In this document: in pieces, positions 1 through 64,000 of the stretch
How positions within the stretch are numbered: position 1 is the first letter of the stretch
Layout of the letters: every line of letters begins with the position of its first letter
Assembly: GCF_000737595.1 (NCBI RefSeq)
Contig: NZ_CP006271.1
Location: 1,116,001-1,180,000 of the forward strand
DNA from: Synechococcus sp. KORDI-52
Lineage (GTDB): Bacteria > Cyanobacteriota > Cyanobacteriia > PCC-6307 > Cyanobiaceae
DNA: 64,000 nucleotides
Direction: 5' to 3'
Notes under the pieces: generated by a model
What the model saw: the letters and a program-made list of their open reading frames with translations, nothing else
Database searches by the model: none
What the model was told of the DNA's origin: nothing
Position numbers and translations under genes: made by a program

Positions 1-44
1 GACGGATCAACGAACGAACCGATTCCCCGCTCCTTCTTCCTTAA

Positions 45-7334
<7,290 letters not shown>

Positions 7335-7350
7335 ATGGTGGGCTGATGGT

Positions 7351-7379
7351 CTGTTCCTCAGCAGACTGCTGAGGAACAG
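7351..7379 (+). terminator. Perfect hairpin between rlmN and the symporter gene
   Basis: Two 14-nt arms, ctgttcctcagcag and ctgctgaggaacag, are exact reverse complements separated by one base, giving about 13 bp with a 3-nt loop. It lies 16 nt after the rlmN stop and 9 nt before the next start. There is no T-tract, so it may act as a processing or stabilising hairpin, or regulate the downstream gene, rather than as a classic terminator. Confidence 0.6.
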
Positions 7380-7388
7380 GGTCTTCGA

Positions 7389-9143
7389 ATGACAGCAATC
7401 GACTGGCTGCTTCTCGTTGCCTACCTCGTTCTCACCCTGGTGTTGGGGTTGTGGCTGGCCCGCCGCAACAGCGGCGAGGCGGACTATTTCGTGGCAGGCC
7501 GTCGTCTGAACGGTTGGTTGGCCGGCGCCTCGATGGCCGCCACCACCTTCTCCATCGATACGCCCCTGTATGTCGCTGGCCTGGTGGGTGCCCGCGGGCT
7601 CGCGGGGAACTGGGAGTGGTGGAGCTTTGGTTTGGCCCACGTGGCCATGGCCGTTGTGTTTGCCCCCCTCTGGCGCCGCAGCGGTGTGCTTACCGACGCG
7701 GCCTTCACCGAGCTCCGCTACGGCGGAGCGGCGGCGGCTTGGTTGCGGGGCATCAAGGCCTTCCTGCTGGCCGTGCCGGTGAACTGCATCGGCATCGGGT
7801 ATGCCTTCCTCGCCCTGCGCAAGGTGGTGGAAGCGCTGGGGCTGGTGTCGGGTCAACCCGCTGCACTGGGACTGACGGACACGGTCTGGCTCTTGATGGT
7901 CGTGGCTCTGCTGGTGATGAGTTATACCGTGGCCGGTGGCCTTTGGGCCGTCGTGGTCACCGATCTGGTCCAGCTTGTGCTGGCCTTGGCGGGTGCCCTG
8001 GCCGTGGCCGTCGCCGCTTTGCATGCCGCAGGTGGGATGTCGGCTCTGCTGGAGAAACTGCAGGCCCTGCAACGGCCAGAGCTTCTGTCTCTGGTTCCCT
8101 GGACCTGGGATGACGCGGGCTTTCGCTGGTTGCAGGGCAGTGGCATCAGCATCCCGATGTTCACGGCCTACATCGCTGTGCAGTGGTGGAGTTTCCGCCG
8201 CAGCGATGGGGGTGGCGAGTTCATCCAGCGCATGCTGGCCACCCGTGATGAGCAGCAGGCGCGGCTGGCGGGTTGGGTGTTTCTGGTGGTGAATTACCTC
8301 GTGCGCAGCTGGCTCTGGATCGTGGTCGCTCTGGCGGCCCTGGTGCTGTTGCCGGCCGGTGCTGATCTTGAGCTCGGCTATCCCGCTCTTGCTGTGCAGT
8401 TGCTGCCCCCCGTGGCGCTCGGCCTGGTGGTGATCTCTCTGTTGGCGGCATTCATGAGCACCGTAAGCACCTCGGTGAACTGGGGTGCCAGCTACCTCAC
8501 CCACGACCTGTATCAGCGCTTTGGACGTCCTTCTGCCAGCCCGCGTGAGCTGTTGCTGGTGGGGCAACTCACCACCGTGCTGCTGCTGGTTCTCGGAGTG
8601 ATCACTGCCCTGATCAGCGACAGCATCGGTGCGGTGTTCCGTCTGGTGATCGCGATCGGGTCCGGGCCCGGTGTGGTTCTGGTGCTGCGCTGGTTCTGGT
8701 GGCGGGTCAATGCCGCGGCTGAGCTGTCGGCCATGCTCTGCGGTTTTTTTGTGGGCGTGTTCACCTCGCTGGTGCCCCTGGTTCGAATCGAGGATTACGG
8801 GGTTCGCATTGCGGTGATCACCGGCCTCTCCGCCGTGGTCTGGTTAGCGGCGATGCTGCGCACACCGCCGGAATCGGATGCCGTCCTCGAGCGGTTTGTG
8901 CGGACGGTTCGCCCCCCGGGCCCCGGTTGGTCACACCTGCGCCAGCGCTTCGGGGTCAGGCCGATGGAGTCGTTGCCTGCCATGCTGCGGCGTTTCGTGT
9001 TGGCCTGTGGTGTGCTGTTTGGCGGCCTGCTTGGTACCGGAGGCTTCCTGCTGCATCAACAGTGGAGTGGCTGGATCGGTCTCTCCGTGCTGATCATCTC
9101 GGTCTGGCAGTTGCGGCGGCGTGCCGCTGCTTATCCGTCTTAA
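7389..9143 (+). CDS. Sodium:solute symporter (SSF) family protein
   Basis: 584-residue polytopic membrane protein of the SSF family, which couples sodium entry to uptake of sugars, amino acids, urea or organic acids. It begins with a membrane helix at residues 4-24. A conserved segment ADYFVAGRRLNGWLAGAS follows, then about a dozen further hydrophobic stretches. The SSF fold is clear from the N-terminal pattern, but the substrate cannot be read from sequence. The ATG at 7389 lies just after the inter-operon hairpin. A 41-residue membrane peptide gene follows 30 nt downstream. Confidence 0.88.
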   Translation: MTAIDWLLLVAYLVLTLVLGLWLARRNSGEADYFVAGRRLNGWLAGASMAATTFSIDTPLYVAGLVGARGLAGNWEWWSFGLAHVAMAVVFAPLWRRSGVLTDAAFTELRYGGAAAAWLRGIKAFLLAVPVNCIGIGYAFLALRKVVEALGLVSGQPAALGLTDTVWLLMVVALLVMSYTVAGGLWAVVVTDLVQLVLALAGALAVAVAALHAAGGMSALLEKLQALQRPELLSLVPWTWDDAGFRWLQGSGISIPMFTAYIAVQWWSFRRSDGGGEFIQRMLATRDEQQARLAGWVFLVVNYLVRSWLWIVVALAALVLLPAGADLELGYPALAVQLLPPVALGLVVISLLAAFMSTVSTSVNWGASYLTHDLYQRFGRPSASPRELLLVGQLTTVLLLVLGVITALISDSIGAVFRLVIAIGSGPGVVLVLRWFWWRVNAAAELSAMLCGFFVGVFTSLVPLVRIEDYGVRIAVITGLSAVVWLAAMLRTPPESDAVLERFVRTVRPPGPGWSHLRQRFGVRPMESLPAMLRRFVLACGVLFGGLLGTGGFLLHQQWSGWIGLSVLIISVWQLRRRAAAYPS

Positions 9144-9173
9144 GCAGAATGGCGCCTTGATTGGCGTGTTCCG

Positions 9174-9299
9174 GTGTCGTTTTTTCGTTCCACCCTTCTG
9201 CCGGCTCTGATTGTGCTTCTGTTCGCCCTGGCGTTGGTGGCTGTGAGTGCCCGCATCTGGCTTCCTGGTGACATGCTGGCTCCAGCTCCCATGGGTTGA
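9174..9299 (+). CDS. Small single-helix membrane protein, 41 residues
   Basis: Short frame with a GTG start, running 9174-9299. After a short basic N-terminus (SFFRST) it has one hydrophobic segment of about 22 residues (LLPALIVLLFALALVAVSA), then a short Trp/Pro-containing tail. It lies between the SSF symporter and the HEAT-repeat gene, same strand, 30 nt after the former. I do not recognise a function. The compact membrane-helix composition and fit in the gap argue for a real gene, but the non-ATG start keeps confidence moderate. Confidence 0.6.
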   Translation: MSFFRSTLLPALIVLLFALALVAVSARIWLPGDMLAPAPMG

Positions 9300-9330
9300 G
9301 CCCTGAAATGGCTCCCGTAGCATCGGCCTC

Positions 9331-10143
9331 ATGACTGACGATCGCAGCGAAAAGAAGGACCAGGGGCTGTCCAACCTTTCCGTGGATCCTGAGTTGCTGG
9401 CGCGTGAGCTGGCGGCGGAAGACGACGTGGATCCGCTTGATGCGATTCAACCTGACGACACCGAGCAGGATTCCTCCCTGGAGATCGCCCGGGCCTGTGA
9501 CCAGGGTCTGCTCTGGTTGCGTGGCAACCATGGTGAACGGCTGCAGGGTCTGCAGGTGTTCTGTGAACACCGCGATCCCAGGGCCATTGCCTTGCTGCTG
9601 CCCTTACTCCACAACTCCTGTCCAGTGGAGCGGATGAGCGCCGTTTACGCCCTGGGCCGAAACCCATCTCCTCCTGCTGTTGAGCCGCTGTTGCAGCTGC
9701 TGCAGCTGGATGCCAATGCCTATGTCCGCAAAGCCGCGGCCTGGAGTCTCGGTAATTTCCCTGATGCACCGGTGCTCAATCCGCTGATCCGGGCGCTGCA
9801 GACGGATGTGGCTGCTGTTCGCCTCTGGTGTCCAGGTTCCCTGGCGGAGGCCGGCAGCCGTTCCCCTGTCAAAGCCGACCCGGCGGCAGGGCAATTGCTG
9901 GTGAGTCTGCGCATCGATAGTGAAGCGGTGGTGCGCAGCAACTGCATCTGGGCTTTGGGCCGTTTGATGGATCAGCTGGTGCAGCCGCGGCAAACCGAGA
10001 TCGTTGAGGCCCTGGTAAGTGCCCTGCTCCATGACGGCGAGATCTCTGTGCGCGATGAGGCCAGAACAGCTCTTGAACAGCTGGAGGATCCGCTGGTGCT
10101 GGAACGCCTGCAGGCCCTGATCGACGACGGTTTCATCATGTAA
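9331..10143 (+). CDS. HEAT-repeat protein
   Basis: 270 residues. An acidic N-terminal region (about 60 residues) precedes several helical HEAT/PBS-lyase-like repeats, for example ERMSAVYALGRNPSPPAVEPLL, AYVRKAAAWSLGNFPDAPVL and VVRSNCIWALGRL. These repeats form protein-binding solenoids. In cyanobacteria similar ones occur in phycobilin lyases of the CpcE type, but nothing here demonstrates lyase activity. The gene leads a same-strand set with DUF2997, Ycf35 and a ferredoxin. Function unknown. Confidence 0.85.
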   Translation: MTDDRSEKKDQGLSNLSVDPELLARELAAEDDVDPLDAIQPDDTEQDSSLEIARACDQGLLWLRGNHGERLQGLQVFCEHRDPRAIALLLPLLHNSCPVERMSAVYALGRNPSPPAVEPLLQLLQLDANAYVRKAAAWSLGNFPDAPVLNPLIRALQTDVAAVRLWCPGSLAEAGSRSPVKADPAAGQLLVSLRIDSEAVVRSNCIWALGRLMDQLVQPRQTEIVEALVSALLHDGEISVRDEARTALEQLEDPLVLERLQALIDDGFIM

Positions 10144-10217
10144 CAGGGCTGTGTAACGAGGAAGGCAACATTCGGGGGAGACCCCCACTAGATTGCTGCG
10201 CAAATCACGCTTCTTCA

Positions 10218-10421
10218 ATGCCCCAAAAGACCATTCGCTTCACCATCCGGCCTGATGGTCGTGTTGAAGAGCAGGTCGAGGGTGTTGCTGGTGAAGCGTG
10301 CCAGCAGCTCACTGAACAAGTGGAAGCTGCTCTTGGAACGGTTGAACGTCAGGAATCCACATCCGAAGCGTTTCTGAAGCCTGAGGTCCAGTCCCAGTCT
10401 CTCTCTGCTCATTTGAACTGA
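10218..10421 (+). CDS. DUF2997 family protein
   Basis: 67-residue cytosolic protein. The N-terminal half (KTIRFTIRPDGRVEEQVEGV) reads as a beta-hairpin. The rest (ACQQLTEQVEAALG) is helical, a pattern recognised as DUF2997. The terminal TGA overlaps the ATG of the downstream ycf35 gene (TGATG), so the two are probably translated together. The family commonly accompanies DUF1257/Ycf35 in cyanobacteria. No enzymatic motif is visible. Confidence 0.85.
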   Translation: MPQKTIRFTIRPDGRVEEQVEGVAGEACQQLTEQVEAALGTVERQESTSEAFLKPEVQSQSLSAHLN

Positions 10422-10813
10422 TGTCGCATTTCAGCACCGTCAAAACCGAACTGCGTCAGTTGGATCCTCTGGTGAAAGCCTTGGAAGACATGGGCTATGC
10501 CCCTGATCAGGGTGAGCGTCCCGTGCGCGGCTACCGCGGCCAGACTGTCACCGCTGACCTGGCCATTGCAGTGCAGGACGGTGGTGATATCGGTTTCCGC
10601 TGGAACAGCGCATCTCAGTCCTATGAGCTGGTCACCGACCTCGATCTGTGGAAGCAACAAATTCCCGTGGAACGGTTTCTCTCCAAGCTCACTCAGCGCT
10701 ATGCCCTGAACACGGTTCTGGCTGCCACCACCAAGGAAGGATTTCAGGTTGCCGAGCAGACCCAAACGGAGGATGGTTCGATCGAACTCGTGGTTACCCG
10801 CTGGGACGCCTGA
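10421..10813 (+). CDS. ycf35: Ycf35 / DUF1257 family protein
   Basis: 130-residue protein matching the plastid- and cyanobacteria-encoded Ycf35 (DUF1257) family, with the characteristic opening MSHFSTVKTEL and a conserved segment YALNTVLAATTKEGF near residue 90. Biochemical role unknown. The start overlaps the DUF2997 stop. Downstream, the ferredoxin frame continues in the same phase right after this gene's stop codon, so the three products look like one translational unit. Confidence 0.9.
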   Translation: MSHFSTVKTELRQLDPLVKALEDMGYAPDQGERPVRGYRGQTVTADLAIAVQDGGDIGFRWNSASQSYELVTDLDLWKQQIPVERFLSKLTQRYALNTVLAATTKEGFQVAEQTQTEDGSIELVVTRWDA

Positions 10814-10816
10814 ATC

Positions 10817-11167
10817 CTGGCTGATTCTTCATCCCACGCCTTTTCCGCCCCCGCTCGCCTGCAGGAGCAGGCCACCGGGAGGGAACCGCTGCTCGGGGGT
10901 GACATACGAGATCAGGCGGTCTGGGTGGATGAAGCCGTCTGCATCGGTTGCCGCTACTGCGCCCACGTGGCGGCGAATACTTTTGTTGTTGAGCCGCATC
11001 TGGGACGCTCCAGGGCCATCCGACAGGACGGTGACTCCACCGAATGCATTCAGGAGGCCATCGACACCTGTCCTGTGGATTGCATTCACTGGGTTCCCTT
11101 TGAATCGTTGGAACCCCTGCGTCAAAACCTGATTCGCCAGAATCTTCAACCGCGTCCCCAGGGTTGA
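10817..11167 (+). CDS. 4Fe-4S type ferredoxin, start codon uncertain
   Basis: Small electron carrier. The cluster-binding part reads CIGCRYCAH...TCPVDCIHW, that is CxxCxxC followed by a later CPxxC, as in plant/cyanobacterial 4Fe-4S (or 3Fe-4S) ferredoxins. No ATG exists in frame ahead of the domain. The frame opens right after the ycf35 stop (10811-10813), and a family-like N-terminus (ADSSSHAFSAPARLQEQ) can be read from CTG at 10817, giving 116 residues. A GTG at 10925 would give only 80 residues starting six codons before the first cysteine. I favour the long form. The stop overlaps the next ATG. Confidence 0.75.
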   Translation: MADSSSHAFSAPARLQEQATGREPLLGGDIRDQAVWVDEAVCIGCRYCAHVAANTFVVEPHLGRSRAIRQDGDSTECIQEAIDTCPVDCIHWVPFESLEPLRQNLIRQNLQPRPQG

Positions 11168-12366
11168 TGGAGCTTCCCACCCGCCGATTCGGCCGCACGG
11201 AGCTTGAGATCCCCCTGTTGTCTCTTGGGGGAATGCGCTTTCAGCAGAGCTGGAGCGACCTTCCTGTTGATCAGATCACGTCTGCATCGCAGACCCAGCT
11301 CGAGGCGACCCTGAAGCGCGCGGTGGATCTGGGCTTTCACCACGTGGAAACGGCCCGGCACTACGGCAGCTCCGAGCGTCAGCTGGGTTGGGCCCTGCCG
11401 CGCACACCCGACCCCTCTCGTCTGCTGCAGAGCAAGGTGCCTCCCCGGCCCGATCCCGACGCCTTCGAGGCGGAACTGGAGCTCAGTCTTGAGCGTCTGG
11501 GGTGTGACCGGTTGGATCTGCTGGCCATCCATGGCATCAACCTGCCGGAGCATCTCGAGCAGACCCTTCAGCCCGGAGGCTGCATGGAGGTGGTGCGCCG
11601 CTGGCAGGCGGATGGCCGCATCGGTCACGTGGGCTTTTCCACCCATGGCCCCACGGCGTTGATCGCCCAGGCCTGCGATTCCGGTGCCTTCGACTACGTG
11701 AACCTCCACTGGTACTACATCCGTCAGGACAACAGTCCCGCCTTGGATGCGGCCCGCCGTCAGGACATGGGGGTGTTCATCATCAGTCCCACTGACAAGG
11801 GCGGCCATCTGCACACGCCGTCCCAACGGTTGTTGGAGCTGTGTGCACCGCTGCATCCCATCGTCTTCAACGACCTGTTCTGTCTCCAGGATCAGCGGGT
11901 CCACACCATCAGTGTGGGAGCGGCACGGCCGGAGGATTTCGATCTTCACCTGAAGGCGCTGAAGCTCTTGCCGGATGCAGCGGCCTTGATTGCTCCGGTG
12001 GACCAACGGCTGCGGCGGGTGGCCGATGAAGCGCTTGGTCGCGACTGGATGGCCACCTGGTCCGTCGGGCTGCCTCCGTGGCATGCGACGCCTGGGGAGA
12101 TCAACCTGCCGGTGCTGCTTTGGCTGTACAACCTTTTGGAGGCCTGGGATCTCGAGAGTTATGTCAAGGCCCGTTACGGGTTGCTCGGTTCCGGCGGCCA
12201 CTGGTTCGCCGGGGCCAACGCCGATGGCTTTGATGGGGAGATCAGTGCCGAAGAGCTGGAGAGCGTCCTGCAGGCCAGCCCATGGCGCGAGCGCATCCCC
12301 GATATCCTGCGCAGCCTCAAACACCGGCTGAAGGGGGAATCCCAGATGCGCTTGTCGAGCGTCTGA
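11167..12366 (+). CDS. Aldo/keto reductase family oxidoreductase
   Basis: 399-residue predicted NADPH-dependent aldo/keto reductase. It begins with a family-like N-terminus (RRFGRTELEIPLLSLGGMRF). An ETARHYGSSERQLG segment near residue 60 carries the catalytic-type tyrosine, with Glu where many relatives have Asp. HVGFSTHG follows in the barrel. The C-terminal ~100 residues extend beyond the barrel, as in the subgroup with an extra helical domain. ATG at 11167 shares its A with the ferredoxin stop. A TTG three bases earlier is less likely. Ferredoxin adjacency suggests a redox link, but the substrate is unknown. Confidence 0.88.
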   Translation: MELPTRRFGRTELEIPLLSLGGMRFQQSWSDLPVDQITSASQTQLEATLKRAVDLGFHHVETARHYGSSERQLGWALPRTPDPSRLLQSKVPPRPDPDAFEAELELSLERLGCDRLDLLAIHGINLPEHLEQTLQPGGCMEVVRRWQADGRIGHVGFSTHGPTALIAQACDSGAFDYVNLHWYYIRQDNSPALDAARRQDMGVFIISPTDKGGHLHTPSQRLLELCAPLHPIVFNDLFCLQDQRVHTISVGAARPEDFDLHLKALKLLPDAAALIAPVDQRLRRVADEALGRDWMATWSVGLPPWHATPGEINLPVLLWLYNLLEAWDLESYVKARYGLLGSGGHWFAGANADGFDGEISAEELESVLQASPWRERIPDILRSLKHRLKGESQMRLSSV

Positions 12367-12375
12367 GCGTTCGTT

Positions 12376-13107
12376 TTACCCCCCGAGGGGATCACGGCTG
12401 GGCATTCCCACAGCCCTTGGATAGCTGCGGGGGCAGGGGGCGGTCGGTTGCACCCGCAGCAGATGCCGGGTGCCGCGATCACTGGGGAGTTGCCGGTGTT
12501 GCACGTCCAGCAAACGGGCCTTCAGCAGGTGTAGGGACTTGTTGAACGGCACGGCATCGGTGTCAGTCCACTGGCCCCGATACAGCAGGGCCTGGCCCTC
12601 GGGCTTCAGAAGCGGTACGAGGTATTCAGCCACCACAGGAGCTGCCGCCACGGCCCGGGCCACGGCCCGATCGAAGCTGCTGCGGAAGCTGCCATCGCGG
12701 CCTGTGGTTTCGATCCGCTCGGTGCGGACCCGCACCCGATCGGCCAGCCCCAGGCTGCTGGCCATGGCCTCCACGGCAGTGGTCTTGCGCCCGACGGAAT
12801 CCAGCAGGGTCACCCGTGCCTGGGGCAGAGCAATGGCGATGGCGAGGCCTGGGAAGCCTCCTCCGGTTCCCACATCAATCCAATTCAGCGGCTTGTCCGC
12901 TGACTGGAGTTCCTCCGCCAGCGGCCAGAGACTGTCGAAGACCTGACCCACCCAGAAATCATCGCCGTCCACCAGGCGCGTCAGGTTGACCCGTTGGTTC
13001 CAGGTCTGCAGCAAGCCCTGAAGGGCGATCAGTTGGTCGCGCTGCGCGGGCGATGGCTGCCATCCCAGGGCGTCCCAGAACACCGGCTCAGGCGCGGTGG
13101 CGGCCAT
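12376..13107 (-). CDS. rsmG: 16S rRNA (guanine527-N7) methyltransferase RsmG
   Basis: 243-residue SAM-dependent methyltransferase that modifies G527 of 16S rRNA (GidB family). The SAM-binding loop [18 protein letters not shown] is at about residues 97-114, preceded by the family segment [13 protein letters not shown]. Its length is normal. It converges with the aldo/keto reductase gene (10 nt apart) and diverges from the DnaJ-domain gene, with about 25 nt between start codons. Confidence 0.95.
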
Positions 13108-13132
13108 GGCTGCACCAACAACTCTTTTTAGG

Positions 13133-13672
13133 ATGAAGGACCGGCCGTTCCTTGTGTCCGAAGCCCGCCCCAGCCATTACGAACGGCTTGGCGTACGTCC
13201 GGGGGTCGACTCTGAAACCCTGCGACAGGCCTTTCGCCGCCGGTCCAAGGCCCTGCATCCCGACACCACGCAACTGCCGCCCGAGCAGGCCAGCGTGGCC
13301 TTTCAGCAGCTCAAGGAGTCCTACGACGTTCTGCTGCGCCAGAGCCAAGCTCCGGTCAACCTGGGGGCGCCGACTGCATCACCGTCATCGCCCCCGCAGA
13401 GCCAGTCCCGCCCGGATGCCTGGCAGGGCATCGGTCAACGACGGCCCCTCTCCGGCGGGGAATGGTTCTCACTGGTGCTGTTGAGCATCGCGCTGTTGCT
13501 CAGCCTGGTGCTGGGGTTGGGGGTGGCGCTTGCCCAGGGCCGCGACTGGCAGGTGTCACCGAGTTGGCTGGCGGATGAGCAGACTCAGAACACATCCGTG
13601 CGTTCGCAACCTGATGGCCGCCCTGCCCCCGGAGAGCACCCCGCTGAATCAGCACTCTCTCCCGGCGCTTGA
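13133..13672 (+). CDS. DnaJ-domain membrane-anchored protein
   Basis: J-domain protein of about 179 residues. The N-terminal J-domain ([20 protein letters not shown]...KALHPDTT) has the essential HPD tripeptide, so it should stimulate an Hsp70 (DnaK). A Ser/Pro/Gln-rich linker follows, then one membrane helix ([20 protein letters not shown]) and a short tail. There is no zinc-finger region, so it is not DnaJ itself. The start may be ATG 13133 or GTG 13154. Upstream alternatives would overlap rsmG. Its 3' end overlaps the DUF3143 gene. Confidence 0.85.
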
Positions 13673-13886
13673 GGCGTGGCTTCAGCAGCTGGGTGCCGTC
13701 CGCATGGACGACAACCCCTGCCAGTGGATGCTCGAGCGCTCTGAGTGGAGGGCGCTGTTGCAGCTCGAACGGGAGGACCTCAAAGTGATCTGGCACCCCG
13801 GTTCCCTTGGAGCGATGGTGCAGTGTTCGCTGCCCTATGGCCTCTCCAGGGCCGATGTTGAGGCGGCGATTCAGGCGGGTCCCTGA
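13614..13886 (+). CDS. DUF3143 family protein
   Basis: About 90-residue soluble protein with a pattern I associate with DUF3143: [15 protein letters not shown], then CQWMLERSEWRALLQLEREDLKVIW. ATG at 13614 is the first good start. It overlaps the end of the DnaJ-domain gene by 59 nt in another frame, implying translational coupling. No function is known. It converges with bioA 11 nt later. Confidence 0.8.
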   Translation: MAALPPESTPLNQHSLPALEAWLQQLGAVRMDDNPCQWMLERSEWRALLQLEREDLKVIWHPGSLGAMVQCSLPYGLSRADVEAAIQAGP

Positions 13887-13897
13887 GGCCACAACGT

Positions 13898-15196
13898 TCA
13901 GAGCTGATCTAGGGCCCTTTCCAGTACCGAATAGCATCGTTCCAGCTGGGCATCGCTGATGCAGAGCGGTGGCAGCAGATAGACCACCTGGCCCAGGGGG
14001 CGGAGGAAAACGCCGTTCTCCATCGCCAGCCGTTTCAGCTTCGGCCCCGCCGGGTTGAGGTAACCCGAGCTTCCCTCCACAACGAGGTCGAAGCCGGCCA
14101 CTGTCCCCGTCAGCCGGGGATGTTGCACCCTCCGATGGCGAGCCAACCGTTCGAGGTGCGGACGATGCCGTTGTTCGAACTGTTGAAAGGCAGCGGGGTT
14201 GCGCTCCAGCAGGTCGAGGCTGGCGTTGGCCGCGGCGCAGCCCAGCGGATTGGCCGTGAAGCTGTGGCCGTGCCAGAGGGTCAGGCAGGGGTCGTCACCG
14301 ACGAAGGCTTCGAACACCGCTTCGCTGGCCATGGTCACGCCCATCGGCAGACAGCCACCTGTTAACCCTTTCGACAGCGCCATCAGATCCGGCCGGATGC
14401 CTGCCCGCCGGCTGGCGAACCAGTCGCCGCAGCGTCCGAAGCCGGTCAGCACTTCATCGGCGATCAGCAGTGCTCCCGCCTGACGGGTGCGTGCCTCCAC
14501 CTGTCGCAGAAACTCGGGACGCACCATGGCCATGCCGCCGGCCCCCTGCAGCAGCGGCTCGAGGATCACCGCCGCTGTCGGTGTCTCCAGCAGGCGCTCG
14601 AGCACCTCGAGTGCTGCCGATTCCTTGGACTCCACGGCATCGTCATCCCACCAGGTGGCCGGCCAGGGAACCCGGGCGACGGGAAAGAGCTTGTCTTCGA
14701 AAGGCGCGCTGAACAGGTTGCGTTCACCAACGGCCATCGCTCCGAAGGTGTCGCCGTGATAGGCCCCGTCGAAGGCGACGATCTGATGGCGCGGTTGGCC
14801 CCGGTTGGCCCACCACTGGCAGGCGATCTTGAGCGCCACTTCCACCGCAGTGGATCCGTTGTCGGAGAAGAACAGCCGTTGCAGACCACAGAGTCCGCTC
14901 AGGCGTACGGCCAGCTGTTCTGCAGGCTCATGGGTGAAGTCGGCAAAAATCACCTGCTCGAGACGGGCGGCCTGATCGGCGATGGCCTTGGCCAACACCG
15001 GATGGGCATGGCCGTGAAGGGTGACCCACCAGCTGCTGATGGCATCAATCAGCGGCTCTCCCTGTTCACGGATCAGCAGAGCCCCGTCTCCGGACACCAC
15101 CCGTTGGGAGCTGGCTGCGCTGGCCATCTGGGTGAAGGGGGGCCACAGATTCGGATGGCGGATCGACCCCATGGCAGCGGCGGCAGCTTTTGCCAT
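13898..15196 (-). CDS. bioA: Adenosylmethionine-8-amino-7-oxononanoate aminotransferase
   Basis: PLP-dependent aminotransferase converting KAPA to DAPA in biotin synthesis. Family features are the opening RHPNLWPPFTQMASA, the cofactor region IVAFDGAYHGDTFGAMAVG, the Asp-containing LLIADEVLTGFGRCG and the Schiff-base lysine in LMALSKGLTGG. I place the start at ATG 15196 (about 432 residues). ATG 15172 is also possible, and longer versions would run into the divergent gene. It is separated from bioD by one convergent gene and a small membrane ORF but belongs to the same functional group. Confidence 0.95.
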   Translation of the reverse strand: MAKAAAAAMGSIRHPNLWPPFTQMASAASSQRVVSGDGALLIREQGEPLIDAISSWWVTLHGHAHPVLAKAIADQAARLEQVIFADFTHEPAEQLAVRLSGLCGLQRLFFSDNGSTAVEVALKIACQWWANRGQPRHQIVAFDGAYHGDTFGAMAVGERNLFSAPFEDKLFPVARVPWPATWWDDDAVESKESAALEVLERLLETPTAAVILEPLLQGAGGMAMVRPEFLRQVEARTRQAGALLIADEVLTGFGRCGDWFASRRAGIRPDLMALSKGLTGGCLPMGVTMASEAVFEAFVGDDPCLTLWHGHSFTANPLGCAAANASLDLLERNPAAFQQFEQRHRPHLERLARHRRVQHPRLTGTVAGFDLVVEGSSGYLNPAGPKLKRLAMENGVFLRPLGQVVYLLPPLCISDAQLERCYSVLERALDQL

Positions 15197-15227
15197 ATTG
15201 AATCTGGAGCTGTTATTGATGCCCTGG

Positions 15228-15503
15228 ATGGCTGCCCCACGCACCCGCCGTCAATCCAAGCGTTTTGTTCCCCCTAGCGATCATGCACCGTCGGACATGC
15301 GTCGCCCCACGGCGCGTCGTCTCGCTGTTCCGGAGGGTGATTGGCGGTCGATTCGCAGTGATCTCGAACTGCGGGGCTGGTCGTCGTCCCAGCTGGACGT
15401 GATTCAGGCTGAACTCAGTCAGGGCTGGCCCTTAAGAATCGCCATGCGACATGCCGCCCTTCGGTTGGGCACCTGTCCCACCGGTTCAAAAGCCCTGGGC
15501 TGA
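15228..15503 (+). CDS. Small basic hypothetical protein
   Basis: About 91 residues from ATG 15228 (ATG 15219 is an alternative). The first 40 residues are Arg/Pro-rich and probably disordered. The remainder (WRSIRSDLELRGWSSSQLDV, then AELSQGWPLRIAMRHAALRLG) looks like a small helical domain. No known family is recognised. It is divergent from bioA and converges with a 51-residue membrane ORF. Regular amino-acid composition in the second half supports it as a gene. Confidence 0.65.
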   Translation: MAAPRTRRQSKRFVPPSDHAPSDMRRPTARRLAVPEGDWRSIRSDLELRGWSSSQLDVIQAELSQGWPLRIAMRHAALRLGTCPTGSKALG

Positions 15504-15507
15504 ATCT

Positions 15508-15663
15508 TCAGCGGCACATCTCACTGTTTTTTTCAGCCTCGGTGGCGATGGCGCCGCAGTTCACCCAGCGCACCAGCTGGACTTCGATGTCGGTGAACAA
15601 CACCAGAATGCCCACGCAGAGCGCTGAAACAGCCAGGGTCGCCAGGGTTCGACGTGAATTCAC
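15508..15663 (-). CDS. Small single-helix membrane protein linked to bioD
   Basis: 51 residues from a GTG that overlaps the bioD stop codon (GTGA). A basic N-terminus (NSRRT) is followed by one membrane helix (LATLAVSALCVGILVLF) and a charged tail containing two cysteines. The overlap places it at the end of the bioF-bioK-bioC-bioD unit. Function unknown. A longer frame reaching 15720 exists, but it overlaps bioD heavily and is unlikely. Confidence 0.65.
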   Translation of the reverse strand: MNSRRTLATLAVSALCVGILVLFTDIEVQLVRWVNCGAIATEAEKNSEMCR

Positions 15664-16319
15664 CGGGATGCTCGCTGCAGCGCTTTTCGGAATGTAGTGG
15701 TGAGCTCCTGCTCGTGCCAAAGCCGCTCCAGAACTGTTGCTGAGAGCGAGGCCTGCGTTGGAAGCTGCGCCAGAACGGGGACATCACCGAACTGTTCGAG
15801 GGTGGCTGGGTTATCGGCATGGAGAGGGCCGTTGAGGATCAGCCCCAGCACCGTGAGATTGCGGTGTCTCAAGGCTTCCAGGCTAAGCAGGGTGTGGTTC
15901 AGGGTGCCCAGCCCACTGCGGGCCACCAGCACGATCGGCAACTGCCACTCCACCAGTTGATCGATCTGGAGCCAGCTGCGGGTGAGGGGCACCATTAGGC
16001 CTCCAGCTGTCTCTACCACAAGAGCTCCCTGATGCCCGGGAATCGCGAGTTGGGCGGGGTCGAGCGGCTTGGCGTCCAGTTCGGAGGCCCAGTGGGGGGA
16101 GACCGGCTCTTGAAAGGCATAGGCCTCGGGCAGCATCCGTTCCGGCGGAAGGTTCAACAGTTGGCGCACCCGTTCGCGGTCACCGCCGCCCTCCAGTCCG
16201 CTCTGCACCGGTTTCCAGTAGCTGGCCTGAAGCCCCTGCACGAGCCATGCACTCACCACGGTTTTGCCGACGTCCGTGTCGGTTCCGCACACCACCAGGC
16301 GACTGACACTGCCGTTCAT
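15660..16319 (-). CDS. bioD: Dethiobiotin synthetase
   Basis: ATP-dependent carboxylase/cyclase converting DAPA to dethiobiotin. The P-loop is GTDTDVGKTVVSAWLVQG at about residues 12-29. Conserved YWKPVQSG and VVETAGGLMVPL segments follow. The ATG at 16319 overlaps the bioC stop (ATGA), giving 219 residues, a normal length. It is transcribed leftward with bioC, bioK and bioF. Confidence 0.95.
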   Translation of the reverse strand: MNGSVSRLVVCGTDTDVGKTVVSAWLVQGLQASYWKPVQSGLEGGGDRERVRQLLNLPPERMLPEAYAFQEPVSPHWASELDAKPLDPAQLAIPGHQGALVVETAGGLMVPLTRSWLQIDQLVEWQLPIVLVARSGLGTLNHTLLSLEALRHRNLTVLGLILNGPLHADNPATLEQFGDVPVLAQLPTQASLSATVLERLWHEQELTTTFRKALQRASR

Positions 16320-17080
16320 CGCTTCACCATCAGGACCCATATCCTCCAGGTCAGGGCAAACCCTGGTGATCGGTCGGCCTGGGGCCAAGCCCGGAAGACG
16401 GCCTTCCACTGGCCTGGCAAGAGTCTGCCCCCGTTGGTGACGGAGGCGCCAATGCTGCTCATGGATCGCAGCAGCTGCAACGGATGGGCGGCCTGTTGGG
16501 TGAAGCTCAGGCACTCGTCCCGTTGCATCACGCCATCGGGCAGGGCTGCCATCAGTTGCTCCCGCACCGGCATGGCCAAGGCCGTGCAGGCCTGGCTGGC
16601 TTCCCGGGCAGCGTGCTGCCATTGCGGAAAACTTCCATCCACCGGCACCGCCAGGGCCAGCCAGCTCCCCTTCGGCAGTGCATCCACCCAACGCCGAAGC
16701 TGTTGCGCTGGATCCGGTAACCAATGCAAAACAAAGCTGGAGGCCAGCAGTTGCGGTGGCTCCGGCCAGTCCGGTAACCCGCGGCTCAGGTCATGCCGCA
16801 GGGTGCGTGTTCCATGGGGGTGGCTGTTCAACATGGCGGCACTTCCGTCAAGGCGGATCACGTGCTGCCCCGGGTGAGCGGCTTCCAGGGCTGCGGCCAG
16901 ATGACCGGTGCCGCTGCCGAGGTCAGCCCAGAGGCCGCGTCGGATGGAGCAGCGCCGGCTGAGTTGGGCCAGGCGCCAGGCCATGGCCCGCTGCAGCCGT
17001 GCCTCGCCCGCGTAGGTCGGCGCGGCGTGACTGAAGCGCTCCAGCACCTGGTCCGTATGTATCACAGGGCCCCCAGCCAT
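16316..17080 (-). CDS. bioC: BioC-like malonyl-ACP O-methyltransferase
   Basis: 254-residue class I SAM methyltransferase with DLGSGTGHLAAALE (about residues 53-66) as the SAM loop and LLASSFVLHWLPDP as the family segment around motif IV. BioC methylates the malonyl-ACP carboxyl, so that fatty-acid synthesis can build the pimeloyl chain of biotin. Context (overlapping bioD below and the BioK-like esterase above) supports BioC over a generic methyltransferase. The start at 17080 overlaps the bioK coding end by 19 nt. Confidence 0.9.
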   Translation of the reverse strand: MAGGPVIHTDQVLERFSHAAPTYAGEARLQRAMAWRLAQLSRRCSIRRGLWADLGSGTGHLAAALEAAHPGQHVIRLDGSAAMLNSHPHGTRTLRHDLSRGLPDWPEPPQLLASSFVLHWLPDPAQQLRRWVDALPKGSWLALAVPVDGSFPQWQHAAREASQACTALAMPVREQLMAALPDGVMQRDECLSFTQQAAHPLQLLRSMSSIGASVTNGGRLLPGQWKAVFRAWPQADRSPGFALTWRIWVLMVKR

Positions 17081-17751
17081 CGCTGCACCACGGAGAGCAC
17101 CGGTGGTGTGATCAGCGCGTGGCCCCAGTTCGGATCCCGATGGAGGGTCAGCGGCTGCTGCCCAAGGTCATCGATCAGTTGCTGGGCTGATGCGGCGTGC
17201 ACCACAGCGTCCTGTTCGCCCTGCACCACCAGCACAGGCACCGCTTCAGGCCAGCCCGTCGGCAGGCTCTGGCAGCGCGCCAGAAGCTGTAGATCCTGCT
17301 GCAGCCGCTTGCGCCCCAGGGGCGTCAACCCATGCAGCAGGGGAGCTGGGGGCAGGGCACTGCGGGGATGGGGTGAAGCGGCTTTGTTGAGGAAGTGGTC
17401 CAGCATCGCGAGTTCCTGGTCGGTGCCCAGGGCCATTTGCATTCCATGCAGAGCGGTCGCTACAGCCCGCCCCGCGCGCCCGTGGGGCACAAAGGCGCTG
17501 AAGCTGCCCAGCAGCACCACCGCATCGGCCTGCGCCAGAACAGCTGCCGGCAGCAGATGCAGCCCCAGGGAGTGGGCGATCAACAGGTTGCGTCCTGGAC
17601 CGGGGGGCCATGCCGGAGCAACGGCCTCACCGCCGCCGTAGCCCCGGTCTGTGCTGGACCATCGCGCTCCCCCATCTTCAAAGCGTTGACGCCAGTGGGA
17701 CCAGGTGCCGGCCTGGCCAGCCCAACCATGCATCGCCAGGATCTGCATCAT
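17062..17751 (-). CDS. bioK: Alpha/beta hydrolase, probable pimeloyl-ACP methyl ester esterase BioK
   Basis: 229-residue alpha/beta hydrolase. The likely catalytic triad is Ser in AHSLGLHLL (nucleophile elbow), Asp in VVQGEQDAVV and His in PNWGHALI. It sits between bioC and bioF with overlaps at both ends. Marine Synechococcus and Prochlorococcus are known to use BioK in place of BioH to remove the methyl ester from pimeloyl-ACP, and the position fits exactly. The assignment rests on the hydrolase fold plus operon context. Confidence 0.85.
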   Translation of the reverse strand: MMQILAMHGWAGQAGTWSHWRQRFEDGGARWSSTDRGYGGGEAVAPAWPPGPGRNLLIAHSLGLHLLPAAVLAQADAVVLLGSFSAFVPHGRAGRAVATALHGMQMALGTDQELAMLDHFLNKAASPHPRSALPPAPLLHGLTPLGRKRLQQDLQLLARCQSLPTGWPEAVPVLVVQGEQDAVVHAASAQQLIDDLGQQPLTLHRDPNWGHALITPPVLSVVQRWLGAL

Positions 17752-18887
17752 CGAGCGCCGAGGGCTGTGAGCAGGAGCTCCAATGTGCCCTCCGGCAGGT
17801 CCCGCCGCAGCACGAGGCGCAAACGGGCGGTTCCCTCCGGCACGGTGGGCGGCCGGATCGCCACCGACAGCAGACCCGCCCGCTCCAGCTGTTGCTGAAG
17901 GTCGAGCGCGTCCTGGTCGTCACCGACCAACAGGGGGAGCACCGGGCCCTGCCCTGCTGGTTTCGCCCAGCCCCGCTGTCCAAGAGCTGTCCTCCAGCGT
18001 TCCGAGCGCTGGCTCAGCTCGCTTCCCCAGTTGGGGTTGGCCTGGATCAAACGCAGGGCTGCCTGCGCTCCAGCCACCAGCGGCGGTGCCAGGGCCGTCG
18101 TGTAGCGAAAGGCTCCGCTGGTTTGAAGCAGCCGCTCCATCGTGGCGTGATCCCCAGCCAGAAAGGCGCCTCCGCTACCGAAGGCCTTCCCGAAGGTGCC
18201 GCACACCAAGGCCACAGGCTGTCGGAGTCCATGGCAAAGCCCGCGGCCACCCGGCCCCAGCACCCCCAGGCCATGGGCTTCGTCCACCAGCAGCTGTGCA
18301 CCGTGCTGGGCACAAAGGTCGGCCATGGCCTGCAGATCAGGGCTGGAGCCTTCCATGCTGAAGAGGCTTTCCGTCACCACCAGAGGGGGTGTCGTGGAGC
18401 CCTCGAGCCGCTGGAGCCGCTCGCCGAGAGCCTCAAGATCGTTGTGGGCAAAGCGTTGCAGCCGCGCTCCACTGGTGCGGATGCCGGCCAGCAGAGAGTG
18501 GTGGATCAGCCGGTCCACCATCACGGTGGTGTGCCTGTCACTCAGGGCCGTTAGGGCGGCGATGTTGGCTTGAAATCCACTGGGGAACAGCAGCACCCGG
18601 TCCCGGTTCAGCCAGGTGGCGAGGGCTGCCTCCAGCTCCAGATGGCGTGGTCGGGTGCCGGTGATCAGGCGAGAGCCACCGGCACCGACGCCATCGGAGG
18701 CCATGGCCTCCGTTGCCGCTGCGATCACGTCGGGATGGCGGCTGAGCCCGAGGTAGTCGTTGCTCGCCAGATCAATGAGTTGGCCCGCTCCGGCGGGATC
18801 CTGCAGCTGCCAGGGCTCCTGGCCGGAATGCAAGCTCCGCAGGCGGCGGCGGCGGGCTGGAGGGATGGGAGAAGCGTGGTCCCGCAT
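17748..18887 (-). CDS. bioF: 8-amino-7-oxononanoate synthase
   Basis: PLP enzyme condensing pimeloyl-ACP/CoA with alanine to KAPA, the first ring-forming step of biotin synthesis. Diagnostic segments are LIDLASNDYLGLSRHP, LLFPSGFQANIAAL, LLVDEAHGLGVLGPGGRG and the Schiff-base lysine in GTFGKAFGSGGAF. ATG at 18887 gives 379 residues, the family norm. It is the first gene of the leftward biotin run. The divergent BASS pseudogene starts 54 nt away, so the shared promoter lies in that gap. Confidence 0.95.
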   Translation of the reverse strand: MRDHASPIPPARRRRLRSLHSGQEPWQLQDPAGAGQLIDLASNDYLGLSRHPDVIAAATEAMASDGVGAGGSRLITGTRPRHLELEAALATWLNRDRVLLFPSGFQANIAALTALSDRHTTVMVDRLIHHSLLAGIRTSGARLQRFAHNDLEALGERLQRLEGSTTPPLVVTESLFSMEGSSPDLQAMADLCAQHGAQLLVDEAHGLGVLGPGGRGLCHGLRQPVALVCGTFGKAFGSGGAFLAGDHATMERLLQTSGAFRYTTALAPPLVAGAQAALRLIQANPNWGSELSQRSERWRTALGQRGWAKPAGQGPVLPLLVGDDQDALDLQQQLERAGLLSVAIRPPTVPEGTARLRLVLRRDLPEGTLELLLTALGAR

Positions 18888-18941
18888 CACAACAGTCTGG
18901 AATCCGCCTTGATCAAGGATGGCCTCAATCTTCTGATCGTC

Positions 18942-19790
18942 ATGACCTGGGAGCGTTTCACGCTGCTGTTCCCGCTTTGGACGTTGCTGGGAGCTTTGCT
19001 GGCCTTGCTTCATCCTTCGATGTTCATCTGGTTCAAGGGGCCACTGATCGCCCTTGGACTCGGCGTGCTGCTGCAGTTCCTGGTGATGCCGGCCCTTGCC
19101 GCTGGGATCGCGGCGGCTCTGCAACTGCCTGCGCCGCTTGCGGTGGGCTTGATTCTGGTCGGCTGCTGCTCGTGGGGGACCGTCAGCAATGTGGTGACTC
19201 TGATCGGTCGTGGCGATGTGGCGCTGTCGGTGGTCATGACCACGATCAGCACCCTGGCGGCGGTGGTATTGACCCCGCGTCTCACGCAGGTGTTGGCCAG
19301 TCAGTACGTGCCTGTGGACGGTTGAGCCCTGTTCCTGGTCGTGCTGCAGATGGTGTTGCTGCCCGTCACCGTTGGGGTGGTGCTCAAGCGGGGTCTGCCC
19401 GGCGTGGCCCAGAGGATCGAGCCGGTGATGCCTCCCCTGGCGGTGATGGCCATCGTGATGGTCGTCTCCAGCATCGTGGGCAGCCAGACGGCCGTGCTGC
19501 GTCAGCAGGGGCCCGTGCTGGTCCTGGCTTGCCTGTTGCTGCATGGCGGCGGCTTTCTGCTTGGCTGGCTGATTCCCCGGCTGGCGGGGCAGAGCGTGCA
19601 GGCCCAGCGCACCATCAGTATCGAGGTGGGCATGCAGAACTCAGGACTGGCCGTGGTGCTCGCCCGCAGTGGCGGGTTCGCCAGTCCCCTCACGGCGTTG
19701 CCGGGGGCCATCTCTGCAGTGATTCACTGCCTGATCGGCAGCACCCTTGCCGCCGTCTGGAGGCGCCAACCTCGCAGTAATCGCATGTGA
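18942..19790 (+). pseudogene. Broken bile acid:sodium symporter (BASS) family gene
   Basis: The frame from ATG 18942 encodes a BASS-type transporter but is interrupted by TGA at 19323-19325. The same frame then continues to 19790 with family sequence (ALFLVVLQMVLLPVTVGVVL). Relatives have Trp here, so this looks like TGG to TGA. From memory of the family, about 27 residues (one helix with the conserved GMGLT region) are also absent between FKGPLIALGLG and VLLQFLVMP. Two defects make a pseudogene more likely than a sequencing error. Restart at GTG 19341 would give a half protein. Confidence 0.75.
19744..19765 (+). repeat. 22-nt direct repeat, copy 1 (inside the BASS pseudogene end)
   Basis: cccttgccgccgtctggagg followed by cg, encoding LAAVWRR near the C-terminus of the transporter. 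An identical copy lies at 22185-22206, 2.4 kb downstream, in the same orientation. Confidence 0.85.
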
Positions 19791-19791
19791 T

Positions 19792-19856
19792 CTGACAGAC
19801 AAGTGGTTGTTTTCGCTACCGGCGGTGATTGCAACCAGATTGCGATTGGGTGTCAG
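19792..19856. other. Nested complementary segments after the BASS pseudogene
   Basis: ctgaca (19792-19797) pairs with tgtcag (19851-19856), and tggttg (19804-19809) pairs with caacca (19832-19837) inside it. This could form a branched stem in RNA or a recombination site. It is not a tRNA. Stretch 19857-20040 shows nothing else convincing. Confidence 0.3.
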
Positions 19857-20040
19857 TTAACTGCCTGATACGCCTTTATGAAATCTCCGGAAGGGCGGCG
19901 GCGATTCATAAAAACCCGTTACTTCCAAAGACATGATCACCAGCTGAAACTCGCTGGCTCAACACGCTTCATCTGCCCACCTCGCCACCTTCTGCCAGGT
20001 AGTTGTCCAAGGCTTACAACTCCTGAGCATTTGGTAATGA

Positions 20041-20229
20041 TCAGACAGGTTCATCATGGAAGGTGTGCTCAACCAAGGCTCGAAAAAGCTCTTGTTTTTT
20101 GTATTCGAGAAATTCTTGCTCCTCTGCAGGTCCGCCAGGCCAATTTCGCAACGCATCGCAAGTCGTCTTGTACTCAAGCTTGAGAGACCGCAAATCAAGG
20201 TGAAGGCTCGCAACTATTTCCTCGTGCAC
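20041..20229 (-). CDS. Small acidic hypothetical protein
   Basis: 62-residue charged, helical protein from a GTG start. The core YKTTCDALRNWPGGPAEEQE is followed by FLEYKKQELFRALVE. It has no membrane segment. The composition (Glu, Lys, Leu with few Cys/Ser/Arg runs) is typical of a translated gene, and the Trp-Pro-Gly-Gly turn looks conserved. Function unknown. First member of the small-gene islet after the BASS pseudogene. Confidence 0.65.
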   Translation of the reverse strand: MHEEIVASLHLDLRSLKLEYKTTCDALRNWPGGPAEEQEFLEYKKQELFRALVEHTFHDEPV

Positions 20230-20409
20230 TGAGCATAGGCGGCTTCATGGATTATTACAGATGCTCAAAATTGCTTGACGTAGGGGCTTATACAGGTGGG
20301 AAGTACTCACCTTTCCCTCTTTCTGCGAGCGGTCTGCTGTGCGGATACCTCCGTCACGGCACAAGGAACAATTTCGCGATGGTTCTTGGGTTGAATTTTT
20401 CTGAAGTCA

Positions 20410-20574
20410 ATGACCTCCGAAACCAAGAACTGGGCCGTTGTTGCAGCCGCCATGGAAGCTCAAGGGGCTACCAATAGCCAGATGTACCGACGCGCCAAAG
20501 CTATGGCCGAAGGAAAGGCAGATCCGATGCCGACGAGCTATCCCGCTGCACCTCACAGCATCTCTGTTGCCTGA
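20410..20574 (+). CDS. Small hypothetical protein, 54 residues
   Basis: Frame from ATG 20410 with plausible composition: NWAVVAAAMEAQGATNSQMY, then RRAKAMAEGKADPMPTS, ending IAVA-like (HSISVA). It reads as a short helix-turn-helix-sized domain plus tail. A strong terminator begins 16 nt after the stop, which supports a transcribed gene. Function unknown. A longer frame on the same strand (20247-20477) overlaps it and is judged spurious. Confidence 0.7.
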   Translation: MTSETKNWAVVAAAMEAQGATNSQMYRRAKAMAEGKADPMPTSYPAAPHSISVA

Positions 20575-20589
20575 GTTAACGCTCCAAGG

Positions 20590-20610
20590 CCCCCGCGCGA
20601 GCGGGGGTTT
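20590..20610 (+). terminator. Rho-independent terminator after the 54-residue gene
   Basis: Stem cccccgc (20590-20596), loop gcga, stem gcggggg (20601-20607), then ttt. GC-rich perfect 7-bp stem 16 nt past the stop at 20574. Confidence 0.85.
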
Positions 20611-20624
20611 ACCTTCGTTGCTGC

Positions 20625-20822
20625 TCAACGGCCTTCTAGGGCTAAGGCTTGATCCATTCTCTTCTCCTCGGCAGTGAGGAAATCGGCCCACATCCCTATG
20701 AGAAAGCTCAGAGTGGCTAAGGCCTGGAGCTGTTCTTTCGAGCCAGGGCGGGTGTATTTGAAGTCCATGAACATGCGATCAGCGGCTGATTGCTGTTCTT
20801 GGCATCGGGCATCGATAGACAT
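20625..20822 (-). CDS. Small hypothetical protein, possible membrane association
   Basis: 65 residues from ATG 20822, which lies 2 nt after the stop of the upstream small gene (20825-21013), so the two probably form a transcript. It has a charged N-terminal half and a weakly hydrophobic central helix (LQALATLSFLIGMWADFL). No family recognised. Confidence 0.55.
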   Translation of the reverse strand: MSIDARCQEQQSAADRMFMDFKYTRPGSKEQLQALATLSFLIGMWADFLTAEEKRMDQALALEGR

Positions 20823-20824
20823 CG

Positions 20825-21013
20825 TCAGGCCTCGACATCAGTTTGATCGTCGGCTTTTTGATGAACCTCCATGGATGTTGCTTCAGCTGACTTGCTGCGT
20901 GGGCAGCCACCAGCGTTGGAGTCGCCAATAAAGACTGCTGAAGTGATGACGGCAGCGATCACGCTGCCACCCAAAGAGGCGAGGTTTGCTGGTGATTTTT
21001 TGACATGACCCAT
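20825..21013 (-). CDS. Small hypothetical protein with one hydrophobic helix
   Basis: 62 residues from ATG 21013. A Lys-containing N-terminus is followed by a hydrophobic stretch (LASLGGSVIAAVITSAVFIG), then a hydrophilic tail with one cysteine (GGCPRSKSAEA). It could be a signal-anchored protein. It diverges from the 33-residue gene starting at 21070. The 56-nt gap is AT-rich and contains TATATT/TATTCT-like elements usable as -10 boxes. Function unknown. Confidence 0.55.
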   Translation of the reverse strand: MGHVKKSPANLASLGGSVIAAVITSAVFIGDSNAGGCPRSKSAEATSMEVHQKADDQTDVEA

Positions 21014-21069
21014 AACGCCATACTACAAGTATTCTTTATATTTCGTATTGAACTTGCTTTCGGGCTCTT

Positions 21070-21171
21070 ATGCCTGCCTCCAGTCAAGACCTGATCCTTT
21101 TCTTTTGCGGCTTCGGCGTGGCTCTCGTAGCCCTGAACCTCTACCAGCTGGCGCAGCCGGCAAAAGGCTGA
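21070..21171 (+). CDS. 33-residue single-helix membrane protein
   Basis: Frame from ATG 21070: a short N-terminus (PASSQD), then one membrane helix (LILFFCGFGVALVALNLYQL) and a short basic tail. The size and layout resemble the tiny photosystem and cytochrome b6f subunits, but I cannot match a known one. A terminator-like hairpin with a T-run follows at 21223. That, plus an AT-rich upstream promoter gap, supports expression. Confidence 0.6.
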   Translation: MPASSQDLILFFCGFGVALVALNLYQLAQPAKG

Positions 21172-21222
21172 GATCAATGTTGAACCCCTAGGGACGATCT
21201 GAGTCACTGGATCACTGGTCAA

Positions 21223-21258
21223 CCAATTGGTGACGCCGGAATCGACAATTGGCTTTTT
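21223..21258 (+). terminator. Terminator-like hairpin with T-run
   Basis: ccaattg (21223-21229) pairs with caattgg (21246-21252) and is followed by cttttt. It would end the 33-residue gene transcript. Confidence 0.6.
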
Positions 21259-21306
21259 CGCGCGTTGTAGGGCTACTACTTAAAACAGGGTTAAAGGCAT
21301 CCCCGC

Positions 21307-21492
21307 TTGGTCAAAAAACTCCCTTGCCGCGTGTGCGGGAAGACAATCGAACTATCTGAAGTTGCTGCGAAGTACGCGGCTGGCTCAGCTGTCCACGCAA
21401 TATGCGTTCCCAAGACCAAGATCACTCGGAAAGGTCGTTCCTTTAAGAATCTGACTCGCTGGCTGGATCGTCTTATGAGCGCATCCGACTAA
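21307..21492 (+). CDS. Small CxxC-containing basic protein
   Basis: 61 residues from a TTG start. KKLPCRVCGKTIELSEVAAK at the N-terminus carries a CxxC pair, and a third Cys (AICVPKTK) follows 24 residues later. This suggests a small zinc-ribbon or redox motif lacking a fourth ligand. The C-terminal half is strongly basic (KITRKGRSFKNLTRWLDRL), suggesting nucleic-acid contact. The TTG start is the only one close to the motif. Function unknown. Confidence 0.6.
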   Translation: MVKKLPCRVCGKTIELSEVAAKYAAGSAVHAICVPKTKITRKGRSFKNLTRWLDRLMSASD

Positions 21493-21658
21493 GAGGGGGC
21501 TAGCTTTTTCATGCTGCCACCGTTTCGCCGCTAACCATGCGGTGCACTGCTTTCCAGTTGAGGGAACCGCTGCCTCCTCCCCTCACGATTAATGAGTCTT
21601 CTGACGGGTAGGCCGGCATGCGTTTCTCGCTTATCACGGGTCAAGTCGCCACAAGACC

Positions 21659-21769
21659 ATGGACATGATGTTCTTCATCGGCGTGAACATCGCTCTTCTC
21701 GGCTTGCTCGTCTACGGCCTCATGACGGCCAAAGAGAAGATCAAGGCTGGCCGTAAAGAGATCGTCTGA
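21659..21769 (+). CDS. 36-residue single-helix membrane protein
   Basis: Frame from ATG 21659: one membrane helix at the N-terminus (MMFFIGVNIALLGLLVYGLM), followed by a short basic cytosolic tail (TAKEKIKAGRKEIV). Clear positive-inside pattern. No known family is recognised. It is the last clear gene of the small-gene islet on this strand. Confidence 0.6.
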   Translation: MDMMFFIGVNIALLGLLVYGLMTAKEKIKAGRKEIV

Positions 21770-22239
21770 CGTATTGGCTAACTGGCTGAGACCTCGGCCT
21801 GAGGTGCATGGCCTGCTGTATAAACGCCAGGCGCATTTCCATGGAGGTGACTTTTGGCGACACCTGTTCCATGCATCCATATTGGTTCGCCGGTCTCCTC
21901 GTCGATGGTGGGGATCCATGAAGCGGTTGCCGGTGGAGCGGCGCCACATCGGGACGAAAACGTTCAGCTTGTCGACGAGCAACACATCGAGGCAGGCGCA
22001 TCAAGGCAGGAAGCCTTGATGGTTGGCGACCCTCCGTATTTCTCGATGCTGCTGGTGAGCCAGAGCGGATTGAGCTGATCGCTCCAGGATTGGTTGTTGA
22101 GGCACTCCCGTATGTCCAGCATCGAGTGGACATCACCACCAGCTGGCAGCACGGGCCGGATCATATCCAAGGTGCTCACCTCTGCCCTTGCCGCCGTCTG
22201 GAGGCGTCGCTCGCCATAGCCGGTCGCCAGTCGGTCGCC
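21770..22239. other. Stretch without a convincing gene; carries a transporter 3'-end fragment
   Basis: Several frames of 60-130 codons are open here on both strands, but they overlap and none has convincing composition. The only recognisable piece is 22185-22206, which duplicates the BASS transporter 3' end. In that frame the fragment reads TSALAAVWRRRSP and then stops. An eight-base ggcagcac at 22145 also precedes the repeat in copy 1. The stretch looks like decayed DNA. Confidence 0.5.
22185..22206 (+). repeat. 22-nt direct repeat, copy 2
   Basis: Identical to 19744-19765 and in the same reading sense (LAAVWRR). Together the two copies bracket the 2.4-kb islet of small genes. Confidence 0.85.
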
Positions 22240-22470
22240 CTAGGTCGAGCCCCCGTCGTGGAGTTCGAACAGCAGGCGGGCGGCGAGGCCACGGGAGATG
22301 CGTCGTGCCACGAGCAGATCGCAGATCCAGCTGAACAGCGGTGGCGCATCGGTTGTGGAGGCCAGGCGTTGTTCGAGGGCCTTCAGCTCCGTGACGTCGC
22401 GGCAGCCCCTCAGGGCATCGATCAGGGTGTCTTCAGCTGGCTGCGGCTTGATGAGCTGAGTGGTGGTCAC
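22240..22470 (-). CDS. Small hypothetical helical protein
   Basis: 76 residues from a GTG start. The composition is regular: AEDTLIDALRGCRDVTELKA, then LEQRLASTTDAPPLFSWI and DLLVARRISRGLAARLLFEL. It is predicted helical and soluble, with no known motif. The stop lies 34 nt from the second copy of the 22-nt repeat. Function unknown. Confidence 0.6.
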   Translation of the reverse strand: MTTTQLIKPQPAEDTLIDALRGCRDVTELKALEQRLASTTDAPPLFSWICDLLVARRISRGLAARLLFELHDGGST

Positions 22471-22549
22471 GGGGTGATGCGTTCGTTCCCTCTGTCATGG
22501 CACCGGCGGAGCGCACCTGTCACCCTCTTGGTTTCAGAAAAGCGGACAC

Positions 22550-22579
22550 AAAAAAAGCCCCGGTGGTCTGACCAGGGCT
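22550..22579 (-). terminator. Strong leftward rho-independent terminator without an obvious gene
   Basis: On the minus strand the arm agccctgg (22579-22572) pairs with ccggggct (22563-22556) around an 8-nt loop, with one G-U pair, followed by a run of seven T. It points away from the helicase gene, and no leftward ORF lies between 22580 and the helicase start. It probably ends a small RNA transcribed from about 22600-22710. Confidence 0.75.
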
Positions 22580-22717
22580 CGAAGCATTCTCTTCAACATT
22601 TTTCATGATTCGGCTTGGTCGCGTCAAAGGATGTCGGTACTTCTGATTGCTGGCATTGGCGTGGCTTATCGCTCTCTGGAATAAAGAGAGCTCAGCCAGC
22701 CTCCTTAAGATCTATCG

Positions 22718-25492
22718 ATGAACCAGTCGACACCGGCCACGCCCCGATCCGAGCCCGATGTCGATCGCAGCGCCCCACTGAATCCCTCAGAAATCTTTGC
22801 CTTCCCGCTGGATGATTTCCAGCTGGAGGCCATGGATGCCCTCAACCAGGGACATTCGGTGGTGGTCAGTGCCCCCACAGGATCCGGCAAAACCCTTATC
22901 GGTGAATACGCCATTCATCGCGCCCTGGCCCACGGCCAGAAGGTCTTCTACACCACACCTCTGAAGGCTCTCTCCAATCAGAAACTGCGAGATTTCCGCG
23001 ACCAGTTCGGTGCGGAGAACGTGGGTTTGATGACCGGTGACCTCAGCGTGAATCGCGAGGCCTCCATCGTGGTGATGACCACGGAGATCTTCCGCAACAT
23101 GCTCTACGCCGAGGCGGATGAGCACGACGATCCCCTGGCTGATGTGGAGGCGGTGGTGCTCGATGAGTGCCACTACATGAACGACTCCCAGCGCGGCACG
23201 GTCTGGGAGGAGTCGATCATTCACTGCCCACCCACGGTGCAGCTGGTGGCGCTCTCCGCCACCGTGGCCAATGCCGGGCAGCTCACCGACTGGATCGAGA
23301 AGGTCCATGGTCCGACTACGTTGGTGATGAGTGATCACCGGCCGGTACCACTGCAGTTCAGCTTCTGCAGCGCCAAAGGGTTGCACCCACTGCTGAACGC
23401 TGCCGGCACGGGGTTGCATCCCAACTGCAAGGTCTGGCGCGCGCCCAAGGGGCACAAGCGCAAAGGGCGTTCCCAGAGGCCGCCGCAGCCGGAGCCACCG
23501 CCGATCAGCTTCGTGGTGGCCCAGATGGCCGAGCGGCAGATGCTTCCGGCCATCTATTTCATTTTCAGCCGCCGCGCTTGTGACAAGGCGGTGCGGGATC
23601 TGGGGGTGCAGTGCCTGGTGACCCAGGAGGAGCAGGCCCGGATCAAAGAGCGCTTCACGGCGTACAGCAACGACAACCCCGAAGCCGTTCGGGATGGAAT
23701 CCATGCTGATGCGCTGCTGCGCGGTATCGCTGCCCACCATGCCGGTGTTCTGCCTGCCTGGAAGGAGTTGATTGAGGAGCTCTTCCAGCAGGGGCTGGTG
23801 AAGGTGGTCTTCGCCACGGAGACCCTGGCGGCGGGCATCAACATGCCGGCCCGCAGCACGGTGATTGCGGCCCTCTCCAAGCGCACCGAACGTGGGCATC
23901 GCCCGCTGATGGGCAGTGAGTTCCTCCAGATGGCCGGTCGGGCCGGGCGGCGTGGCCTCGATTCCCAGGGCTACGTCGTGACGGTGCAAAGCCGGTTTGA
24001 AGGGGTGCGTGAAGCAGGTCAGCTGGCGACGAGTCCCGCCGACCCCCTCGTGAGCCAGTTCACCCCCAGCTACGGCATGGTTCTCAACCTGCTGCAGCGC
24101 CATGTTCTGGCCAAGGCCAGGGAGCTGGTGGAACGCAGCTTTGGCCGCTATCTGGCGGGACTTGACCTCGTGGAGGATGAGGAGAACCTGTCCCAACTGC
24201 GGCTGCAACTCAGCCAGCTCGAGGGCGTCGCTGGCGACATCCCCTGGGAGGACTTTGAGGACTACGAGAAAATGCGTGGGCGGCTCCGCGAAGAGCGGCG
24301 CTTGCTCCGCATTCTTCAGCAGCAAGCCGAGGAGACGCTGGCCAACGAGCTGACGATGGCCCTGCAGTTCGCCAGCACCGGCACCCTGGTCAGCCTCAAA
24401 TCGCCGCAGCTGCGGGGGCGTGTTGCCCCGGCGGTGATCGTTGAGAAGGTGAAGGGGCCCGGCCAGTTCCCGCTGCTGCTCTGCCTGACCGATGAAAACG
24501 TCTGGATTTTGCTGCCGTGTCAGGCCGTGGTGAGCATCCATGCGGAGCTCAGTTGTCTGCAGGTGGATGGGCTGCAGGCACCGGAGTTGACCCGGTCCGG
24601 CGAGTTGCGCCATGGCGATCAGGCCAGTGGTGGTCTGGCTTTAGCCGTGGCCCACATGGCCCGGCGCCACGACATGACCACCCCGCAATACGACCTGGCT
24701 GGAGAGGTGTTGACCCAGGCCCGTCTGGTGCGGGATCTCGAGCAGGAGCAGGAGCAGCATCCCGCCCACCGCTGGGGAGATCGAAAGCAGCTCAAGAAGC
24801 ACCGCCGGCGCATGGCCGATCTGGAACTGGAGATCGCGGAACGGCAGCAGCTGCTGCATCAGCGGGCTAACCGTCATTGGGAGACCTTCCTGGCCTTGAT
24901 GGAGATCCTGCAGCACTTCGGATGTCTCGATGAGCTGGATCCCACCGAGATCGGCCGCACCGTTGCTGCCTTGCGGGGAGATAACGAACTCTGGCTGGGG
25001 CTGGCGCTGATGAGTGGGCATCTTGATGACCTCTCCCCCCCAGACCTGGCGGCCGTGTTCGAGGCGATCAGCACTGAGGTCAACCGCCCCGATCTCTGGA
25101 GCGGTTTTCCGCCGCCTGCGGCTGCTGAGGAAGCCCTGCAGGATCTCTCGGGCCTGCGTCGCGAGCTGCTGCGGGCCCAGGAACGCGCCGGTGTGGTGGT
25201 GCCAGCCTGGTGGGAACCCGAGCTCATGGGTCTGGTGGACGCCTGGGCGCGGGGGACCTCCTGGAGTGATCTGATCGCCAACACGTCCCTGGACGAGGGC
25301 GATGTGGTGCGGATCATGCGCCGCACCGTGGATCTTCTGGCCCAGGTGCCCTACTGCGAAGCCATTAGCGATCAGTTGCGCAGCCATGCCCGCCAGGCTT
25401 TGAAGGCGATCAACCGGTTCCCCGTGGCCGAGGCCGAGGATCTGGTGCCGTCCTCCGCGGCGCTCAATCCGGCAACGGAGCGGGCGGCCTGA
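22718..25492 (+). CDS. Ski2/Mtr4-like DExH superfamily 2 RNA helicase
   Basis: 924-residue SF2 helicase. Motif I is SAPTGSGKTLIGEYA with Lys58, motif II is VVLDECHYMND (DECH) near residue 150, motif III is LSATVA, and motif VI is MAGRAGRRGLDSQGY near residue 408. The C-terminal half contains helical regions and a DSHCT-like end, as in Ski2/Mtr4/Dob1 helicases, which act in RNA turnover. Cyanobacteria and plastids (ISE2-type) carry such proteins. ATG 22718 opens about 37 residues before the Q-like motif. It converges with fumC, 2 nt between stops. Confidence 0.93.
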   Translation: MNQSTPATPRSEPDVDRSAPLNPSEIFAFPLDDFQLEAMDALNQGHSVVVSAPTGSGKTLIGEYAIHRALAHGQKVFYTTPLKALSNQKLRDFRDQFGAENVGLMTGDLSVNREASIVVMTTEIFRNMLYAEADEHDDPLADVEAVVLDECHYMNDSQRGTVWEESIIHCPPTVQLVALSATVANAGQLTDWIEKVHGPTTLVMSDHRPVPLQFSFCSAKGLHPLLNAAGTGLHPNCKVWRAPKGHKRKGRSQRPPQPEPPPISFVVAQMAERQMLPAIYFIFSRRACDKAVRDLGVQCLVTQEEQARIKERFTAYSNDNPEAVRDGIHADALLRGIAAHHAGVLPAWKELIEELFQQGLVKVVFATETLAAGINMPARSTVIAALSKRTERGHRPLMGSEFLQMAGRAGRRGLDSQGYVVTVQSRFEGVREAGQLATSPADPLVSQFTPSYGMVLNLLQRHVLAKARELVERSFGRYLAGLDLVEDEENLSQLRLQLSQLEGVAGDIPWEDFEDYEKMRGRLREERRLLRILQQQAEETLANELTMALQFASTGTLVSLKSPQLRGRVAPAVIVEKVKGPGQFPLLLCLTDENVWILLPCQAVVSIHAELSCLQVDGLQAPELTRSGELRHGDQASGGLALAVAHMARRHDMTTPQYDLAGEVLTQARLVRDLEQEQEQHPAHRWGDRKQLKKHRRRMADLELEIAERQQLLHQRANRHWETFLALMEILQHFGCLDELDPTEIGRTVAALRGDNELWLGLALMSGHLDDLSPPDLAAVFEAISTEVNRPDLWSGFPPPAAAEEALQDLSGLRRELLRAQERAGVVVPAWWEPELMGLVDAWARGTSWSDLIANTSLDEGDVVRIMRRTVDLLAQVPYCEAISDQLRSHARQALKAINRFPVAEAEDLVPSSAALNPATERAA

Positions 25493-25494
25493 GC

Positions 25495-26892
25495 TCAGGC
25501 GTCCGGAGCGGCCATCGCTTGGGGATTCACCTGCTGATCGAAGTCGGCTTCGGTGATGTGGCCAAGCTCCAAGGCTGCCTGCTTCAGCGTCAGCCCCCGG
25601 TGATGGGCATGCTGAGCAATGGCACTCGCTTTCTCGTAACCAATGCTCGGGGTCAAGGCGGTGACCAGCATCAGGGAGCGATCAACGAACCCCTGAATCT
25701 GCTCGCGATCGGGCTCCAAGCCCTCCACTAGGTTCTGGCGGAAGCTGGTCATAGCGTCCTTGAGCATCCGGATCGACTGCAACAGGTTGAAGCCGATCAA
25801 GGGCTTGTAGACGTTCATCTGCAGATGGCCGCCGGCGCCGGCGGCCGCGACGGCGCCATCGAGCCCGATCACCTGGGTGCAGACCATGGCCATGGCCTCG
25901 CACTGGGTGGGGTTGATTTTCCCCGGCATGATCGAGCTTCCCGGTTCGTTGGCGGGCAGCCGCAGCTCGCCCAGCCCAGCTCGGGGACCGCATCCCAGCA
26001 GACGCACGTCGTTGGCGATGCGGAGCAGAGCCACCGCCAGCAGGCGAAGCTGCCCCATGGCATGAACGAGGGCGTCATGGCCGGCCATGACGGCGAAGAG
26101 GTTGTCAGCGGGACGGACCTTGACGCCAGCGACCCGGCTCAGCTCCTCGGCAACGGCATGGCGGAAGCCCGGCGGCGTGTTCAACCCCGTGCCCACGGCG
26201 GTGCCCCCAAGGGGGAGATCGCCGAGGCTGACCAGACAGTCCTCCAGCCAAGCCTGGGCTTGTTTGAGTTGATCCCGCCAAGCGGCCACTTCATCGCCAA
26301 GATGCAGCGGCACCGCATCCTGCAGATGGGTGCGGCCGATCTTGACGATTGGCATCCAGGCCAGGGCTTTGACATCCAAGGCCTGCACCAGGGCATCGAG
26401 CGCAGGCAGCAGACCATCCTTCAGCTGCTTGGCCGCGGCAACGTGGATGGCAGCGGGGAACACATCATTGGTCGATTGCGACCGATTGACGTGGTCATTC
26501 GGATGCACGGGGTGGTGACTGCCGAGGGCATTGCCTGAGGCCTGAGACGCCAGATTGCTGATCACCTCGTTGATGTTCATGTTGGTCTGGGTTCCGCTTC
26601 CGGTCTGCCAGACCCGAAGCGGGAACTGATCGTTGTGCTCGCCAGCGGCAATGGCATCGGCCGCCGTGCAGATCAGCTCAACCTGTTGAGGGCTCAGAAG
26701 CGCATGCTCGCCGTTCACCGTGGCGCAGGAGCGCTTGATCCAGGCCAGGGCCTGGATGATCTCGAGCGGGATTCGTTCGTCGCTGATCGCGAAGTTCTGA
26801 AGCGACCGCTGGGTCTGGGCTCCCCAGAACGCCGCTGATGCCACTTCGACGCCCCCCAGGCTGTCGGTTTCAACCCTGAACGGCTGCGTCAT
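25495..26892 (-). CDS. fumC: Fumarate hydratase, class II
   Basis: Iron-independent fumarase interconverting fumarate and malate. The lyase signature GSSIMPGKINPTQCEAM lies at about residues 305-321. VWQTGSGTQTNMNINEV and IGRTHLQDAVPL are conserved active-site segments. ATG 26892 gives 465 residues, the family norm. A longer frame to 26928 adds only 12 atypical residues. In this cyanobacterium it serves the incomplete/alternative TCA cycle and purine/arginine fumarate recycling. Confidence 0.96.
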   Translation of the reverse strand: MTQPFRVETDSLGGVEVASAAFWGAQTQRSLQNFAISDERIPLEIIQALAWIKRSCATVNGEHALLSPQQVELICTAADAIAAGEHNDQFPLRVWQTGSGTQTNMNINEVISNLASQASGNALGSHHPVHPNDHVNRSQSTNDVFPAAIHVAAAKQLKDGLLPALDALVQALDVKALAWMPIVKIGRTHLQDAVPLHLGDEVAAWRDQLKQAQAWLEDCLVSLGDLPLGGTAVGTGLNTPPGFRHAVAEELSRVAGVKVRPADNLFAVMAGHDALVHAMGQLRLLAVALLRIANDVRLLGCGPRAGLGELRLPANEPGSSIMPGKINPTQCEAMAMVCTQVIGLDGAVAAAGAGGHLQMNVYKPLIGFNLLQSIRMLKDAMTSFRQNLVEGLEPDREQIQGFVDRSLMLVTALTPSIGYEKASAIAQHAHHRGLTLKQAALELGHITEADFDQQVNPQAMAAPDA

Positions 26893-26988
26893 CGGATTTT
26901 CGGTGCGATCGAGCGTTGCGTTGATCATCCGTGATCACGGATCAATCAACGTGTCATCGTTCCTCATCAACCGTTTCGCTGGTCTCCA

Positions 26989-27504
26989 GTGCAGGTTCAC
27001 CGCTCCCATGCCTTGGCTGTACAGCTGCCCGATGCATCCCTGGCCCAGCTGCAGCGCTACCTGTCGCAGCCTGCACGACCGATGAAGGCGCTTTTGAACC
27101 GTAAAAAAGTGGAGCAGCTGGAGGATGGCCGTTTTCTCTACGTCTCGCGGCCTTATCAATTGCTCAATGTGCAACTCCAGCCCGAGGTGGTGTTCCGCAC
27201 CCACTGGGATGGTGCCCAACTCAGCATCGTGTTTGAGGACTGCAAGATCGATGGACTCGGACAGTTGCAGGGACCGGCTGAGTTTCAGTGCCAAGCATGG
27301 ATCCGTCCCGAACAGGAGCGCCTGATTGCCAGGGCAGATCTCAGTCTTGAACTGTCTCCAAGGGGAGCAGGGGCCTTTTTGCCGAAGCCGCTGTTGCACC
27401 GCACGGGTGATCTTGCCTTGAGTTTGGTGATGGATCGATTGGAAAAGCGTTGTCGCAACGGATTGATGAAAGGTGCTTTGAAGTGGGTTGCACGCCATCC
27501 ATGA
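26989..27504 (+). CDS. DUF1997 family protein
   Basis: 171-residue soluble protein with beta-rich pattern. The N-terminus QLPDASLAQLQRYLSQPARP is followed by FLYVSRPYQLLNVQLQPEVV and a C-terminal helical segment. I recognise it as the cyanobacterial/plastid DUF1997 family, of unknown function. GTG 26989 is the best start. It precedes the polysaccharide export genes by 13 nt and has normal GC content, so the AT-rich block begins directly after it. Confidence 0.8.
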   Translation: MQVHRSHALAVQLPDASLAQLQRYLSQPARPMKALLNRKKVEQLEDGRFLYVSRPYQLLNVQLQPEVVFRTHWDGAQLSIVFEDCKIDGLGQLQGPAEFQCQAWIRPEQERLIARADLSLELSPRGAGAFLPKPLLHRTGDLALSLVMDRLEKRCRNGLMKGALKWVARHP

Positions 27505-27517
27505 ACATGCTTCATTT

Positions 27518-28360
27518 ATGCATAGGTGGTATCGTCAGTATTCCGAAGACTCTCCTGTCGACGTTGTGGTAAGCACGACAAATTCAGTTAATTCAACATT
27601 AACATTTAGGAATTTTTCTGTTCGGTGCGATAAAGCAAACCCAAAAATATCCTTCAAAGTCCCATGGGATTTAGAGCTTGTAGTAGGGAAAAAAGTTGCT
27701 GTGATTTCGAATAATTCATTTTTGCGGTATCAGCTGATCTCGGCCATTGCTGATCTCGTCCCGCCGGTGTCCGGTGAGGTCATCAGTAATGGAGTGATTG
27801 GTTGGCCTGTGGGTGGGGAAGCGGGTTTAGACAGCAAGTTGAGAATTTCTCACGCTCTCAACTTTCTCTCTGCCGTGTATGGTGATTGTCTTGAACAATC
27901 CCTAATCAGCGTGGATGAGTTCTGGGGACTGTTGGCTGGAGTTGAGATCGTTCCAGACTTAATCATCACAGATCTCTCCAAGAGCCAAAAAGACTTTTTC
28001 TTTTTGGCTCTATCTGTTCTTTTCCGTTTTGATTGTTATTTGATTCCTAAGACAAGATATCTGATGTCTAACGATGCAGAAGTTCTTCGCGATCTTCTGC
28101 ATGAACAGCTGGAAAATAAAACTCTTGTTAGTAGCTCGACCAACAGTCGATTTCAGCGTGAGTTTTGTACTGATGGCCTTGTGCTGGGACCGCAGGGTCA
28201 GATCCTTTTCGCTGGTGGGCTTACGGAAGCGATCCAGTGGGCCGATCACAATCTCTTGGCATCTGATGTGTCAGACTCTGAAGATGAACAGTTTGAGCTG
28301 GCCGCGAATCTGAAAAATTCTGAATCTGGCGATGACATTAGTGATTCCGAGATTTTCTGA
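27518..28360 (+). CDS. KpsT/Wzt-like ABC protein with degenerate ATPase motifs
   Basis: 280 residues, aligned by fold and context with polysaccharide-export ATPases, yet every catalytic motif is lost. The Walker A position reads VISNNSFLRYQL (residues 62-73), with Arg70 for the Lys and no Gly loop. The signature position reads DLSKSQKD. The Walker B position reads FDCYLIPKTRYL, with Pro177-Lys178 instead of Asp-Glu. The switch histidine region reads SSSTNS. The C-terminal 30 residues are very acidic (SDSEDEQ...). It sits directly before a KpsM-like permease and is probably a non-hydrolysing partner or regulatory subunit. Codon use is AT-rich. ATG 27518 is preferred over an upstream TTG. Confidence 0.75.
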   Translation: MHRWYRQYSEDSPVDVVVSTTNSVNSTLTFRNFSVRCDKANPKISFKVPWDLELVVGKKVAVISNNSFLRYQLISAIADLVPPVSGEVISNGVIGWPVGGEAGLDSKLRISHALNFLSAVYGDCLEQSLISVDEFWGLLAGVEIVPDLIITDLSKSQKDFFFLALSVLFRFDCYLIPKTRYLMSNDAEVLRDLLHEQLENKTLVSSSTNSRFQREFCTDGLVLGPQGQILFAGGLTEAIQWADHNLLASDVSDSEDEQFELAANLKNSESGDDISDSEIF

Positions 28361-28375
28361 GGGGGAAATACATCG

Positions 28376-29209
28376 ATGAATTTTTTCCGCAAACTTTACA
28401 GTTCAATTTGGCGTCAGGTTGCCATTGTTCTCGCCATTGCCACCTATCAGAATGATAGAAAATCAACAGGCACTTCAATAGGGGCATGGGAGAGCATTGT
28501 TTCGCCATTGCAGATCATGTTGTTCTTTATTGCAATGCGCGTAGGCTTTAGTTTTTTAAGGGGCCAAAATCGATTCGCAGCCGGTGGGTCAACGGATATG
28601 TATTTCAATATTGTTATTTTTATCGTCTCTGGGTTTGCTCTTGCTTTCATCTTTCGGCAAGGGGCGATCAAGCCGCTTTCTGGCTTGAAATTAAGGGCAC
28701 CCCTTTACTACAGAAGAATCAGGCCATTGGACATTCTTTTGGCCTTGTTGGTGAATGATATTAGGGCTATTTCGACAATTTCTTTAGCGCTTTTGGGACT
28801 GGTGTGGTGCTTCACATGGTCATTTCAGCTTGACAGCCCAGGCTTGGCATTCATTGTCTATATGCTCACGATTGTATTGGCAATTGGCTTTGGCATATGC
28901 CTTGTCTTCATCGGCCAATGGAACAAATGGATCACCAGGATCATTAAAAGGCTATTGCAAAGGATAATTATTTTTACGTCAGGAATATTTTTTGCTACTT
29001 TTGAGCTTCCTGCTTATACTAGACCATACATAACATGGAATCCTATTCTCCATGCGGTAGAGCTTTTCAGGTATGCAATGAATAACGAATATCCCATTCC
29101 GGATATTTCTCTCTCTTATTTGGTCTGGTGTTCAACGATTACGCTCGGCTTTTCGTTGATTCTATATCGAACAAACGAATACTTGCTTCTTGAGGCTAGT
29201 GATGATTGA
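28376..29209 (+). CDS. KpsM-like ABC-2 polysaccharide export permease
   Basis: 277 residues with about six membrane helices (for example VSPLQIMLFFIAMRVGF, IVIFIVSGFALAFIF and LAFIVYMLTIVLAIGFGI) and the ABC-2 pattern with a final FTSGIFFATFELPAY...WNPILHAVELFR segment, typical of capsule exporters of the KpsM/Wzm type. It would move a polysaccharide across the inner membrane. It follows the degenerate KpsT-like gene by 15 nt. AT-rich relative to flanking genes, suggesting transfer. Confidence 0.85.
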   Translation: MNFFRKLYSSIWRQVAIVLAIATYQNDRKSTGTSIGAWESIVSPLQIMLFFIAMRVGFSFLRGQNRFAAGGSTDMYFNIVIFIVSGFALAFIFRQGAIKPLSGLKLRAPLYYRRIRPLDILLALLVNDIRAISTISLALLGLVWCFTWSFQLDSPGLAFIVYMLTIVLAIGFGICLVFIGQWNKWITRIIKRLLQRIIIFTSGIFFATFELPAYTRPYITWNPILHAVELFRYAMNNEYPIPDISLSYLVWCSTITLGFSLILYRTNEYLLLEASDD

Positions 29210-29251
29210 CATGTAGTTGTTCTTTCACGCGTCTTGAATTAAATTCTCCCA

Positions 29252-30460
29252 ATGACTGAATCCATCAAGCCCTCCAGCTCTCCATCATCTTTCGAGGATG
29301 AGTCGCCGTCGTCATTCTTGATCCCCAGTCCTCTGGCTCCTGATCAGCAAACACCGGCTTGGCGCGAGCGGCTGAACGGGATTGCAAAGCCGAAGATATT
29401 GCTAACAGCTTTTTTGGCAACTTCGGCGCTCTACTGTTTTGTGATTGGTCGTGATCGATATACAGCTGTTTCCGAGTTTGTGATTCAGCAGGCTTTGCCC
29501 CTTGAGGGAGGATCGGCTTCGGTGTTGGCGGGATCAGCATCGGCCCCCCAGGTGTTGACCTCTCTGGTGGATGGTCAGTATCTTCAGGTTTATCTTGAAT
29601 CTTCTGCTGTCAAAAATCGCTTGTTCCCTAATGGGAAGACGCTTGAGCAGGATTACAGGCCTAGATTTCCGGATCTTTGGGCTGGATTGTCTTCCAACAG
29701 CTCTGTTCCGGAACAGCTCAACTTCTACAGAAAGCAACTGTCTGCAACCCCTCAGCCTTTGAGCGGTTCAGTGATTCTGAGGACATCCGGATTTAGTCCC
29801 GAACAAGCTTTCAATCTCAACAATGAGTTGCTGAAACAATCTCGACTTTTCGTTAATGAAGTTAATCAGTCTATCAATGCCGACCAAAATAAATTCGCCA
29901 GAGAAGAAGTTCAATTGGCGGAAAACAATCTTAAAGAAGCGAAAAACAAGTTGGAGGCATTCCGTAAAAAGAATGGCAACCTAAGTGTTGAAACTGAACA
30001 GGCTGCAGCAAGTTCGTTCATTTCCGGCCTTGAATCTCAGCTTGTTGAGTTGAAAGTGGAAGAGGCTGCACTTCGCCGTCAGTATCGAGATCCAAATGCA
30101 CCTGAGGTTGCATTTGTCGCTGATCAAGTGAAGGAACTGGAGGTGCAGATTCGTGCAGAAAGGAGCAGAGCTGTCAGCGAAAATGGGAGGGATTTGAACG
30201 CTCTTGTGCTTGAAGAAGCAGGGTTGATTTCAGATGTTGAATTTGCGACAGAAACACTGCAAACAGCTCGGCTTGCAGCGGATAACAGTCGTCGGGAAAG
30301 CATCCGTCAGTTGAAATTTGTGGTTGTTCTCAGCCAAGCTCAAATGCCTGTTGAAGCCGACTCAAACTGGCGTTGGCAAGCATTTTTGGGATCGGTTGGG
30401 ATCATTGTTGTTGCCTGGGGCGTGGGTGGATTTATTCTCAACGCGATGCGTAAGGGTTAA
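29252..30460 (+). CDS. KpsE/BexC/CtrB-like capsule export inner-membrane protein
   Basis: 402 residues of the polysaccharide co-polymerase-3/Wzz family. A proline-rich cytoplasmic N-terminus is followed by one membrane helix (ILLTAFLATSALYCFVIG, about residues 49-66). A periplasmic coiled-coil follows (EEVQLAENNLKEAKNKLEAF and EEAALRRQYRDPNAPEVAFV, about residues 210-290). A second helix (WQAFLGSVGIIVVAWGVGGF) ends the protein. Such proteins bridge the exporter to the outer-membrane channel. It is the third gene of the export set. Confidence 0.88.
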   Translation: MTESIKPSSSPSSFEDESPSSFLIPSPLAPDQQTPAWRERLNGIAKPKILLTAFLATSALYCFVIGRDRYTAVSEFVIQQALPLEGGSASVLAGSASAPQVLTSLVDGQYLQVYLESSAVKNRLFPNGKTLEQDYRPRFPDLWAGLSSNSSVPEQLNFYRKQLSATPQPLSGSVILRTSGFSPEQAFNLNNELLKQSRLFVNEVNQSINADQNKFAREEVQLAENNLKEAKNKLEAFRKKNGNLSVETEQAAASSFISGLESQLVELKVEEAALRRQYRDPNAPEVAFVADQVKELEVQIRAERSRAVSENGRDLNALVLEEAGLISDVEFATETLQTARLAADNSRRESIRQLKFVVVLSQAQMPVEADSNWRWQAFLGSVGIIVVAWGVGGFILNAMRKG

Positions 30461-30487
30461 CGCGCTGATCAACCATCGTTTCCTCAA

Positions 30488-33400
30488 TCAAGGACGTAGG
30501 CTTCCATGCCCCTTGGCTGCCAGGTAATACCCACAGGCTCGCGCAAAATGAAGCCGACGGCGTGAAATGAGGTCATCATTGGTGATATCTGGATATAACT
30601 CCTGGGCTTTTTTGTCGTTGGCACAAGAGCGTTCAATCATTTGCAAAACCTCTTGTTTGGTTGAAGGCAGCTTTTCGCCGAGGAGCTGGTTGTAAAAATG
30701 CCATTCTGTATTGGCACGTATAACGGTTTCACGGAAACCATATTCATGGGAATGGCGAACCACTGCTGTTGATGCATAGGCTTTTTTATACCCCCTCCTG
30801 AGAATTTCACGCGCCCACAATTGATCCTCGCCATAAACAACGTCTGGAAGAGGCAGAGTTTCACAAATGGATTTTCTTAGGCAAGAATTGTTGTCGGAGT
30901 AGAAGCGTTCATGGCTCGAGACAACACCATTGCTGGTTTGTCGACCTACTTCCAGTTCGATCGGTTGGCGATGGCTTCTGAAAATCCAACGATTGAAATG
31001 TTGATCGAGATCATGGGCGGTGAGTTGTCCATGGGTGGTATGCGCCATGTGGCATCCGAAAACACCGGCCACACCGGGGTCTTTCTGGAGGGGGGCGATC
31101 AGATTCATCAGCCACATGCGATTCGCAGGAATAGCATCTTGCGTGATGAAGGCGACGTATTCGCCTCGGGCAAGCTTCACCCCCAGGTTACGGGTACGCC
31201 CATGGCCAAAATCCTTTTTGCGAATTTTGTGCAGGCGGAGCCGTTCATCCTCTGGTAACCCGTCAAGGCATCCATCGCTGGACTCACTGTCGATCAATAA
31301 CACTTCAAAGGGCTGATCGAGATCCTGTGCGAGACAAGACTCAACAACGGCTCTGAGCATTGCACCCCCGTTGTAAACGGGAACGACGATCGTCACCAGG
31401 GGCACCGCTGGCTCCAAGTGTTGTGATGTTGGCGCGGAGGGAAGCGATTCCTGAATGTAGGCCTCAACCAATTTGTTGGAGGAATCCCAGTTGAGATGCT
31501 CAGTGGCGGCGAGCCCTGCTCTTGTGGTGCGTGCCCTGAATGTCGAATCGTTCAACAAAAGGCTCAAGGCCGATGCAAGGTCTGCTGGTGTCGCTTTCGC
31601 CAGGACAGCGGTTTCCGGTTGATAGGAGACCCGCGTGTGTTCGGCATCGATATCAACAACGGGCAGTCCGCAGGCCATCATTTCGTTGGGAACCAGGGAG
31701 TAATTGGTTCCCGATAGGACGAATCCGACCGTGCACTGGCGATAGAGGTTGGCTAGGTCATCGGCTTCAAGAATCCCAGCGTGCTTCACCTTCACAGGAA
31801 TTCCAAGATCGGGTAGATCTGTTTCGCCGAAGGTGATGATCTCGAAGTAGTCCCCCAGATCAAACAAAGCTCTCAGGGCAAGAAGCCCCAGTTCATAGAG
31901 TCGTCTTGGCGTGCTACGCCTCACATAGAAGGCAATGGCATGACTGCTGCGTTTCTGAGTGTTGTCGGGGTGGTAAACATCGTGGTCGACTGCTAGGGGG
32001 AAAGAGATGGCCGAATTGCCAAAGCTTTCCATCTTCTGTTTCAGCCAAGGGCTGGCACAGATGCAGGAAAAGTTATTTTCAGATGCGTAGGATTGTTCGG
32101 TGAGGATGCTGGAGCTTCCTCGCGCGAAAAAATAGGCTTCATAGTCCTGAACAAAGTAAAATCTTTTCTGAAACTTTTTCATCCCAAGCACGGGATAGGT
32201 GCTCATGCGGTCAGTGGCGATGACAATGTCGCCGCTGACGCGATCGAGGTCGTCCTGGTTGTTGCCCAGCATGTAAACCTGATCTGTTTTGAGTGGAATG
32301 AAGGCCTGGTCGATGACACGCTTATGGAGACTGCTGAGGCGACTTGGCTTGTCGTTCCCTTTGAGCTCTGAATGAACCCAGATTGTGCATTGGTGACCAC
32401 AGCGTTCCAGATAATCAATGGTCCTGAAAATGGTCATGTGGCCACCAAGGCCAGGTGTGAAATTAGGGATGACCCAATGGATGTGTAGGGATTTAGGGTT
32501 GGTGTTGTTCTTGAGTGACCAATCTGGATCCAGTTCCTTGGATTTGAATTGAATAACCTTCTCAAACCCTTGAATTTTCAGCTTGTTTCGACCTTCAATA
32601 ATTGATTTGTCCGTAAGATGTTGTTTTGAAAGGAAGTACCCGCAGTATGTTGTTAGCAGCTTTTGATTGCATATTTCAGTTGTTGACAGCCCGATAAGGC
32701 GTTCAATGCTATGGGCGATCGTCCCATCGATCTGACCGCCTTCCTCGTCAAAGTCGTGCCAGCTGAGATTCCAGTCAAGAATCGGCCTGAGCAGGTCTGG
32801 CTTGCACCAGAACATCGTTCCTGTTGGGAAGCGGAACTGGCTGTCTCGTGTGATGTGGTCGAGATTGAAACGTTTGAGGAAGGGGCTGGCTTTCGTGTAG
32901 TTGCCATCCTCATGGCCCCAGCAGGAATCGTGCTTGATCCCGAGGCTGAGAGCATAGTTCTCGACCGGATAGACAATGCCGATGTCTGGTGATTGAAGAG
33001 CCTTGAGGTTGGTGGCTGCAATGGTTTTGCTGCCAATCAGGTTGTCCAGGCAGTGGAGGAACCAGCCGCTGAGGGCGTTGCTGTGGGGGCTTTTTTTGGA
33101 GTGGAGCTTCAGGATGAGGTCGTAGTTGGGTATTTCATCCTTGAAGCCAACGATGAATGGGGCAACGTCACGGCCGATATTGCTAAAGTGCCTGACTTCA
33201 ACCTTCTGCGCATTGTCGACTTGAGAAAAAATGTGCTTCAGAATCTGGATTGAATCTTCTTTTGTGGAAATGAAGACGTCAATTCTGCACGGTATGTTCT
33301 TAAGGTATGAGGCGATTGTTTCGCCAAGCTCAGGGTAGAAGATATGCAGGAAAACGCCAACTCTTTTTCCTTTTAGATCGTCTATAATGGAATTTTCGAT

Positions 33401-33973
33401 ACTTTTTTCGGCTCGTTTGATGTCGGCCATCTTTCGCATGAAATGGATGTTATCCATCGAAAAGCGGCGTTCGTTCATTCCGAATTTGAAGCAGTGCACC
33501 ATCGGGTTGAGCCCACTCGCTTTGACGTCGGGATATTTGCTCAAGTAATTTTCTGTTTCGAATAAATTGCTCGGATCTATGCCCTCTCGGCAGCCTGATG
33601 TGCAGTAATGAAGAATCACATCACCGATGCTTTGTAGTTTCCCTGCTTCTTCGAGCTCGAGTTGGGATTTGTAGTGTTCAATGTCAAAAACATAAGCGTA
33701 GTGAGCTAATTCGCGGAAGTCGCGAACAATCCTCTTGCTTGTACCTTCGCTTTGCAGGCTTTTGATGTATTCCTGCAATTCGGGAGTTGTTTTTTTGCGC
33801 CTGTTGTTGGGCTGGTTCTGGTGTTTGTCTTTCCCTAGTCGATTCAGTTGATTTCGAAGCTTTCTGGGTAATATTTTTGATCTGCCCAATGCAGAAGCAG
33901 AGCGCATGAATGCCTTGCGTGTCGCGTTGGAGAAAGGGGAGAGCGAGCGACGTTGTTTAGGCATGCCGCTCAT
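30488..33973 (-). CDS. Multidomain glycosyltransferase with RgpF, GT4 and GT2 modules
   Basis: 1161 residues. A basic N-terminus is followed by a YLSKYPDVKASGLNPMVHCF motif common in polysaccharide glycosyltransferases. An RgpF-like rhamnan module (VGVFLHIFYPELGE...ILKLHSKKS) lies at about residues 205-440. A GT4-type module (HWVIPNFTPGLGGHMTIFRT, later GFVLSGTNYSLVPNEMMACG) spans about 495-830. A GT2 module (TIVVPVYNGGAMLRAVVES, LIDSESSDG) spans about 860-1100. Three transferases in one chain suggest synthesis of a rhamnose-rich glycan. It converges with the export genes. Confidence 0.88.
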   Translation of the reverse strand: MSGMPKQRRSLSPFSNATRKAFMRSASALGRSKILPRKLRNQLNRLGKDKHQNQPNNRRKKTTPELQEYIKSLQSEGTSKRIVRDFRELAHYAYVFDIEHYKSQLELEEAGKLQSIGDVILHYCTSGCREGIDPSNLFETENYLSKYPDVKASGLNPMVHCFKFGMNERRFSMDNIHFMRKMADIKRAEKSIENSIIDDLKGKRVGVFLHIFYPELGETIASYLKNIPCRIDVFISTKEDSIQILKHIFSQVDNAQKVEVRHFSNIGRDVAPFIVGFKDEIPNYDLILKLHSKKSPHSNALSGWFLHCLDNLIGSKTIAATNLKALQSPDIGIVYPVENYALSLGIKHDSCWGHEDGNYTKASPFLKRFNLDHITRDSQFRFPTGTMFWCKPDLLRPILDWNLSWHDFDEEGGQIDGTIAHSIERLIGLSTTEICNQKLLTTYCGYFLSKQHLTDKSIIEGRNKLKIQGFEKVIQFKSKELDPDWSLKNNTNPKSLHIHWVIPNFTPGLGGHMTIFRTIDYLERCGHQCTIWVHSELKGNDKPSRLSSLHKRVIDQAFIPLKTDQVYMLGNNQDDLDRVSGDIVIATDRMSTYPVLGMKKFQKRFYFVQDYEAYFFARGSSSILTEQSYASENNFSCICASPWLKQKMESFGNSAISFPLAVDHDVYHPDNTQKRSSHAIAFYVRRSTPRRLYELGLLALRALFDLGDYFEIITFGETDLPDLGIPVKVKHAGILEADDLANLYRQCTVGFVLSGTNYSLVPNEMMACGLPVVDIDAEHTRVSYQPETAVLAKATPADLASALSLLLNDSTFRARTTRAGLAATEHLNWDSSNKLVEAYIQESLPSAPTSQHLEPAVPLVTIVVPVYNGGAMLRAVVESCLAQDLDQPFEVLLIDSESSDGCLDGLPEDERLRLHKIRKKDFGHGRTRNLGVKLARGEYVAFITQDAIPANRMWLMNLIAPLQKDPGVAGVFGCHMAHTTHGQLTAHDLDQHFNRWIFRSHRQPIELEVGRQTSNGVVSSHERFYSDNNSCLRKSICETLPLPDVVYGEDQLWAREILRRGYKKAYASTAVVRHSHEYGFRETVIRANTEWHFYNQLLGEKLPSTKQEVLQMIERSCANDKKAQELYPDITNDDLISRRRLHFARACGYYLAAKGHGSLRP

Positions 33974-34006
33974 CTAGCTGATCTCGAAGAATCACTATGC
34001 AATTTA

Positions 34007-35143
34007 TCATTCACACGCTTGGCCTTGCGTTGTTTTTATGCCCAATCTGCTGCCGTCATAGCCCGCTTTCTGACGCACTTTGGTGCACCACTCCTGATTC
34101 GTCAGGTACCAGCGCACGGTCTCCGCCAAGCCCTGTTCCACGTTGTGGCGAGGGCTCCAGCCCAGCTCGGAACTGATGCGGCTTGGATCAATCGCGTAGC
34201 GGCGGTCATGGCCTGGGCGGTCTGTGACCGGTGTAATCAAATTGGCGTGGGGAGCTGATGCAGGGCAGCTCTGATCAAGCTCTGTGCAAATGGCGTCAAC
34301 GACTTCCTTGTTCGTGCGTTCCCCGTGGCCACCCACGCAGTAACTGCTGCCGGATTTGCCTTTGCAGGCGGCCAGCAGCAGGGCATCGACGTGGTCTTCC
34401 ACGTACAACCAATCCCGCACATTCAGCCCATCGCCGTAGAGCGGAATCGACTCCCCGCCAGCCGCTTTCAAGGTGACCACTGGAATCAGCTTTTCCGGGA
34501 ACTGCCAGGGGCCGTAGTTGTTGGAGCAGTTGGTCAGCACCACGGGCAGGCCGAAGGTGTGGTGCCAGGCCTGGACCAAGTGATCACTGGCCGCCTTGCT
34601 GGCGGAGTAGGGGCTGCGGGGGTCGTAGGGCGTTGTCTCCGAGAAGCGCCCTTCGGAGCCCAATGAACCAAAGACTTCATCGGTGCTGATGTGGTGCATC
34701 CTGAAGGCGTCCTGGCGTTCACCGCTCAAGCCTTCGTAGTGGCCCCGCACCGCCTGCAGCAGGTTGTAGGTGCCGTTGACGTTGCTCTCGATGAACACAC
34801 CAGGGCCGGAAATGGATCGATCCACGTGGCTCTCCGCTGCCAGGTGCATCACCAGATCGGGGTCGGCCGCCTGCACCGCAGCCTCAACGGCAGCGGCATC
34901 GGTCAAATCCACCTGCTGAAGGTTGTGGCGATCGTTCGCCGCGCCCCCCAGCTCGCTCAGCACCTCCTCAATCGAGGACAGGTCGCTGGCGTAGCCCATC
35001 TTGTCGAGATTGAAGACGGTGACTGTGGTCTCCCGCAACAGCCTGCGGACGACGGCACCGCCGATGAAGCCGGCACCTCCGGTGACCAGAACTCTGCGGC
35101 GATCTCCCAGCAGGTCGGAGGCGGAAGGCATGGACGAAACCAT
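34007..35143 (-). CDS. rfbB: dTDP-glucose 4,6-dehydratase
   Basis: Second enzyme of dTDP-L-rhamnose synthesis, an extended short-chain dehydrogenase. The NAD-binding GGAGFIGG lies near residue 22, and the catalytic YSASKAASDH is at about residue 180. 378 residues is slightly longer than usual because of both ends. ATG 35143 or 35131 may start it. It is the last gene of the leftward dus-GT-rfbA-rfbC-rfbD-rfbB run. Confidence 0.95.
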   Translation of the reverse strand: MVSSMPSASDLLGDRRRVLVTGGAGFIGGAVVRRLLRETTVTVFNLDKMGYASDLSSIEEVLSELGGAANDRHNLQQVDLTDAAAVEAAVQAADPDLVMHLAAESHVDRSISGPGVFIESNVNGTYNLLQAVRGHYEGLSGERQDAFRMHHISTDEVFGSLGSEGRFSETTPYDPRSPYSASKAASDHLVQAWHHTFGLPVVLTNCSNNYGPWQFPEKLIPVVTLKAAGGESIPLYGDGLNVRDWLYVEDHVDALLLAACKGKSGSSYCVGGHGERTNKEVVDAICTELDQSCPASAPHANLITPVTDRPGHDRRYAIDPSRISSELGWSPRHNVEQGLAETVRWYLTNQEWCTKVRQKAGYDGSRLGIKTTQGQACE

Positions 35144-35200
35144 TGGTGAGAGCGTGGGTGGGGCGTTGTCTGGGGTTGGGGTGTTGAACTCAGTCGCCCT

Positions 35201-36088
35201 TCATGGCGTTTTGAATTGCTGCAACACGGTCTTCAGAGCTTGCTGCCAGTGCTCGCCGTTGAGGTCCAGGGCGGATCGGGTGGCGGTGCAGTCAAGGAGG
35301 GAATAGGCCGGCCGTTCTGCAGGGGTGGGGTAGTCCGCTGTGGTGATCGGTTGAACGGCTGCGGGCGTGTCGATCAGCCCCACGTCAGCACCGATTTGGC
35401 CAACGGCCACCGCCACGTCGTACCAGCTGGCGGCGCCGGCATCACTCCAATGCATCACAGCTGGCAAGTCGCTGTCACCTGCGATCTGAAGGGTTTGCCA
35501 ACAGGCTTGAGCGAGGTTGAGCGTGCTTGTGGGACAGCCCACCTGATCGGCGACAACACCCAGTTGGTCCCGTTCCCGGTGGAGGCGGAGCATGGTGAGG
35601 GCAAAGTTTTTGCCTACGGGCCCGATCACCCAGCTGGTGCGCAGGATCAGGCCCCGGCCTTCTGTTCCAAAAATCGATTGGACCGCGGCTTCTCCAGCAG
35701 CTTTGCTGGCCCCGTAAACACCGAGAGGGTCGCGGGCCTGCTCGGGTTGATACGGCGTCCCCTGGGTTCCATTGAAGACGAAGTCGGTGCTGATCTGGAG
35801 CAGGCGTCCTCTCGCTTGTTGATCAAGAGCGCGGGCGAAGGCTTCCGGTGCCCCGGCATTCACGGCGTGGGCCAGATCGGGCTCCGACTCGGCCTTGTCC
35901 ACCGCTGTGTAAGCACCGGCGTTGAGGACCCAGTCGGGTTGGTGCTGTTCCACGGCGCTGCGGCAGGCTTCAGGGTCCGCCAGATCAAGCTGCTGACGGC
36001 TGGTGGCCACCAGGTCGATTCCCTCAGGGGCGGAAGCGATCAGAGCCTGGCCCAGCTGACCGCCAGCTCCGGTGAGCAGCACCTTCAT
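35201..36088 (-). CDS. rfbD: dTDP-4-dehydrorhamnose reductase
   Basis: Final step of dTDP-L-rhamnose synthesis. GAGGQLGQAL is the nucleotide-binding loop at the N-terminus, and YGASKAAGE holds the catalytic Tyr/Lys. 295 residues is normal. The start overlaps the rfbC stop by 4 nt (ATGA), indicating coupled translation. 57 nt separate it from rfbB. Confidence 0.95.
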   Translation of the reverse strand: MKVLLTGAGGQLGQALIASAPEGIDLVATSRQQLDLADPEACRSAVEQHQPDWVLNAGAYTAVDKAESEPDLAHAVNAGAPEAFARALDQQARGRLLQISTDFVFNGTQGTPYQPEQARDPLGVYGASKAAGEAAVQSIFGTEGRGLILRTSWVIGPVGKNFALTMLRLHRERDQLGVVADQVGCPTSTLNLAQACWQTLQIAGDSDLPAVMHWSDAGAASWYDVAVAVGQIGADVGLIDTPAAVQPITTADYPTPAERPAYSLLDCTATRSALDLNGEHWQQALKTVLQQFKTP

Positions 36089-36675
36089 GGGAAAACGTCT
36101 CCAGCTGCTGCAGCGACTTTGAACCCTGCTGCTTTGGCATCTTTGCTTGAGAGGCTTACCTCGGCGCTCTGCAGCCGATCAATCGGCCAGGCAATGGCCA
36201 GATCCGGGTCATTCCAGACGATGGCCCGTTCACAGGATTTGTTCCAGAACCCGCGCGCCTTGTATTGCACCTCAGCCACCTCGCTGAGGGTGAGAAAGCC
36301 GTGGGCGAAGCCCTCGGGAATCCAAAGCTGGCATTTGTTGTCGGCACTCAGTTCGGCGCCGATCCAGGCGCCGTAGGTGGGGGAGCCGCTCCGGATGTCG
36401 ACAGCCACGTCGTAAATCGCTCCGACCGAGGCACGCACCAGCTTCGCTTGGGGTTCTGGTGCGAGCTGGTAGTGCAGTCCGCGAAGCACACCCTGGATCG
36501 AGCGGGAGTGGTTGTCTTGCGAAAACAGCACCGATTCGCCCACCGCTTCATTGAATTTGTGTTGGTTCCAGCTTTCGAAGAACCAGCCACGGTCATCGCC
36601 AAAGGCCTGGGGCGTGATCAGCAGGGGGCCCTGCATCACCGCGCCGGACGGTGTGTTGAGTTGTTCAAGCTGCAT
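36085..36675 (-). CDS. rfbC: dTDP-4-dehydrorhamnose 3,5-epimerase
   Basis: Cupin epimerase of the rhamnose pathway. Typical segments are [29 protein letters not shown] (catalytic His), [17 protein letters not shown] and [15 protein letters not shown]. 196 residues, family-normal. The start overlaps the end of rfbA by 11 nt. Confidence 0.95.
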
Positions 36676-37615
36676 GACTCACCTCCAGGCTGGATTGCAG
36701 GGCCGCGTGATCGCTCACGCTCTCCTCGAGCATTTGCAGGAGATAGGAGCCGTAGCCACTCTTCTTGAGGGGCTGCGCCAGCTGATTCAACTGTTCTGCG
36801 GTGATCCAGCCCTGGCGCCAGGCCACCTCCTCCGGGCAGCCCACCTTGAGCCCCTGGCGATGTTCGAGCGTGCGGATGTAGCTGCCGGCATCGTTGAGGG
36901 AATCGCAGGTGCCGGTGTCGAGCCAGGCCATGCCACGACCCATCAGTTCCACCCGCAGCAGCCCTTCAGTCAGATACATCTGATTGAGATCAGTGATCTC
37001 CAGCTCGCCACGCGATGAAGGCTTCACCTGGCGGGCCCGTTCCACGACGCTGTCGTCGTAGAAGTACAGCCCGGTAACGGCATAGCGGCTCTTGGGCTTC
37101 TGAGGTTTTTCCTCCAGGCTCAGCACCTGGCCATTGGCATCGAATTCGGCCACGCCATAACGCTCGGGATCACTGACGGGGTAGGCAAACACCGTCGCCC
37201 CTTGGGCTTGCCCGTTGCTGTTCACCAGTTGGGGCACCAGATCGTGCCCATGGAAGAGGTTGTCCCCCAGCACCAGCGCGGCGGGGTGGCCGGCCAGAAA
37301 GTCGGCACCAATCAAAAACGCCTGGGCCAAACCGTCCGGGCTCGGCTGTACGGCGTATTCGATCGTCATGCCCCAGCGGCTGCCATCACCGAGCAAGCGC
37401 TGAAAAGCCTCCCTGTCGTGGGGAGTGGTGATGATCAGCACCTCGCGGATCCCCGCCAGCATCAGGGTGCTGAGGGGGTAATAAATCATCGGCTTGTCGT
37501 AAACCGGCAGTAGCTGTTTGCTGACGGCCTGGGTGATCGGATGCAGCCGCGTGCCGCTCCCGCCAGCCAGGATTATCCCCCGTCGCTTGGATGCGGTTTT
37601 CATCGACTGGCTCAC
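36665..37615 (-). CDS. rfbA: Glucose-1-phosphate thymidylyltransferase
   Basis: Activates glucose-1-phosphate with dTTP, entry to dTDP-rhamnose. The nucleotidyltransferase signature [20 protein letters not shown] begins near residue 17, and [20 protein letters not shown] follows. 316 residues includes a short N-terminal extension. It overlaps the preceding glycosyltransferase by 4 nt (ATGA). Confidence 0.96.
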
Positions 37616-40600
37616 CGCGGTGAAGTCGGCGCTATTACAGCACGAGACCCCTTGCGATCACTTACATTCAGTCGACGGCGCAGCCGTTCAAGCAGTCGCT
37701 TTAACTCTGGTTTCGGCCGCAGTTGGCGTTCGATGCTGGCCGCCAGCTGAGGGTTGCGTTGGCCGATCACCTCGCGCCAGCTGTCGACCGGTTGCCGTGT
37801 GGGGTTGTCGCGCAGCAGGCTCACCTTGAGGAAGGGGAAGCCCCGTTCCTCAATCAGGTGCTTCCAGTCGTAGTGCAGAACATTTCCGTTGGCGTTGTGG
37901 GTGTAGAGGCTCTCGAGCTTCAGTTCCGCTGCGCGCAGCTGCACCGGCAGGCCCACTTCGCATTGTTTGACCAGATCCCGTTTGCGGGGCCAGATCTGCA
38001 GGGACTCCCAGAAGCGGTTGAAGGCCTGGCACTTCAGAGCCGCTGGTTTGTAAGCGGTGAAGGCGGACGACAGATGCGGTTCGTACATCAGATCGTCCGT
38101 CAGCCCAATCACATCCGCTGTGCTGGCGTGCATGCGTTGGAACAGATCGTCGAGGGGGGTGATCGGTCCCCAGAAGCTGTCGTTGGTGAGCACCAGAAAC
38201 GCTGCTTGATCAATGTCCTGCCGATACAGGTTCAGTGCTGCGTTCCAGCTGCCGAAGTCATAGCCCTGGTTGCGCCGGATCACGATCGCGGCACAGCGTT
38301 GGCGCAGCCGATGCAGAGTTCTCGGGTGCCAGCGCAGCCCGCTGGCTGACGACACAACGATCACATCGGCGAAGCGTCGGTACTCGTCAATCAGGGGGAA
38401 GAGGTCGTCCCGAAACCGGTTGTCGGCTGAAAAGTGCGCCAGCACAACGATCGGTCGTTGACGGCTGGGTTGGAAGTTCGGATCCCTCCAGTGCATCAGC
38501 ACGGCATCGTCCACCGGACCTTTCGAGCGCGGTGCGGGTTCCCGGGGTTGGTAGCGGTTGCTGTGGGGATGAATCCGCTGGCTGGTGAGGGGATCGCCTG
38601 CCGCAAACAGCCCGGCGTGCTTGGCCCTCAGCTGACCGGATTCCCGTTGATGCCGAGCCAGCGCAGCGCCTTCCCGATCCTTGCCGCGGCTGATCGATTC
38701 GTGATGAACGATCTCCACAAAGGGGGTCACGACCACTGAACCACCGCTCTGCCTCAGGCGCAGGCAGAGATCCACGTCGTTGAACACCACGGCGAGATTT
38801 TCATCAAAGCCTTGGATCCGATCGAAATCGCTGCTGCGGAGCATCAGGCAGGCTCCGGTTGCTGCAGTGAACTCCTCCTGCACCAGCAGGGGTGTCAGCG
38901 TGGCCAGCACGGGGGGGCTATGCAGGTGTTTGCCGGGCTCCACCACACAGCGCCGCTCTCCCTTCACCAGGGCGACCCCCTGATGCTGGATGCTCCCGTC
39001 GGGGTAGTGCAGCTTGGCTCCCACGGCAGTGGTGCCGCGGTAGGCGAAAGAGTCCAGCAGGGCCTGGAGCACCTCGGCGGATCGGAATTCGATGTCGTTG
39101 TTCAGCAGCAACAAGTGGCTGCCACGGGCATGGCGGCGGCCGATGTTGTTGAGCCGCGAATAGTTGAACGGTTCGTCCACCCGCACCACGCCCACGTCAT
39201 CGAGCTGTGCCTGTTCCTCCAGCCAGGCCTTGGTGGCGGCCTCCTCACTGCCGTTGTCGATCAGGATCAGCTCGTAGGCCACAGCTCCGGCACAGCGGCG
39301 CAGCGAGGCGACACAGCTTTGGGTGAGATCCACCCGGTCGCGAAATGGGATCAGAACCGACACCAGAACCCTGGGGTCCGCGCGGAGCTGCAGCTGATGG
39401 CAGGCGCTCAGCGATTGAGAGGGAGTGAGCTCCCCACCCGGCACCAGGAAGCCTGGGCTGTGCCGCTGGGTGATGGCCAGGATCTCAGCGCTGAGTTCGC
39501 CGGACCAGCAGTGGCGGTCGGCCGGGGAGGCAACGTCGGGCACGGTCGGGTTCGCCCGGATGGATCGCTGCAGCAACACCTCCGGGCAGTGGGCAACGGG
39601 GTCGCCGCGACGGCAAACCTGCAGCGCCAGATCCAGCAGCAGGGCATGCAACGAACCGGTGGATGCCGGCAGGGTCAGCTGTTGCAGTGTTGACCAGCGG
39701 ATCGTCACCAGGCCGCCGATGCATCCCCGGCAGAGCAGACGCAAGGGTGTGATCGCTGTCCTGTTCTGGCGATTTCCCGCCGGAATGTCTGGGTCGTCAC
39801 TCCAGCGCAGGGTTTCATCGCTGGTGAGCAAGACCGCTTCAGGGTGTTGCGCCGCACAGTGGGCCATGCGCATGTCCGCTTGGGGATCCAGCTGATCACT
39901 GGCGTGGCAGAAGCTGATCAGGGTGTTGCTTTCTGGGAACGGCGCTCCGATCCATCCAGAGGGATCCTCGAGGGAGGCGTGCCGGATCTGGCCCCACCCT
40001 TCCGGTTGTGAGCTGCGGGCCGACGCGGCCTCTGCTTCTTGTCGGGTTGGGTGGAGAACCACCAACACCGTGGCCGCTGAGGGGATGGGCCCATTTGGAG
40101 CTGGGTCTGGGATCGGGGGCTGGTAGCGATCGAGATCCATGCCCAGGGGGCGTCGCTGCTGGAAGCGTTGACGGCCGATGCTGCCCAGGTGCTCCAGGGC
40201 GCTGAGGGAGCCTTCACGTGCCGCTGGTCTCAACCCATCCCGGTAGGCCTGGAGGTGCACCGGCGGCAGATCCGTGAACAGGCTGCGCTCTCCCAGGGCG
40301 ATCTCGCCCAGCCGGCCGCTGCTCAGCAGTTGCTTGGTGTCCGTGAGGTCCCGATGGCAGGCCAGAAGATCGACGGGATCCAACCCGCTGTCTTCCGGAG
40401 ACCACTGGCTCGGGTTGCGCAACAGGGCGATGGGCAGCAAGGAAGGGTCCAGCAGCTCTTGTGGGAGCAAGGGGAGCTGCTGGTGGAGCTGTTGTTGCCA
40501 ACGCTCGATCTCCTCGGCGCTGGCGCGACCCGACCGCCAGCGCTGCCAGGCCTGGGCATCAAGCGTGCTGTTGTTTTGGCCGCTTGCAGGTTTCACGCCC

Positions 40601-40623
40601 TGATCGTCGGGGCGTCCAGTCAA
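37612..40623 (-). CDS. Large two-module glycosyltransferase (GT2 plus RgpF-like)
   Basis: 1003 residues. The first ~400 residues have no family I recognise. A GT2 module ([44 protein letters not shown]) covers about 405-640. A C-terminal RgpF-like region ([45 protein letters not shown]) covers about 720-960. Both are consistent with rhamnosyl transfer. It lies between dus and rfbA with 4-nt overlaps on each side, tying it to dTDP-rhamnose supply. Confidence 0.88.
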
Positions 40624-41621
40624 GCGGACGCGGCGAGGGCATCGATCTGCTGGGTCAGCAGCTCCCTCGCCTGGGCGGGTGTAGGGGCCCGCATGAGGTC
40701 ATGACGCAGTCGCGAGGCGCCGGGGAAGCCCGTGCAGGTCCAGCCCATGTGTTTGCGGGCGATCAGCAGCCCATGATCGCCGCGATCCTGCACCAGGCCG
40801 TCCAGTTGATCGCGGGCCAGCGCAAGCCGGGCTGACGGCTTGGGCGTGGAGGGGATCGCACGACCGGTCAATGCCGCGTCGATCTGTCCCACCAGCCATG
40901 GGGCTCCCATGGTTCCCCGGCCCACCATCACGCCCGCTGCATGGGTCTGATTCAGGCAGCGCAGGGCATCGTCGGGGCTGTTGATGTCGCCATTCGCGAT
41001 CAGGGGGATGGTGAGGGCTTCTCGGACCTTGGCAATCGCGCTCCAGTCCGCAGCGCCCTTGAAGCCCTGTTCGCGGGTGCGCCCATGCAGGGTGAGCAGT
41101 TGTGCACCGGCTTGTTCCAGCTGTTGGCACCAGTGCACGGGATCGGCATCACTGCCGCACCAACCCAGGCGTGTCTTTACGGTGACGGGCACGGCCACGG
41201 CGTCTGCCACCGCTTCCACGATCCGGATGGCCAGCTCGGGATCACGGATCAACCCGGAACCCCCACCTTTGCGTGCAATCTTGCGCACAGGGCAGCCCAT
41301 GTTGATGTCGATCAAGAAGGCACCACTGGCTTCAGCCCGTCGTGCCGCATCGGCCATGGCCTGGGGGCGATGGTCAAACAGTTGCACGCCGATGGGGCCG
41401 GATTCCTCGGCGAGCGACTCCACCTTGCAGAGCCCATGCCCCATCTCGAGGCTGGTGGCATTCACCATTTCGGTGAACAGCAGCGCGTCGGGCGCCCAGC
41501 GCCGCACCAGGCTGCGAAAGATTCGATCGCTCACCCCTGCCAGCGGCGACTGCAAGACGCGGCAGCGCAGCTGACGCGCGGTCCCATGGCCGGGAAGCTG
41601 CAGAGGGGGTGAAGCAATCAT
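40620..41621 (-). CDS. dus: tRNA-dihydrouridine synthase
   Basis: FMN-dependent reductase forming dihydrouridine in tRNA. LQSPLAGVSDRIFRSLVRRW opens the barrel. DINMGCPVRKIARKGGGSGL carries the catalytic-type Cys (GCPxxK). LLTLHGRTREQGFKG and GVMVGRGTMGAPW complete the family pattern. ATG 41621 gives about 333 residues. A TTG at 41636 would overlap the divergent gene. The stop overlaps the start of the 1003-residue glycosyltransferase by 4 nt, an unexpected operon partner. Confidence 0.93.
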   Translation of the reverse strand: MIASPPLQLPGHGTARQLRCRVLQSPLAGVSDRIFRSLVRRWAPDALLFTEMVNATSLEMGHGLCKVESLAEESGPIGVQLFDHRPQAMADAARRAEASGAFLIDINMGCPVRKIARKGGGSGLIRDPELAIRIVEAVADAVAVPVTVKTRLGWCGSDADPVHWCQQLEQAGAQLLTLHGRTREQGFKGAADWSAIAKVREALTIPLIANGDINSPDDALRCLNQTHAAGVMVGRGTMGAPWLVGQIDAALTGRAIPSTPKPSARLALARDQLDGLVQDRGDHGLLIARKHMGWTCTGFPGASRLRHDLMRAPTPAQARELLTQQIDALAASA

Positions 41622-41648
41622 GGGTCCATGCTGCACAACGCAATCGAC

Positions 41649-42095
41649 ATGCCCTGGCCGCTCAGTCGTTCGTTGCTGTTGCAGATCCTCGAGGACCGCT
41701 GCAGCGATCGCTTTGTCTGCGAAAGGATCTGGGAACGTCTGGGTTATCGGCCTGCTGAACCGCAGTGGTGCGCCGGCCCCGAGACGCCGCCGGATTGGGC
41801 GGATGCCTTTCCCCAGGCTCCCGAGTTGATCGCCGAGCGTCCAGCCTCGGTTCGATTGACCCGCTCAATTCTCAAGGAACACAAGCAGTTGCTCAAGCAA
41901 CAGCTCAACTTCGCGGGTTACCGGATCGGTGAGCTGTACCCCCGCCGCACCCGGCGAGCCACAGCCGTGAACTGGCTGTTGGCCTGGCTGGCCCAGCAGG
42001 GCGAGCCCCTGCCCGAGCAGGGCCCCCTGGGGCCGGAACTTCCAGCTCCAGCCGATCCAGTGCAGGGGCACCCCGGCGATCTGCCGGTGCGGTGA
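41649..42095 (+). CDS. DUF1823 family protein
   Basis: 148 residues from ATG 41649 (ATG 41628 is possible). The opening WPLSRSLLLQILEDRCSDRF is a pattern I associate with the cyanobacterial DUF1823 family. A central charged helix (SILKEHKQLLKQQLNFAGY) follows, then a proline-rich tail. Soluble, function unknown. It diverges from dus and converges with the L,D-transpeptidase gene. Confidence 0.75.
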   Translation: MPWPLSRSLLLQILEDRCSDRFVCERIWERLGYRPAEPQWCAGPETPPDWADAFPQAPELIAERPASVRLTRSILKEHKQLLKQQLNFAGYRIGELYPRRTRRATAVNWLLAWLAQQGEPLPEQGPLGPELPAPADPVQGHPGDLPVR

Positions 42096-42096
42096 T

Positions 42097-42480
42097 TCAG
42101 GCCTGAATCGTGATCGGCGTCCCCTTTGGAGTGTTGTGGAACAACCAGCGGGCGTGGTTCATCGGCATGCGCACGCAGCCATGGCTGCGGGGCACGCCGA
42201 AGGGTTGCCCAGCGTTTTCCTGCCACGGGGCGGCATGGAGGCAGATGGCTTCGTTCGCGCTCACGCACATCGTGAACGGCACCCCTGGAACGGTGTAAGT
42301 GCGTCCATACATCGTGGTGGATCGGTACTTCGTATAAACCTTGCTGTTGAAGATCGGTGTTGGGGTTGAGGCTTTGCCGGTGCTGACCGGAATCACACGA
42401 ACCACCTCCTGTTCGCTGTTGTAAACAGTCAGGCGCTGGTCGGAAAGGTCGACCACAAGGCTGGCAACGAGCTCGAGCAT
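42097..42480 (-). CDS. L,D-transpeptidase (YkuD domain)
   Basis: 127 residues, almost only the YkuD catalytic domain. SDQRLTVYNSEQEVVRVIPV starts the beta-sandwich, and LHAAPWQENAGQPFGVPRSH followed by GCVRM gives the His-x(14-17)-SHGC catalytic motif. The family makes 3-3 crosslinks in peptidoglycan or attaches proteins to it. No signal peptide is visible from the chosen start, so export or a missed upstream start is unresolved. Adjacent to the cellulose-synthase-like gene. Confidence 0.88.
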   Translation of the reverse strand: MLELVASLVVDLSDQRLTVYNSEQEVVRVIPVSTGKASTPTPIFNSKVYTKYRSTTMYGRTYTVPGVPFTMCVSANEAICLHAAPWQENAGQPFGVPRSHGCVRMPMNHARWLFHNTPKGTPITIQA

Positions 42481-42526
42481 GGCGATGGAGACACACTGAT
42501 TCCGCCCTAGCCGTCTCGCTTGAGAC

Positions 42527-44530
42527 TCATTTGTCTCGCCCTGAAAGAATTTCGGTTCCGCTGGCGATCGGCACCAGGCTTCGCCGCAGTGGTGCCGGAG
42601 CCGGAGCTCCCAAGAGCGCCCGCTTCAGCAGCGCCAGCAGGGCGCGCCATTCCGTCGGCGGTTCACGGTCAACCCAGCAGCCCTGCCGTTGATAGAGCCA
42701 ATGCTCCAAGGCTTCGCGCTGCTCCGGGGAGGGTTCGTGCCAGGCGAAGCAGATGCGGGACCCCTGCCATGCCATCGGCCGGATTGGAAGCGGTGTTGGT
42801 TGTCCGTCCCAGCGCAGGACAGCCTTGCCGGCTGCAGAAGTTGTCGTGCCCGGTTGCAGCTCCAGTTCAGCGCCTTTCTCGCTGATGGCTGAGATGCGGC
42901 AGGTCTCTGTCTCAGCTCCTGAATGGCTGATGAATCCTGTTGTTTCCACCGCGAACCAGGGTGTTGGGTCCTCCTGAGGCGGGTCCCAGCAGGCCCGAAG
43001 GGCCACCAGGGTTCCCAGCAGGTTCAGCCCACCCCAGACCAGACCCAGCCCCCAGCCCTCTGCGTTCAGCTGCTCGGGTCGGGTCCCTTGGCGCAGAATC
43101 CCGATCAGGTTGGCCGCGTTGAGGCCACTCAGCAGCACCAGGGGCAGAGCCAGGGACCAGGTCCAGCCCCCCTGTTGATGCGCTTGGTGCTTGGGGGTGA
43201 CGCGAAATCCTTTGGGCCGCAGCACAAGAGTGCTCACCAGGGGCACTGTGAGGACCCAACCGGTGAGCTCGCTGAGCAGAGCAGCTCGGCTGCTTCGATT
43301 CAGCCAGCCGATGCTGAGCAGAACGGTCCCCCATAGCGGTAGCAGCAGCTCAAGCAGAGCCGCTGCCGAGATTTTGATGGGCACCACCCCAAACAGGCCG
43401 ATGCACAGGGGCATCAGCATCAGCAGCAGCCTCGGCAGGTTGTTGACCCAATGGATCACGCCTTCCAGATAGGCCAGCCGCACGCCCCAGCTCAGGTTGC
43501 GGGCCCGCAGCGGACCCTTGGGCAGTTGCAGGCTCTGCAGGGTTCCACGGGCCCACCGTTGGCGTTGGCGCACGAAATCAAGCATGCGCTCGGCGGCCAG
43601 TCCGGCGCTGAGTTTCTGCTGCAGATACAGCAGGCGCCATCCTTTCTCACGCAGGGCAATACCGGTGACGAAGTCTTCGGACAGGGCGTCTTCTGCAAAG
43701 CCTCCAATCGATTCGAGGGCCCGACGTCGAACCAGAAATGAGGTGCCTGCACAGACCACGGCGCCCCAGCCGTCCCGCACCGGCTCGATCCAGCGGTAGA
43801 AACTCTCTTCATCGGGCAGCATCCAGCGTTCCATGGCCAGGTTGCGCATCACTGGATCGGCGTTGATGCAGTGCTGGGGGGTCTGCACCAGAGCGACCTC
43901 AGGATCCATGAGCAGGCCGATCGTGTTCTCGAGGAAGCTCGCCTGGGGAATGAAGTCAGCATCGAAGACGGCAATCAGGTCTCCCTCGCTGATCCGGAGG
44001 CCGTCATTCAGATTTCCTGCCTTCGCATTCGCCCGTTCCGGTCGGTGCCGGTAGCGGCATCCCAGGGAACGGGCGAGCTGTTCCACCTCAGTCCGTCCGC
44101 TGTCGTCCAGCACCCAAACGGTGGTGTTGGGGTAGCTCTGGCGACGGCAGGCCTTGAGGCTGCGCTCCAGCACCGTGATCGGTTCGCCGTAGGTGGGAAC
44201 CAGGATGTCCACGCAGGGGCGCCAGGTGCTGGCCAACCAGGCGTGCCGTTGTTGAACGGCCTGCTCGCGCCGGTCGGGATACCTTCGCCAGGCCAGCCAG
44301 AGTGGAACGAGGCCTGTCAGCAGCAACCAGCCTTCCGCCATCAGTAAAACCAGGCTGAGCAGCGTGGACAGGGTGGTGTCCAGGTTCAGGCTTGAGGTGC
44401 AGCGCCAGTGCAGATAGCGAAGCGTCAGCAGCGTGATCAGCAGGATCAGGCTGCGGCGGGCCCAGATCGGTGATCCCTGCTCAGGGCGTCGTGTCAGCAG
44501 CAGAGGCCACAGCAGGAGCAGCAGGCTCAT
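42527..44530 (-). CDS. Cellulose-synthase-like processive GT2 membrane enzyme
   Basis: 667 residues of BcsA/CesA type. N-terminal membrane helices are followed by the catalytic domain ([57 protein letters not shown]), which gives the D, DxD, ED and QxxRW set. More helices follow, then a C-terminal soluble domain. That domain resembles PilZ, but its DxSxxG position reads AISEKG and no clear RxxxR is seen, so c-di-GMP control is doubtful. No BcsB or other cellulose operon gene is adjacent. The product polymer is unknown. Confidence 0.85.
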
Positions 44531-44578
44531 GGACGTTCGGGGCGTCTCTGTAGGGTTAGCGATTGGCCGTTACAACCC

Positions 44579-45946
44579 TTGGCGCGTCCTGTCGTCGCAA
44601 TCATCGGACGCCCCAATGTCGGTAAGTCGACCCTGGTGAATCGGTTATGCCGCAGCCGGGAGGCCATTGTCCACGATCAACCCGGTGTGACCCGTGATCG
44701 CACCTACCAAGACGGCTACTGGGGGGATCGGGACTTCAAGGTTGTTGATACCGGTGGACTGGTCTTCGACGATGACAGTGAGTTCCTGCCGGAGATCCGG
44801 GAGCAGGCGGCTCTCGCTCTTGAGGAAGCCAGTGTGGCCCTGGTGATTGTGGATGGTCAGCAGGGCCTCACGGCGGCTGATGAATCCATCGCTGAATTTC
44901 TGCGCAGTCATCGCTGTCCCACGCTTCTGGCGGTGAACAAGTGCGAGTCGCCGGAACAGGGCCTGGCCATGGCCGGCGAATTCTGGAGCCTTGGGCTGGG
45001 TGAGCCCCATCCGATTTCGGCCATCCACGGGGCGGGCACCGGAGAACTGCTGGATCAGGTGCTCACCTTCTTCCCTCCGAAGGATCAGGAGGGTGATGAG
45101 GAGGAGCCGATACAGATGGCCATCATCGGTCGCCCAAATGTTGGAAAGTCGAGTCTGCTCAATGCCATCTGCGGCGAGCAGCGGGCGATTGTCAGCCCGA
45201 TCCGCGGCACCACCCGGGACACCATCGACACCAGCATCACCCGTGAAAACCGCCCCTGGCGTCTGGTGGACACCGCGGGCATACGCCGGCGACGCAGCGT
45301 GAATTACGGGCCGGAATTCTTTGGCATCAATCGCAGTTTCAAAGCGATCGAACGCAGCGATGTCTGCGTGCTTGTGATCGATGCCTTGGATGGCGTCACA
45401 GAGCAGGATCAGCGCCTGGCGGGCCGCATTGAGGAGGACGGCCGGGCCTGTGTGGTCGTCGTCAACAAATGGGATGCCGTTGAAAAGGACAGCCACACCA
45501 TGACGGCGATGGAAAAGGAGCTGCGTTCCAAGCTCTATTTCCTTGACTGGGCTCCGATGTTGTTCACCTCGGCACTCACGGGCCAGCGGGTGGAGAGCAT
45601 CTTTGCGTTGGCCGCCCTGGCGGTGGAACAGCACCGCCGCCGCGTCAGCACCTCCGTTGTGAACGAGGTGCTGAAAGAAGCCCTGAGCTGGCGCAGCCCT
45701 CCCACCACCCGAGGTGGACGTCAAGGCAAGCTCTATTACGGCACCCAGGTGGCCAGCCGCCCCCCCAGCTTCACCCTGTTCGTCAACGATCCCAAGCTGT
45801 TTGGTGAGACCTACCGTCGCTACGTCGAGCGCCAGATCCGCGAAGGCCTTGGCTTCGATGGAAGCCCATTGCGTCTGTTCTGGCGCGGCAAGCAACAGCG
45901 CGATGCCGAACGCGACCTGGCCCGTCAGCAGAGTCGCAAAGGCTGA
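44579..45946 (+). CDS. der: Double-GTPase ribosome assembly factor Der (EngA)
   Basis: 455-residue GTPase for 50S ribosome assembly. The two GTPase domains are visible: [11 protein letters not shown] at about residues 8-18 and [11 protein letters not shown] at 182-192, with NKCE and NKWD as the respective G4 motifs. A C-terminal KH-like domain follows. It starts with TTG at 44579, as no ATG precedes the first P-loop in frame. It diverges from the cellulose-synthase-like gene with 48 nt between starts. Confidence 0.96.
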
Positions 45947-45949
45947 TCC

Positions 45950-46858
45950 ATGGACTGGTTGCGCCAGGTCCCCATGGGCCAATACGTCGATGGCTCCTCG
46001 GGTTGGCTCCGGCGCTTGGACCCTCGCCTGAAACTGGCCTGGTCCCTGGTTTTTCTGCTCACGCCTGTTCTGGCGGGGCCCCTCTGGCGTGTTGGCCTGG
46101 TGGTGGCTCTGGTGCTGATCACCTTCGGCAGTGGTCTGGCCCGGACGCTGTGGTGGCGGTCTGTGCTGGTGCTGACGGCCCTGGCCGTCGTGGTGGGCCT
46201 CTTATCGATGCTGTTGCCGGCTGTGGATCCCCCTGCGGCCTTTTCGCTGCGAAATCCGGCCGAGCTTCCGGGGCTCGAGACCGAAGGCCCTACCTGGGAT
46301 CTGCTGCGTCTCGGCCCGCTTCAGTTGGGCGGTCTCAAACTGGGCCCGCTGGTGGTGGACCGGGCCTCAGCGGTGCTGGGGCTGCGGACGTCGACCCTGA
46401 TCTTCACGGTGATTCACAGCGTCAATCTGATGCTGATCACGACGCCTCCGGAGGATCTGGTCTGGTCCCTCAATTGGTGTCTGGCGCCTTTGAAGTGGCT
46501 GGGATTCCCCGCGGAGCGGCTGGGGTTTCAACTGTTGCTGGCGCTTCGTTTCCTGCCCCTCGTTCAGGAGGAGCTCCAGAACCTGTTGCGCTCCCTCGCC
46601 AGCCGTGCCGTCAACCTCCGCCAGCTGGGCTTCAAGGCTGGCTTCGGCCTGGTGCTGGCGGTTGGAGAGCGGCTGCTGGCCAATATTCTCCTGAGAGCTG
46701 AACAGGGCGCCGATGCTCTGGTGGCCCGTGGTGGACGGATTCTGGCTCCGTCGTATTTCCGTATGCCTCCTGAACGACCTGCGCCCCTGCTGAACGCCCT
46801 GGCGATCGTCGCCTTGATGGTGGTGATCGGGCTGCGTGGTCAGTACGGTGCTCTATGA
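45950..46858 (+). CDS. Energy-coupling-factor transporter transmembrane protein (EcfT/CbiQ family)
   Basis: 302 residues with about six membrane helices and the CbiQ/EcfT pattern: GWLRRLDPRLKLAWSLVFLL near the N-terminus, and the coupling helix ending with LGFQLLLALRFLPLVQEELQ...LLRAEQGADALVARGG (the second Ala-Arg-Gly-type motif). This is the T component of an ECF vitamin or metal importer. The A (ATPase) and S (substrate) components are not in this window, so the cargo is unknown. It starts 3 nt after der and precedes pipX. Confidence 0.9.
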   Translation: MDWLRQVPMGQYVDGSSGWLRRLDPRLKLAWSLVFLLTPVLAGPLWRVGLVVALVLITFGSGLARTLWWRSVLVLTALAVVVGLLSMLLPAVDPPAAFSLRNPAELPGLETEGPTWDLLRLGPLQLGGLKLGPLVVDRASAVLGLRTSTLIFTVIHSVNLMLITTPPEDLVWSLNWCLAPLKWLGFPAERLGFQLLLALRFLPLVQEELQNLLRSLASRAVNLRQLGFKAGFGLVLAVGERLLANILLRAEQGADALVARGGRILAPSYFRMPPERPAPLLNALAIVALMVVIGLRGQYGAL

Positions 46859-46872
46859 CATCTGATGACGGC

Positions 46873-47139
46873 ATGGCGTCCGAGCGATATCTGAATCACC
46901 CCACCTTCGGGATGCTCTATCGCGTGGCTCCTGCAGGGGAAGGTCGTGATGTTTACGCCACGTTGTACGCCCAGAGAATGTTTTTCCTGGTGACCCTGCA
47001 GCCCCGTGGCGCCCAGTTTGAGGTGATCCCCTACGGCGACGCCCGTCACCACGCTGAGGTTCACCTGGGCCGTTGCCGGCGGGATCGAGCGGACGACCTC
47101 GACTCTTGGAGCCAGCTCTTCGATCAGACGTTCATCTGA
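46873..47139 (+). CDS. pipX: NtcA co-activator PipX
   Basis: Small nitrogen regulator that exchanges between the PII protein GlnB and the transcription factor NtcA. The start at ATG 46873 gives 88 residues, close to the standard 89, with the family opening ASERYLNHPTFGMLYRVAPA and LYAQRMFFLVTLQ in the Tudor-like domain. The C-terminal helices follow. A start at 46855 would add six residues and overlap the upstream stop. It forms a conserved pair with the following pipY. Confidence 0.95.
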   Translation: MASERYLNHPTFGMLYRVAPAGEGRDVYATLYAQRMFFLVTLQPRGAQFEVIPYGDARHHAEVHLGRCRRDRADDLDSWSQLFDQTFI

Positions 47140-47143
47140 ACCC

Positions 47144-47806
47144 TTGAACGATTCCTTCGCTGCGCGTTGGCAGGCGCTTCATCTTGACCGCCCTTGCTCC
47201 GCGAAACTTTTGGCGGTGAGCAAGGGACACCCAGCCGCTTCCTTGCGTTGCGTGGCCAAGTTTGGACAGCGTGACTTCGGCGAGAGCCGCCTCCAGGAGG
47301 CTCTGGCGAAGCAGAAGGAGCTCGTCGATCTGAAGTTGCGCTGGCATTTCATCGGTCGCCTGCAGAGCAACAAAGTTCGGCCCGTGGTGAAGGCCTTTGA
47401 TGTCATCCACTCCGTTGATTCCTTACCGTTGGCCGAACGGGTGTCGCGCATCGCCCTGGAGGAGGCCCGGAAGCCCGAAGTGCTGCTTCAGGTGAAACTC
47501 CGCCCCGATCCCAACAAAGGGGGCTTGTCGGCAGACGAACTCAGTGCCATTTGGTCAGACCTGCAAGCTCTGCCGGGATTGCGGATTTCCGGTCTGATGA
47601 CCATGGCGCCGCTCCACATGGCCGTCCAGCAGCGCAAGGCGTTGTTTTCCGACTGCCGTGCCCTGGCGGATCAGCTTGCGTTGGCGGAGTGCTCCATGGG
47701 GATGAGCATGGACTGGCAGGAGGCGGCAAACGCTGGAAGCACCTGGCTCAGGATCGGCTCGGCACTGTTCGGCCCGAGATTGGTGTCAACAGAAGCTGCG
47801 AATTGA
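47144..47806 (+). CDS. pipY: PLP homeostasis protein PipY (YggS/PLPBP family)
   Basis: 220-residue PLP-binding protein of the YggS family, involved in vitamin B6 homeostasis and, in cyanobacteria, in nitrogen signalling with PipX. The lysine in AKLLAVSKGHPA binds PLP, and QVKLRPDPNKGGL and GLMTMAPLH are conserved. The start is TTG 47144, 5 nt after the pipX stop. The pairing is conserved across cyanobacteria. Confidence 0.93.
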   Translation: MNDSFAARWQALHLDRPCSAKLLAVSKGHPAASLRCVAKFGQRDFGESRLQEALAKQKELVDLKLRWHFIGRLQSNKVRPVVKAFDVIHSVDSLPLAERVSRIALEEARKPEVLLQVKLRPDPNKGGLSADELSAIWSDLQALPGLRISGLMTMAPLHMAVQQRKALFSDCRALADQLALAECSMGMSMDWQEAANAGSTWLRIGSALFGPRLVSTEAAN

Positions 47807-47881
47807 CTTGCCCCGCCGCAGCGAAAACGGTATCCAGGGACATGGTTTTCGAACCACATTCAGACCGAGAGGAATCCCAAG

Positions 47882-48448
47882 GTGTCGCTGATCTCCCGTC
47901 TCCGTGCTGTCGTTGCTGGCGATGACTATCTCGATGGCGAATTGGATGACTTCGCTTACGACGACGAGCAAGACGAGCAGGACCAACGCGCCACGCAAGC
48001 CGATGGCGGTGCACTGGCCACCATCGGCGACAGCAATCCGTTCGAGCTCGGTGGTGATCTGCCCAGTTCCAACGTGATCGGGATGCCTGGCATCAGCAAC
48101 TCCGCGGCTGAAGTGAACGTGATGGAACCCCGCAGCTTCGATGAAATGCCTCGGGCCATTCAGGCTCTGCGGGAGCGCAAGACGGTCATCCTCAATCTCA
48201 CGATGATGGAGCCCGATCAGGCGCAGCGTGCCGTTGATTTCGTCGCTGGTGGCACGTTCGCGATCGATGGCCATCAGGAGCGCGTCGGCGAAAGCATTTT
48301 CCTGTTCGCCCCCAGCTGCGTCACTGTCACCAACACAGGCCATGACGAGGCTTCAGCTCCCACCGTGGTGAGCCGTGACGTCGATGTGGCTGAGGTGGAT
48401 GAGTCCGCCAGTGCGCCTTCGCCTGCCTGGGGCGCAGCTGCCCTCTGA
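47882..48448 (+). CDS. sepF: Cell division protein SepF
   Basis: 188-residue FtsZ-associated division protein (Cdv2 in cyanobacteria). An N-terminal membrane-binding helix ([12 protein letters not shown]) is followed by a very acidic linker ([18 protein letters not shown]). The SepF domain at about residues 80-150 includes [20 protein letters not shown], then [20 protein letters not shown] and [23 protein letters not shown] start at 47882. It continues the pipX-pipY-sepF-proC block. Confidence 0.95.
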
Positions 48449-48456
48449 GCTGATCT

Positions 48457-49281
48457 GTGCAGCCCTCTTTCGGTGTTATCGGTCTGGGCCGCATGGCCCA
48501 GGCGCTCTTAACCCCTTGGCTTGAAGTCGGGTTGCTGCAGCGGGATCAGTTGCAGCTTTCCGTGGCTTCTCAGGCCTCTGCCCAAGCCTTGAGTGAGCGT
48601 TTTGGTTGCCGGGTGCACACCGAGCCAAGCGATTGTTTGACGGCGTCGGAATTGCTGTTGGCCCTGAAGCCCCAACAACTCGGTGGCTTGGTGGAGCAAT
48701 TGGGAGGCCGCATGGCGATTGCAGCGGCTGCGGCTGAGCGAGCTGAGCCGCCATTGCTGATCTCGGTGTTGGCGGGCGTGGGCTCAGAGCGCCTGCAGGA
48801 TTGCTTTCCGGGCTGGCGCGTTGTGCGAACCGTGCCCAATACCCCTGCTCTGGTGCGGCAGGGGTTGGTGGGTTTGGCGTTTGGTGATGGGGTCAGCCCT
48901 GATCAGCAGCAGCGCGTGCAGTCGCTCTTTGCCGCTGTGGGTGAGGTGCTGGAACTGCCCGAAAGCCAGCTGCCCGCGTTTCTGGCCTTGACCTCCTCAG
49001 GCCCGGCTTTTGTGGCGTTGGTGGCTGAATCACTCGCTGATGGAGCGGTTGCCGCCGGATTGCCTCGCGCCCGTGCCCATCACCTGGCCCATCGCACGCT
49101 CGCTGGCACAGCGGCGTTGTTGTTTGAGCAGGAGCTGCATCCCGGCGAACTCAAGGACATGGTCAGCAGTCCGGCCGGCGCAACGATTGCGGGCATTCGT
49201 GTGCTCGAACAATCGAACTTGCGTTCGGCATTGATCGAGGCGGTCGTCGCGGCTGCGGAACGCAGTCGGGAGCTGGCCTAG
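48457..49281 (+). CDS. proC: Pyrroline-5-carboxylate reductase
   Basis: Last step of proline synthesis. FGVIGLGRMAQALL is the NADPH-binding loop. VRTVPNTPALVRQGLVGLAF and the C-terminal LKDMVSSPAGATIAGIRVLE signature are intact. 274 residues, normal. GTG start 8 nt after sepF. It converges with cobI, 4-nt overlap of stops. Confidence 0.96.
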   Translation: MQPSFGVIGLGRMAQALLTPWLEVGLLQRDQLQLSVASQASAQALSERFGCRVHTEPSDCLTASELLLALKPQQLGGLVEQLGGRMAIAAAAAERAEPPLLISVLAGVGSERLQDCFPGWRVVRTVPNTPALVRQGLVGLAFGDGVSPDQQQRVQSLFAAVGEVLELPESQLPAFLALTSSGPAFVALVAESLADGAVAAGLPRARAHHLAHRTLAGTAALLFEQELHPGELKDMVSSPAGATIAGIRVLEQSNLRSALIEAVVAAAERSRELA

Positions 49282-49988
49282 GGCAGCACCTCCGGCCACC
49301 CTTGACGAATGAGCAGCAGGGAGAAGTAGGGGCGTGGTTCGGCCGCCATGGCATCGGCTGAACAGATGCGCTGGTCCGGCCAGCCGACCCGTTCGGCGAA
49401 CAGCGCTTGCTGCAGCAGACCATGTTGCTTCAGCAGAGGTTGAACCCAACTCCAGCGTCGTCCCAGTTTCAGCAAGGCCAGAACCTGTCCTGTCGCTGCG
49501 GCGTTGTCCAGCACCTGCTCCAGCTCTTCGGGGGTGTCAGGGCAGGGGCGCAGCAGCAGTTGATCCTGCTGCAGGGCCAAAGGCCAGAGGCCGGCAGCCG
49601 CGGCTGCTGAGCAGGAGGTGATGCCCGGAACCACGCTGATGGGACATTGGGGCCATTCATGGCGAAGGGCCAGCAGCACGTAGCTGCAGCTCGCAAAAAG
49701 AGACGCATCTCCTTCGCAGAGCAGCGCCACCTGCAGGCCGGAACGGACGGCCTGTTGCAGCTGTTGCGCCGCCGTTGCCCAGGCGGCCCGACGTGGTCCG
49801 GCAGCGTCAACCATCGGGAACAGCAGCGGCAGGCGCTGATGGTCGCTGCGGATCCAGGCGGCAGCGATTTTGGCGGCCATGCTGTCGGCCTCAGGACGGC
49901 CGACCGGATAGGCCACCACCTCTGCCTGGCGGATGGCGTCAACCGCGGCGAGGGTCAGCAGTGAAGGATCGCCGGGGCCGACTCCCAC
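49278..49988 (-). CDS. cobI: Precorrin-2 C20-methyltransferase
   Basis: SAM-dependent tetrapyrrole methyltransferase in cobalamin synthesis. GVGPGDPSLLTLAAVDAIRQ is the family opening, and VALLCEGDASLFASCSYVLL and VPGITSCSAAAAAG follow, as in CobI/CbiL rather than other Cob methylases. About 236 residues. The start is uncertain: GTG 49988 abuts the conserved motif, and no ATG is present upstream in frame before the divergent mtnD. Confidence 0.88.
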   Translation of the reverse strand: MGVGPGDPSLLTLAAVDAIRQAEVVAYPVGRPEADSMAAKIAAAWIRSDHQRLPLLFPMVDAAGPRRAAWATAAQQLQQAVRSGLQVALLCEGDASLFASCSYVLLALRHEWPQCPISVVPGITSCSAAAAAGLWPLALQQDQLLLRPCPDTPEELEQVLDNAAATGQVLALLKLGRRWSWVQPLLKQHGLLQQALFAERVGWPDQRICSADAMAAEPRPYFSLLLIRQGWPEVLP

Positions 49989-50056
49989 CAGCGTGAGTCC
50001 CCCAGTCGTGCTGGGATCGATGATGGTCAGCAGTCGATGCGCCCGGGGGCCGGACG

Positions 50057-50617
50057 ATGAGTCGTCTCAGCATCTTTCCAGACGAAACAGCATCTGATGC
50101 TCCGGATCGGCATGTGCTTCGGTTGGAGAGTCACGACCCGGCGGTGATTCAGGCGGAGCTCCGCCGCCGGGGCATTGGGTTCGAGCAATGGCCCGCGGAG
50201 CAGGGTCTGCCGGAGGGGGCCGACAAGGCCACGATCCTTCAGGTTTATGCCACTGCGATTGCCCGGGTTCAACGCGATGGCAGTTACGCCACGGTTGATG
50301 CGATCCGGATGACACCGGATCATCCCGATCGCGAGTCCTTGCGTTGCAAGTTTCTGGAGGAGCACACCCATGCCGAAGACGAAGTGCGCTTTTTTGTTGA
50401 AGGGTATGGCTTGTTTGTGCTGCACATCGGTTCCGAGGTGCTCAGCGTGCTGTGTGAACGGGGCGACCTGATGCGGGTCCCGGCAGGGACCCGTCATTGG
50501 TTTGACATGGGCTCTCAGCCCCGGTTCTGTGCAGTGCGCTGGTTCAACAACCCCGAGGGTTGGGTGGCGCAATACACCGGCAGCAGCATCGCCCAGCGAT
50601 TTCCCAGGCTTGACTGA
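50057..50617 (+). CDS. mtnD: Acireductone dioxygenase
   Basis: 186-residue cupin of the methionine salvage pathway. The metal-binding set is His103, His105 and Glu109 in HTHAEDEVRFF, plus His147 in GTRHWFDMG. Depending on Fe or Ni the enzyme makes the ketoacid precursor of methionine or an off-pathway product. ATG 50057. The next gene follows after the stop and may be co-transcribed. No other mtn genes are in the window. Confidence 0.93.
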   Translation: MSRLSIFPDETASDAPDRHVLRLESHDPAVIQAELRRRGIGFEQWPAEQGLPEGADKATILQVYATAIARVQRDGSYATVDAIRMTPDHPDRESLRCKFLEEHTHAEDEVRFFVEGYGLFVLHIGSEVLSVLCERGDLMRVPAGTRHWFDMGSQPRFCAVRWFNNPEGWVAQYTGSSIAQRFPRLD

Positions 50618-50637
50618 GGGTGCTTTCAGACGTCTTG

Positions 50638-51021
50638 ATGCGCCTCCACCGCTCCTTTCCTGCGCTGCTGCTGGGTTTGCCCATGGCAACACCCATCGCT
50701 GTTGCTGCCGAGGATGCAGCCTTGGCCCCCGAGGTTCAGCGGCGGGTTGCCGTGGTGGTGCTGGCGCGCCGAATTCGCGGCTACACCGCCATGGCCAAGG
50801 CCAGCAGCGATTGCCTGGTGGAGCAGGGTCGTCTTCAGCGCCATCAGGCCAATCAAGCCCTGGCGATTTCGCTTGAGGAGTTGGGCATCAGCCGGAGCAT
50901 GCTGGCGAATCCCCTGGTGGTCGCCGTCAGTCCACGCTTTCAGCGTCTGCTGGATGACAGCTGCGCCCTGGATCCGACCAAGGAGGCGGAAGCGCTGCAG
51001 CTGGCTGAAAACGAACTCTGA
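50638..51021 (+). CDS. Secreted hypothetical protein
   Basis: 127 residues from ATG 50638 (GTG 50620 possible). N-terminal signal peptide MRLHRSFPALLLGLPMATPI with a likely cut after AVAA. The mature part is helical, with two cysteines about 70 residues apart (SSDCLVEQGRL and LDDSCALDP), which may form a disulphide in the periplasm. No family recognised. A weak AT-stem hairpin lies downstream at 51067-51089. Confidence 0.7.
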   Translation: MRLHRSFPALLLGLPMATPIAVAAEDAALAPEVQRRVAVVVLARRIRGYTAMAKASSDCLVEQGRLQRHQANQALAISLEELGISRSMLANPLVVAVSPRFQRLLDDSCALDPTKEAEALQLAENEL

Positions 51022-51127
51022 CCTCTTCTCGAAGCGTGTCTCAGAAGGGGACGGTGAGAGCGCTGGCTTTTATTTCTTCAGCGAATAAAAACCACCCATA
51101 GGGTTCCGGCCTTCTGGCCTGGCTGCT

Positions 51128-51682
51128 GTGGTCGTTCGCTCTTGTCTTGCGGTGAATCTGCTGGCGCTGTTGGCGTTTCCCTGTTCTGCGGCCGAGTTGG
51201 ATCTGGCCTCGGCCTCCACGCTTCCAATCCCCTCGCCATCGACGGATGAGTCGGTTTTGGTGCTGAATCGCACCATGCGATCGCTCCCGCGTACGGGCGA
51301 TCCCATCTGGAGTCTGCGTCTGGAAACCCCGGGCAAGCCCGTGCAGCATTTTGATGCCGTCAGTGGTCGGGCCCACCGTCAGAACGCCGATCGCCATCGT
51401 TCCGGCACCCGTGCGCCGCTTCCCGCCGGTCGGTACAGCCTTGGACCGGTGGAGGCGCTGGGCCCCGCTGATCCAAGTGAGCTCGGGCCGATCTGGATCG
51501 GGATCGAACCGCTGTTCCCCACCGGTCGAGGGCACCTGGGCATTCATCTCGACCCCAGTGCCAACCGCAACGCCAACAGCGGCACGCTGGGCTGTGTGGG
51601 CTTGATCCGCTGGGACGACATGCAGGCCCTCGCGGGTCTGGTGCAGCGGCGTAACGTCCGAACATTGGTGGTGAGTGACTGA
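51128..51682 (+). CDS. Secreted L,D-transpeptidase-like protein with variant motif
   Basis: 184 residues. A signal peptide (VVRSCLAVNLLALLAFPCSA) precedes the domain. WSLRLETPGKPVQHFDAVSG is followed by PLPAGRYSLGPVE. GHLGIHLDPSANRNANSGTL then GCVGL has a His and Cys spacing like YkuD enzymes, but the canonical SHGC-R is TLGC-G. It may be a divergent YkuD family member. GTG start chosen because it gives the signal peptide. The stop directly abuts the next ATG. Confidence 0.7.
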   Translation: MVVRSCLAVNLLALLAFPCSAAELDLASASTLPIPSPSTDESVLVLNRTMRSLPRTGDPIWSLRLETPGKPVQHFDAVSGRAHRQNADRHRSGTRAPLPAGRYSLGPVEALGPADPSELGPIWIGIEPLFPTGRGHLGIHLDPSANRNANSGTLGCVGLIRWDDMQALAGLVQRRNVRTLVVSD

Positions 51683-52201
51683 ATGTTCTCGGATTGGGGC
51701 TTCAGTTGGGGCGGCTGGTGGGACAACCGCCGGGGTGAGTGGTGGCTGCTGGCCCAGCTGCTCCTGATCACGGCCCATCTGCTGCCGGTCTGGCCTGCTC
51801 CAGCCAGCTTCGGTGTGGCGATCTGGCCCCAACCCTTGTTTGGCTTGGGCCTGCTGCTGCTGGCTTTCGGCCTGTTTCGGGCCTTCGAGGCGTTTCGCTG
51901 CCTCGGGGCCAGCCTTTCGCCGCTGCCCGCGCCCAAGCCGTCGAACCAGCTCATCGCCACGGGCTCCTATGCCATCTGCCGGCATCCGTTGTATCGGGCC
52001 ATCCTGCTGTGTTCCGCGGGCGTGGTTCTGGCCACCGGCAGCCTGCTGCACCTGTTGTTGTTGATCAGCCTGGCGGTGGTGCTGCGGGGCAAAGCTCGCT
52101 TTGAGGAGCAGGCCTTACGGGCGATGCATCCGGAATACGGCCACTACGCCGCTGTCACTCCGGCGATTGTCGGTTGGGTTCCTGGTCTGGATTGGCGTTG
52201 A
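51683..52201 (+). CDS. Isoprenylcysteine-methyltransferase-like membrane methyltransferase
   Basis: 172 residues, several membrane helices (LLAQLLLITAHLLPVWPA, PLFGLGLLLLAFGLFRAFEA, LHLLLLISLAVVL) and the family segment GSYAICRHPLYRAILLCSAG, typical of the ICMT/PEMT superfamily, whose members use SAM to methylate lipids or proteins at the membrane. The substrate is unknown. ATG 51683 follows the upstream stop with no gap. Converges with the GT4 gene. Confidence 0.85.
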   Translation: MFSDWGFSWGGWWDNRRGEWWLLAQLLLITAHLLPVWPAPASFGVAIWPQPLFGLGLLLLAFGLFRAFEAFRCLGASLSPLPAPKPSNQLIATGSYAICRHPLYRAILLCSAGVVLATGSLLHLLLLISLAVVLRGKARFEEQALRAMHPEYGHYAAVTPAIVGWVPGLDWR

Positions 52202-52210
52202 TCGGCAGGG

Positions 52211-53380
52211 TCAGGCGGCGACCGTGCCGGTCATCGTCAGGTCGGCGTACAGCTGTTCGAGGGCGTCGATGTTGCTTGAAATGGTGTAACGCTCCAACGC
52301 GCGCAGGCGGGCTTTGCGGCCCAGCTCCGCCGTCAGGACCGGCTGGTCCCTGAGCACCGGCAGCAGCGTGCGCAACTGGGTGGTGACGCCCTGGGTGCTC
52401 AGCACGATCCCCGCCCCTTGCGCCAGCACCTCTCCATCGGCGCCGGCATCAGTGGCCACGCAGGCGGTTCCGGTGGCCATCGCCTCCAGCAAGGCCAGTG
52501 ACAGGCCCTCCACAAGGCTCGGCAGGATGAAGACCTCAGCGCACTGCAGCAGGGCAACTCGGGTGTCCAGGTCCGGTTCGTGGCCCCACCAGAGGATTCG
52601 GTCGTCGTTGAACTGGTTCATCAGGCTGTTGCGCAGCGGGCCATCGCCGACGATCACCAAGCGGCAGCCCTCCGGTGAAACAAGGCGCCAGGCCCGCAGC
52701 AGGGCTTCGACGTTCTTCTCCGTCGCCAGGCGCCCCATGTAAAGCACGATCCTTTCCCGGCCCAGCCGTTGCCGCACCTGTTGATGCATCAATGAGAGGG
52801 TGCCAGGGGTGGTGGGGCTCCAGCGGTCGGTGTCCACACCATTGGGAATCACCGTCAGACGATCGGCTGGAACGCCGAGGCGCTCAAGAAAGTCCGCCTG
52901 AAGATTGGAGAACACGATCACCCGGTCGTAGCGGGTCAGGGCCGGTGCATACAGCTGGTACGTGAGCTGCTGGGTTCCAGCCGTCAGGTTGCGCAGGCCT
53001 GCATCGAAGGGGGGATGAAAGGTGGCCACCAGGGGAACGCCCAGCTGCTGGCAGAGCTCCGGCAGGCGGAAATCCAGGGGGGAGAGGGTGAGGCTGGCGT
53101 GCACCAGGTCCGGCTGCAGCCGCTCGAGGGATTCCCTTAACTCCCGTTGCGCCCCTGGGGACGGAATCGTGTAAACCTGCGATTTGACCAGGTAGGGCAG
53201 GCTGACGTCCGGGTCGTTGGCCAGCAGTGAGGTGTTGTCGCGCTCGGGGCTGCGCGGGTTATCGAAGTGAATGAAGTGCACCTGATGGCCGCGTTTTCGC
53301 AGCGCATCAGTGGTGCTGATCCCGTAGGACACATTCCCGCAGAAGGGAGACTTCTTGCCGAGCCACGCAATCTGCGCCAA
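52211..53380 (-). CDS. GT4 family glycosyltransferase
   Basis: 389 residues. GT-B fold signs are the N-terminal AWLGKKSPFCGNVSYGISTT, VIPNGVDTDRWSPTTPGTL, IVLYMGRLATEKNVEALLRA and the C-terminal VFILPSLVEGLSLALLEAMA (EX7E-type). It likely transfers a sugar to a lipid or polysaccharide. It is possibly relevant to surface glycans or glycolipids, but no partner gene is adjacent. An MFS transporter gene lies upstream, with 32 nt between. Confidence 0.9.
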   Translation of the reverse strand: MAQIAWLGKKSPFCGNVSYGISTTDALRKRGHQVHFIHFDNPRSPERDNTSLLANDPDVSLPYLVKSQVYTIPSPGAQRELRESLERLQPDLVHASLTLSPLDFRLPELCQQLGVPLVATFHPPFDAGLRNLTAGTQQLTYQLYAPALTRYDRVIVFSNLQADFLERLGVPADRLTVIPNGVDTDRWSPTTPGTLSLMHQQVRQRLGRERIVLYMGRLATEKNVEALLRAWRLVSPEGCRLVIVGDGPLRNSLMNQFNDDRILWWGHEPDLDTRVALLQCAEVFILPSLVEGLSLALLEAMATGTACVATDAGADGEVLAQGAGIVLSTQGVTTQLRTLLPVLRDQPVLTAELGRKARLRALERYTISSNIDALEQLYADLTMTGTVAA

Positions 53381-53412
53381 GCGGGTTGGGCCTCCTCAGG
53401 CGAACCGGCAAG

Positions 53413-54792
53413 TTAGCAGCGTTGCCACGGTCGTTCGATCAACGCCGCCACCAGCGCCATCGCAGCCAGGAGCAGCAGCACCGGTTGGAGGCCAATGCTG
53501 CTCACCAAAGTGCCTGCCAGCACGAGCGGTAGACTCAGGGCGATGTTGATCAGGTTGTTCTGAAGTCCGAACACCCTGCCGCGTTCGGTCTCGGGGGTTT
53601 CCTCCTGAATCGTGGTCTGAGCCGGAATCGCCACCAGCGCTGCTCCGATGCCGAGGATGCCGCAGAGGCTGAGGGTGAAGGCCAGGGATCCCCGCAGCTG
53701 GCTGAGCAGCACCAAGGTCCAGGTGATGGTTCCCAGGCCTGCCGCCGTGAGTCGCCGGCGGCTGAACCGATGACCCAGTTGCGCGATCACCACCGCTCCG
53801 ATCGCCATGCCCAGACCACTCATGGCCAGTAGGGCGCCAAAGCCTGAGGCCCCCAGGTTGTCAATCAGGGCTGCGAGCTGAAGGGCCAGCACGTACAGGG
53901 CCGCCAACAGGCTGTAGAGCAGCACCAGATGGACCATGGCTCCCCGCACCGAGGGAACCCGGCGCAGCACCTGTAGACCTTCACCGATCTCCGACCACAC
54001 CGAGGTGTTGGAGGCGGGCTTGGGGGATTCCTGCAGCTTCAGCCGCGACAGGCTGAGGGCTGCGAGGCCGTAACAGAGCGGAAGCAGCAGGAACTCGCCG
54101 CCATCGATGCCGAGGGACGCCAGGCCACTGTGCAGGCCGCGGAGAATCGGTTCCCCCAGGGCGAAGCCCAGGATCGTGGCTCCCATGCTTGTGGCCTGAT
54201 AGAGGGAGTTGGCGGCCAGCAAGTGTTCTCCAGGCACCACAACAGGAATGGTGGCCTGTTCGGACGGTGCGAAGAACTGGGTCAGGATCGACTCAAGGAA
54301 GGTCATGCCCACCAGCCCCCAGTAGCCCCAGGGGAGTCCCAGCCACATGGGCCCAGGCAGCAGACAGAGCGGTGCGAACACCACCAATAAGGCTCGGATG
54401 GCGTTGCTGGCCACCATCACCCGACGTTTGGGCCAGCGGTCAGCCCAGACCCCAGCCACCGTTCCCAGCAGCATGGCCGGGATGGTGTTCGCCACAAAGA
54501 TGCCTGTGGCCAGCAGGGTGATCACCTGGGTACGGGTGCTGATGTCCAGGCCGTACTCCGACGCCATGTCCACCAGCACACCACTGCCCTGACCCTTCAG
54601 CAGCAGATGCTGATCGATCAAAAAGACCATCAGCACGATGTAGAACTTGTCCGCCAGCTGGGAAAAGATCTGACCCAGCCAGAGCTTGCGGAAATCGTTC
54701 AGTCGCAGCACAGCCTCCAAGCCGCGCTTCCCCTCTGGGTTACTGCCGGTGGGCAGGGCGGGTTCAGGGGTGGTGAGGCTGGGTCCGCTCAA
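53413..54792 (-). CDS. MFS transporter, enterobactin-exporter-like
   Basis: 459 residues, about 12 membrane helices. Segment AGVWADRWPKRRVMVASNAI between helices 2 and 3 is the MFS-type loop (DRxxRR). The second half starts with LRLNDF-like family features. Members of this EntS/multidrug-like subgroup export siderophores or drugs. Substrate unknown. TTG start at 54792. It is followed by the GT4 gene on the same strand. Confidence 0.85.
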   Translation of the reverse strand: MSGPSLTTPEPALPTGSNPEGKRGLEAVLRLNDFRKLWLGQIFSQLADKFYIVLMVFLIDQHLLLKGQGSGVLVDMASEYGLDISTRTQVITLLATGIFVANTIPAMLLGTVAGVWADRWPKRRVMVASNAIRALLVVFAPLCLLPGPMWLGLPWGYWGLVGMTFLESILTQFFAPSEQATIPVVVPGEHLLAANSLYQATSMGATILGFALGEPILRGLHSGLASLGIDGGEFLLLPLCYGLAALSLSRLKLQESPKPASNTSVWSEIGEGLQVLRRVPSVRGAMVHLVLLYSLLAALYVLALQLAALIDNLGASGFGALLAMSGLGMAIGAVVIAQLGHRFSRRRLTAAGLGTITWTLVLLSQLRGSLAFTLSLCGILGIGAALVAIPAQTTIQEETPETERGRVFGLQNNLINIALSLPLVLAGTLVSSIGLQPVLLLLAAMALVAALIERPWQRC

Positions 54793-54820
54793 GGGGCAGT
54801 TGCATCGCGGCCATGATGGC

Positions 54821-55594
54821 TCACGCCCCTGTCAGCAGCGTTTCCCGCAGCATGGCCAGGGCTTTGCTGGGGCGGTTGAGATGTGTCCGGCTCCAGACCT
54901 CGACAACCCGCAGCAGCCGGCGCCACACGGCCGGGGGACCCATCAGTTCACCGTCATGGCGACGGGGGAGCTCGGCACGGGGCAGCCGCTGGAGCAGGGC
55001 CAGTTCGGAGGGATTCAGCTGGATGGCCGCCCCGGGTTGCTCGTCGATGGCAAAGCCATCCTGCGGAAGCAGGCTGCAGCGCCAGTCCCACTGGCCCAGT
55101 GGTGGTTCCAGTGGATCGCCCGTCAGGCAGCAGGTCTGCAGCGGTAATCCATAACCACCCAGGGTGAGCAGATGGATGCAGGCCTGCACGGTGCCGGCCA
55201 ACACCAGCTCCGGATCGGCTCGGTGCTCTTCCAGACGTTCAAGGTGCACTTGCATGGTGGCCAGCAGCCCCTCCACGGGGTCCTGGGCCGCCAGTTGAAG
55301 GCATAGATCACACAGCGCCTGTGCCGCAGCGAGGGTTTCCAGCTCTTGCCCGAGACCGGAGAAACTGCGCAGCACCCGCAGTTGACGCACCCGGGCCAGG
55401 CCGCGGCGTCCTCCCACCTGCAGCTCCAGCAGGGTGAGGGGGGCCGCGGCGGCAAGACTGCTCTTGGGCCGGCGAGCGCCAGGAACAGCGAAGCGGCTGA
55501 CGCCTTCTGCATCACTCAGCAGGCTCAGCAGGCGGTCATGTTCGCCGAGGGGGCCAACCTTGAGGGCGAGTCCGGTGAGGCGTCGTTCTGCCAT
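54821..55594 (-). CDS. recO: DNA repair protein RecO
   Basis: 257 residues. The N-terminal OB fold (RRLTGLALKVGPLGEHDRLL, then SLLSDAEGVSRFAVPGARRP) and the helical middle with CxxC-like ligands around LQTCCLTGDPLEPP are typical of RecO, which loads RecA with RecR/RecF onto SSB-coated DNA. The stop of deoC abuts its start codon, so the two are a transcript. MFS follows 28 nt later. Confidence 0.9.
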   Translation of the reverse strand: MAERRLTGLALKVGPLGEHDRLLSLLSDAEGVSRFAVPGARRPKSSLAAAAPLTLLELQVGGRRGLARVRQLRVLRSFSGLGQELETLAAAQALCDLCLQLAAQDPVEGLLATMQVHLERLEEHRADPELVLAGTVQACIHLLTLGGYGLPLQTCCLTGDPLEPPLGQWDWRCSLLPQDGFAIDEQPGAAIQLNPSELALLQRLPRAELPRRHDGELMGPPAVWRRLLRVVEVWSRTHLNRPSKALAMLRETLLTGA

Positions 55595-56275
55595 TCAGGC
55601 TGCTGGGCGCCGTTGGGCCTGCAGCAGTGCCGGGGCGCTGCTGGTGCCCAGAAGATCCGCCCCCGCCAACAGCAGATCTCCCGCGTGGCTCAGGTTGTGG
55701 ATGCCCCCGGCCCCCTTGATGGCGCAGCGTTTGCGGATCAGCTGTTGCAACGCACGGATCTGATCGGCATGACATGGCGGCCCAAAGCCGTTTCCGGTCT
55801 GCAGTCCGGCAGCGCCAGCATCGATGGCGGCCTCCACGGCCAACTCCAGTTGTTCGGTTTCAAGGCGCGCCATGTCCAGGATGGCCCGCACGGGACACCC
55901 CAGGTCGCAGAGGGCGGACAGTTCCTCGGCAAAGGCCCCTGAATTGCCGTTCACAAGGGCACTGAAGTCGGGAACGACATCGAACTCCTGGGCACCATGG
56001 GCGGCACACCACTCCGCCTCCGCCAGCTTGAGTTCGGCTGGAATCGCACCGAAGGGGAAGCCGATGGCCGCCACCAGGAGTGGGCCCGAGTCGGTGCCTC
56101 CGATGCGTTCCCGCAGCAGCGGCAGGTGTTGTGGTGTGGTGCAAATGGCACGGACCCCCTCCTGCACCCCGGAATCACAGAGGGTCTGCAGCTGCTCCAG
56201 GGTCAACAAGGGGTCCAGGATCGCCTGATCCAGCCGCGGCGGCAGGTCGGGGAGCTCTGGGGCTGGATCAGCCAT
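55595..56275 (-). CDS. DeoC-like aldolase-fold protein lacking the Schiff-base lysine
   Basis: 226 residues with clear deoxyribose-phosphate aldolase fold segments (LLVAAIGFPFGAIPAELKLA, EFDVVPDFSALVNG, CAIKGAGGIHNLSHAGDLLL). The family's Schiff-base lysine in K-T-S-T is replaced by Gln159 in AGAAGLQTGNGFG. The lysine near LKVIxE becomes Ala in VRAILDMARL. Lys187 (KGAGG) and Asp99 remain. It is usually annotated DeoC, but classical aldolase activity is doubtful. Directly upstream of recO. Confidence 0.82.
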   Translation of the reverse strand: MADPAPELPDLPPRLDQAILDPLLTLEQLQTLCDSGVQEGVRAICTTPQHLPLLRERIGGTDSGPLLVAAIGFPFGAIPAELKLAEAEWCAAHGAQEFDVVPDFSALVNGNSGAFAEELSALCDLGCPVRAILDMARLETEQLELAVEAAIDAGAAGLQTGNGFGPPCHADQIRALQQLIRKRCAIKGAGGIHNLSHAGDLLLAGADLLGTSSAPALLQAQRRPAA

Positions 56276-56289
56276 GGAGGGCCAGGGAG

Positions 56290-56877
56290 TCAGTCACGAG
56301 CCTGAATCACGCCATACCCCCCGTGGTTGCGTCGGTAGATCACCTGCAGTTGATCGCTCTCCTTCTCCCGGAACAGATAGAAATCGTGGTCGATCAGATC
56401 CAACTGCCGGCGAGCCTCATCCAGGTCCATGGGCGGCATGGCGAAATATTTGCGTCGCACACCTGGGTTCGGCAGCTCCGCCTCACGCCCCTGCAGCAGG
56501 GAGGCTTCAACGGGCGATGCATCGTTGACCACATCCGTGCTGGGGGTGTGGCTGGCGCTGTGGCCATGGCTGTGGTGGTGATCGCTGTGGCGTTCCTTCC
56601 AGCGGCGCAGCTGCCGGGCCAGTTTTCCAGCGGCCAGATCGATGCTGGCGTATAGGTTTTCACTGCGTTCCTGGGCCCGGATCACGGTGCCGTTGGCAAA
56701 GACCGTCACTTCGGCGGTCTGCTGCGGCACTCGGGGATTGCGGGCCACGGAGAGATGGACGTCCGCTTCGCGAACAGCATCACCGAAGTGCGCTGTGACC
56801 CGTGCCAATTTGGTTTGGGTGTAATCCCGCAAAGCCGGCGTGATCTCGAGGTTGCGACCATGGATCAGCAACTTCAT
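56290..56877 (-). CDS. hpf: Ribosome hibernation promoting factor, long form (LrtA)
   Basis: 195 residues from ATG 56877. The N-terminal HPF fold ([20 protein letters not shown], later VHLSVARNP) is followed by a His-rich linker ([12 protein letters not shown]) and the C-terminal dimerisation domain (VVRRKYFAM-like: [20 protein letters not shown]). Long HPF makes 100S ribosome dimers in the dark or in stationary phase. In cyanobacteria the gene is called lrtA. Diverges from lipB with only 11 nt between starts. Confidence 0.93.
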
Positions 56878-56888
56878 GCCTTGCTCCT

Positions 56889-57587
56889 GTGCCGGTTGAT
56901 ATCGGCAAGCTAGATACGGAGCACGATTCGGCCCACCCCCGGCGTGCATTTCTTTTCGAGCCCGGTGATCCGGTTCGATTCGATGTGGCCTGGTCGGCGC
57001 AACGGCGCTGGCAAAACAGGCTTCTGGCCGACCCATCGGCTCCGGAGGCGGTCTGGATCCTGCAACACCAGACTTGCTACACCCTCGGCCGCGGTGCCAG
57101 TGAAGAGCATTTGCATTTTGATCCCGCTGACCCACCGGCACCCCTGTACCGGATTGATCGTGGCGGGGAGGTGACCCATCACCTACCCGGCCAACTGGTG
57201 GCCTACCCGGTGTTGGACCTTCGGCGCCGCACTCCCGATTTGCACTGGTATCTGCGCCAGCTGGAGCAGGTCGTGTTGGATGTTCTGGCGGAGTTGGGCC
57301 TGGAGGGTCAGCGTCTGCCGGGGTTGACCGGCCTCTGGTTGGACAACCGCAAGGTCGCTGCCATCGGTGTGGGTTGTCGTCGCTGGATCACCCAGCACGG
57401 CTTGGCCCTGAACGTTGACTGTTCGATGCAGGGGTTCGAGCAGGTCACCCCCTGTGGGCTCAACGGACGTGCGGTCGGGCGGCTCGCGGACTGGTTACCA
57501 GGGCTGACGTCGGCTGAGGTGCAGCCGCTGTTGCGGCACGCCCTGGTTCATCGTTTCGGTCTGGTCTGGGAGGAGGAAGCGAGATAA
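56889..57587 (+). CDS. lipB: Octanoyl-[acyl-carrier-protein]:protein octanoyltransferase
   Basis: 232 residues; transfers octanoyl groups to lipoate-dependent enzymes. Typical are [20 protein letters not shown] (RGGxxTxHxPGQLVxYP), the catalytic Lys in [10 protein letters not shown], and the catalytic Cys in [14 protein letters not shown] 56889 start, very close to the divergent hpf start, so the two promoters must lie inside the opposing genes, or the true start is later. Confidence 0.92.
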
Positions 57588-57615
57588 ACCTGAGTGGTTT
57601 GAACCCCTGTCTCGG

Positions 57616-59529
57616 ATGACGGCCAGCTGGAGCCCGACAGCCCGCGAAACGGACGCCCTTCAGCGTCATGCCCATGTTCAGAGGTTGTCGAGGGTGGATG
57701 CGGTTTGGCCCTGGCTCGCTGACCGCCATGGGGCGATTGCCGCCGTGGATGCGCCCCATGCGGCGCATCCCGAACGCTTCAATTTCGGTGAACTGTCGGA
57801 GCGCATAGCCACCGCAGCCGCTGCGTTTCGGCGCCATGGTGTGACGGAAGGGGATGTGGTGGCGCTCTTTGCCGAGAACAGCCCCCGTTGGCTGGTGGCC
57901 GATCAGGGCCTGATGCGGGCCGGTGCCGCAGATGCCGTGCGCGGAGCGTCGGCCCCCGTCGAGGAGCTGCGTTACATCCTCATGGATTGCCAGGCGACGG
58001 CCCTGGTGGTTCAGAACGCTGAGGTTTGGCGTCGTCTGGCCCTTTCCCCAGGGCAAGAGACGCAGCTGCGTTTTGTGCTGCAGCTGGAGGGTGAGCCGGC
58101 TGAGGGCACCACCGGCTGGGAGGCATTTCTGGCGTCGGGTGCCGGCTCTGATCCCGTCCGCCCGGCTGGGGGCAGGGAGGCGGTGGCCACTGTTCTTTAC
58201 ACCTCAGGTACCACAGGTCAGCCCAAGGGTGTGCCGTTGACCCACGCCAACCTGCTGCATCAGATGAGCTCGCTGGCCTGTGTGGCCTATCCCGAGCCGG
58301 GTGCTCCGGTGCTGAGTGTGCTGCCCATCTGGCATGCCTACGAACGCAGTGCCAGCTACTACTTCCTCTCCTGTGCCTGCACGCAGACCTACACCACCAT
58401 CAAGCAGCTGAAGAAGGATCTGCCGCGGGTCCGGCCGATCGCGATGGCCACCGTGCCGCGGCTGTGGGAGGCGGTTCAGGCCGGCTTTGAGGATGTGCTC
58501 AAGACCTTCCCCCCGTCTCGGCAGCGCCTGCTGCGGGCAGCGTTGGCCAACAGTGCTGCCCAGCGCAAGGCCGTGCGAACGGCGCGCAACCTTCTGCTGG
58601 AACCGGTCTCATCAGGAGGCCGGCTGCGTGCCTTCGGCTCCGCTGCCCTGCGCTGGCCTCTGCATGCCCTGGCGTCGACCTTGATCTGGCCGAAGCTGCG
58701 GCGCCAGCTCAGCGGCGGCCAGCTCGCCTATCCCATCAGCGGTGGTGGTGCCATCGCGCCCCACATCGATGCCTTTTTTGAAGCCGTGGGGATTGAACTG
58801 CTGGTGGGCTATGGCCTCACCGAAACCAGCCCTGTGGTGAGCTGTCGGAGGCCCTGGCGCAACATTCGCGGCAGTTCCGGGCTGCCCATGCCCCAGACCG
58901 AATTCCGGATCGTCGATCCCGACAACGGCCAGCCCCTGGCCTTCCGGCAACGGGGGCGGGTGATGGTGCGGGGGCCCCAGGTGATGGCGGGCTATCTCGG
59001 CAAACCTGAGGCCAGCGCCAAGGTTCTCGATGCCGAGGGGTGGTTTGACACCGGTGATCTCGGGATGCTCCTGCCGGACGGGTCCGTGGCCCTCACCGGC
59101 CGTGCCAAAGACACGATTGTGTTGAGCAGTGGCGAGAACATCGAGCCCGGCCCCCTGGAAGAAGCCCTGGTGGCCAGCCCCCTGATCGAGCAGGTGACGC
59201 TGGTGGGTCAGGACGAACGCCAGCTCGGTGCTTTGCTTGTTCCCCGTGCCGAGGCGATCGTGGCCTGGGCGGCTGAAGCCGGCATCAGCGTGGCTCCAGA
59301 TCTGGGTGGGCAACCCGGTGATCCCGCCCTGCTCCGCCTGTTGATGCGCGAATGCAACAGCTTGCTCAAGCAGCGGTCGGGTTCCCGTGGTGATGAGCGG
59401 CTGGCCGGCGTGGTGTTCGTGGATCCCTTCAGCATCGAGAACGGACTTCTGACCCAGACGCTGAAGCAACGCCGTGATCGCATCACCAGCCGTGACCAGC
59501 ACTTGATTGATGCCCTCTACGGACGTTGA
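57616..59529 (+). CDS. Long-chain acyl-CoA (or acyl-ACP) synthetase, AMP-binding
   Basis: 637 residues of the ANL superfamily. The AMP-binding signature YTSGTTGQPKGVPLTHAN lies near residue 196, SVLPIWHAYERSASYYFLSC follows, and YGLTETSPVVSCRRP and GWFDTGDLGMLLPDGSVALT complete the adenylation motifs. Cyanobacterial relatives (Aas) activate free fatty acids for recycling into lipids. CoA versus ACP cannot be told from sequence. Starts 28 nt after lipB. Confidence 0.9.
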   Translation: MTASWSPTARETDALQRHAHVQRLSRVDAVWPWLADRHGAIAAVDAPHAAHPERFNFGELSERIATAAAAFRRHGVTEGDVVALFAENSPRWLVADQGLMRAGAADAVRGASAPVEELRYILMDCQATALVVQNAEVWRRLALSPGQETQLRFVLQLEGEPAEGTTGWEAFLASGAGSDPVRPAGGREAVATVLYTSGTTGQPKGVPLTHANLLHQMSSLACVAYPEPGAPVLSVLPIWHAYERSASYYFLSCACTQTYTTIKQLKKDLPRVRPIAMATVPRLWEAVQAGFEDVLKTFPPSRQRLLRAALANSAAQRKAVRTARNLLLEPVSSGGRLRAFGSAALRWPLHALASTLIWPKLRRQLSGGQLAYPISGGGAIAPHIDAFFEAVGIELLVGYGLTETSPVVSCRRPWRNIRGSSGLPMPQTEFRIVDPDNGQPLAFRQRGRVMVRGPQVMAGYLGKPEASAKVLDAEGWFDTGDLGMLLPDGSVALTGRAKDTIVLSSGENIEPGPLEEALVASPLIEQVTLVGQDERQLGALLVPRAEAIVAWAAEAGISVAPDLGGQPGDPALLRLLMRECNSLLKQRSGSRGDERLAGVVFVDPFSIENGLLTQTLKQRRDRITSRDQHLIDALYGR

Positions 59530-59621
59530 AGGCGGCTCAAGAGGCCAGGAGGGTGGTCGGTTGTCCGGTGATTGACCCCATGCGATCGGGCTGACAGCCT
59601 TTGGTCGTCTACCAGGAATTC

Positions 59622-60065
59622 ATGTCCGACGGCACCTCCCTGACGATCAAGCGTCCGATTACCGTTCGCGCCGTCGTGACGCCCACTTGGAAAGAGGAAG
59701 CAGAGCGAGAGCTCAGCAATGGCATTGCCACCGCTGACCAACAGCTGGCTCAGCTCGAGCAGGAAGGCCAGGACGTGGTGGACCAGGTGCGGCGTCAGAG
59801 CGCCAATCCTCTTGATCCCCGGGTGCAGGATCAGGTAGCGCAAATTCAGCAACAGGTGGCGGCCAAACGTGCCGAGCTGGAGGAGCAGAAGCGCAATCTG
59901 CTCCAGCAGCAAGCTCAGGTGCGTGAGCTGGAGATGGACCAGATCGTTGAGCAGGGGCAGCTGGAGAGCAGCTGTGAGCTAAAGGTTGGCGACAACCTGG
60001 TGCAGAAGATGCAGGTTGCCATCGTTGTCAAAGATGGTGTTGTCCAGTCGATTGAGGCAGCCTGA
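59622..60065 (+). CDS. YlqD-like coiled-coil protein
   Basis: 147 residues from ATG 59622. The short N-terminal KRPITVRAVVTPTWKEEAE is followed by a long coiled coil (about residues 25-105, for example QIQQQVAAKRAELEEQKRNL), then a small beta domain (GDNLVQKMQVAIVVKDGVVQ). This matches the YlqD family, of unknown function. Two hairpins follow the stop. Confidence 0.8.
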   Translation: MSDGTSLTIKRPITVRAVVTPTWKEEAERELSNGIATADQQLAQLEQEGQDVVDQVRRQSANPLDPRVQDQVAQIQQQVAAKRAELEEQKRNLLQQQAQVRELEMDQIVEQGQLESSCELKVGDNLVQKMQVAIVVKDGVVQSIEAA

Positions 60066-60104
60066 TTGGCTGCTCAAACGTTGTCTTGAGTCTTGAGCCC
60101 GGAT

Positions 60105-60137
60105 TAATATTCAGGAGTCTTCGGATTCTGAATATTA
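60105..60137 (+). terminator. UUCG-capped hairpin after the YlqD-like gene
   Basis: taatattcag (60105-60114) pairs with ctgaatatta (60128-60137), capped by agtc-TTCG-gatt with a single bulged G. No T-run follows. It is a stable RNA 3' end or processing element. Confidence 0.65.
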
Positions 60138-60160
60138 GAGCCATAAATATTATTAACTAC

Positions 60161-60207
60161 CCGCCTTAAAAATGATGACGTCGATTAAGGCGGCAAAATA
60201 TTTTTTG
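60161..60207 (+). terminator. Rho-independent terminator
   Basis: ccgccttaa (60161-60169) pairs exactly with ttaaggcgg (60185-60193), 15-nt loop, followed by caaaatattttttg. It would terminate the lipB-acyl synthetase-YlqD transcript. Confidence 0.75.
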
Positions 60208-60222
60208 ATCTTTGAAAAAAGA

Positions 60223-60253
60223 GAGTCACGTGGGTTAGGTCTGGCTGTGACTC
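60223..60253. repeat. Inverted repeat gagtcac/gtgactc
   Basis: Perfect 7-bp arms at 60223-60229 and 60247-60253, separated by 17 nt, just after the terminator. Could be an operator or hairpin. Confidence 0.4.
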
Positions 60254-61007
60254 GGATTATCCAGCTTTAATGGAAATTCACATTGTCAGAAAGGGGGCGA
60301 ATTTCCTGTTGCATTGAGCTCTCGAGGCGCATTGAAAAACATGGCCGTGAATCAAATGGACAAGAATTGTTTTATGTTTAATCGATTTTGGTTTTATCAG
60401 CCATATATGTTTCCCTCTAGGCGCTTTTTCGTTGCTAAGCGATTACAAAGCAGAATGGATGCGAGATAATGATGTGTTGTACTTCTTGCTCTATTGCCAC
60501 CCAAGATACAAATCAGAAAAAATATTAAACACCTCTTGAGTTGTTGGAGAGTAGAGAAAGCTGTGATGGTTATTGGCTTTTTCCTGGGAAGTAGGACTTT
60601 AGGGCTGGCTTTCGTGATCCATTGATTTTTAGTGGGCAGTGAATTAAGCATTTGCTTGTCATCTTTGCCCTCAGCAGTAAGTAATTATTCTTACTTTAAG
60701 CGTAGGGCTTGCTTCATGGTTCTCCTTTATGGGGTGGAGGACAAGGCTGTGGCTAGTTGATTTTTCCCTTGCCGAAAGATAAATATCTGAATCAATGCAC
60801 TAAAAAAATGATGCAAGCTGCAAAGCTTCAAATGCGGCAATTAAAGAATGAGGTTTCGCTATCCCAGTAAAGACAGGGGATTTAAAAAAGCGAAAAGCTT
60901 CTTTTGTGCAAAAGAGCTGTCCAACAAAAAAGTTTGTAAAAGAGTAAGTATTCAGAAGACAAAGGTAAGTTGAATAATCCAGGGTGAAAGCTGTAAATGC
61001 ACATCCG

Positions 61008-61033
61008 CACAGATGTCCAGATGGACAAATGTG
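61008..61033 (+). promoter_or_regulatory. Hairpin in the leader of the giant gene, followed by a short T-run
   Basis: cacagatgtcc (61008-61018) faces ggacaaatgtg (61023-61033): five plus four base pairs with a 2x2 internal loop and an agat tetraloop. A ctttttc run begins 8 nt later, so it might attenuate transcription. The start codon is 37 nt further on, with AAAGGA about 8 nt before it. Confidence 0.4.
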
Positions 61034-61070
61034 TGTGCCACCTTTTTCAATTTTCAAAAGGATTTCAGTT

Positions 61071-64000
61071 ATGGCCTCGCAACCAACTTCCAATGCCTCC
61101 GCCAAGAACAAGGAAACCCATGCCTTGAAAGATGCGGATATGACCATCCACGGTGATGGAATTTTGAATGCGTTTGTTCCTGAGGTCGGAACCAATTCTG
61201 TCTTGGCTCACGGAGTCAATACCAACGGCGATGCGAGTGCAAAAGCCAAGAGCAAGGCATCGGCAGCGATCATTGAATCAGACTTAACCAGCAAAGGTGA
61301 TGCGACAGTCAATGCCCGTCAGCAACTTGCTCTAATTGCTGATGCTGATACCACGAACGGAGATGCTATCGCTAAAGCAAAAAATGATATCAATAGCGAG
61401 GAAACGGGCGGAATAATTAACAGTAATCAAAATATCAAAGGTGCCTATGTTCAAGATGTAGATGTCAAGAATGCTACTTCCGCCGAAGCCACAACAACTT
61501 CAGGGGTTTCAACTGCAAAAGCGATCGAACATAGTACCTATGGTGTGTTTAATAGCGATCAAAGGAGTAAAAGTACATATGATGCAACCGTCATCAACAA
61601 GAACAGTATTATCTCTGATGCAAAAACTACAACAGGTGAAACCTTTAGTGGTGATTCAGGCACGAACGCGAAGAGCAAGAGTGGGGAACGCACGGGTATT
61701 CGCTTTGGTGATGCTGAAACAGCTTCTGCTGGAGAGTCAATTGAACTGAAGACGGGTGGTGATGCTCATATTTCAGTTGATGTTGGCACTGCTGATGATC
61801 CGAATGTAGTCAGTGCTTCTGCCAAAACAAAGGGTTCCGGTGATGCACATGCATCACTTGTTACGTCCAACAATTACGGCATTACTGGTAAATCTTTTGA
61901 GACAAAGGTAACTCCTGGTGAGCCCGAAGTACTAGAATATGAAGCTCGTCCTAGCCAAAGTACTTCAGTTAATCCTGGAACAAAGAATAGGTTATTTATA
62001 GTATTTGACGAACCATATACTGGAGACACAATTACACTTAAAGGAATTCGACTAGCAGACTCCGATCCTGATATTGCAAACTATACATTCAAGTTCAAAG
62101 ATCCTAGCGGCGCTGAGGCTCAGCCAAATGAAAGACCTATAAAAATTACAAGTGGAGGTGGGACAGCCCCAGGACCGGATAATGACATCGTCTTGAATGC
62201 ATCAATAGGTTATACAAATATCAAGGAAATTAAAATCTTTGGCGAGGAAGATGGGACAAATGGAGGAGATAAAGGGTCAGGACTATTAGGCATAACTTTT
62301 ACAGGCCCCGTTCAAGTACTTGGCGATACCGGTGAACCAATAAGCGTCAATGTTGTTGTTGATGGATTCAACGCGACGATTAAGGGTAACGCTAACATCG
62401 TCGCAACAGTGGCGAATGATTACACTTCGTCTGCTAAAACGACGACGGGAGATGCAAGTGCCAGCTCGTCGACATCTGGACGAAATGGGCAAGGAGAAGT
62501 AATTGCTATTGATGCCAATGCTGTCAGTGTCAAAGGAACGGGAATTATTGCTGGAAGTGTAGAAAACCATCAATCTACATCAGCCAAGACGACTACAGGT
62601 AGAGCCGAAGCAGAGTCGCAAGATGGTCTTGTGAAAGGCGTCAGAGCTAATGATCTTTTGATTAACGAGACTGCCACAATCACAGGAGATGTAAAGACTG
62701 ATGTCGTAGCAAAAGCAGTCACCCATGGAGGAGGAGATGCAGAGGCATCAGCGAATTCATTCAATCCAGATGCCAAGAATTCTTCATTTGGTGGGGAGTC
62801 AGTTGGTGCAGATATTGAAACGGTTGTAGCCAAACAAGCGTTGAATATAAATGGAAGTGTCGAATCAAAATTCGATGTTGATGCCAAAAATAATCACGGT
62901 GACGCTTCTGCATCCTCGGCAGAACTTCAAGTCACGGGTGTCTTAATTAAAGACACTAAAGGAGCAGATGTTGACATCGAAGGTAGTGCAACAGTTGAGC
63001 AAGATGTGTTTGCTAAAACCGTTGGGGGTGGGAATGCAGAAGCAACAATCACCTCTGGTCCTGATTTTTCAGAAACAGTTCCGCTAAAACTAGATGGCAT
63101 CACTGGTATTGCCAGCACCTCTGGAATCAATGCCAAAGGGATGCTGAATGTTCACGGTGTTGTTGAGTACGACGGCACCGCTGTTGCGAAGAACACGACT
63201 GGTAATGCCAAGGCCCGAGTTGGAACAGACGACCTTCCTTTGCAGGATATGGTCGGCACACTGCTTGTGAATTCTGGTCCGAAGAGCGGCAGTGCCGGCA
63301 TGCATGTGAGTGGTAAATCAACCGCAGATACTGTTGCAAAAGCAACCACACATTCTGGCAAAGCTGTTGCTTCTGTGGATTCTGATCCTGTCAAAGGTGT
63401 CAAGAGCAATGCCGGAACGCTTTATATGTCGAAAGGAGATCTTTCGGTTGATGGTGATGCGACATTTACGGCAGATGTTGATTCTCGATCGACTGGATCG
63501 AGTGGTTCAGGAGGTAAGTCTTCTGCATCTGCTGATGTCTCGAATGTGGTTGGTGTTGATCTTTCCCAGCTTGATAGTAGAGAGAAAGCAAGTGCGAATC
63601 AGCTTAAAGCAGCTGGTCATATCGATGTTGACGGTCACGTTGACACAACGCTCAATGCGCAAGCTGTCAATACAACAGGGCGATCGACTGCATCAACAAC
63701 AACCAGTCTGCAAAAGGGTGTTTTGATCAGTGACAACGATAATTCTTTCCCCCCTTCTAACGATAGTACGGTTGTTCGAGGCAGCTCTGTCGATATTGAG
63801 GGTGGTGTCATTAGCACATCAATTGCCAATGCAGTCAGCCATGGTGGTGGAGGTGCATTTGCCAGTGCGGATGCGGTTAACCCTAAGAATGTTGATGTTA
63901 GGGATAGAAACTTCTCAACATTTGGCGGTGAGACTGTTGGTGTTGATGTCGACAAGGTTGTTTCCAAGTCTGACTTGAAATTAAACGGCAGTGTCGAAAC
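61071..64000 (+). CDS. N-terminal part of a giant repeat protein, open at the window end
   Basis: Frame from ATG 61071, with AAAGGA 8 nt upstream, stays open to the last base: 976 codons visible and no stop. The protein is very rich in Ala, Thr, Ser, Asp, Gly and Lys. It has only one Tyr-rich stretch and virtually no Cys or Trp. It is built of about 16 degenerate units of 40-60 residues, typically ending in a GDAxAxA motif (for example TNGDASAKAKSKASA, AKTTTGDASAS, THGGGDAEASA, NHGDASASS). Residues about 275-410 are a non-repeat domain. There is no N-terminal signal peptide or membrane helix, as expected for type I secreted proteins. Likely a giant cell-surface protein, comparable in kind to SwmB of motile Synechococcus, but identity is unproven. 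AT-richer than neighbours. Confidence 0.85.
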   Translation, partial: MASQPTSNASAKNKETHALKDADMTIHGDGILNAFVPEVGTNSVLAHGVNTNGDASAKAKSKASAAIIESDLTSKGDATVNARQQLALIADADTTNGDAIAKAKNDINSEETGGIINSNQNIKGAYVQDVDVKNATSAEATTTSGVSTAKAIEHSTYGVFNSDQRSKSTYDATVINKNSIISDAKTTTGETFSGDSGTNAKSKSGERTGIRFGDAETASAGESIELKTGGDAHISVDVGTADDPNVVSASAKTKGSGDAHASLVTSNNYGITGKSFETKVTPGEPEVLEYEARPSQSTSVNPGTKNRLFIVFDEPYTGDTITLKGIRLADSDPDIANYTFKFKDPSGAEAQPNERPIKITSGGGTAPGPDNDIVLNASIGYTNIKEIKIFGEEDGTNGGDKGSGLLGITFTGPVQVLGDTGEPISVNVVVDGFNATIKGNANIVATVANDYTSSAKTTTGDASASSSTSGRNGQGEVIAIDANAVSVKGTGIIAGSVENHQSTSAKTTTGRAEAESQDGLVKGVRANDLLINETATITGDVKTDVVAKAVTHGGGDAEASANSFNPDAKNSSFGGESVGADIETVVAKQALNINGSVESKFDVDAKNNHGDASASSAELQVTGVLIKDTKGADVDIEGSATVEQDVFAKTVGGGNAEATITSGPDFSETVPLKLDGITGIASTSGINAKGMLNVHGVVEYDGTAVAKNTTGNAKARVGTDDLPLQDMVGTLLVNSGPKSGSAGMHVSGKSTADTVAKATTHSGKAVASVDSDPVKGVKSNAGTLYMSKGDLSVDGDATFTADVDSRSTGSSGSGGKSSASADVSNVVGVDLSQLDSREKASANQLKAAGHIDVDGHVDTTLNAQAVNTTGRSTASTTTSLQKGVLISDNDNSFPPSNDSTVVRGSSVDIEGGVISTSIANAVSHGGGGAFASADAVNPKNVDVRDRNFSTFGGETVGVDVDKVVSKSDLKLNGSVE
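62715..62864 (+). repeat. Long-period repeat of the giant protein, copy A
   Basis: 50 residues starting AVTHGGGDAEASAN, continuing FGGESVGADIETVV and ending LNINGSVE. It matches copy B at 63831, 372 codons later. Confidence 0.8.
63831..63998 (+). repeat. Long-period repeat of the giant protein, copy B
   Basis: 56 residues starting AVSHGGGGAFASAD, continuing FGGETVGVDVDKVV and ending LKLNGSVE. It differs from copy A mainly by a six-residue insertion before FGGE. The window ends here, so more copies may follow. Confidence 0.8.

Follow-up and report, generated by a model that had tools for sequence, protein, structure and literature searches.

Can a capsule exporter still work when the ATPase encoded beside its permease has lost all of its ATP-site motifs? 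This question is raised by a locus in a 64,000-nucleotide stretch of the Synechococcus sp. KORDI-52 genome (hereafter, the window). An open reading frame at 27518..28360, on the forward strand like the other exporter genes, encodes a catalytically dead KpsT homologue, psT, of 280 amino acids (aa) from an ATG; an upstream TTG at 27488 offers an alternative start and a 290-aa product. It is followed, 15 bases 3' of its end, by the gene for a KpsM-like permease of 277 aa (28376..29209; NCBIfam KpsM, 4.9e-16) and by that for a KpsE-like periplasmic subunit (PCP-3) of 402 aa (29252..30460; BexC/CtrB/KpsE, NCBIfam TIGR01010, 2.6e-44). The initial annotation had described a KpsT-like gene adjoining an intact KpsM-like permease, and this description holds: the reading frame is in place, the permease gene is the sole KpsM match in its own genome, and the best five PDB matches (Foldseek) of its AlphaFold2 model are all KpsM chains. 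A scan of positions 26900-30520 for promoters and terminators gave a signal no higher than in shuffled sequence. On the opposite strand, positions 30488-40623 carry rhamnose genes (RmlA/B/C/D type) flanked by genes for two very long RgpF-domain glycosyltransferases (1161 and 1003 aa).

To place psT, we compared it with known families by sequence and by predicted structure. It matched no Pfam family at E <= 1, and the gathering score of PF00005 (ABC_tran) was not reached. A phmmer search against PDB retrieved only KpsT of the KpsMT-KpsE exporter (8tsh/8tsi, 2.4e-8, residues 60-231). An AlphaFold2 model built on a 23-sequence alignment (A1) reached a mean pLDDT of 83.4, with most of the core above 90 and residues 1-23 and 262-280 below 50. 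As the initial annotation had anticipated, the model resembled polysaccharide-exporter ATPases: Foldseek matched it to TarH (9cfl_B, 9.0e-14) and KpsT (8tsl_A, 7.9e-13) and also to TagH and Wzt, and VIA-align 2 superposed it on 7k2t_A (Z 20.0, rmsd 2.8, 210 aligned) and on KpsT 8tsl_A (Z 19.9, rmsd 2.9, 215 aligned). The predicted fold is that of an ABC nucleotide-binding domain (NBD), although both the psT and KpsM models are ligand-free and a fold match carries no proof of function. Membership of a non-ABC family, which would have overturned the initial annotation, was ruled out by the phmmer match to KpsT together with the Foldseek and VIA fold matches.

Alignment located the position of each former ATP-site motif. 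At the Walker A site (residues 64-72, 27707..27733), psT has S64-N-N-S-F-L-R70-Y-Q72, whereas sister KpsTs have G-x-N-G-A-G-K-S-T. The KpsT box, WPVG..(A/G)GL, is retained at residues 96-105 (27803..27832); the "GFQ" position of the Q-loop reads G-L-D105, with Asp105 for the Gln. The "SSGM" position of the ABC signature falls within D152-L-S-K-S-Q-K-D159 (27971..27994), the former Walker B reads CYLIPK (residues 173-178, 28034..28051) with P177-K178 for Asp-Glu, and the former switch region (residues 202-208, 28121..28141) has T208 for His. The last three of these changes had been read correctly in the initial annotation, as had the acidic C-terminal tail (residues 246-280, 28253..28357), which is mostly predicted to be disordered (pLDDT below 50 from residue 262); the last 45 residues include 13 acidic and one basic. 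The tails of psT proteins from the same genus, designated g1 (L001-L025), often have an aromatic or hydrophobic last residue (-DDF, -DELW, -EIF); such ends presumably resemble SSB-type C-terminal peptides, and a short binding motif is possible.

The motif losses are common to all orthologues in a group of 39 dead KpsT proteins, as examined at the suggestion of the initial annotation. A full Walker A (G....GK[ST]) was found in 0/39 members, and the same is true of the Walker B Asp, the Walker B Glu, the Q-loop Gln and the switch His. The earlier claim of Arg70 for the Walker A Lys, with no glycine loop, is right for the window protein but not as a fixed replacement: two of the 39 have Lys at this position, and the others have R, S, A or other residues. 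A functional Lys-to-Arg swap was ruled out by this variety across the clade. A signature-like Y[ST][SV]GMK, absent from the window protein, is present in three members (G126, G152 and G173, all of g53) and is probably a remnant. This g53 sub-branch (L179, L103, L104) has kept Y[ST][SV]GMKDR and lost Walker A and B; it might be a transitional form or supply one half of a mixed ATP site. On the other hand, the KpsT-box Trp (equivalent to Trp96), the Phe preceding Walker B and a Cys are kept in all 39 proteins. Among the 84 columns invariant in eight intact KpsTs, mean retention in the dead clade was 0.11 for the 18 catalytic columns versus 0.38 for the 66 others (Mann-Whitney p 8e-4). In clade A (15 sequences), where an SFL[RSK]YQ-type motif is conserved, the former Walker A has an entropy of 0.51 bits versus 1.12 bits for all core columns; as the alignment reads, the gap is refilled here by a new conserved motif. 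The region is not more conserved than the core in g53/g68 (1.15 vs. 0.86), and values are even in clade B (0.56 vs. 0.59).

We then analyzed the distribution of psT. It was detected in 25 of 34 g1 genomes and in none of 25 genomes outside the genus (59 genomes searched, comprising the own genome and relatives). A profile search matched 146 of 400 family genomes at 1e-5, mostly through weak partial matches, and the dead-KpsT group comprises 39 genomes (25 g1, 10 g53, 2 g68, 1 g57 and 1 g32), the g57 member (G351) being encoded on a short contig, in a genome that is 85% complete. The stronger family matches of the intact type (about 21) had full motifs in 8/8 that were read, and outside the family (291 class genomes, 1e-15) all nine matches read were intact KpsT/Wzt-like proteins. 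Within the genomes searched, the dead-KpsT clade is limited to one picocyanobacterial family. Four named records (AG-670-B23, MED650 and two other MAGs) place the group in marine Synechococcus, and psT carriers are ocean and freshwater picocyanobacteria.

Phylogenetic analysis of the 39 dead KpsTs with eight intact KpsTs and seven outgroup sequences recovered the former as one clade (support 100/100) that excludes intact KpsT and Wzt-type proteins. The KpsM and KpsE trees, both unrooted, likewise show a single branch dividing the partners of dead KpsTs from those of intact ones. The initial annotation had called the protein an unusual export component, which is fair for a dead KpsT; it is not a single odd protein, since the state is shared by a clade of 39 members. 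Considering that psT belongs to the KpsT lineage by descent but failed the catalytic tests, we name it a dead-KpsT variant rather than a KpsT ATPase.

The initial annotation had further proposed that psT is selected as a pseudo-ATPase and has not decayed, and both reading frames and substitution rates agree with this. The frame is open in 39/39 clade members (in L005, two stops both lie upstream of the first in-frame start) and stops occur on the reverse strand at the locus; hence, a wrong frame, a pseudogene or a sequencing error was rejected. Nei-Gojobori dN/dS was 0.08-0.20 in 23 of the 25 closest listed pairs, those with finite dS. Because most pairs have a dS close to 1 or higher, the two closest carry most weight (dS 0.17 and 0.36; dN/dS 0.11 and 0.195). 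Judged by these ratios, psT is under purifying selection. In a close pair (G003/G029), dN/dS was 0.195 for psT versus 0.073 for KpsM, and the single pair of intact KpsTs whose dS was finite gave 0.049, lower than psT; the kpsM row of G010/G025 (22% identity; a coordinate or frame error) was left out of the psT-KpsM comparison. Decay of the psT gene, to which the catalytic loss might point, is hardly credible against open frames throughout, these ratios and the placement of all members in one old clade.

The genomic context points to capsule export. In the own genome, the region of 959.9-968.7 kb encodes a PF05159 pair (KpsC-like, 776 aa; KpsS-like, 651 aa) and a Poly_export-SLBB protein. With KpsM, KpsE, KpsC, KpsS and a KpsD-like (OPX) protein, the genome contains the whole ABC-dependent (group 2 like) capsule set, indicating a capsule-export system. 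In the same region (L197 3472-18727; G000:C1 953-969 kb), KpsC-like, KpsS-like, acyltransferase-like and OPX genes lie near a NeuB-CBS-SAF protein, which suggests a nonulosonic acid (sialic/legionaminic type) glycan. Of the g1 genomes with 90% completeness or more, 15/19 had psT, KpsM and PF05159 (KpsC/S) together and 4/19 had none of them (Fisher p 2.6e-4). The misfits are all among incomplete g1 genomes: KpsM and PF05159 without a psT match (G013, G017), psT alone (G002, G011, G030), PF05159 alone (G019, G022) and no PF05159 (G024). A KpsD-like OPX protein was found in all seven psT genomes checked and also in one of four psT-negative genomes. Some g1 genomes without psT/KpsM (L132-L134: G020, G001, G033) encode long Wzt-like ATPases (450-483 aa frame) that may belong to another type of surface-glycan exporter.

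Genes of the dead group run in the order psT-kpsM-kpsE, in contrast to kpsM-kpsT-kpsE in intact sister genera, and several g53/g68 genomes have about 1 kb between psT and kpsM. The four clade B genomes of g1 that have psT and kpsM on one contig (G007, G016, G024, G032) show a distance of approximately 17-19 kb between the two, so that the operon is not universal, being split in at least four g1 genomes. In three of these genomes (L171-L173: G007, G032, G016), psT is on the strand opposite kpsM-kpsE.

The permease differs at a position that might contact the NBD. The cytosolic TM2-TM3 loop of the window KpsM (residues 103-119, GLKLRAPLYYRRIRPLD, 28682..28732) is altered together with psT, and from its position we infer that it is the NBD coupling helix. 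The loop motif AN[ES]A is present in 8/8 KpsMs with an intact KpsT versus 0/37 of the dead group; in most of the latter, residues rich in Lys/Arg replace it ahead of a kept Y-x-x-[ILV]-x-P-x-D. Retention of intact-invariant columns was 0.42 in the N-terminal half of KpsM, which includes the loop, versus 0.84 in the C-terminal half (p 2e-4), and averaged 0.74 in KpsE. Part of these KpsM differences may be plain divergence of the two clades.

A spare motor was sought at several levels. A true KpsT used as query matched none of the 44 ABC candidates of the own genome at E <= 1e-12. In clade B genomes, the best match of this query was the dead KpsT itself, and intact KpsT was absent from all 14 further psT genomes outside g1 (best, 129 bits in a 475-aa frame); six intact-KpsT genomes, used as positive controls, yielded the true KpsT at 260-515 bits. 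An unpaired intact KpsT elsewhere did not turn up in the genus search or in these 14 controlled genomes, and the suggestion in the initial annotation that psT might pair with one, along with the genome check it proposed, came out negative. Likewise, no cognate second NBD, such as the partner in a half-degenerate heterodimer, was found in the own or the 14 further psT genomes, though a partner from an unrelated ABC family may exist.

Since the sole matching motor is dead and yet selection keeps psT, the pump would be run in some other way. The main rival explanation is that a generalist ATPase from elsewhere powers KpsM, much as the shared ATPase MsiK/MsmK serves sugar importers, with psT as adaptor or regulator. 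The export complex otherwise has no energy source, and the 43 PF00005 matches of the own genome provide candidates. However, comparison of 22 ABC loci of the own genome with KpsT revealed no KpsT-like one (best, 66 bits), and the ten short ATPases scanned match the DevA, LptB, PhnC, MacB-like, Mn/Zn importer, amino-acid importer or DrrA-type families. An NBD paired with psT would, moreover, form no complete composite site in 36/39 members, because these psT proteins lack Walker A/B as well as the signature. A borrowed ATPase is therefore an explanation that we take seriously but doubt. It is also conceivable that KpsM, psT and KpsE no longer export and now form a structural or sensing envelope complex. 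Both the missing energy source and the faster evolution of psT relative to KpsM fit such a change, but the co-occurrence with KpsC/KpsS in complete genomes, the KpsD-like protein in every psT genome checked and the strong retention of KpsE and of the C-terminal half of KpsM make it unlikely. Nucleotide binding and hydrolysis through non-canonical residues, for which the conserved ex-Walker A of clade A could be cited, is very improbable: every member has lost the acidic pair of Walker B, the Gln of the Q-loop and the switch His, and P-loop Gly/Lys positions are lost in nearly all, with replacements that vary between clades.

The explanation we favor, at evenly balanced chances and from sequence comparison, is that psT serves as a non-hydrolysing structural or gating NBD of an ABC-derived capsule exporter which is not powered by its own NBDs. 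psT would dock under KpsM via the kept Q-loop/helical scaffold and the re-tooled KpsM loop and might keep the dimer of KpsM open to substrate, and the acidic tail may gate this dimer; that psT might regulate by binding glycan through the tail, as the initial annotation put forward, is likewise a conjecture. Glycan movement would be driven by something other than ATP hydrolysis in the exporter's own NBDs; growth of the chain behind the exporter, electrostatic forces or some further partner are candidates. The extension to the whole clade, in which a KpsM-type capsule exporter would run without any ATP-hydrolysing NBD, serving as conduit or gate, its dead NBD re-purposed structurally and another force moving the polymer, is more tentative, a possibility that we place somewhat short of even. 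Several observations count against a dead-NBD exporter: psT is less constrained than KpsM and than intact KpsT in the one pair compared for each, three members have the signature-like motif, the operon is split in at least four g1 genomes, and co-occurrence of PF05159 and KpsM is imperfect among incomplete genomes. The published KpsMT mechanism relies on ATP hydrolysis, which also argues against it (PMC11041684). According to the same text, glycolipid loads into the KpsM canyon and may migrate independently of ATP before ATP-driven translocation (PMC11041684); the loading and migration part of this model could persist without an ATPase.

To our knowledge, all degenerate ABC transporters described so far retain one or more functional ATP sites. 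The accessible open-access literature yielded no description of a dead KpsT or of an ATPase-less capsule ABC exporter. In the available text of a 2015 phylum survey, marine Synechococcus and Prochlorococcus lack most EPS proteins/genes, more than 7000 KpsT/Wzt homologues were inseparable from other ABC ATPases by its filter, and no dead KpsT is described (PMC4594306). If our explanation is true, an old, clade-wide exporter with a dead sole cognate NBD would show what an NBD contributes structurally, apart from its work as a motor. Such an exporter would likewise put to the test whether long glycans can exit without hydrolysis by KpsT, a step for which the 2024 KpsMT structure paper invokes ATP (PMC11041684). 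In addition, the system bears on surface-glycan building in abundant marine picocyanobacteria.

Among known systems, Wzt and TarH-TagH polysaccharide NBDs have the fold in common with psT (9cfl_B, 7k2t_A and 7dd0 are among the best matches), but their catalytic motifs are intact and psT is nearer to KpsT by sequence and locus. KpsT of KpsMT-KpsE (8tsh, 8tsi, 8tsl; PMC11041684) is similar to psT in sequence (2.4e-8) and fold (VIA Z 18-20). Both have KpsM and KpsE neighbours and keep the KpsT box SWPVG-GGF/L, whereas psT lacks any ATP-site motif and has an acidic C-terminal tail. It may also be compared with TAP, CFTR and ABCB11, which retain one consensus ATP site. In these exporters with one degenerate site, as in psT, selection keeps an NBD without catalytic residues, according to the part of the literature available (PMC7544095). 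In the psT system, by contrast, the only KpsT-type NBD comes from a single gene and has neither half of the site.

Follow-up and report, generated by a model that had tools for sequence, protein, structure and literature searches.

The window analysed here is a stretch of 64,000 nucleotides (bases 1116001-1180000 of the single-contig, 2,572,069-base genome of Synechococcus sp. KORDI-52), and it ends inside a long open reading frame made of degenerate repeats. This raises the question of what kind of protein, hereafter repeat protein A, is encoded at this locus, and of how such a protein could leave the cell. Globally, the data presented below indicate that A is probably a type I-secreted surface protein that is devoid of RTX repeats, probably forms a long beta-solenoid and is exported in trans.

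A long and intact gene

The frame starts at an ATG (position 61071) preceded, with an 8-nt spacer, by the ribosome-binding site AAAGGA, and its 976 codons are open to position 63998, as described in an earlier reading of the sequence alone (hereafter the sequence-only reading). An alternative GTG is found upstream, at 60984; both paralogs of A present in the genome, B and C (see below), begin at the residue equivalent to the ATG. The frame does run off the window, as had been proposed, and continues unbroken up to a stop codon located 4.2 kb beyond the edge (L009:10168, L009:2066 being window position 60066), without any frameshift or early stop. The gene is intact and is not cut by a frameshift. 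A terminator-like hairpin lies 65 nt past the stop, and the gene therefore looks monocistronic.

The window includes only the first two fifths of the gene, whose full product has 2,365 aa (236 kDa, pI 4.7), a size far below that of SwmB, which reaches 10,791 aa; the suggestion that this could be one of the longest bacterial genes is therefore not retained. Like its whole family, A is rich in Ala, Gly, Ser, Thr and Asp. The near absence of Cys and Trp noticed in the window extends to the complete protein, which contains neither of them. The N-terminus is hydrophilic and, judged by eye, lacks any hydrophobic segment, in agreement with the proposed absence of a signal peptide. The features of the locus are listed in Table 1.

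Table 1. Features of the locus encoding repeat protein A, in window coordinates
Feature	Position	Strand	Basis or remark
ylqD-family gene, left island border	59601..60065	+	Pfam YlqD, E 2e-37
Low-GC island, start	60066..64000	.	11.1 kb, to window-equivalent ~71190, just before pdhC
Ribosome-binding site AAAGGA	61057..61062	+	Sequence, 8 nt before ATG
Repeat protein A, residues 1-976 of 2,365	61071..64000	+	Open frame; stop at window-equivalent 68168
N-terminal repeat region, residues 1-272	61071..61886	+	Common to paralogs B and C and distant relatives; alignments, profile hits in other genera, all-beta model
Inserted non-repeat domain, residues ~273-435	61887..62375	+	Predicted beta-rich, low confidence, mostly below 65
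First ~378-residue mega-repeat, residues 570-947	62778..63911	+	Direct repeats; AlphaFold pTM 0.80, all beta
Second mega-repeat, beginning only (cut at window edge)	63912..64000	+	Direct repeats, unit profile

Repeat architecture and predicted fold

A unit profile detects 16 units in residues 1-976 and 38 in complete A. The sequence-only reading had counted about 16 degenerate units of 40-60 residues over the same region; this number stands, but not the continuity of the array, as residues ~273-435 correspond to an inserted domain without repeats. This insert is missing or almost so in B, and an unrelated insert occupies the same position in C.

At a larger scale, A carries four tandem blocks that start near residues 570, 948, 1333 and 1742 and are spaced by 1.13-1.23 kb, the direct repeats themselves being spaced by 1137-1227 nt. 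Successive blocks (378-409 residues) share 69-96% protein identity with dN/dS ratios of 0.28-0.51, which places the repeats beyond chance and is consistent with duplicated blocks that then came under purifying selection. The growth of the array is best explained by recent tandem duplication of a ~1.15-kb block. The number of 1.15-kb blocks in A is that of the public assembly of the KORDI-52 genome, which was obtained from 454 reads and primer walking (PMC7522525), an approach that can miscount long repeats.

AlphaFold2, run on residues 570-960 with an alignment of the other blocks and of the paralogs, gives a regular all-beta model (mean pLDDT 79.9, pTM 0.80) that displays seven long strands (17-18 residues) with a spacing of 43-60 residues. 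A similar all-beta look is obtained at lower confidence for residues 1-270 (pTM 0.63, model of residues 1-480). The repeats most likely form a beta-solenoid, a geometry read from predicted secondary structure only. Foldseek searches of the A models against the PDB and against the viral models of BFVD found no match at E 0.001 or better, and none of the named beta-solenoid folds of the PDB shows a significant structural match to A.

The top PDB match is a curli subunit (E 0.046, not significant), and this match, together with beta coils rich in small residues, could suggest a secreted functional amyloid that, like curli or Fap, polymerises outside the cell. However, this is improbable, as the curli fold score is at noise level (TM 0.08), A has no obvious Gln/Asn ladder and the linked export genes described below are of type I, neither CsgG- nor Fap-type.

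An undescribed family of picocyanobacterial proteins

The proposal that A belongs to no named family proved correct: the family has no match in Pfam and NCBIfam (curated cut-offs) or in PHROGs (E 0.001), and no solved fold fits A. It is an undescribed family of picocyanobacterial proteins. Sub-threshold Pfam/NCBIfam matches (DUF6015, Ten1_2, DraK_HK_N and PRK05980) were below the cut-offs and were ignored. A phage-fibre origin was dropped, A having no tblastn match in 50,697 phage records and no PHROGs match.

Of the two paralogs, which are dispersed in the genome, B has 2,259 aa and lies at 1.292 Mb, whereas C has 2,243 aa and lies at 2.266 Mb; their last thirds are 91% identical to each other. 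Paralog C alone harbours a Trp-rich insert (RQVWVPGHRWKWWIGEWVTEEY) near the middle of the protein, within the repeats (L011), the inserts of A and B being different and located elsewhere. A plain search of 58 related genomes, including 33 of the same genus, with the window fragment of A gave no match outside its own genome. Scans of genome contigs and viral contigs with degenerate peptide patterns found no relatives either, such patterns being probably too weak at this level of divergence. Relatives were recovered solely when whole genomes were searched with a profile. The one built from the N-terminal region detects, in other genera of the same family, distantly related proteins with lengths of about 900-1,400 aa, for instance in 14 of the 42 genomes of genus g33; among 386 sampled genomes of the phylum, the matches are confined to one family of picocyanobacteria. 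The family of A is absent from the 33 other genomes of its genus. As this N-terminal profile also matches internal repeats, it has a lower specificity than the profile of the C-terminus described below and is no proof alone.

Because of the compositional bias of these repeat proteins, the position of the matches was used to verify homology. A profile of the C-terminus, derived solely from the distant relatives, gives 36.5 bits for A, 72.0 for B and 75.9 for C, each time at the C-terminal end, versus 12.8 bits for the best internal match and 14.3 bits for the best of 900 shuffled sequences. The C-terminal ~100 residues are therefore conserved family-wide, the score of A being the weakest of the three paralogs.

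This distribution also bears on a possible kinship with SwmB, one of the giant surface proteins of marine Synechococcus (PMC4949707), which would make A a SwmB-like surface protein for non-flagellar swimming. According to its description in the literature, SwmB is set apart from A: swmA and swmB are reported as clade III-specific and located on their own islands (PMC7522525), whereas the close operon relatives of the A family are found in other genera and none in the 33 genomes of the genus. That A is such a swimming protein is very improbable.

Linkage of the family to a type I exporter

Paralog C is the first gene of a cluster that successively encodes an RTX-like companion of 717 aa, a PpiC-type isomerase, an ABC exporter of 1,075 aa (L014:5664-8891), an HlyD protein and a 1,241-aa repeat protein. 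The exporter, whose nearest solved relative is HlyB, includes cyclic-nucleotide-binding, C39-like, transmembrane and ATPase domains. In an alignment, its C39-like domain shows no Cys and no His at the places expected in an active peptidase; it looks degenerate, which fits the export of uncleaved substrates. The 1,241-aa protein encoded after HlyD (L014:10377-14102) has no Pfam match and carries about eight near-perfect tandem repeats of ~52 residues (TTPTVDSSESDSSTDTTTTD...) as well as RTX-like motifs near its C-terminus.

The order repeat protein, companion, PpiC, exporter recurs in two other genera, in nine genomes in total, and most relatives stand first in such a conserved operon. Six further loci encode a repeat protein and a companion with no exporter in the available stretch, several of them being on short contigs. 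In one relative genome, two family members are arranged in tandem ahead of the companion gene (L110; G408:C150, 5343-11235). The exporter of locus C clusters with the exporters of these cargo operons (56-59% identity), versus 39-46% identity with exporters of its own genus and with the second exporter of the genome. In genus g33, this exporter type (67-100% identity, the next class reaching at most 60%) is encoded by 15 of the 42 genomes. All 15 also carry the repeat protein, detected by profile in 14 of them and located directly upstream of the companion in the last one (G148), and the 27 other genomes have neither. The corresponding Fisher p value is 3e-10 with G148 scored as lacking the repeat protein, a strength that is overstated since related genomes are treated as independent. 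Within the genus of the window, both the exporter type and the repeat protein are restricted to the genome of the window. The co-occurrence in g33 and this restriction are the strongest evidence that the repeat family is very probably the dedicated cargo of this exporter type, and that it very probably leaves the cell through its own export pump.

The exporter and HlyD are encoded together with the cargo in the case of paralog C and nine relatives, but not in that of A: no exporter or companion is encoded next to A or B, and members without adjoining exporter are likewise found in G154 and G408. Two features that the sequence-only reading proposed to look for are missing from the extended sequence, which reveals neither ABC/HlyD genes beside A nor an RTX motif in A. 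Indeed, the GGxGxD motif is found 0 times in A and B, once in C and four times in the companion, and A, lacking this defining motif, is not an RTX protein. The description of A as a large, non-Sec repeat protein of secretion type can nevertheless be kept, owing to the family C-terminus that it carries, to the presence of paralog C and distant relatives in an HlyB/HlyD/PpiC operon and to the exact co-occurrence of family and exporter type in the 42 genomes of g33, but without any RTX motif or adjoining exporter of its own.

Given its great length, its repeats and the link of its family to type I secretion and to an RTX companion, A also recalls the RTX adhesins of the LapA/SiiE kind, in which Ig-like extender domains stabilised by Ca are combined with an RTX region at the C-terminus. 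That A is such an adhesin is, however, quite improbable: besides the absence of GGxGxD, no Ig-like, cadherin or RTX match was found in Pfam/NCBIfam, and its unit is of ~50 residues, versus ~100 for Ig-like extender domains.

The genomic island carrying the gene

The ylqD-pdhC locus was examined in 19 other genomes of the genus, and in 16 of them about 60 bp separate the two genes. Here, the gap reaches 11.1 kb (L009:2066-13191), with a GC content of 0.40-0.50 versus 0.60-0.67 on both flanks, and encodes A, a TPR-repeat protein and an unnamed protein of 336 aa. In G003, G005 and G027 (L143, L144 and L145), three genomes that belong to the same genus, the site harbours unrelated islands of 4.6-5.7 kb. 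The presence of different islands at this site in four genomes points to an insertion hotspot, and A probably sits on DNA acquired from elsewhere. No tRNA gene was found in the 20 kb around A. The islands of G003, G005 and G027 have in common a gene of ~490 aa adjoining ylqD, whose product looks like a phage-type integrase. Just 3' of A, the 336-aa protein (L009:10600-11610) has no Pfam or PHROGs match; a 394-aa protein encoded on the minus strand (L009:11596-12780) carries near-identical TPR-like repeats of 34 residues.

As A lies apart from any exporter, its export, if it occurs, would take place in trans. The foreign composition of the island that carries it, its remoteness from all exporters and its C-terminus, the most diverged of the three paralogs, could also indicate an orphan, i.e. 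a non-exported or decaying island copy that is no longer served by an exporter. This is unlikely, as the frame is intact and provided with a ribosome-binding site and a terminator-like hairpin, dN/dS is below 1 between blocks, both termini are conserved and members located away from the exporter are kept in other genomes too. Export in trans is the preferred reading.

Proposed mechanism and role

According to this preferred reading, A would be made in the cytoplasm, and its conserved C-terminal ~100 residues would carry an export signal recognised by the HlyB-like exporter. The exporter used would be the one encoded 1.1 Mb away, at the locus of paralog C. After passing through the exporter, HlyD and a TolC-type pore, A would fold outside the cell into a long beta rod and be retained at the surface, perhaps by the RTX companion. 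Proteins of the family may thereby coat or decorate the cell, the rod-like repeats possibly building a shield against grazers or phages, or serving in adhesion.

More tentatively, and with appreciable doubt, the family could represent a new class: calcium-independent beta-solenoid rods displayed by picocyanobacteria at their surface and secreted by a type I system with their own exporter clade and RTX partner, whose length would be tuned by block duplication, whose extra copies would be spread by islands and of which several genes would be served in trans by a single exporter. The operon order and the exact co-occurrence make export, surface display and a possible anti-grazer or anti-phage role of the family directly testable.

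Comparison with known systems

A would work like a type I-secreted giant surface protein, a class membership deduced from its family context and not directly. The system shares with HlyB/HlyD-type secretion an HlyB-like exporter, a C39-like domain without catalytic residues and an HlyD adaptor and, with type I substrates, a cargo that has a conserved C-terminus and no N-terminal signal. It differs from them by the cyclic-nucleotide-binding domain of the exporter, the PpiC neighbour and the lack of RTX repeats in the cargo.

Like RTX adhesins and SiiE, A is very long, linked to type I secretion and made of tandem repeats with inserted non-repeat domains. However, RTX adhesins are described as extending through beta-sandwich repeats whose linkers contain calcium (PMC7493085) and SiiE through Ca-binding Ig domains (PMC5466336), whereas the model of A points to uninterrupted beta coils, and its sequence is devoid of RTX motifs. 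With CsgA of curli and FapC, which are secreted, A shares predicted beta-rich repeats of small residues, but no significant fold or sequence match, and the export genes differ.

The giant proteins of marine and estuarine Synechococcus, such as SwmB, are likewise large, repetitive, strain-variable, carried by islands and proposed to be cell shields (PMC4949707, PMC9387257). In eight other marine Synechococcus strains, giant proteins were detected by exoproteomics and classed as interaction proteins (PMC4949707). Cadherin, Ig, VCBS or RTX domains have been described in the giants of the estuarine strain NB0720_010 (PMC9387257), whereas the A family matches no domain model and is linked to an exporter type of its own. 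Marine Synechococcus are known for giant genes, most of them unexplained, and the family described here adds to them proteins that have no domain annotation and are tied to one exporter clade.
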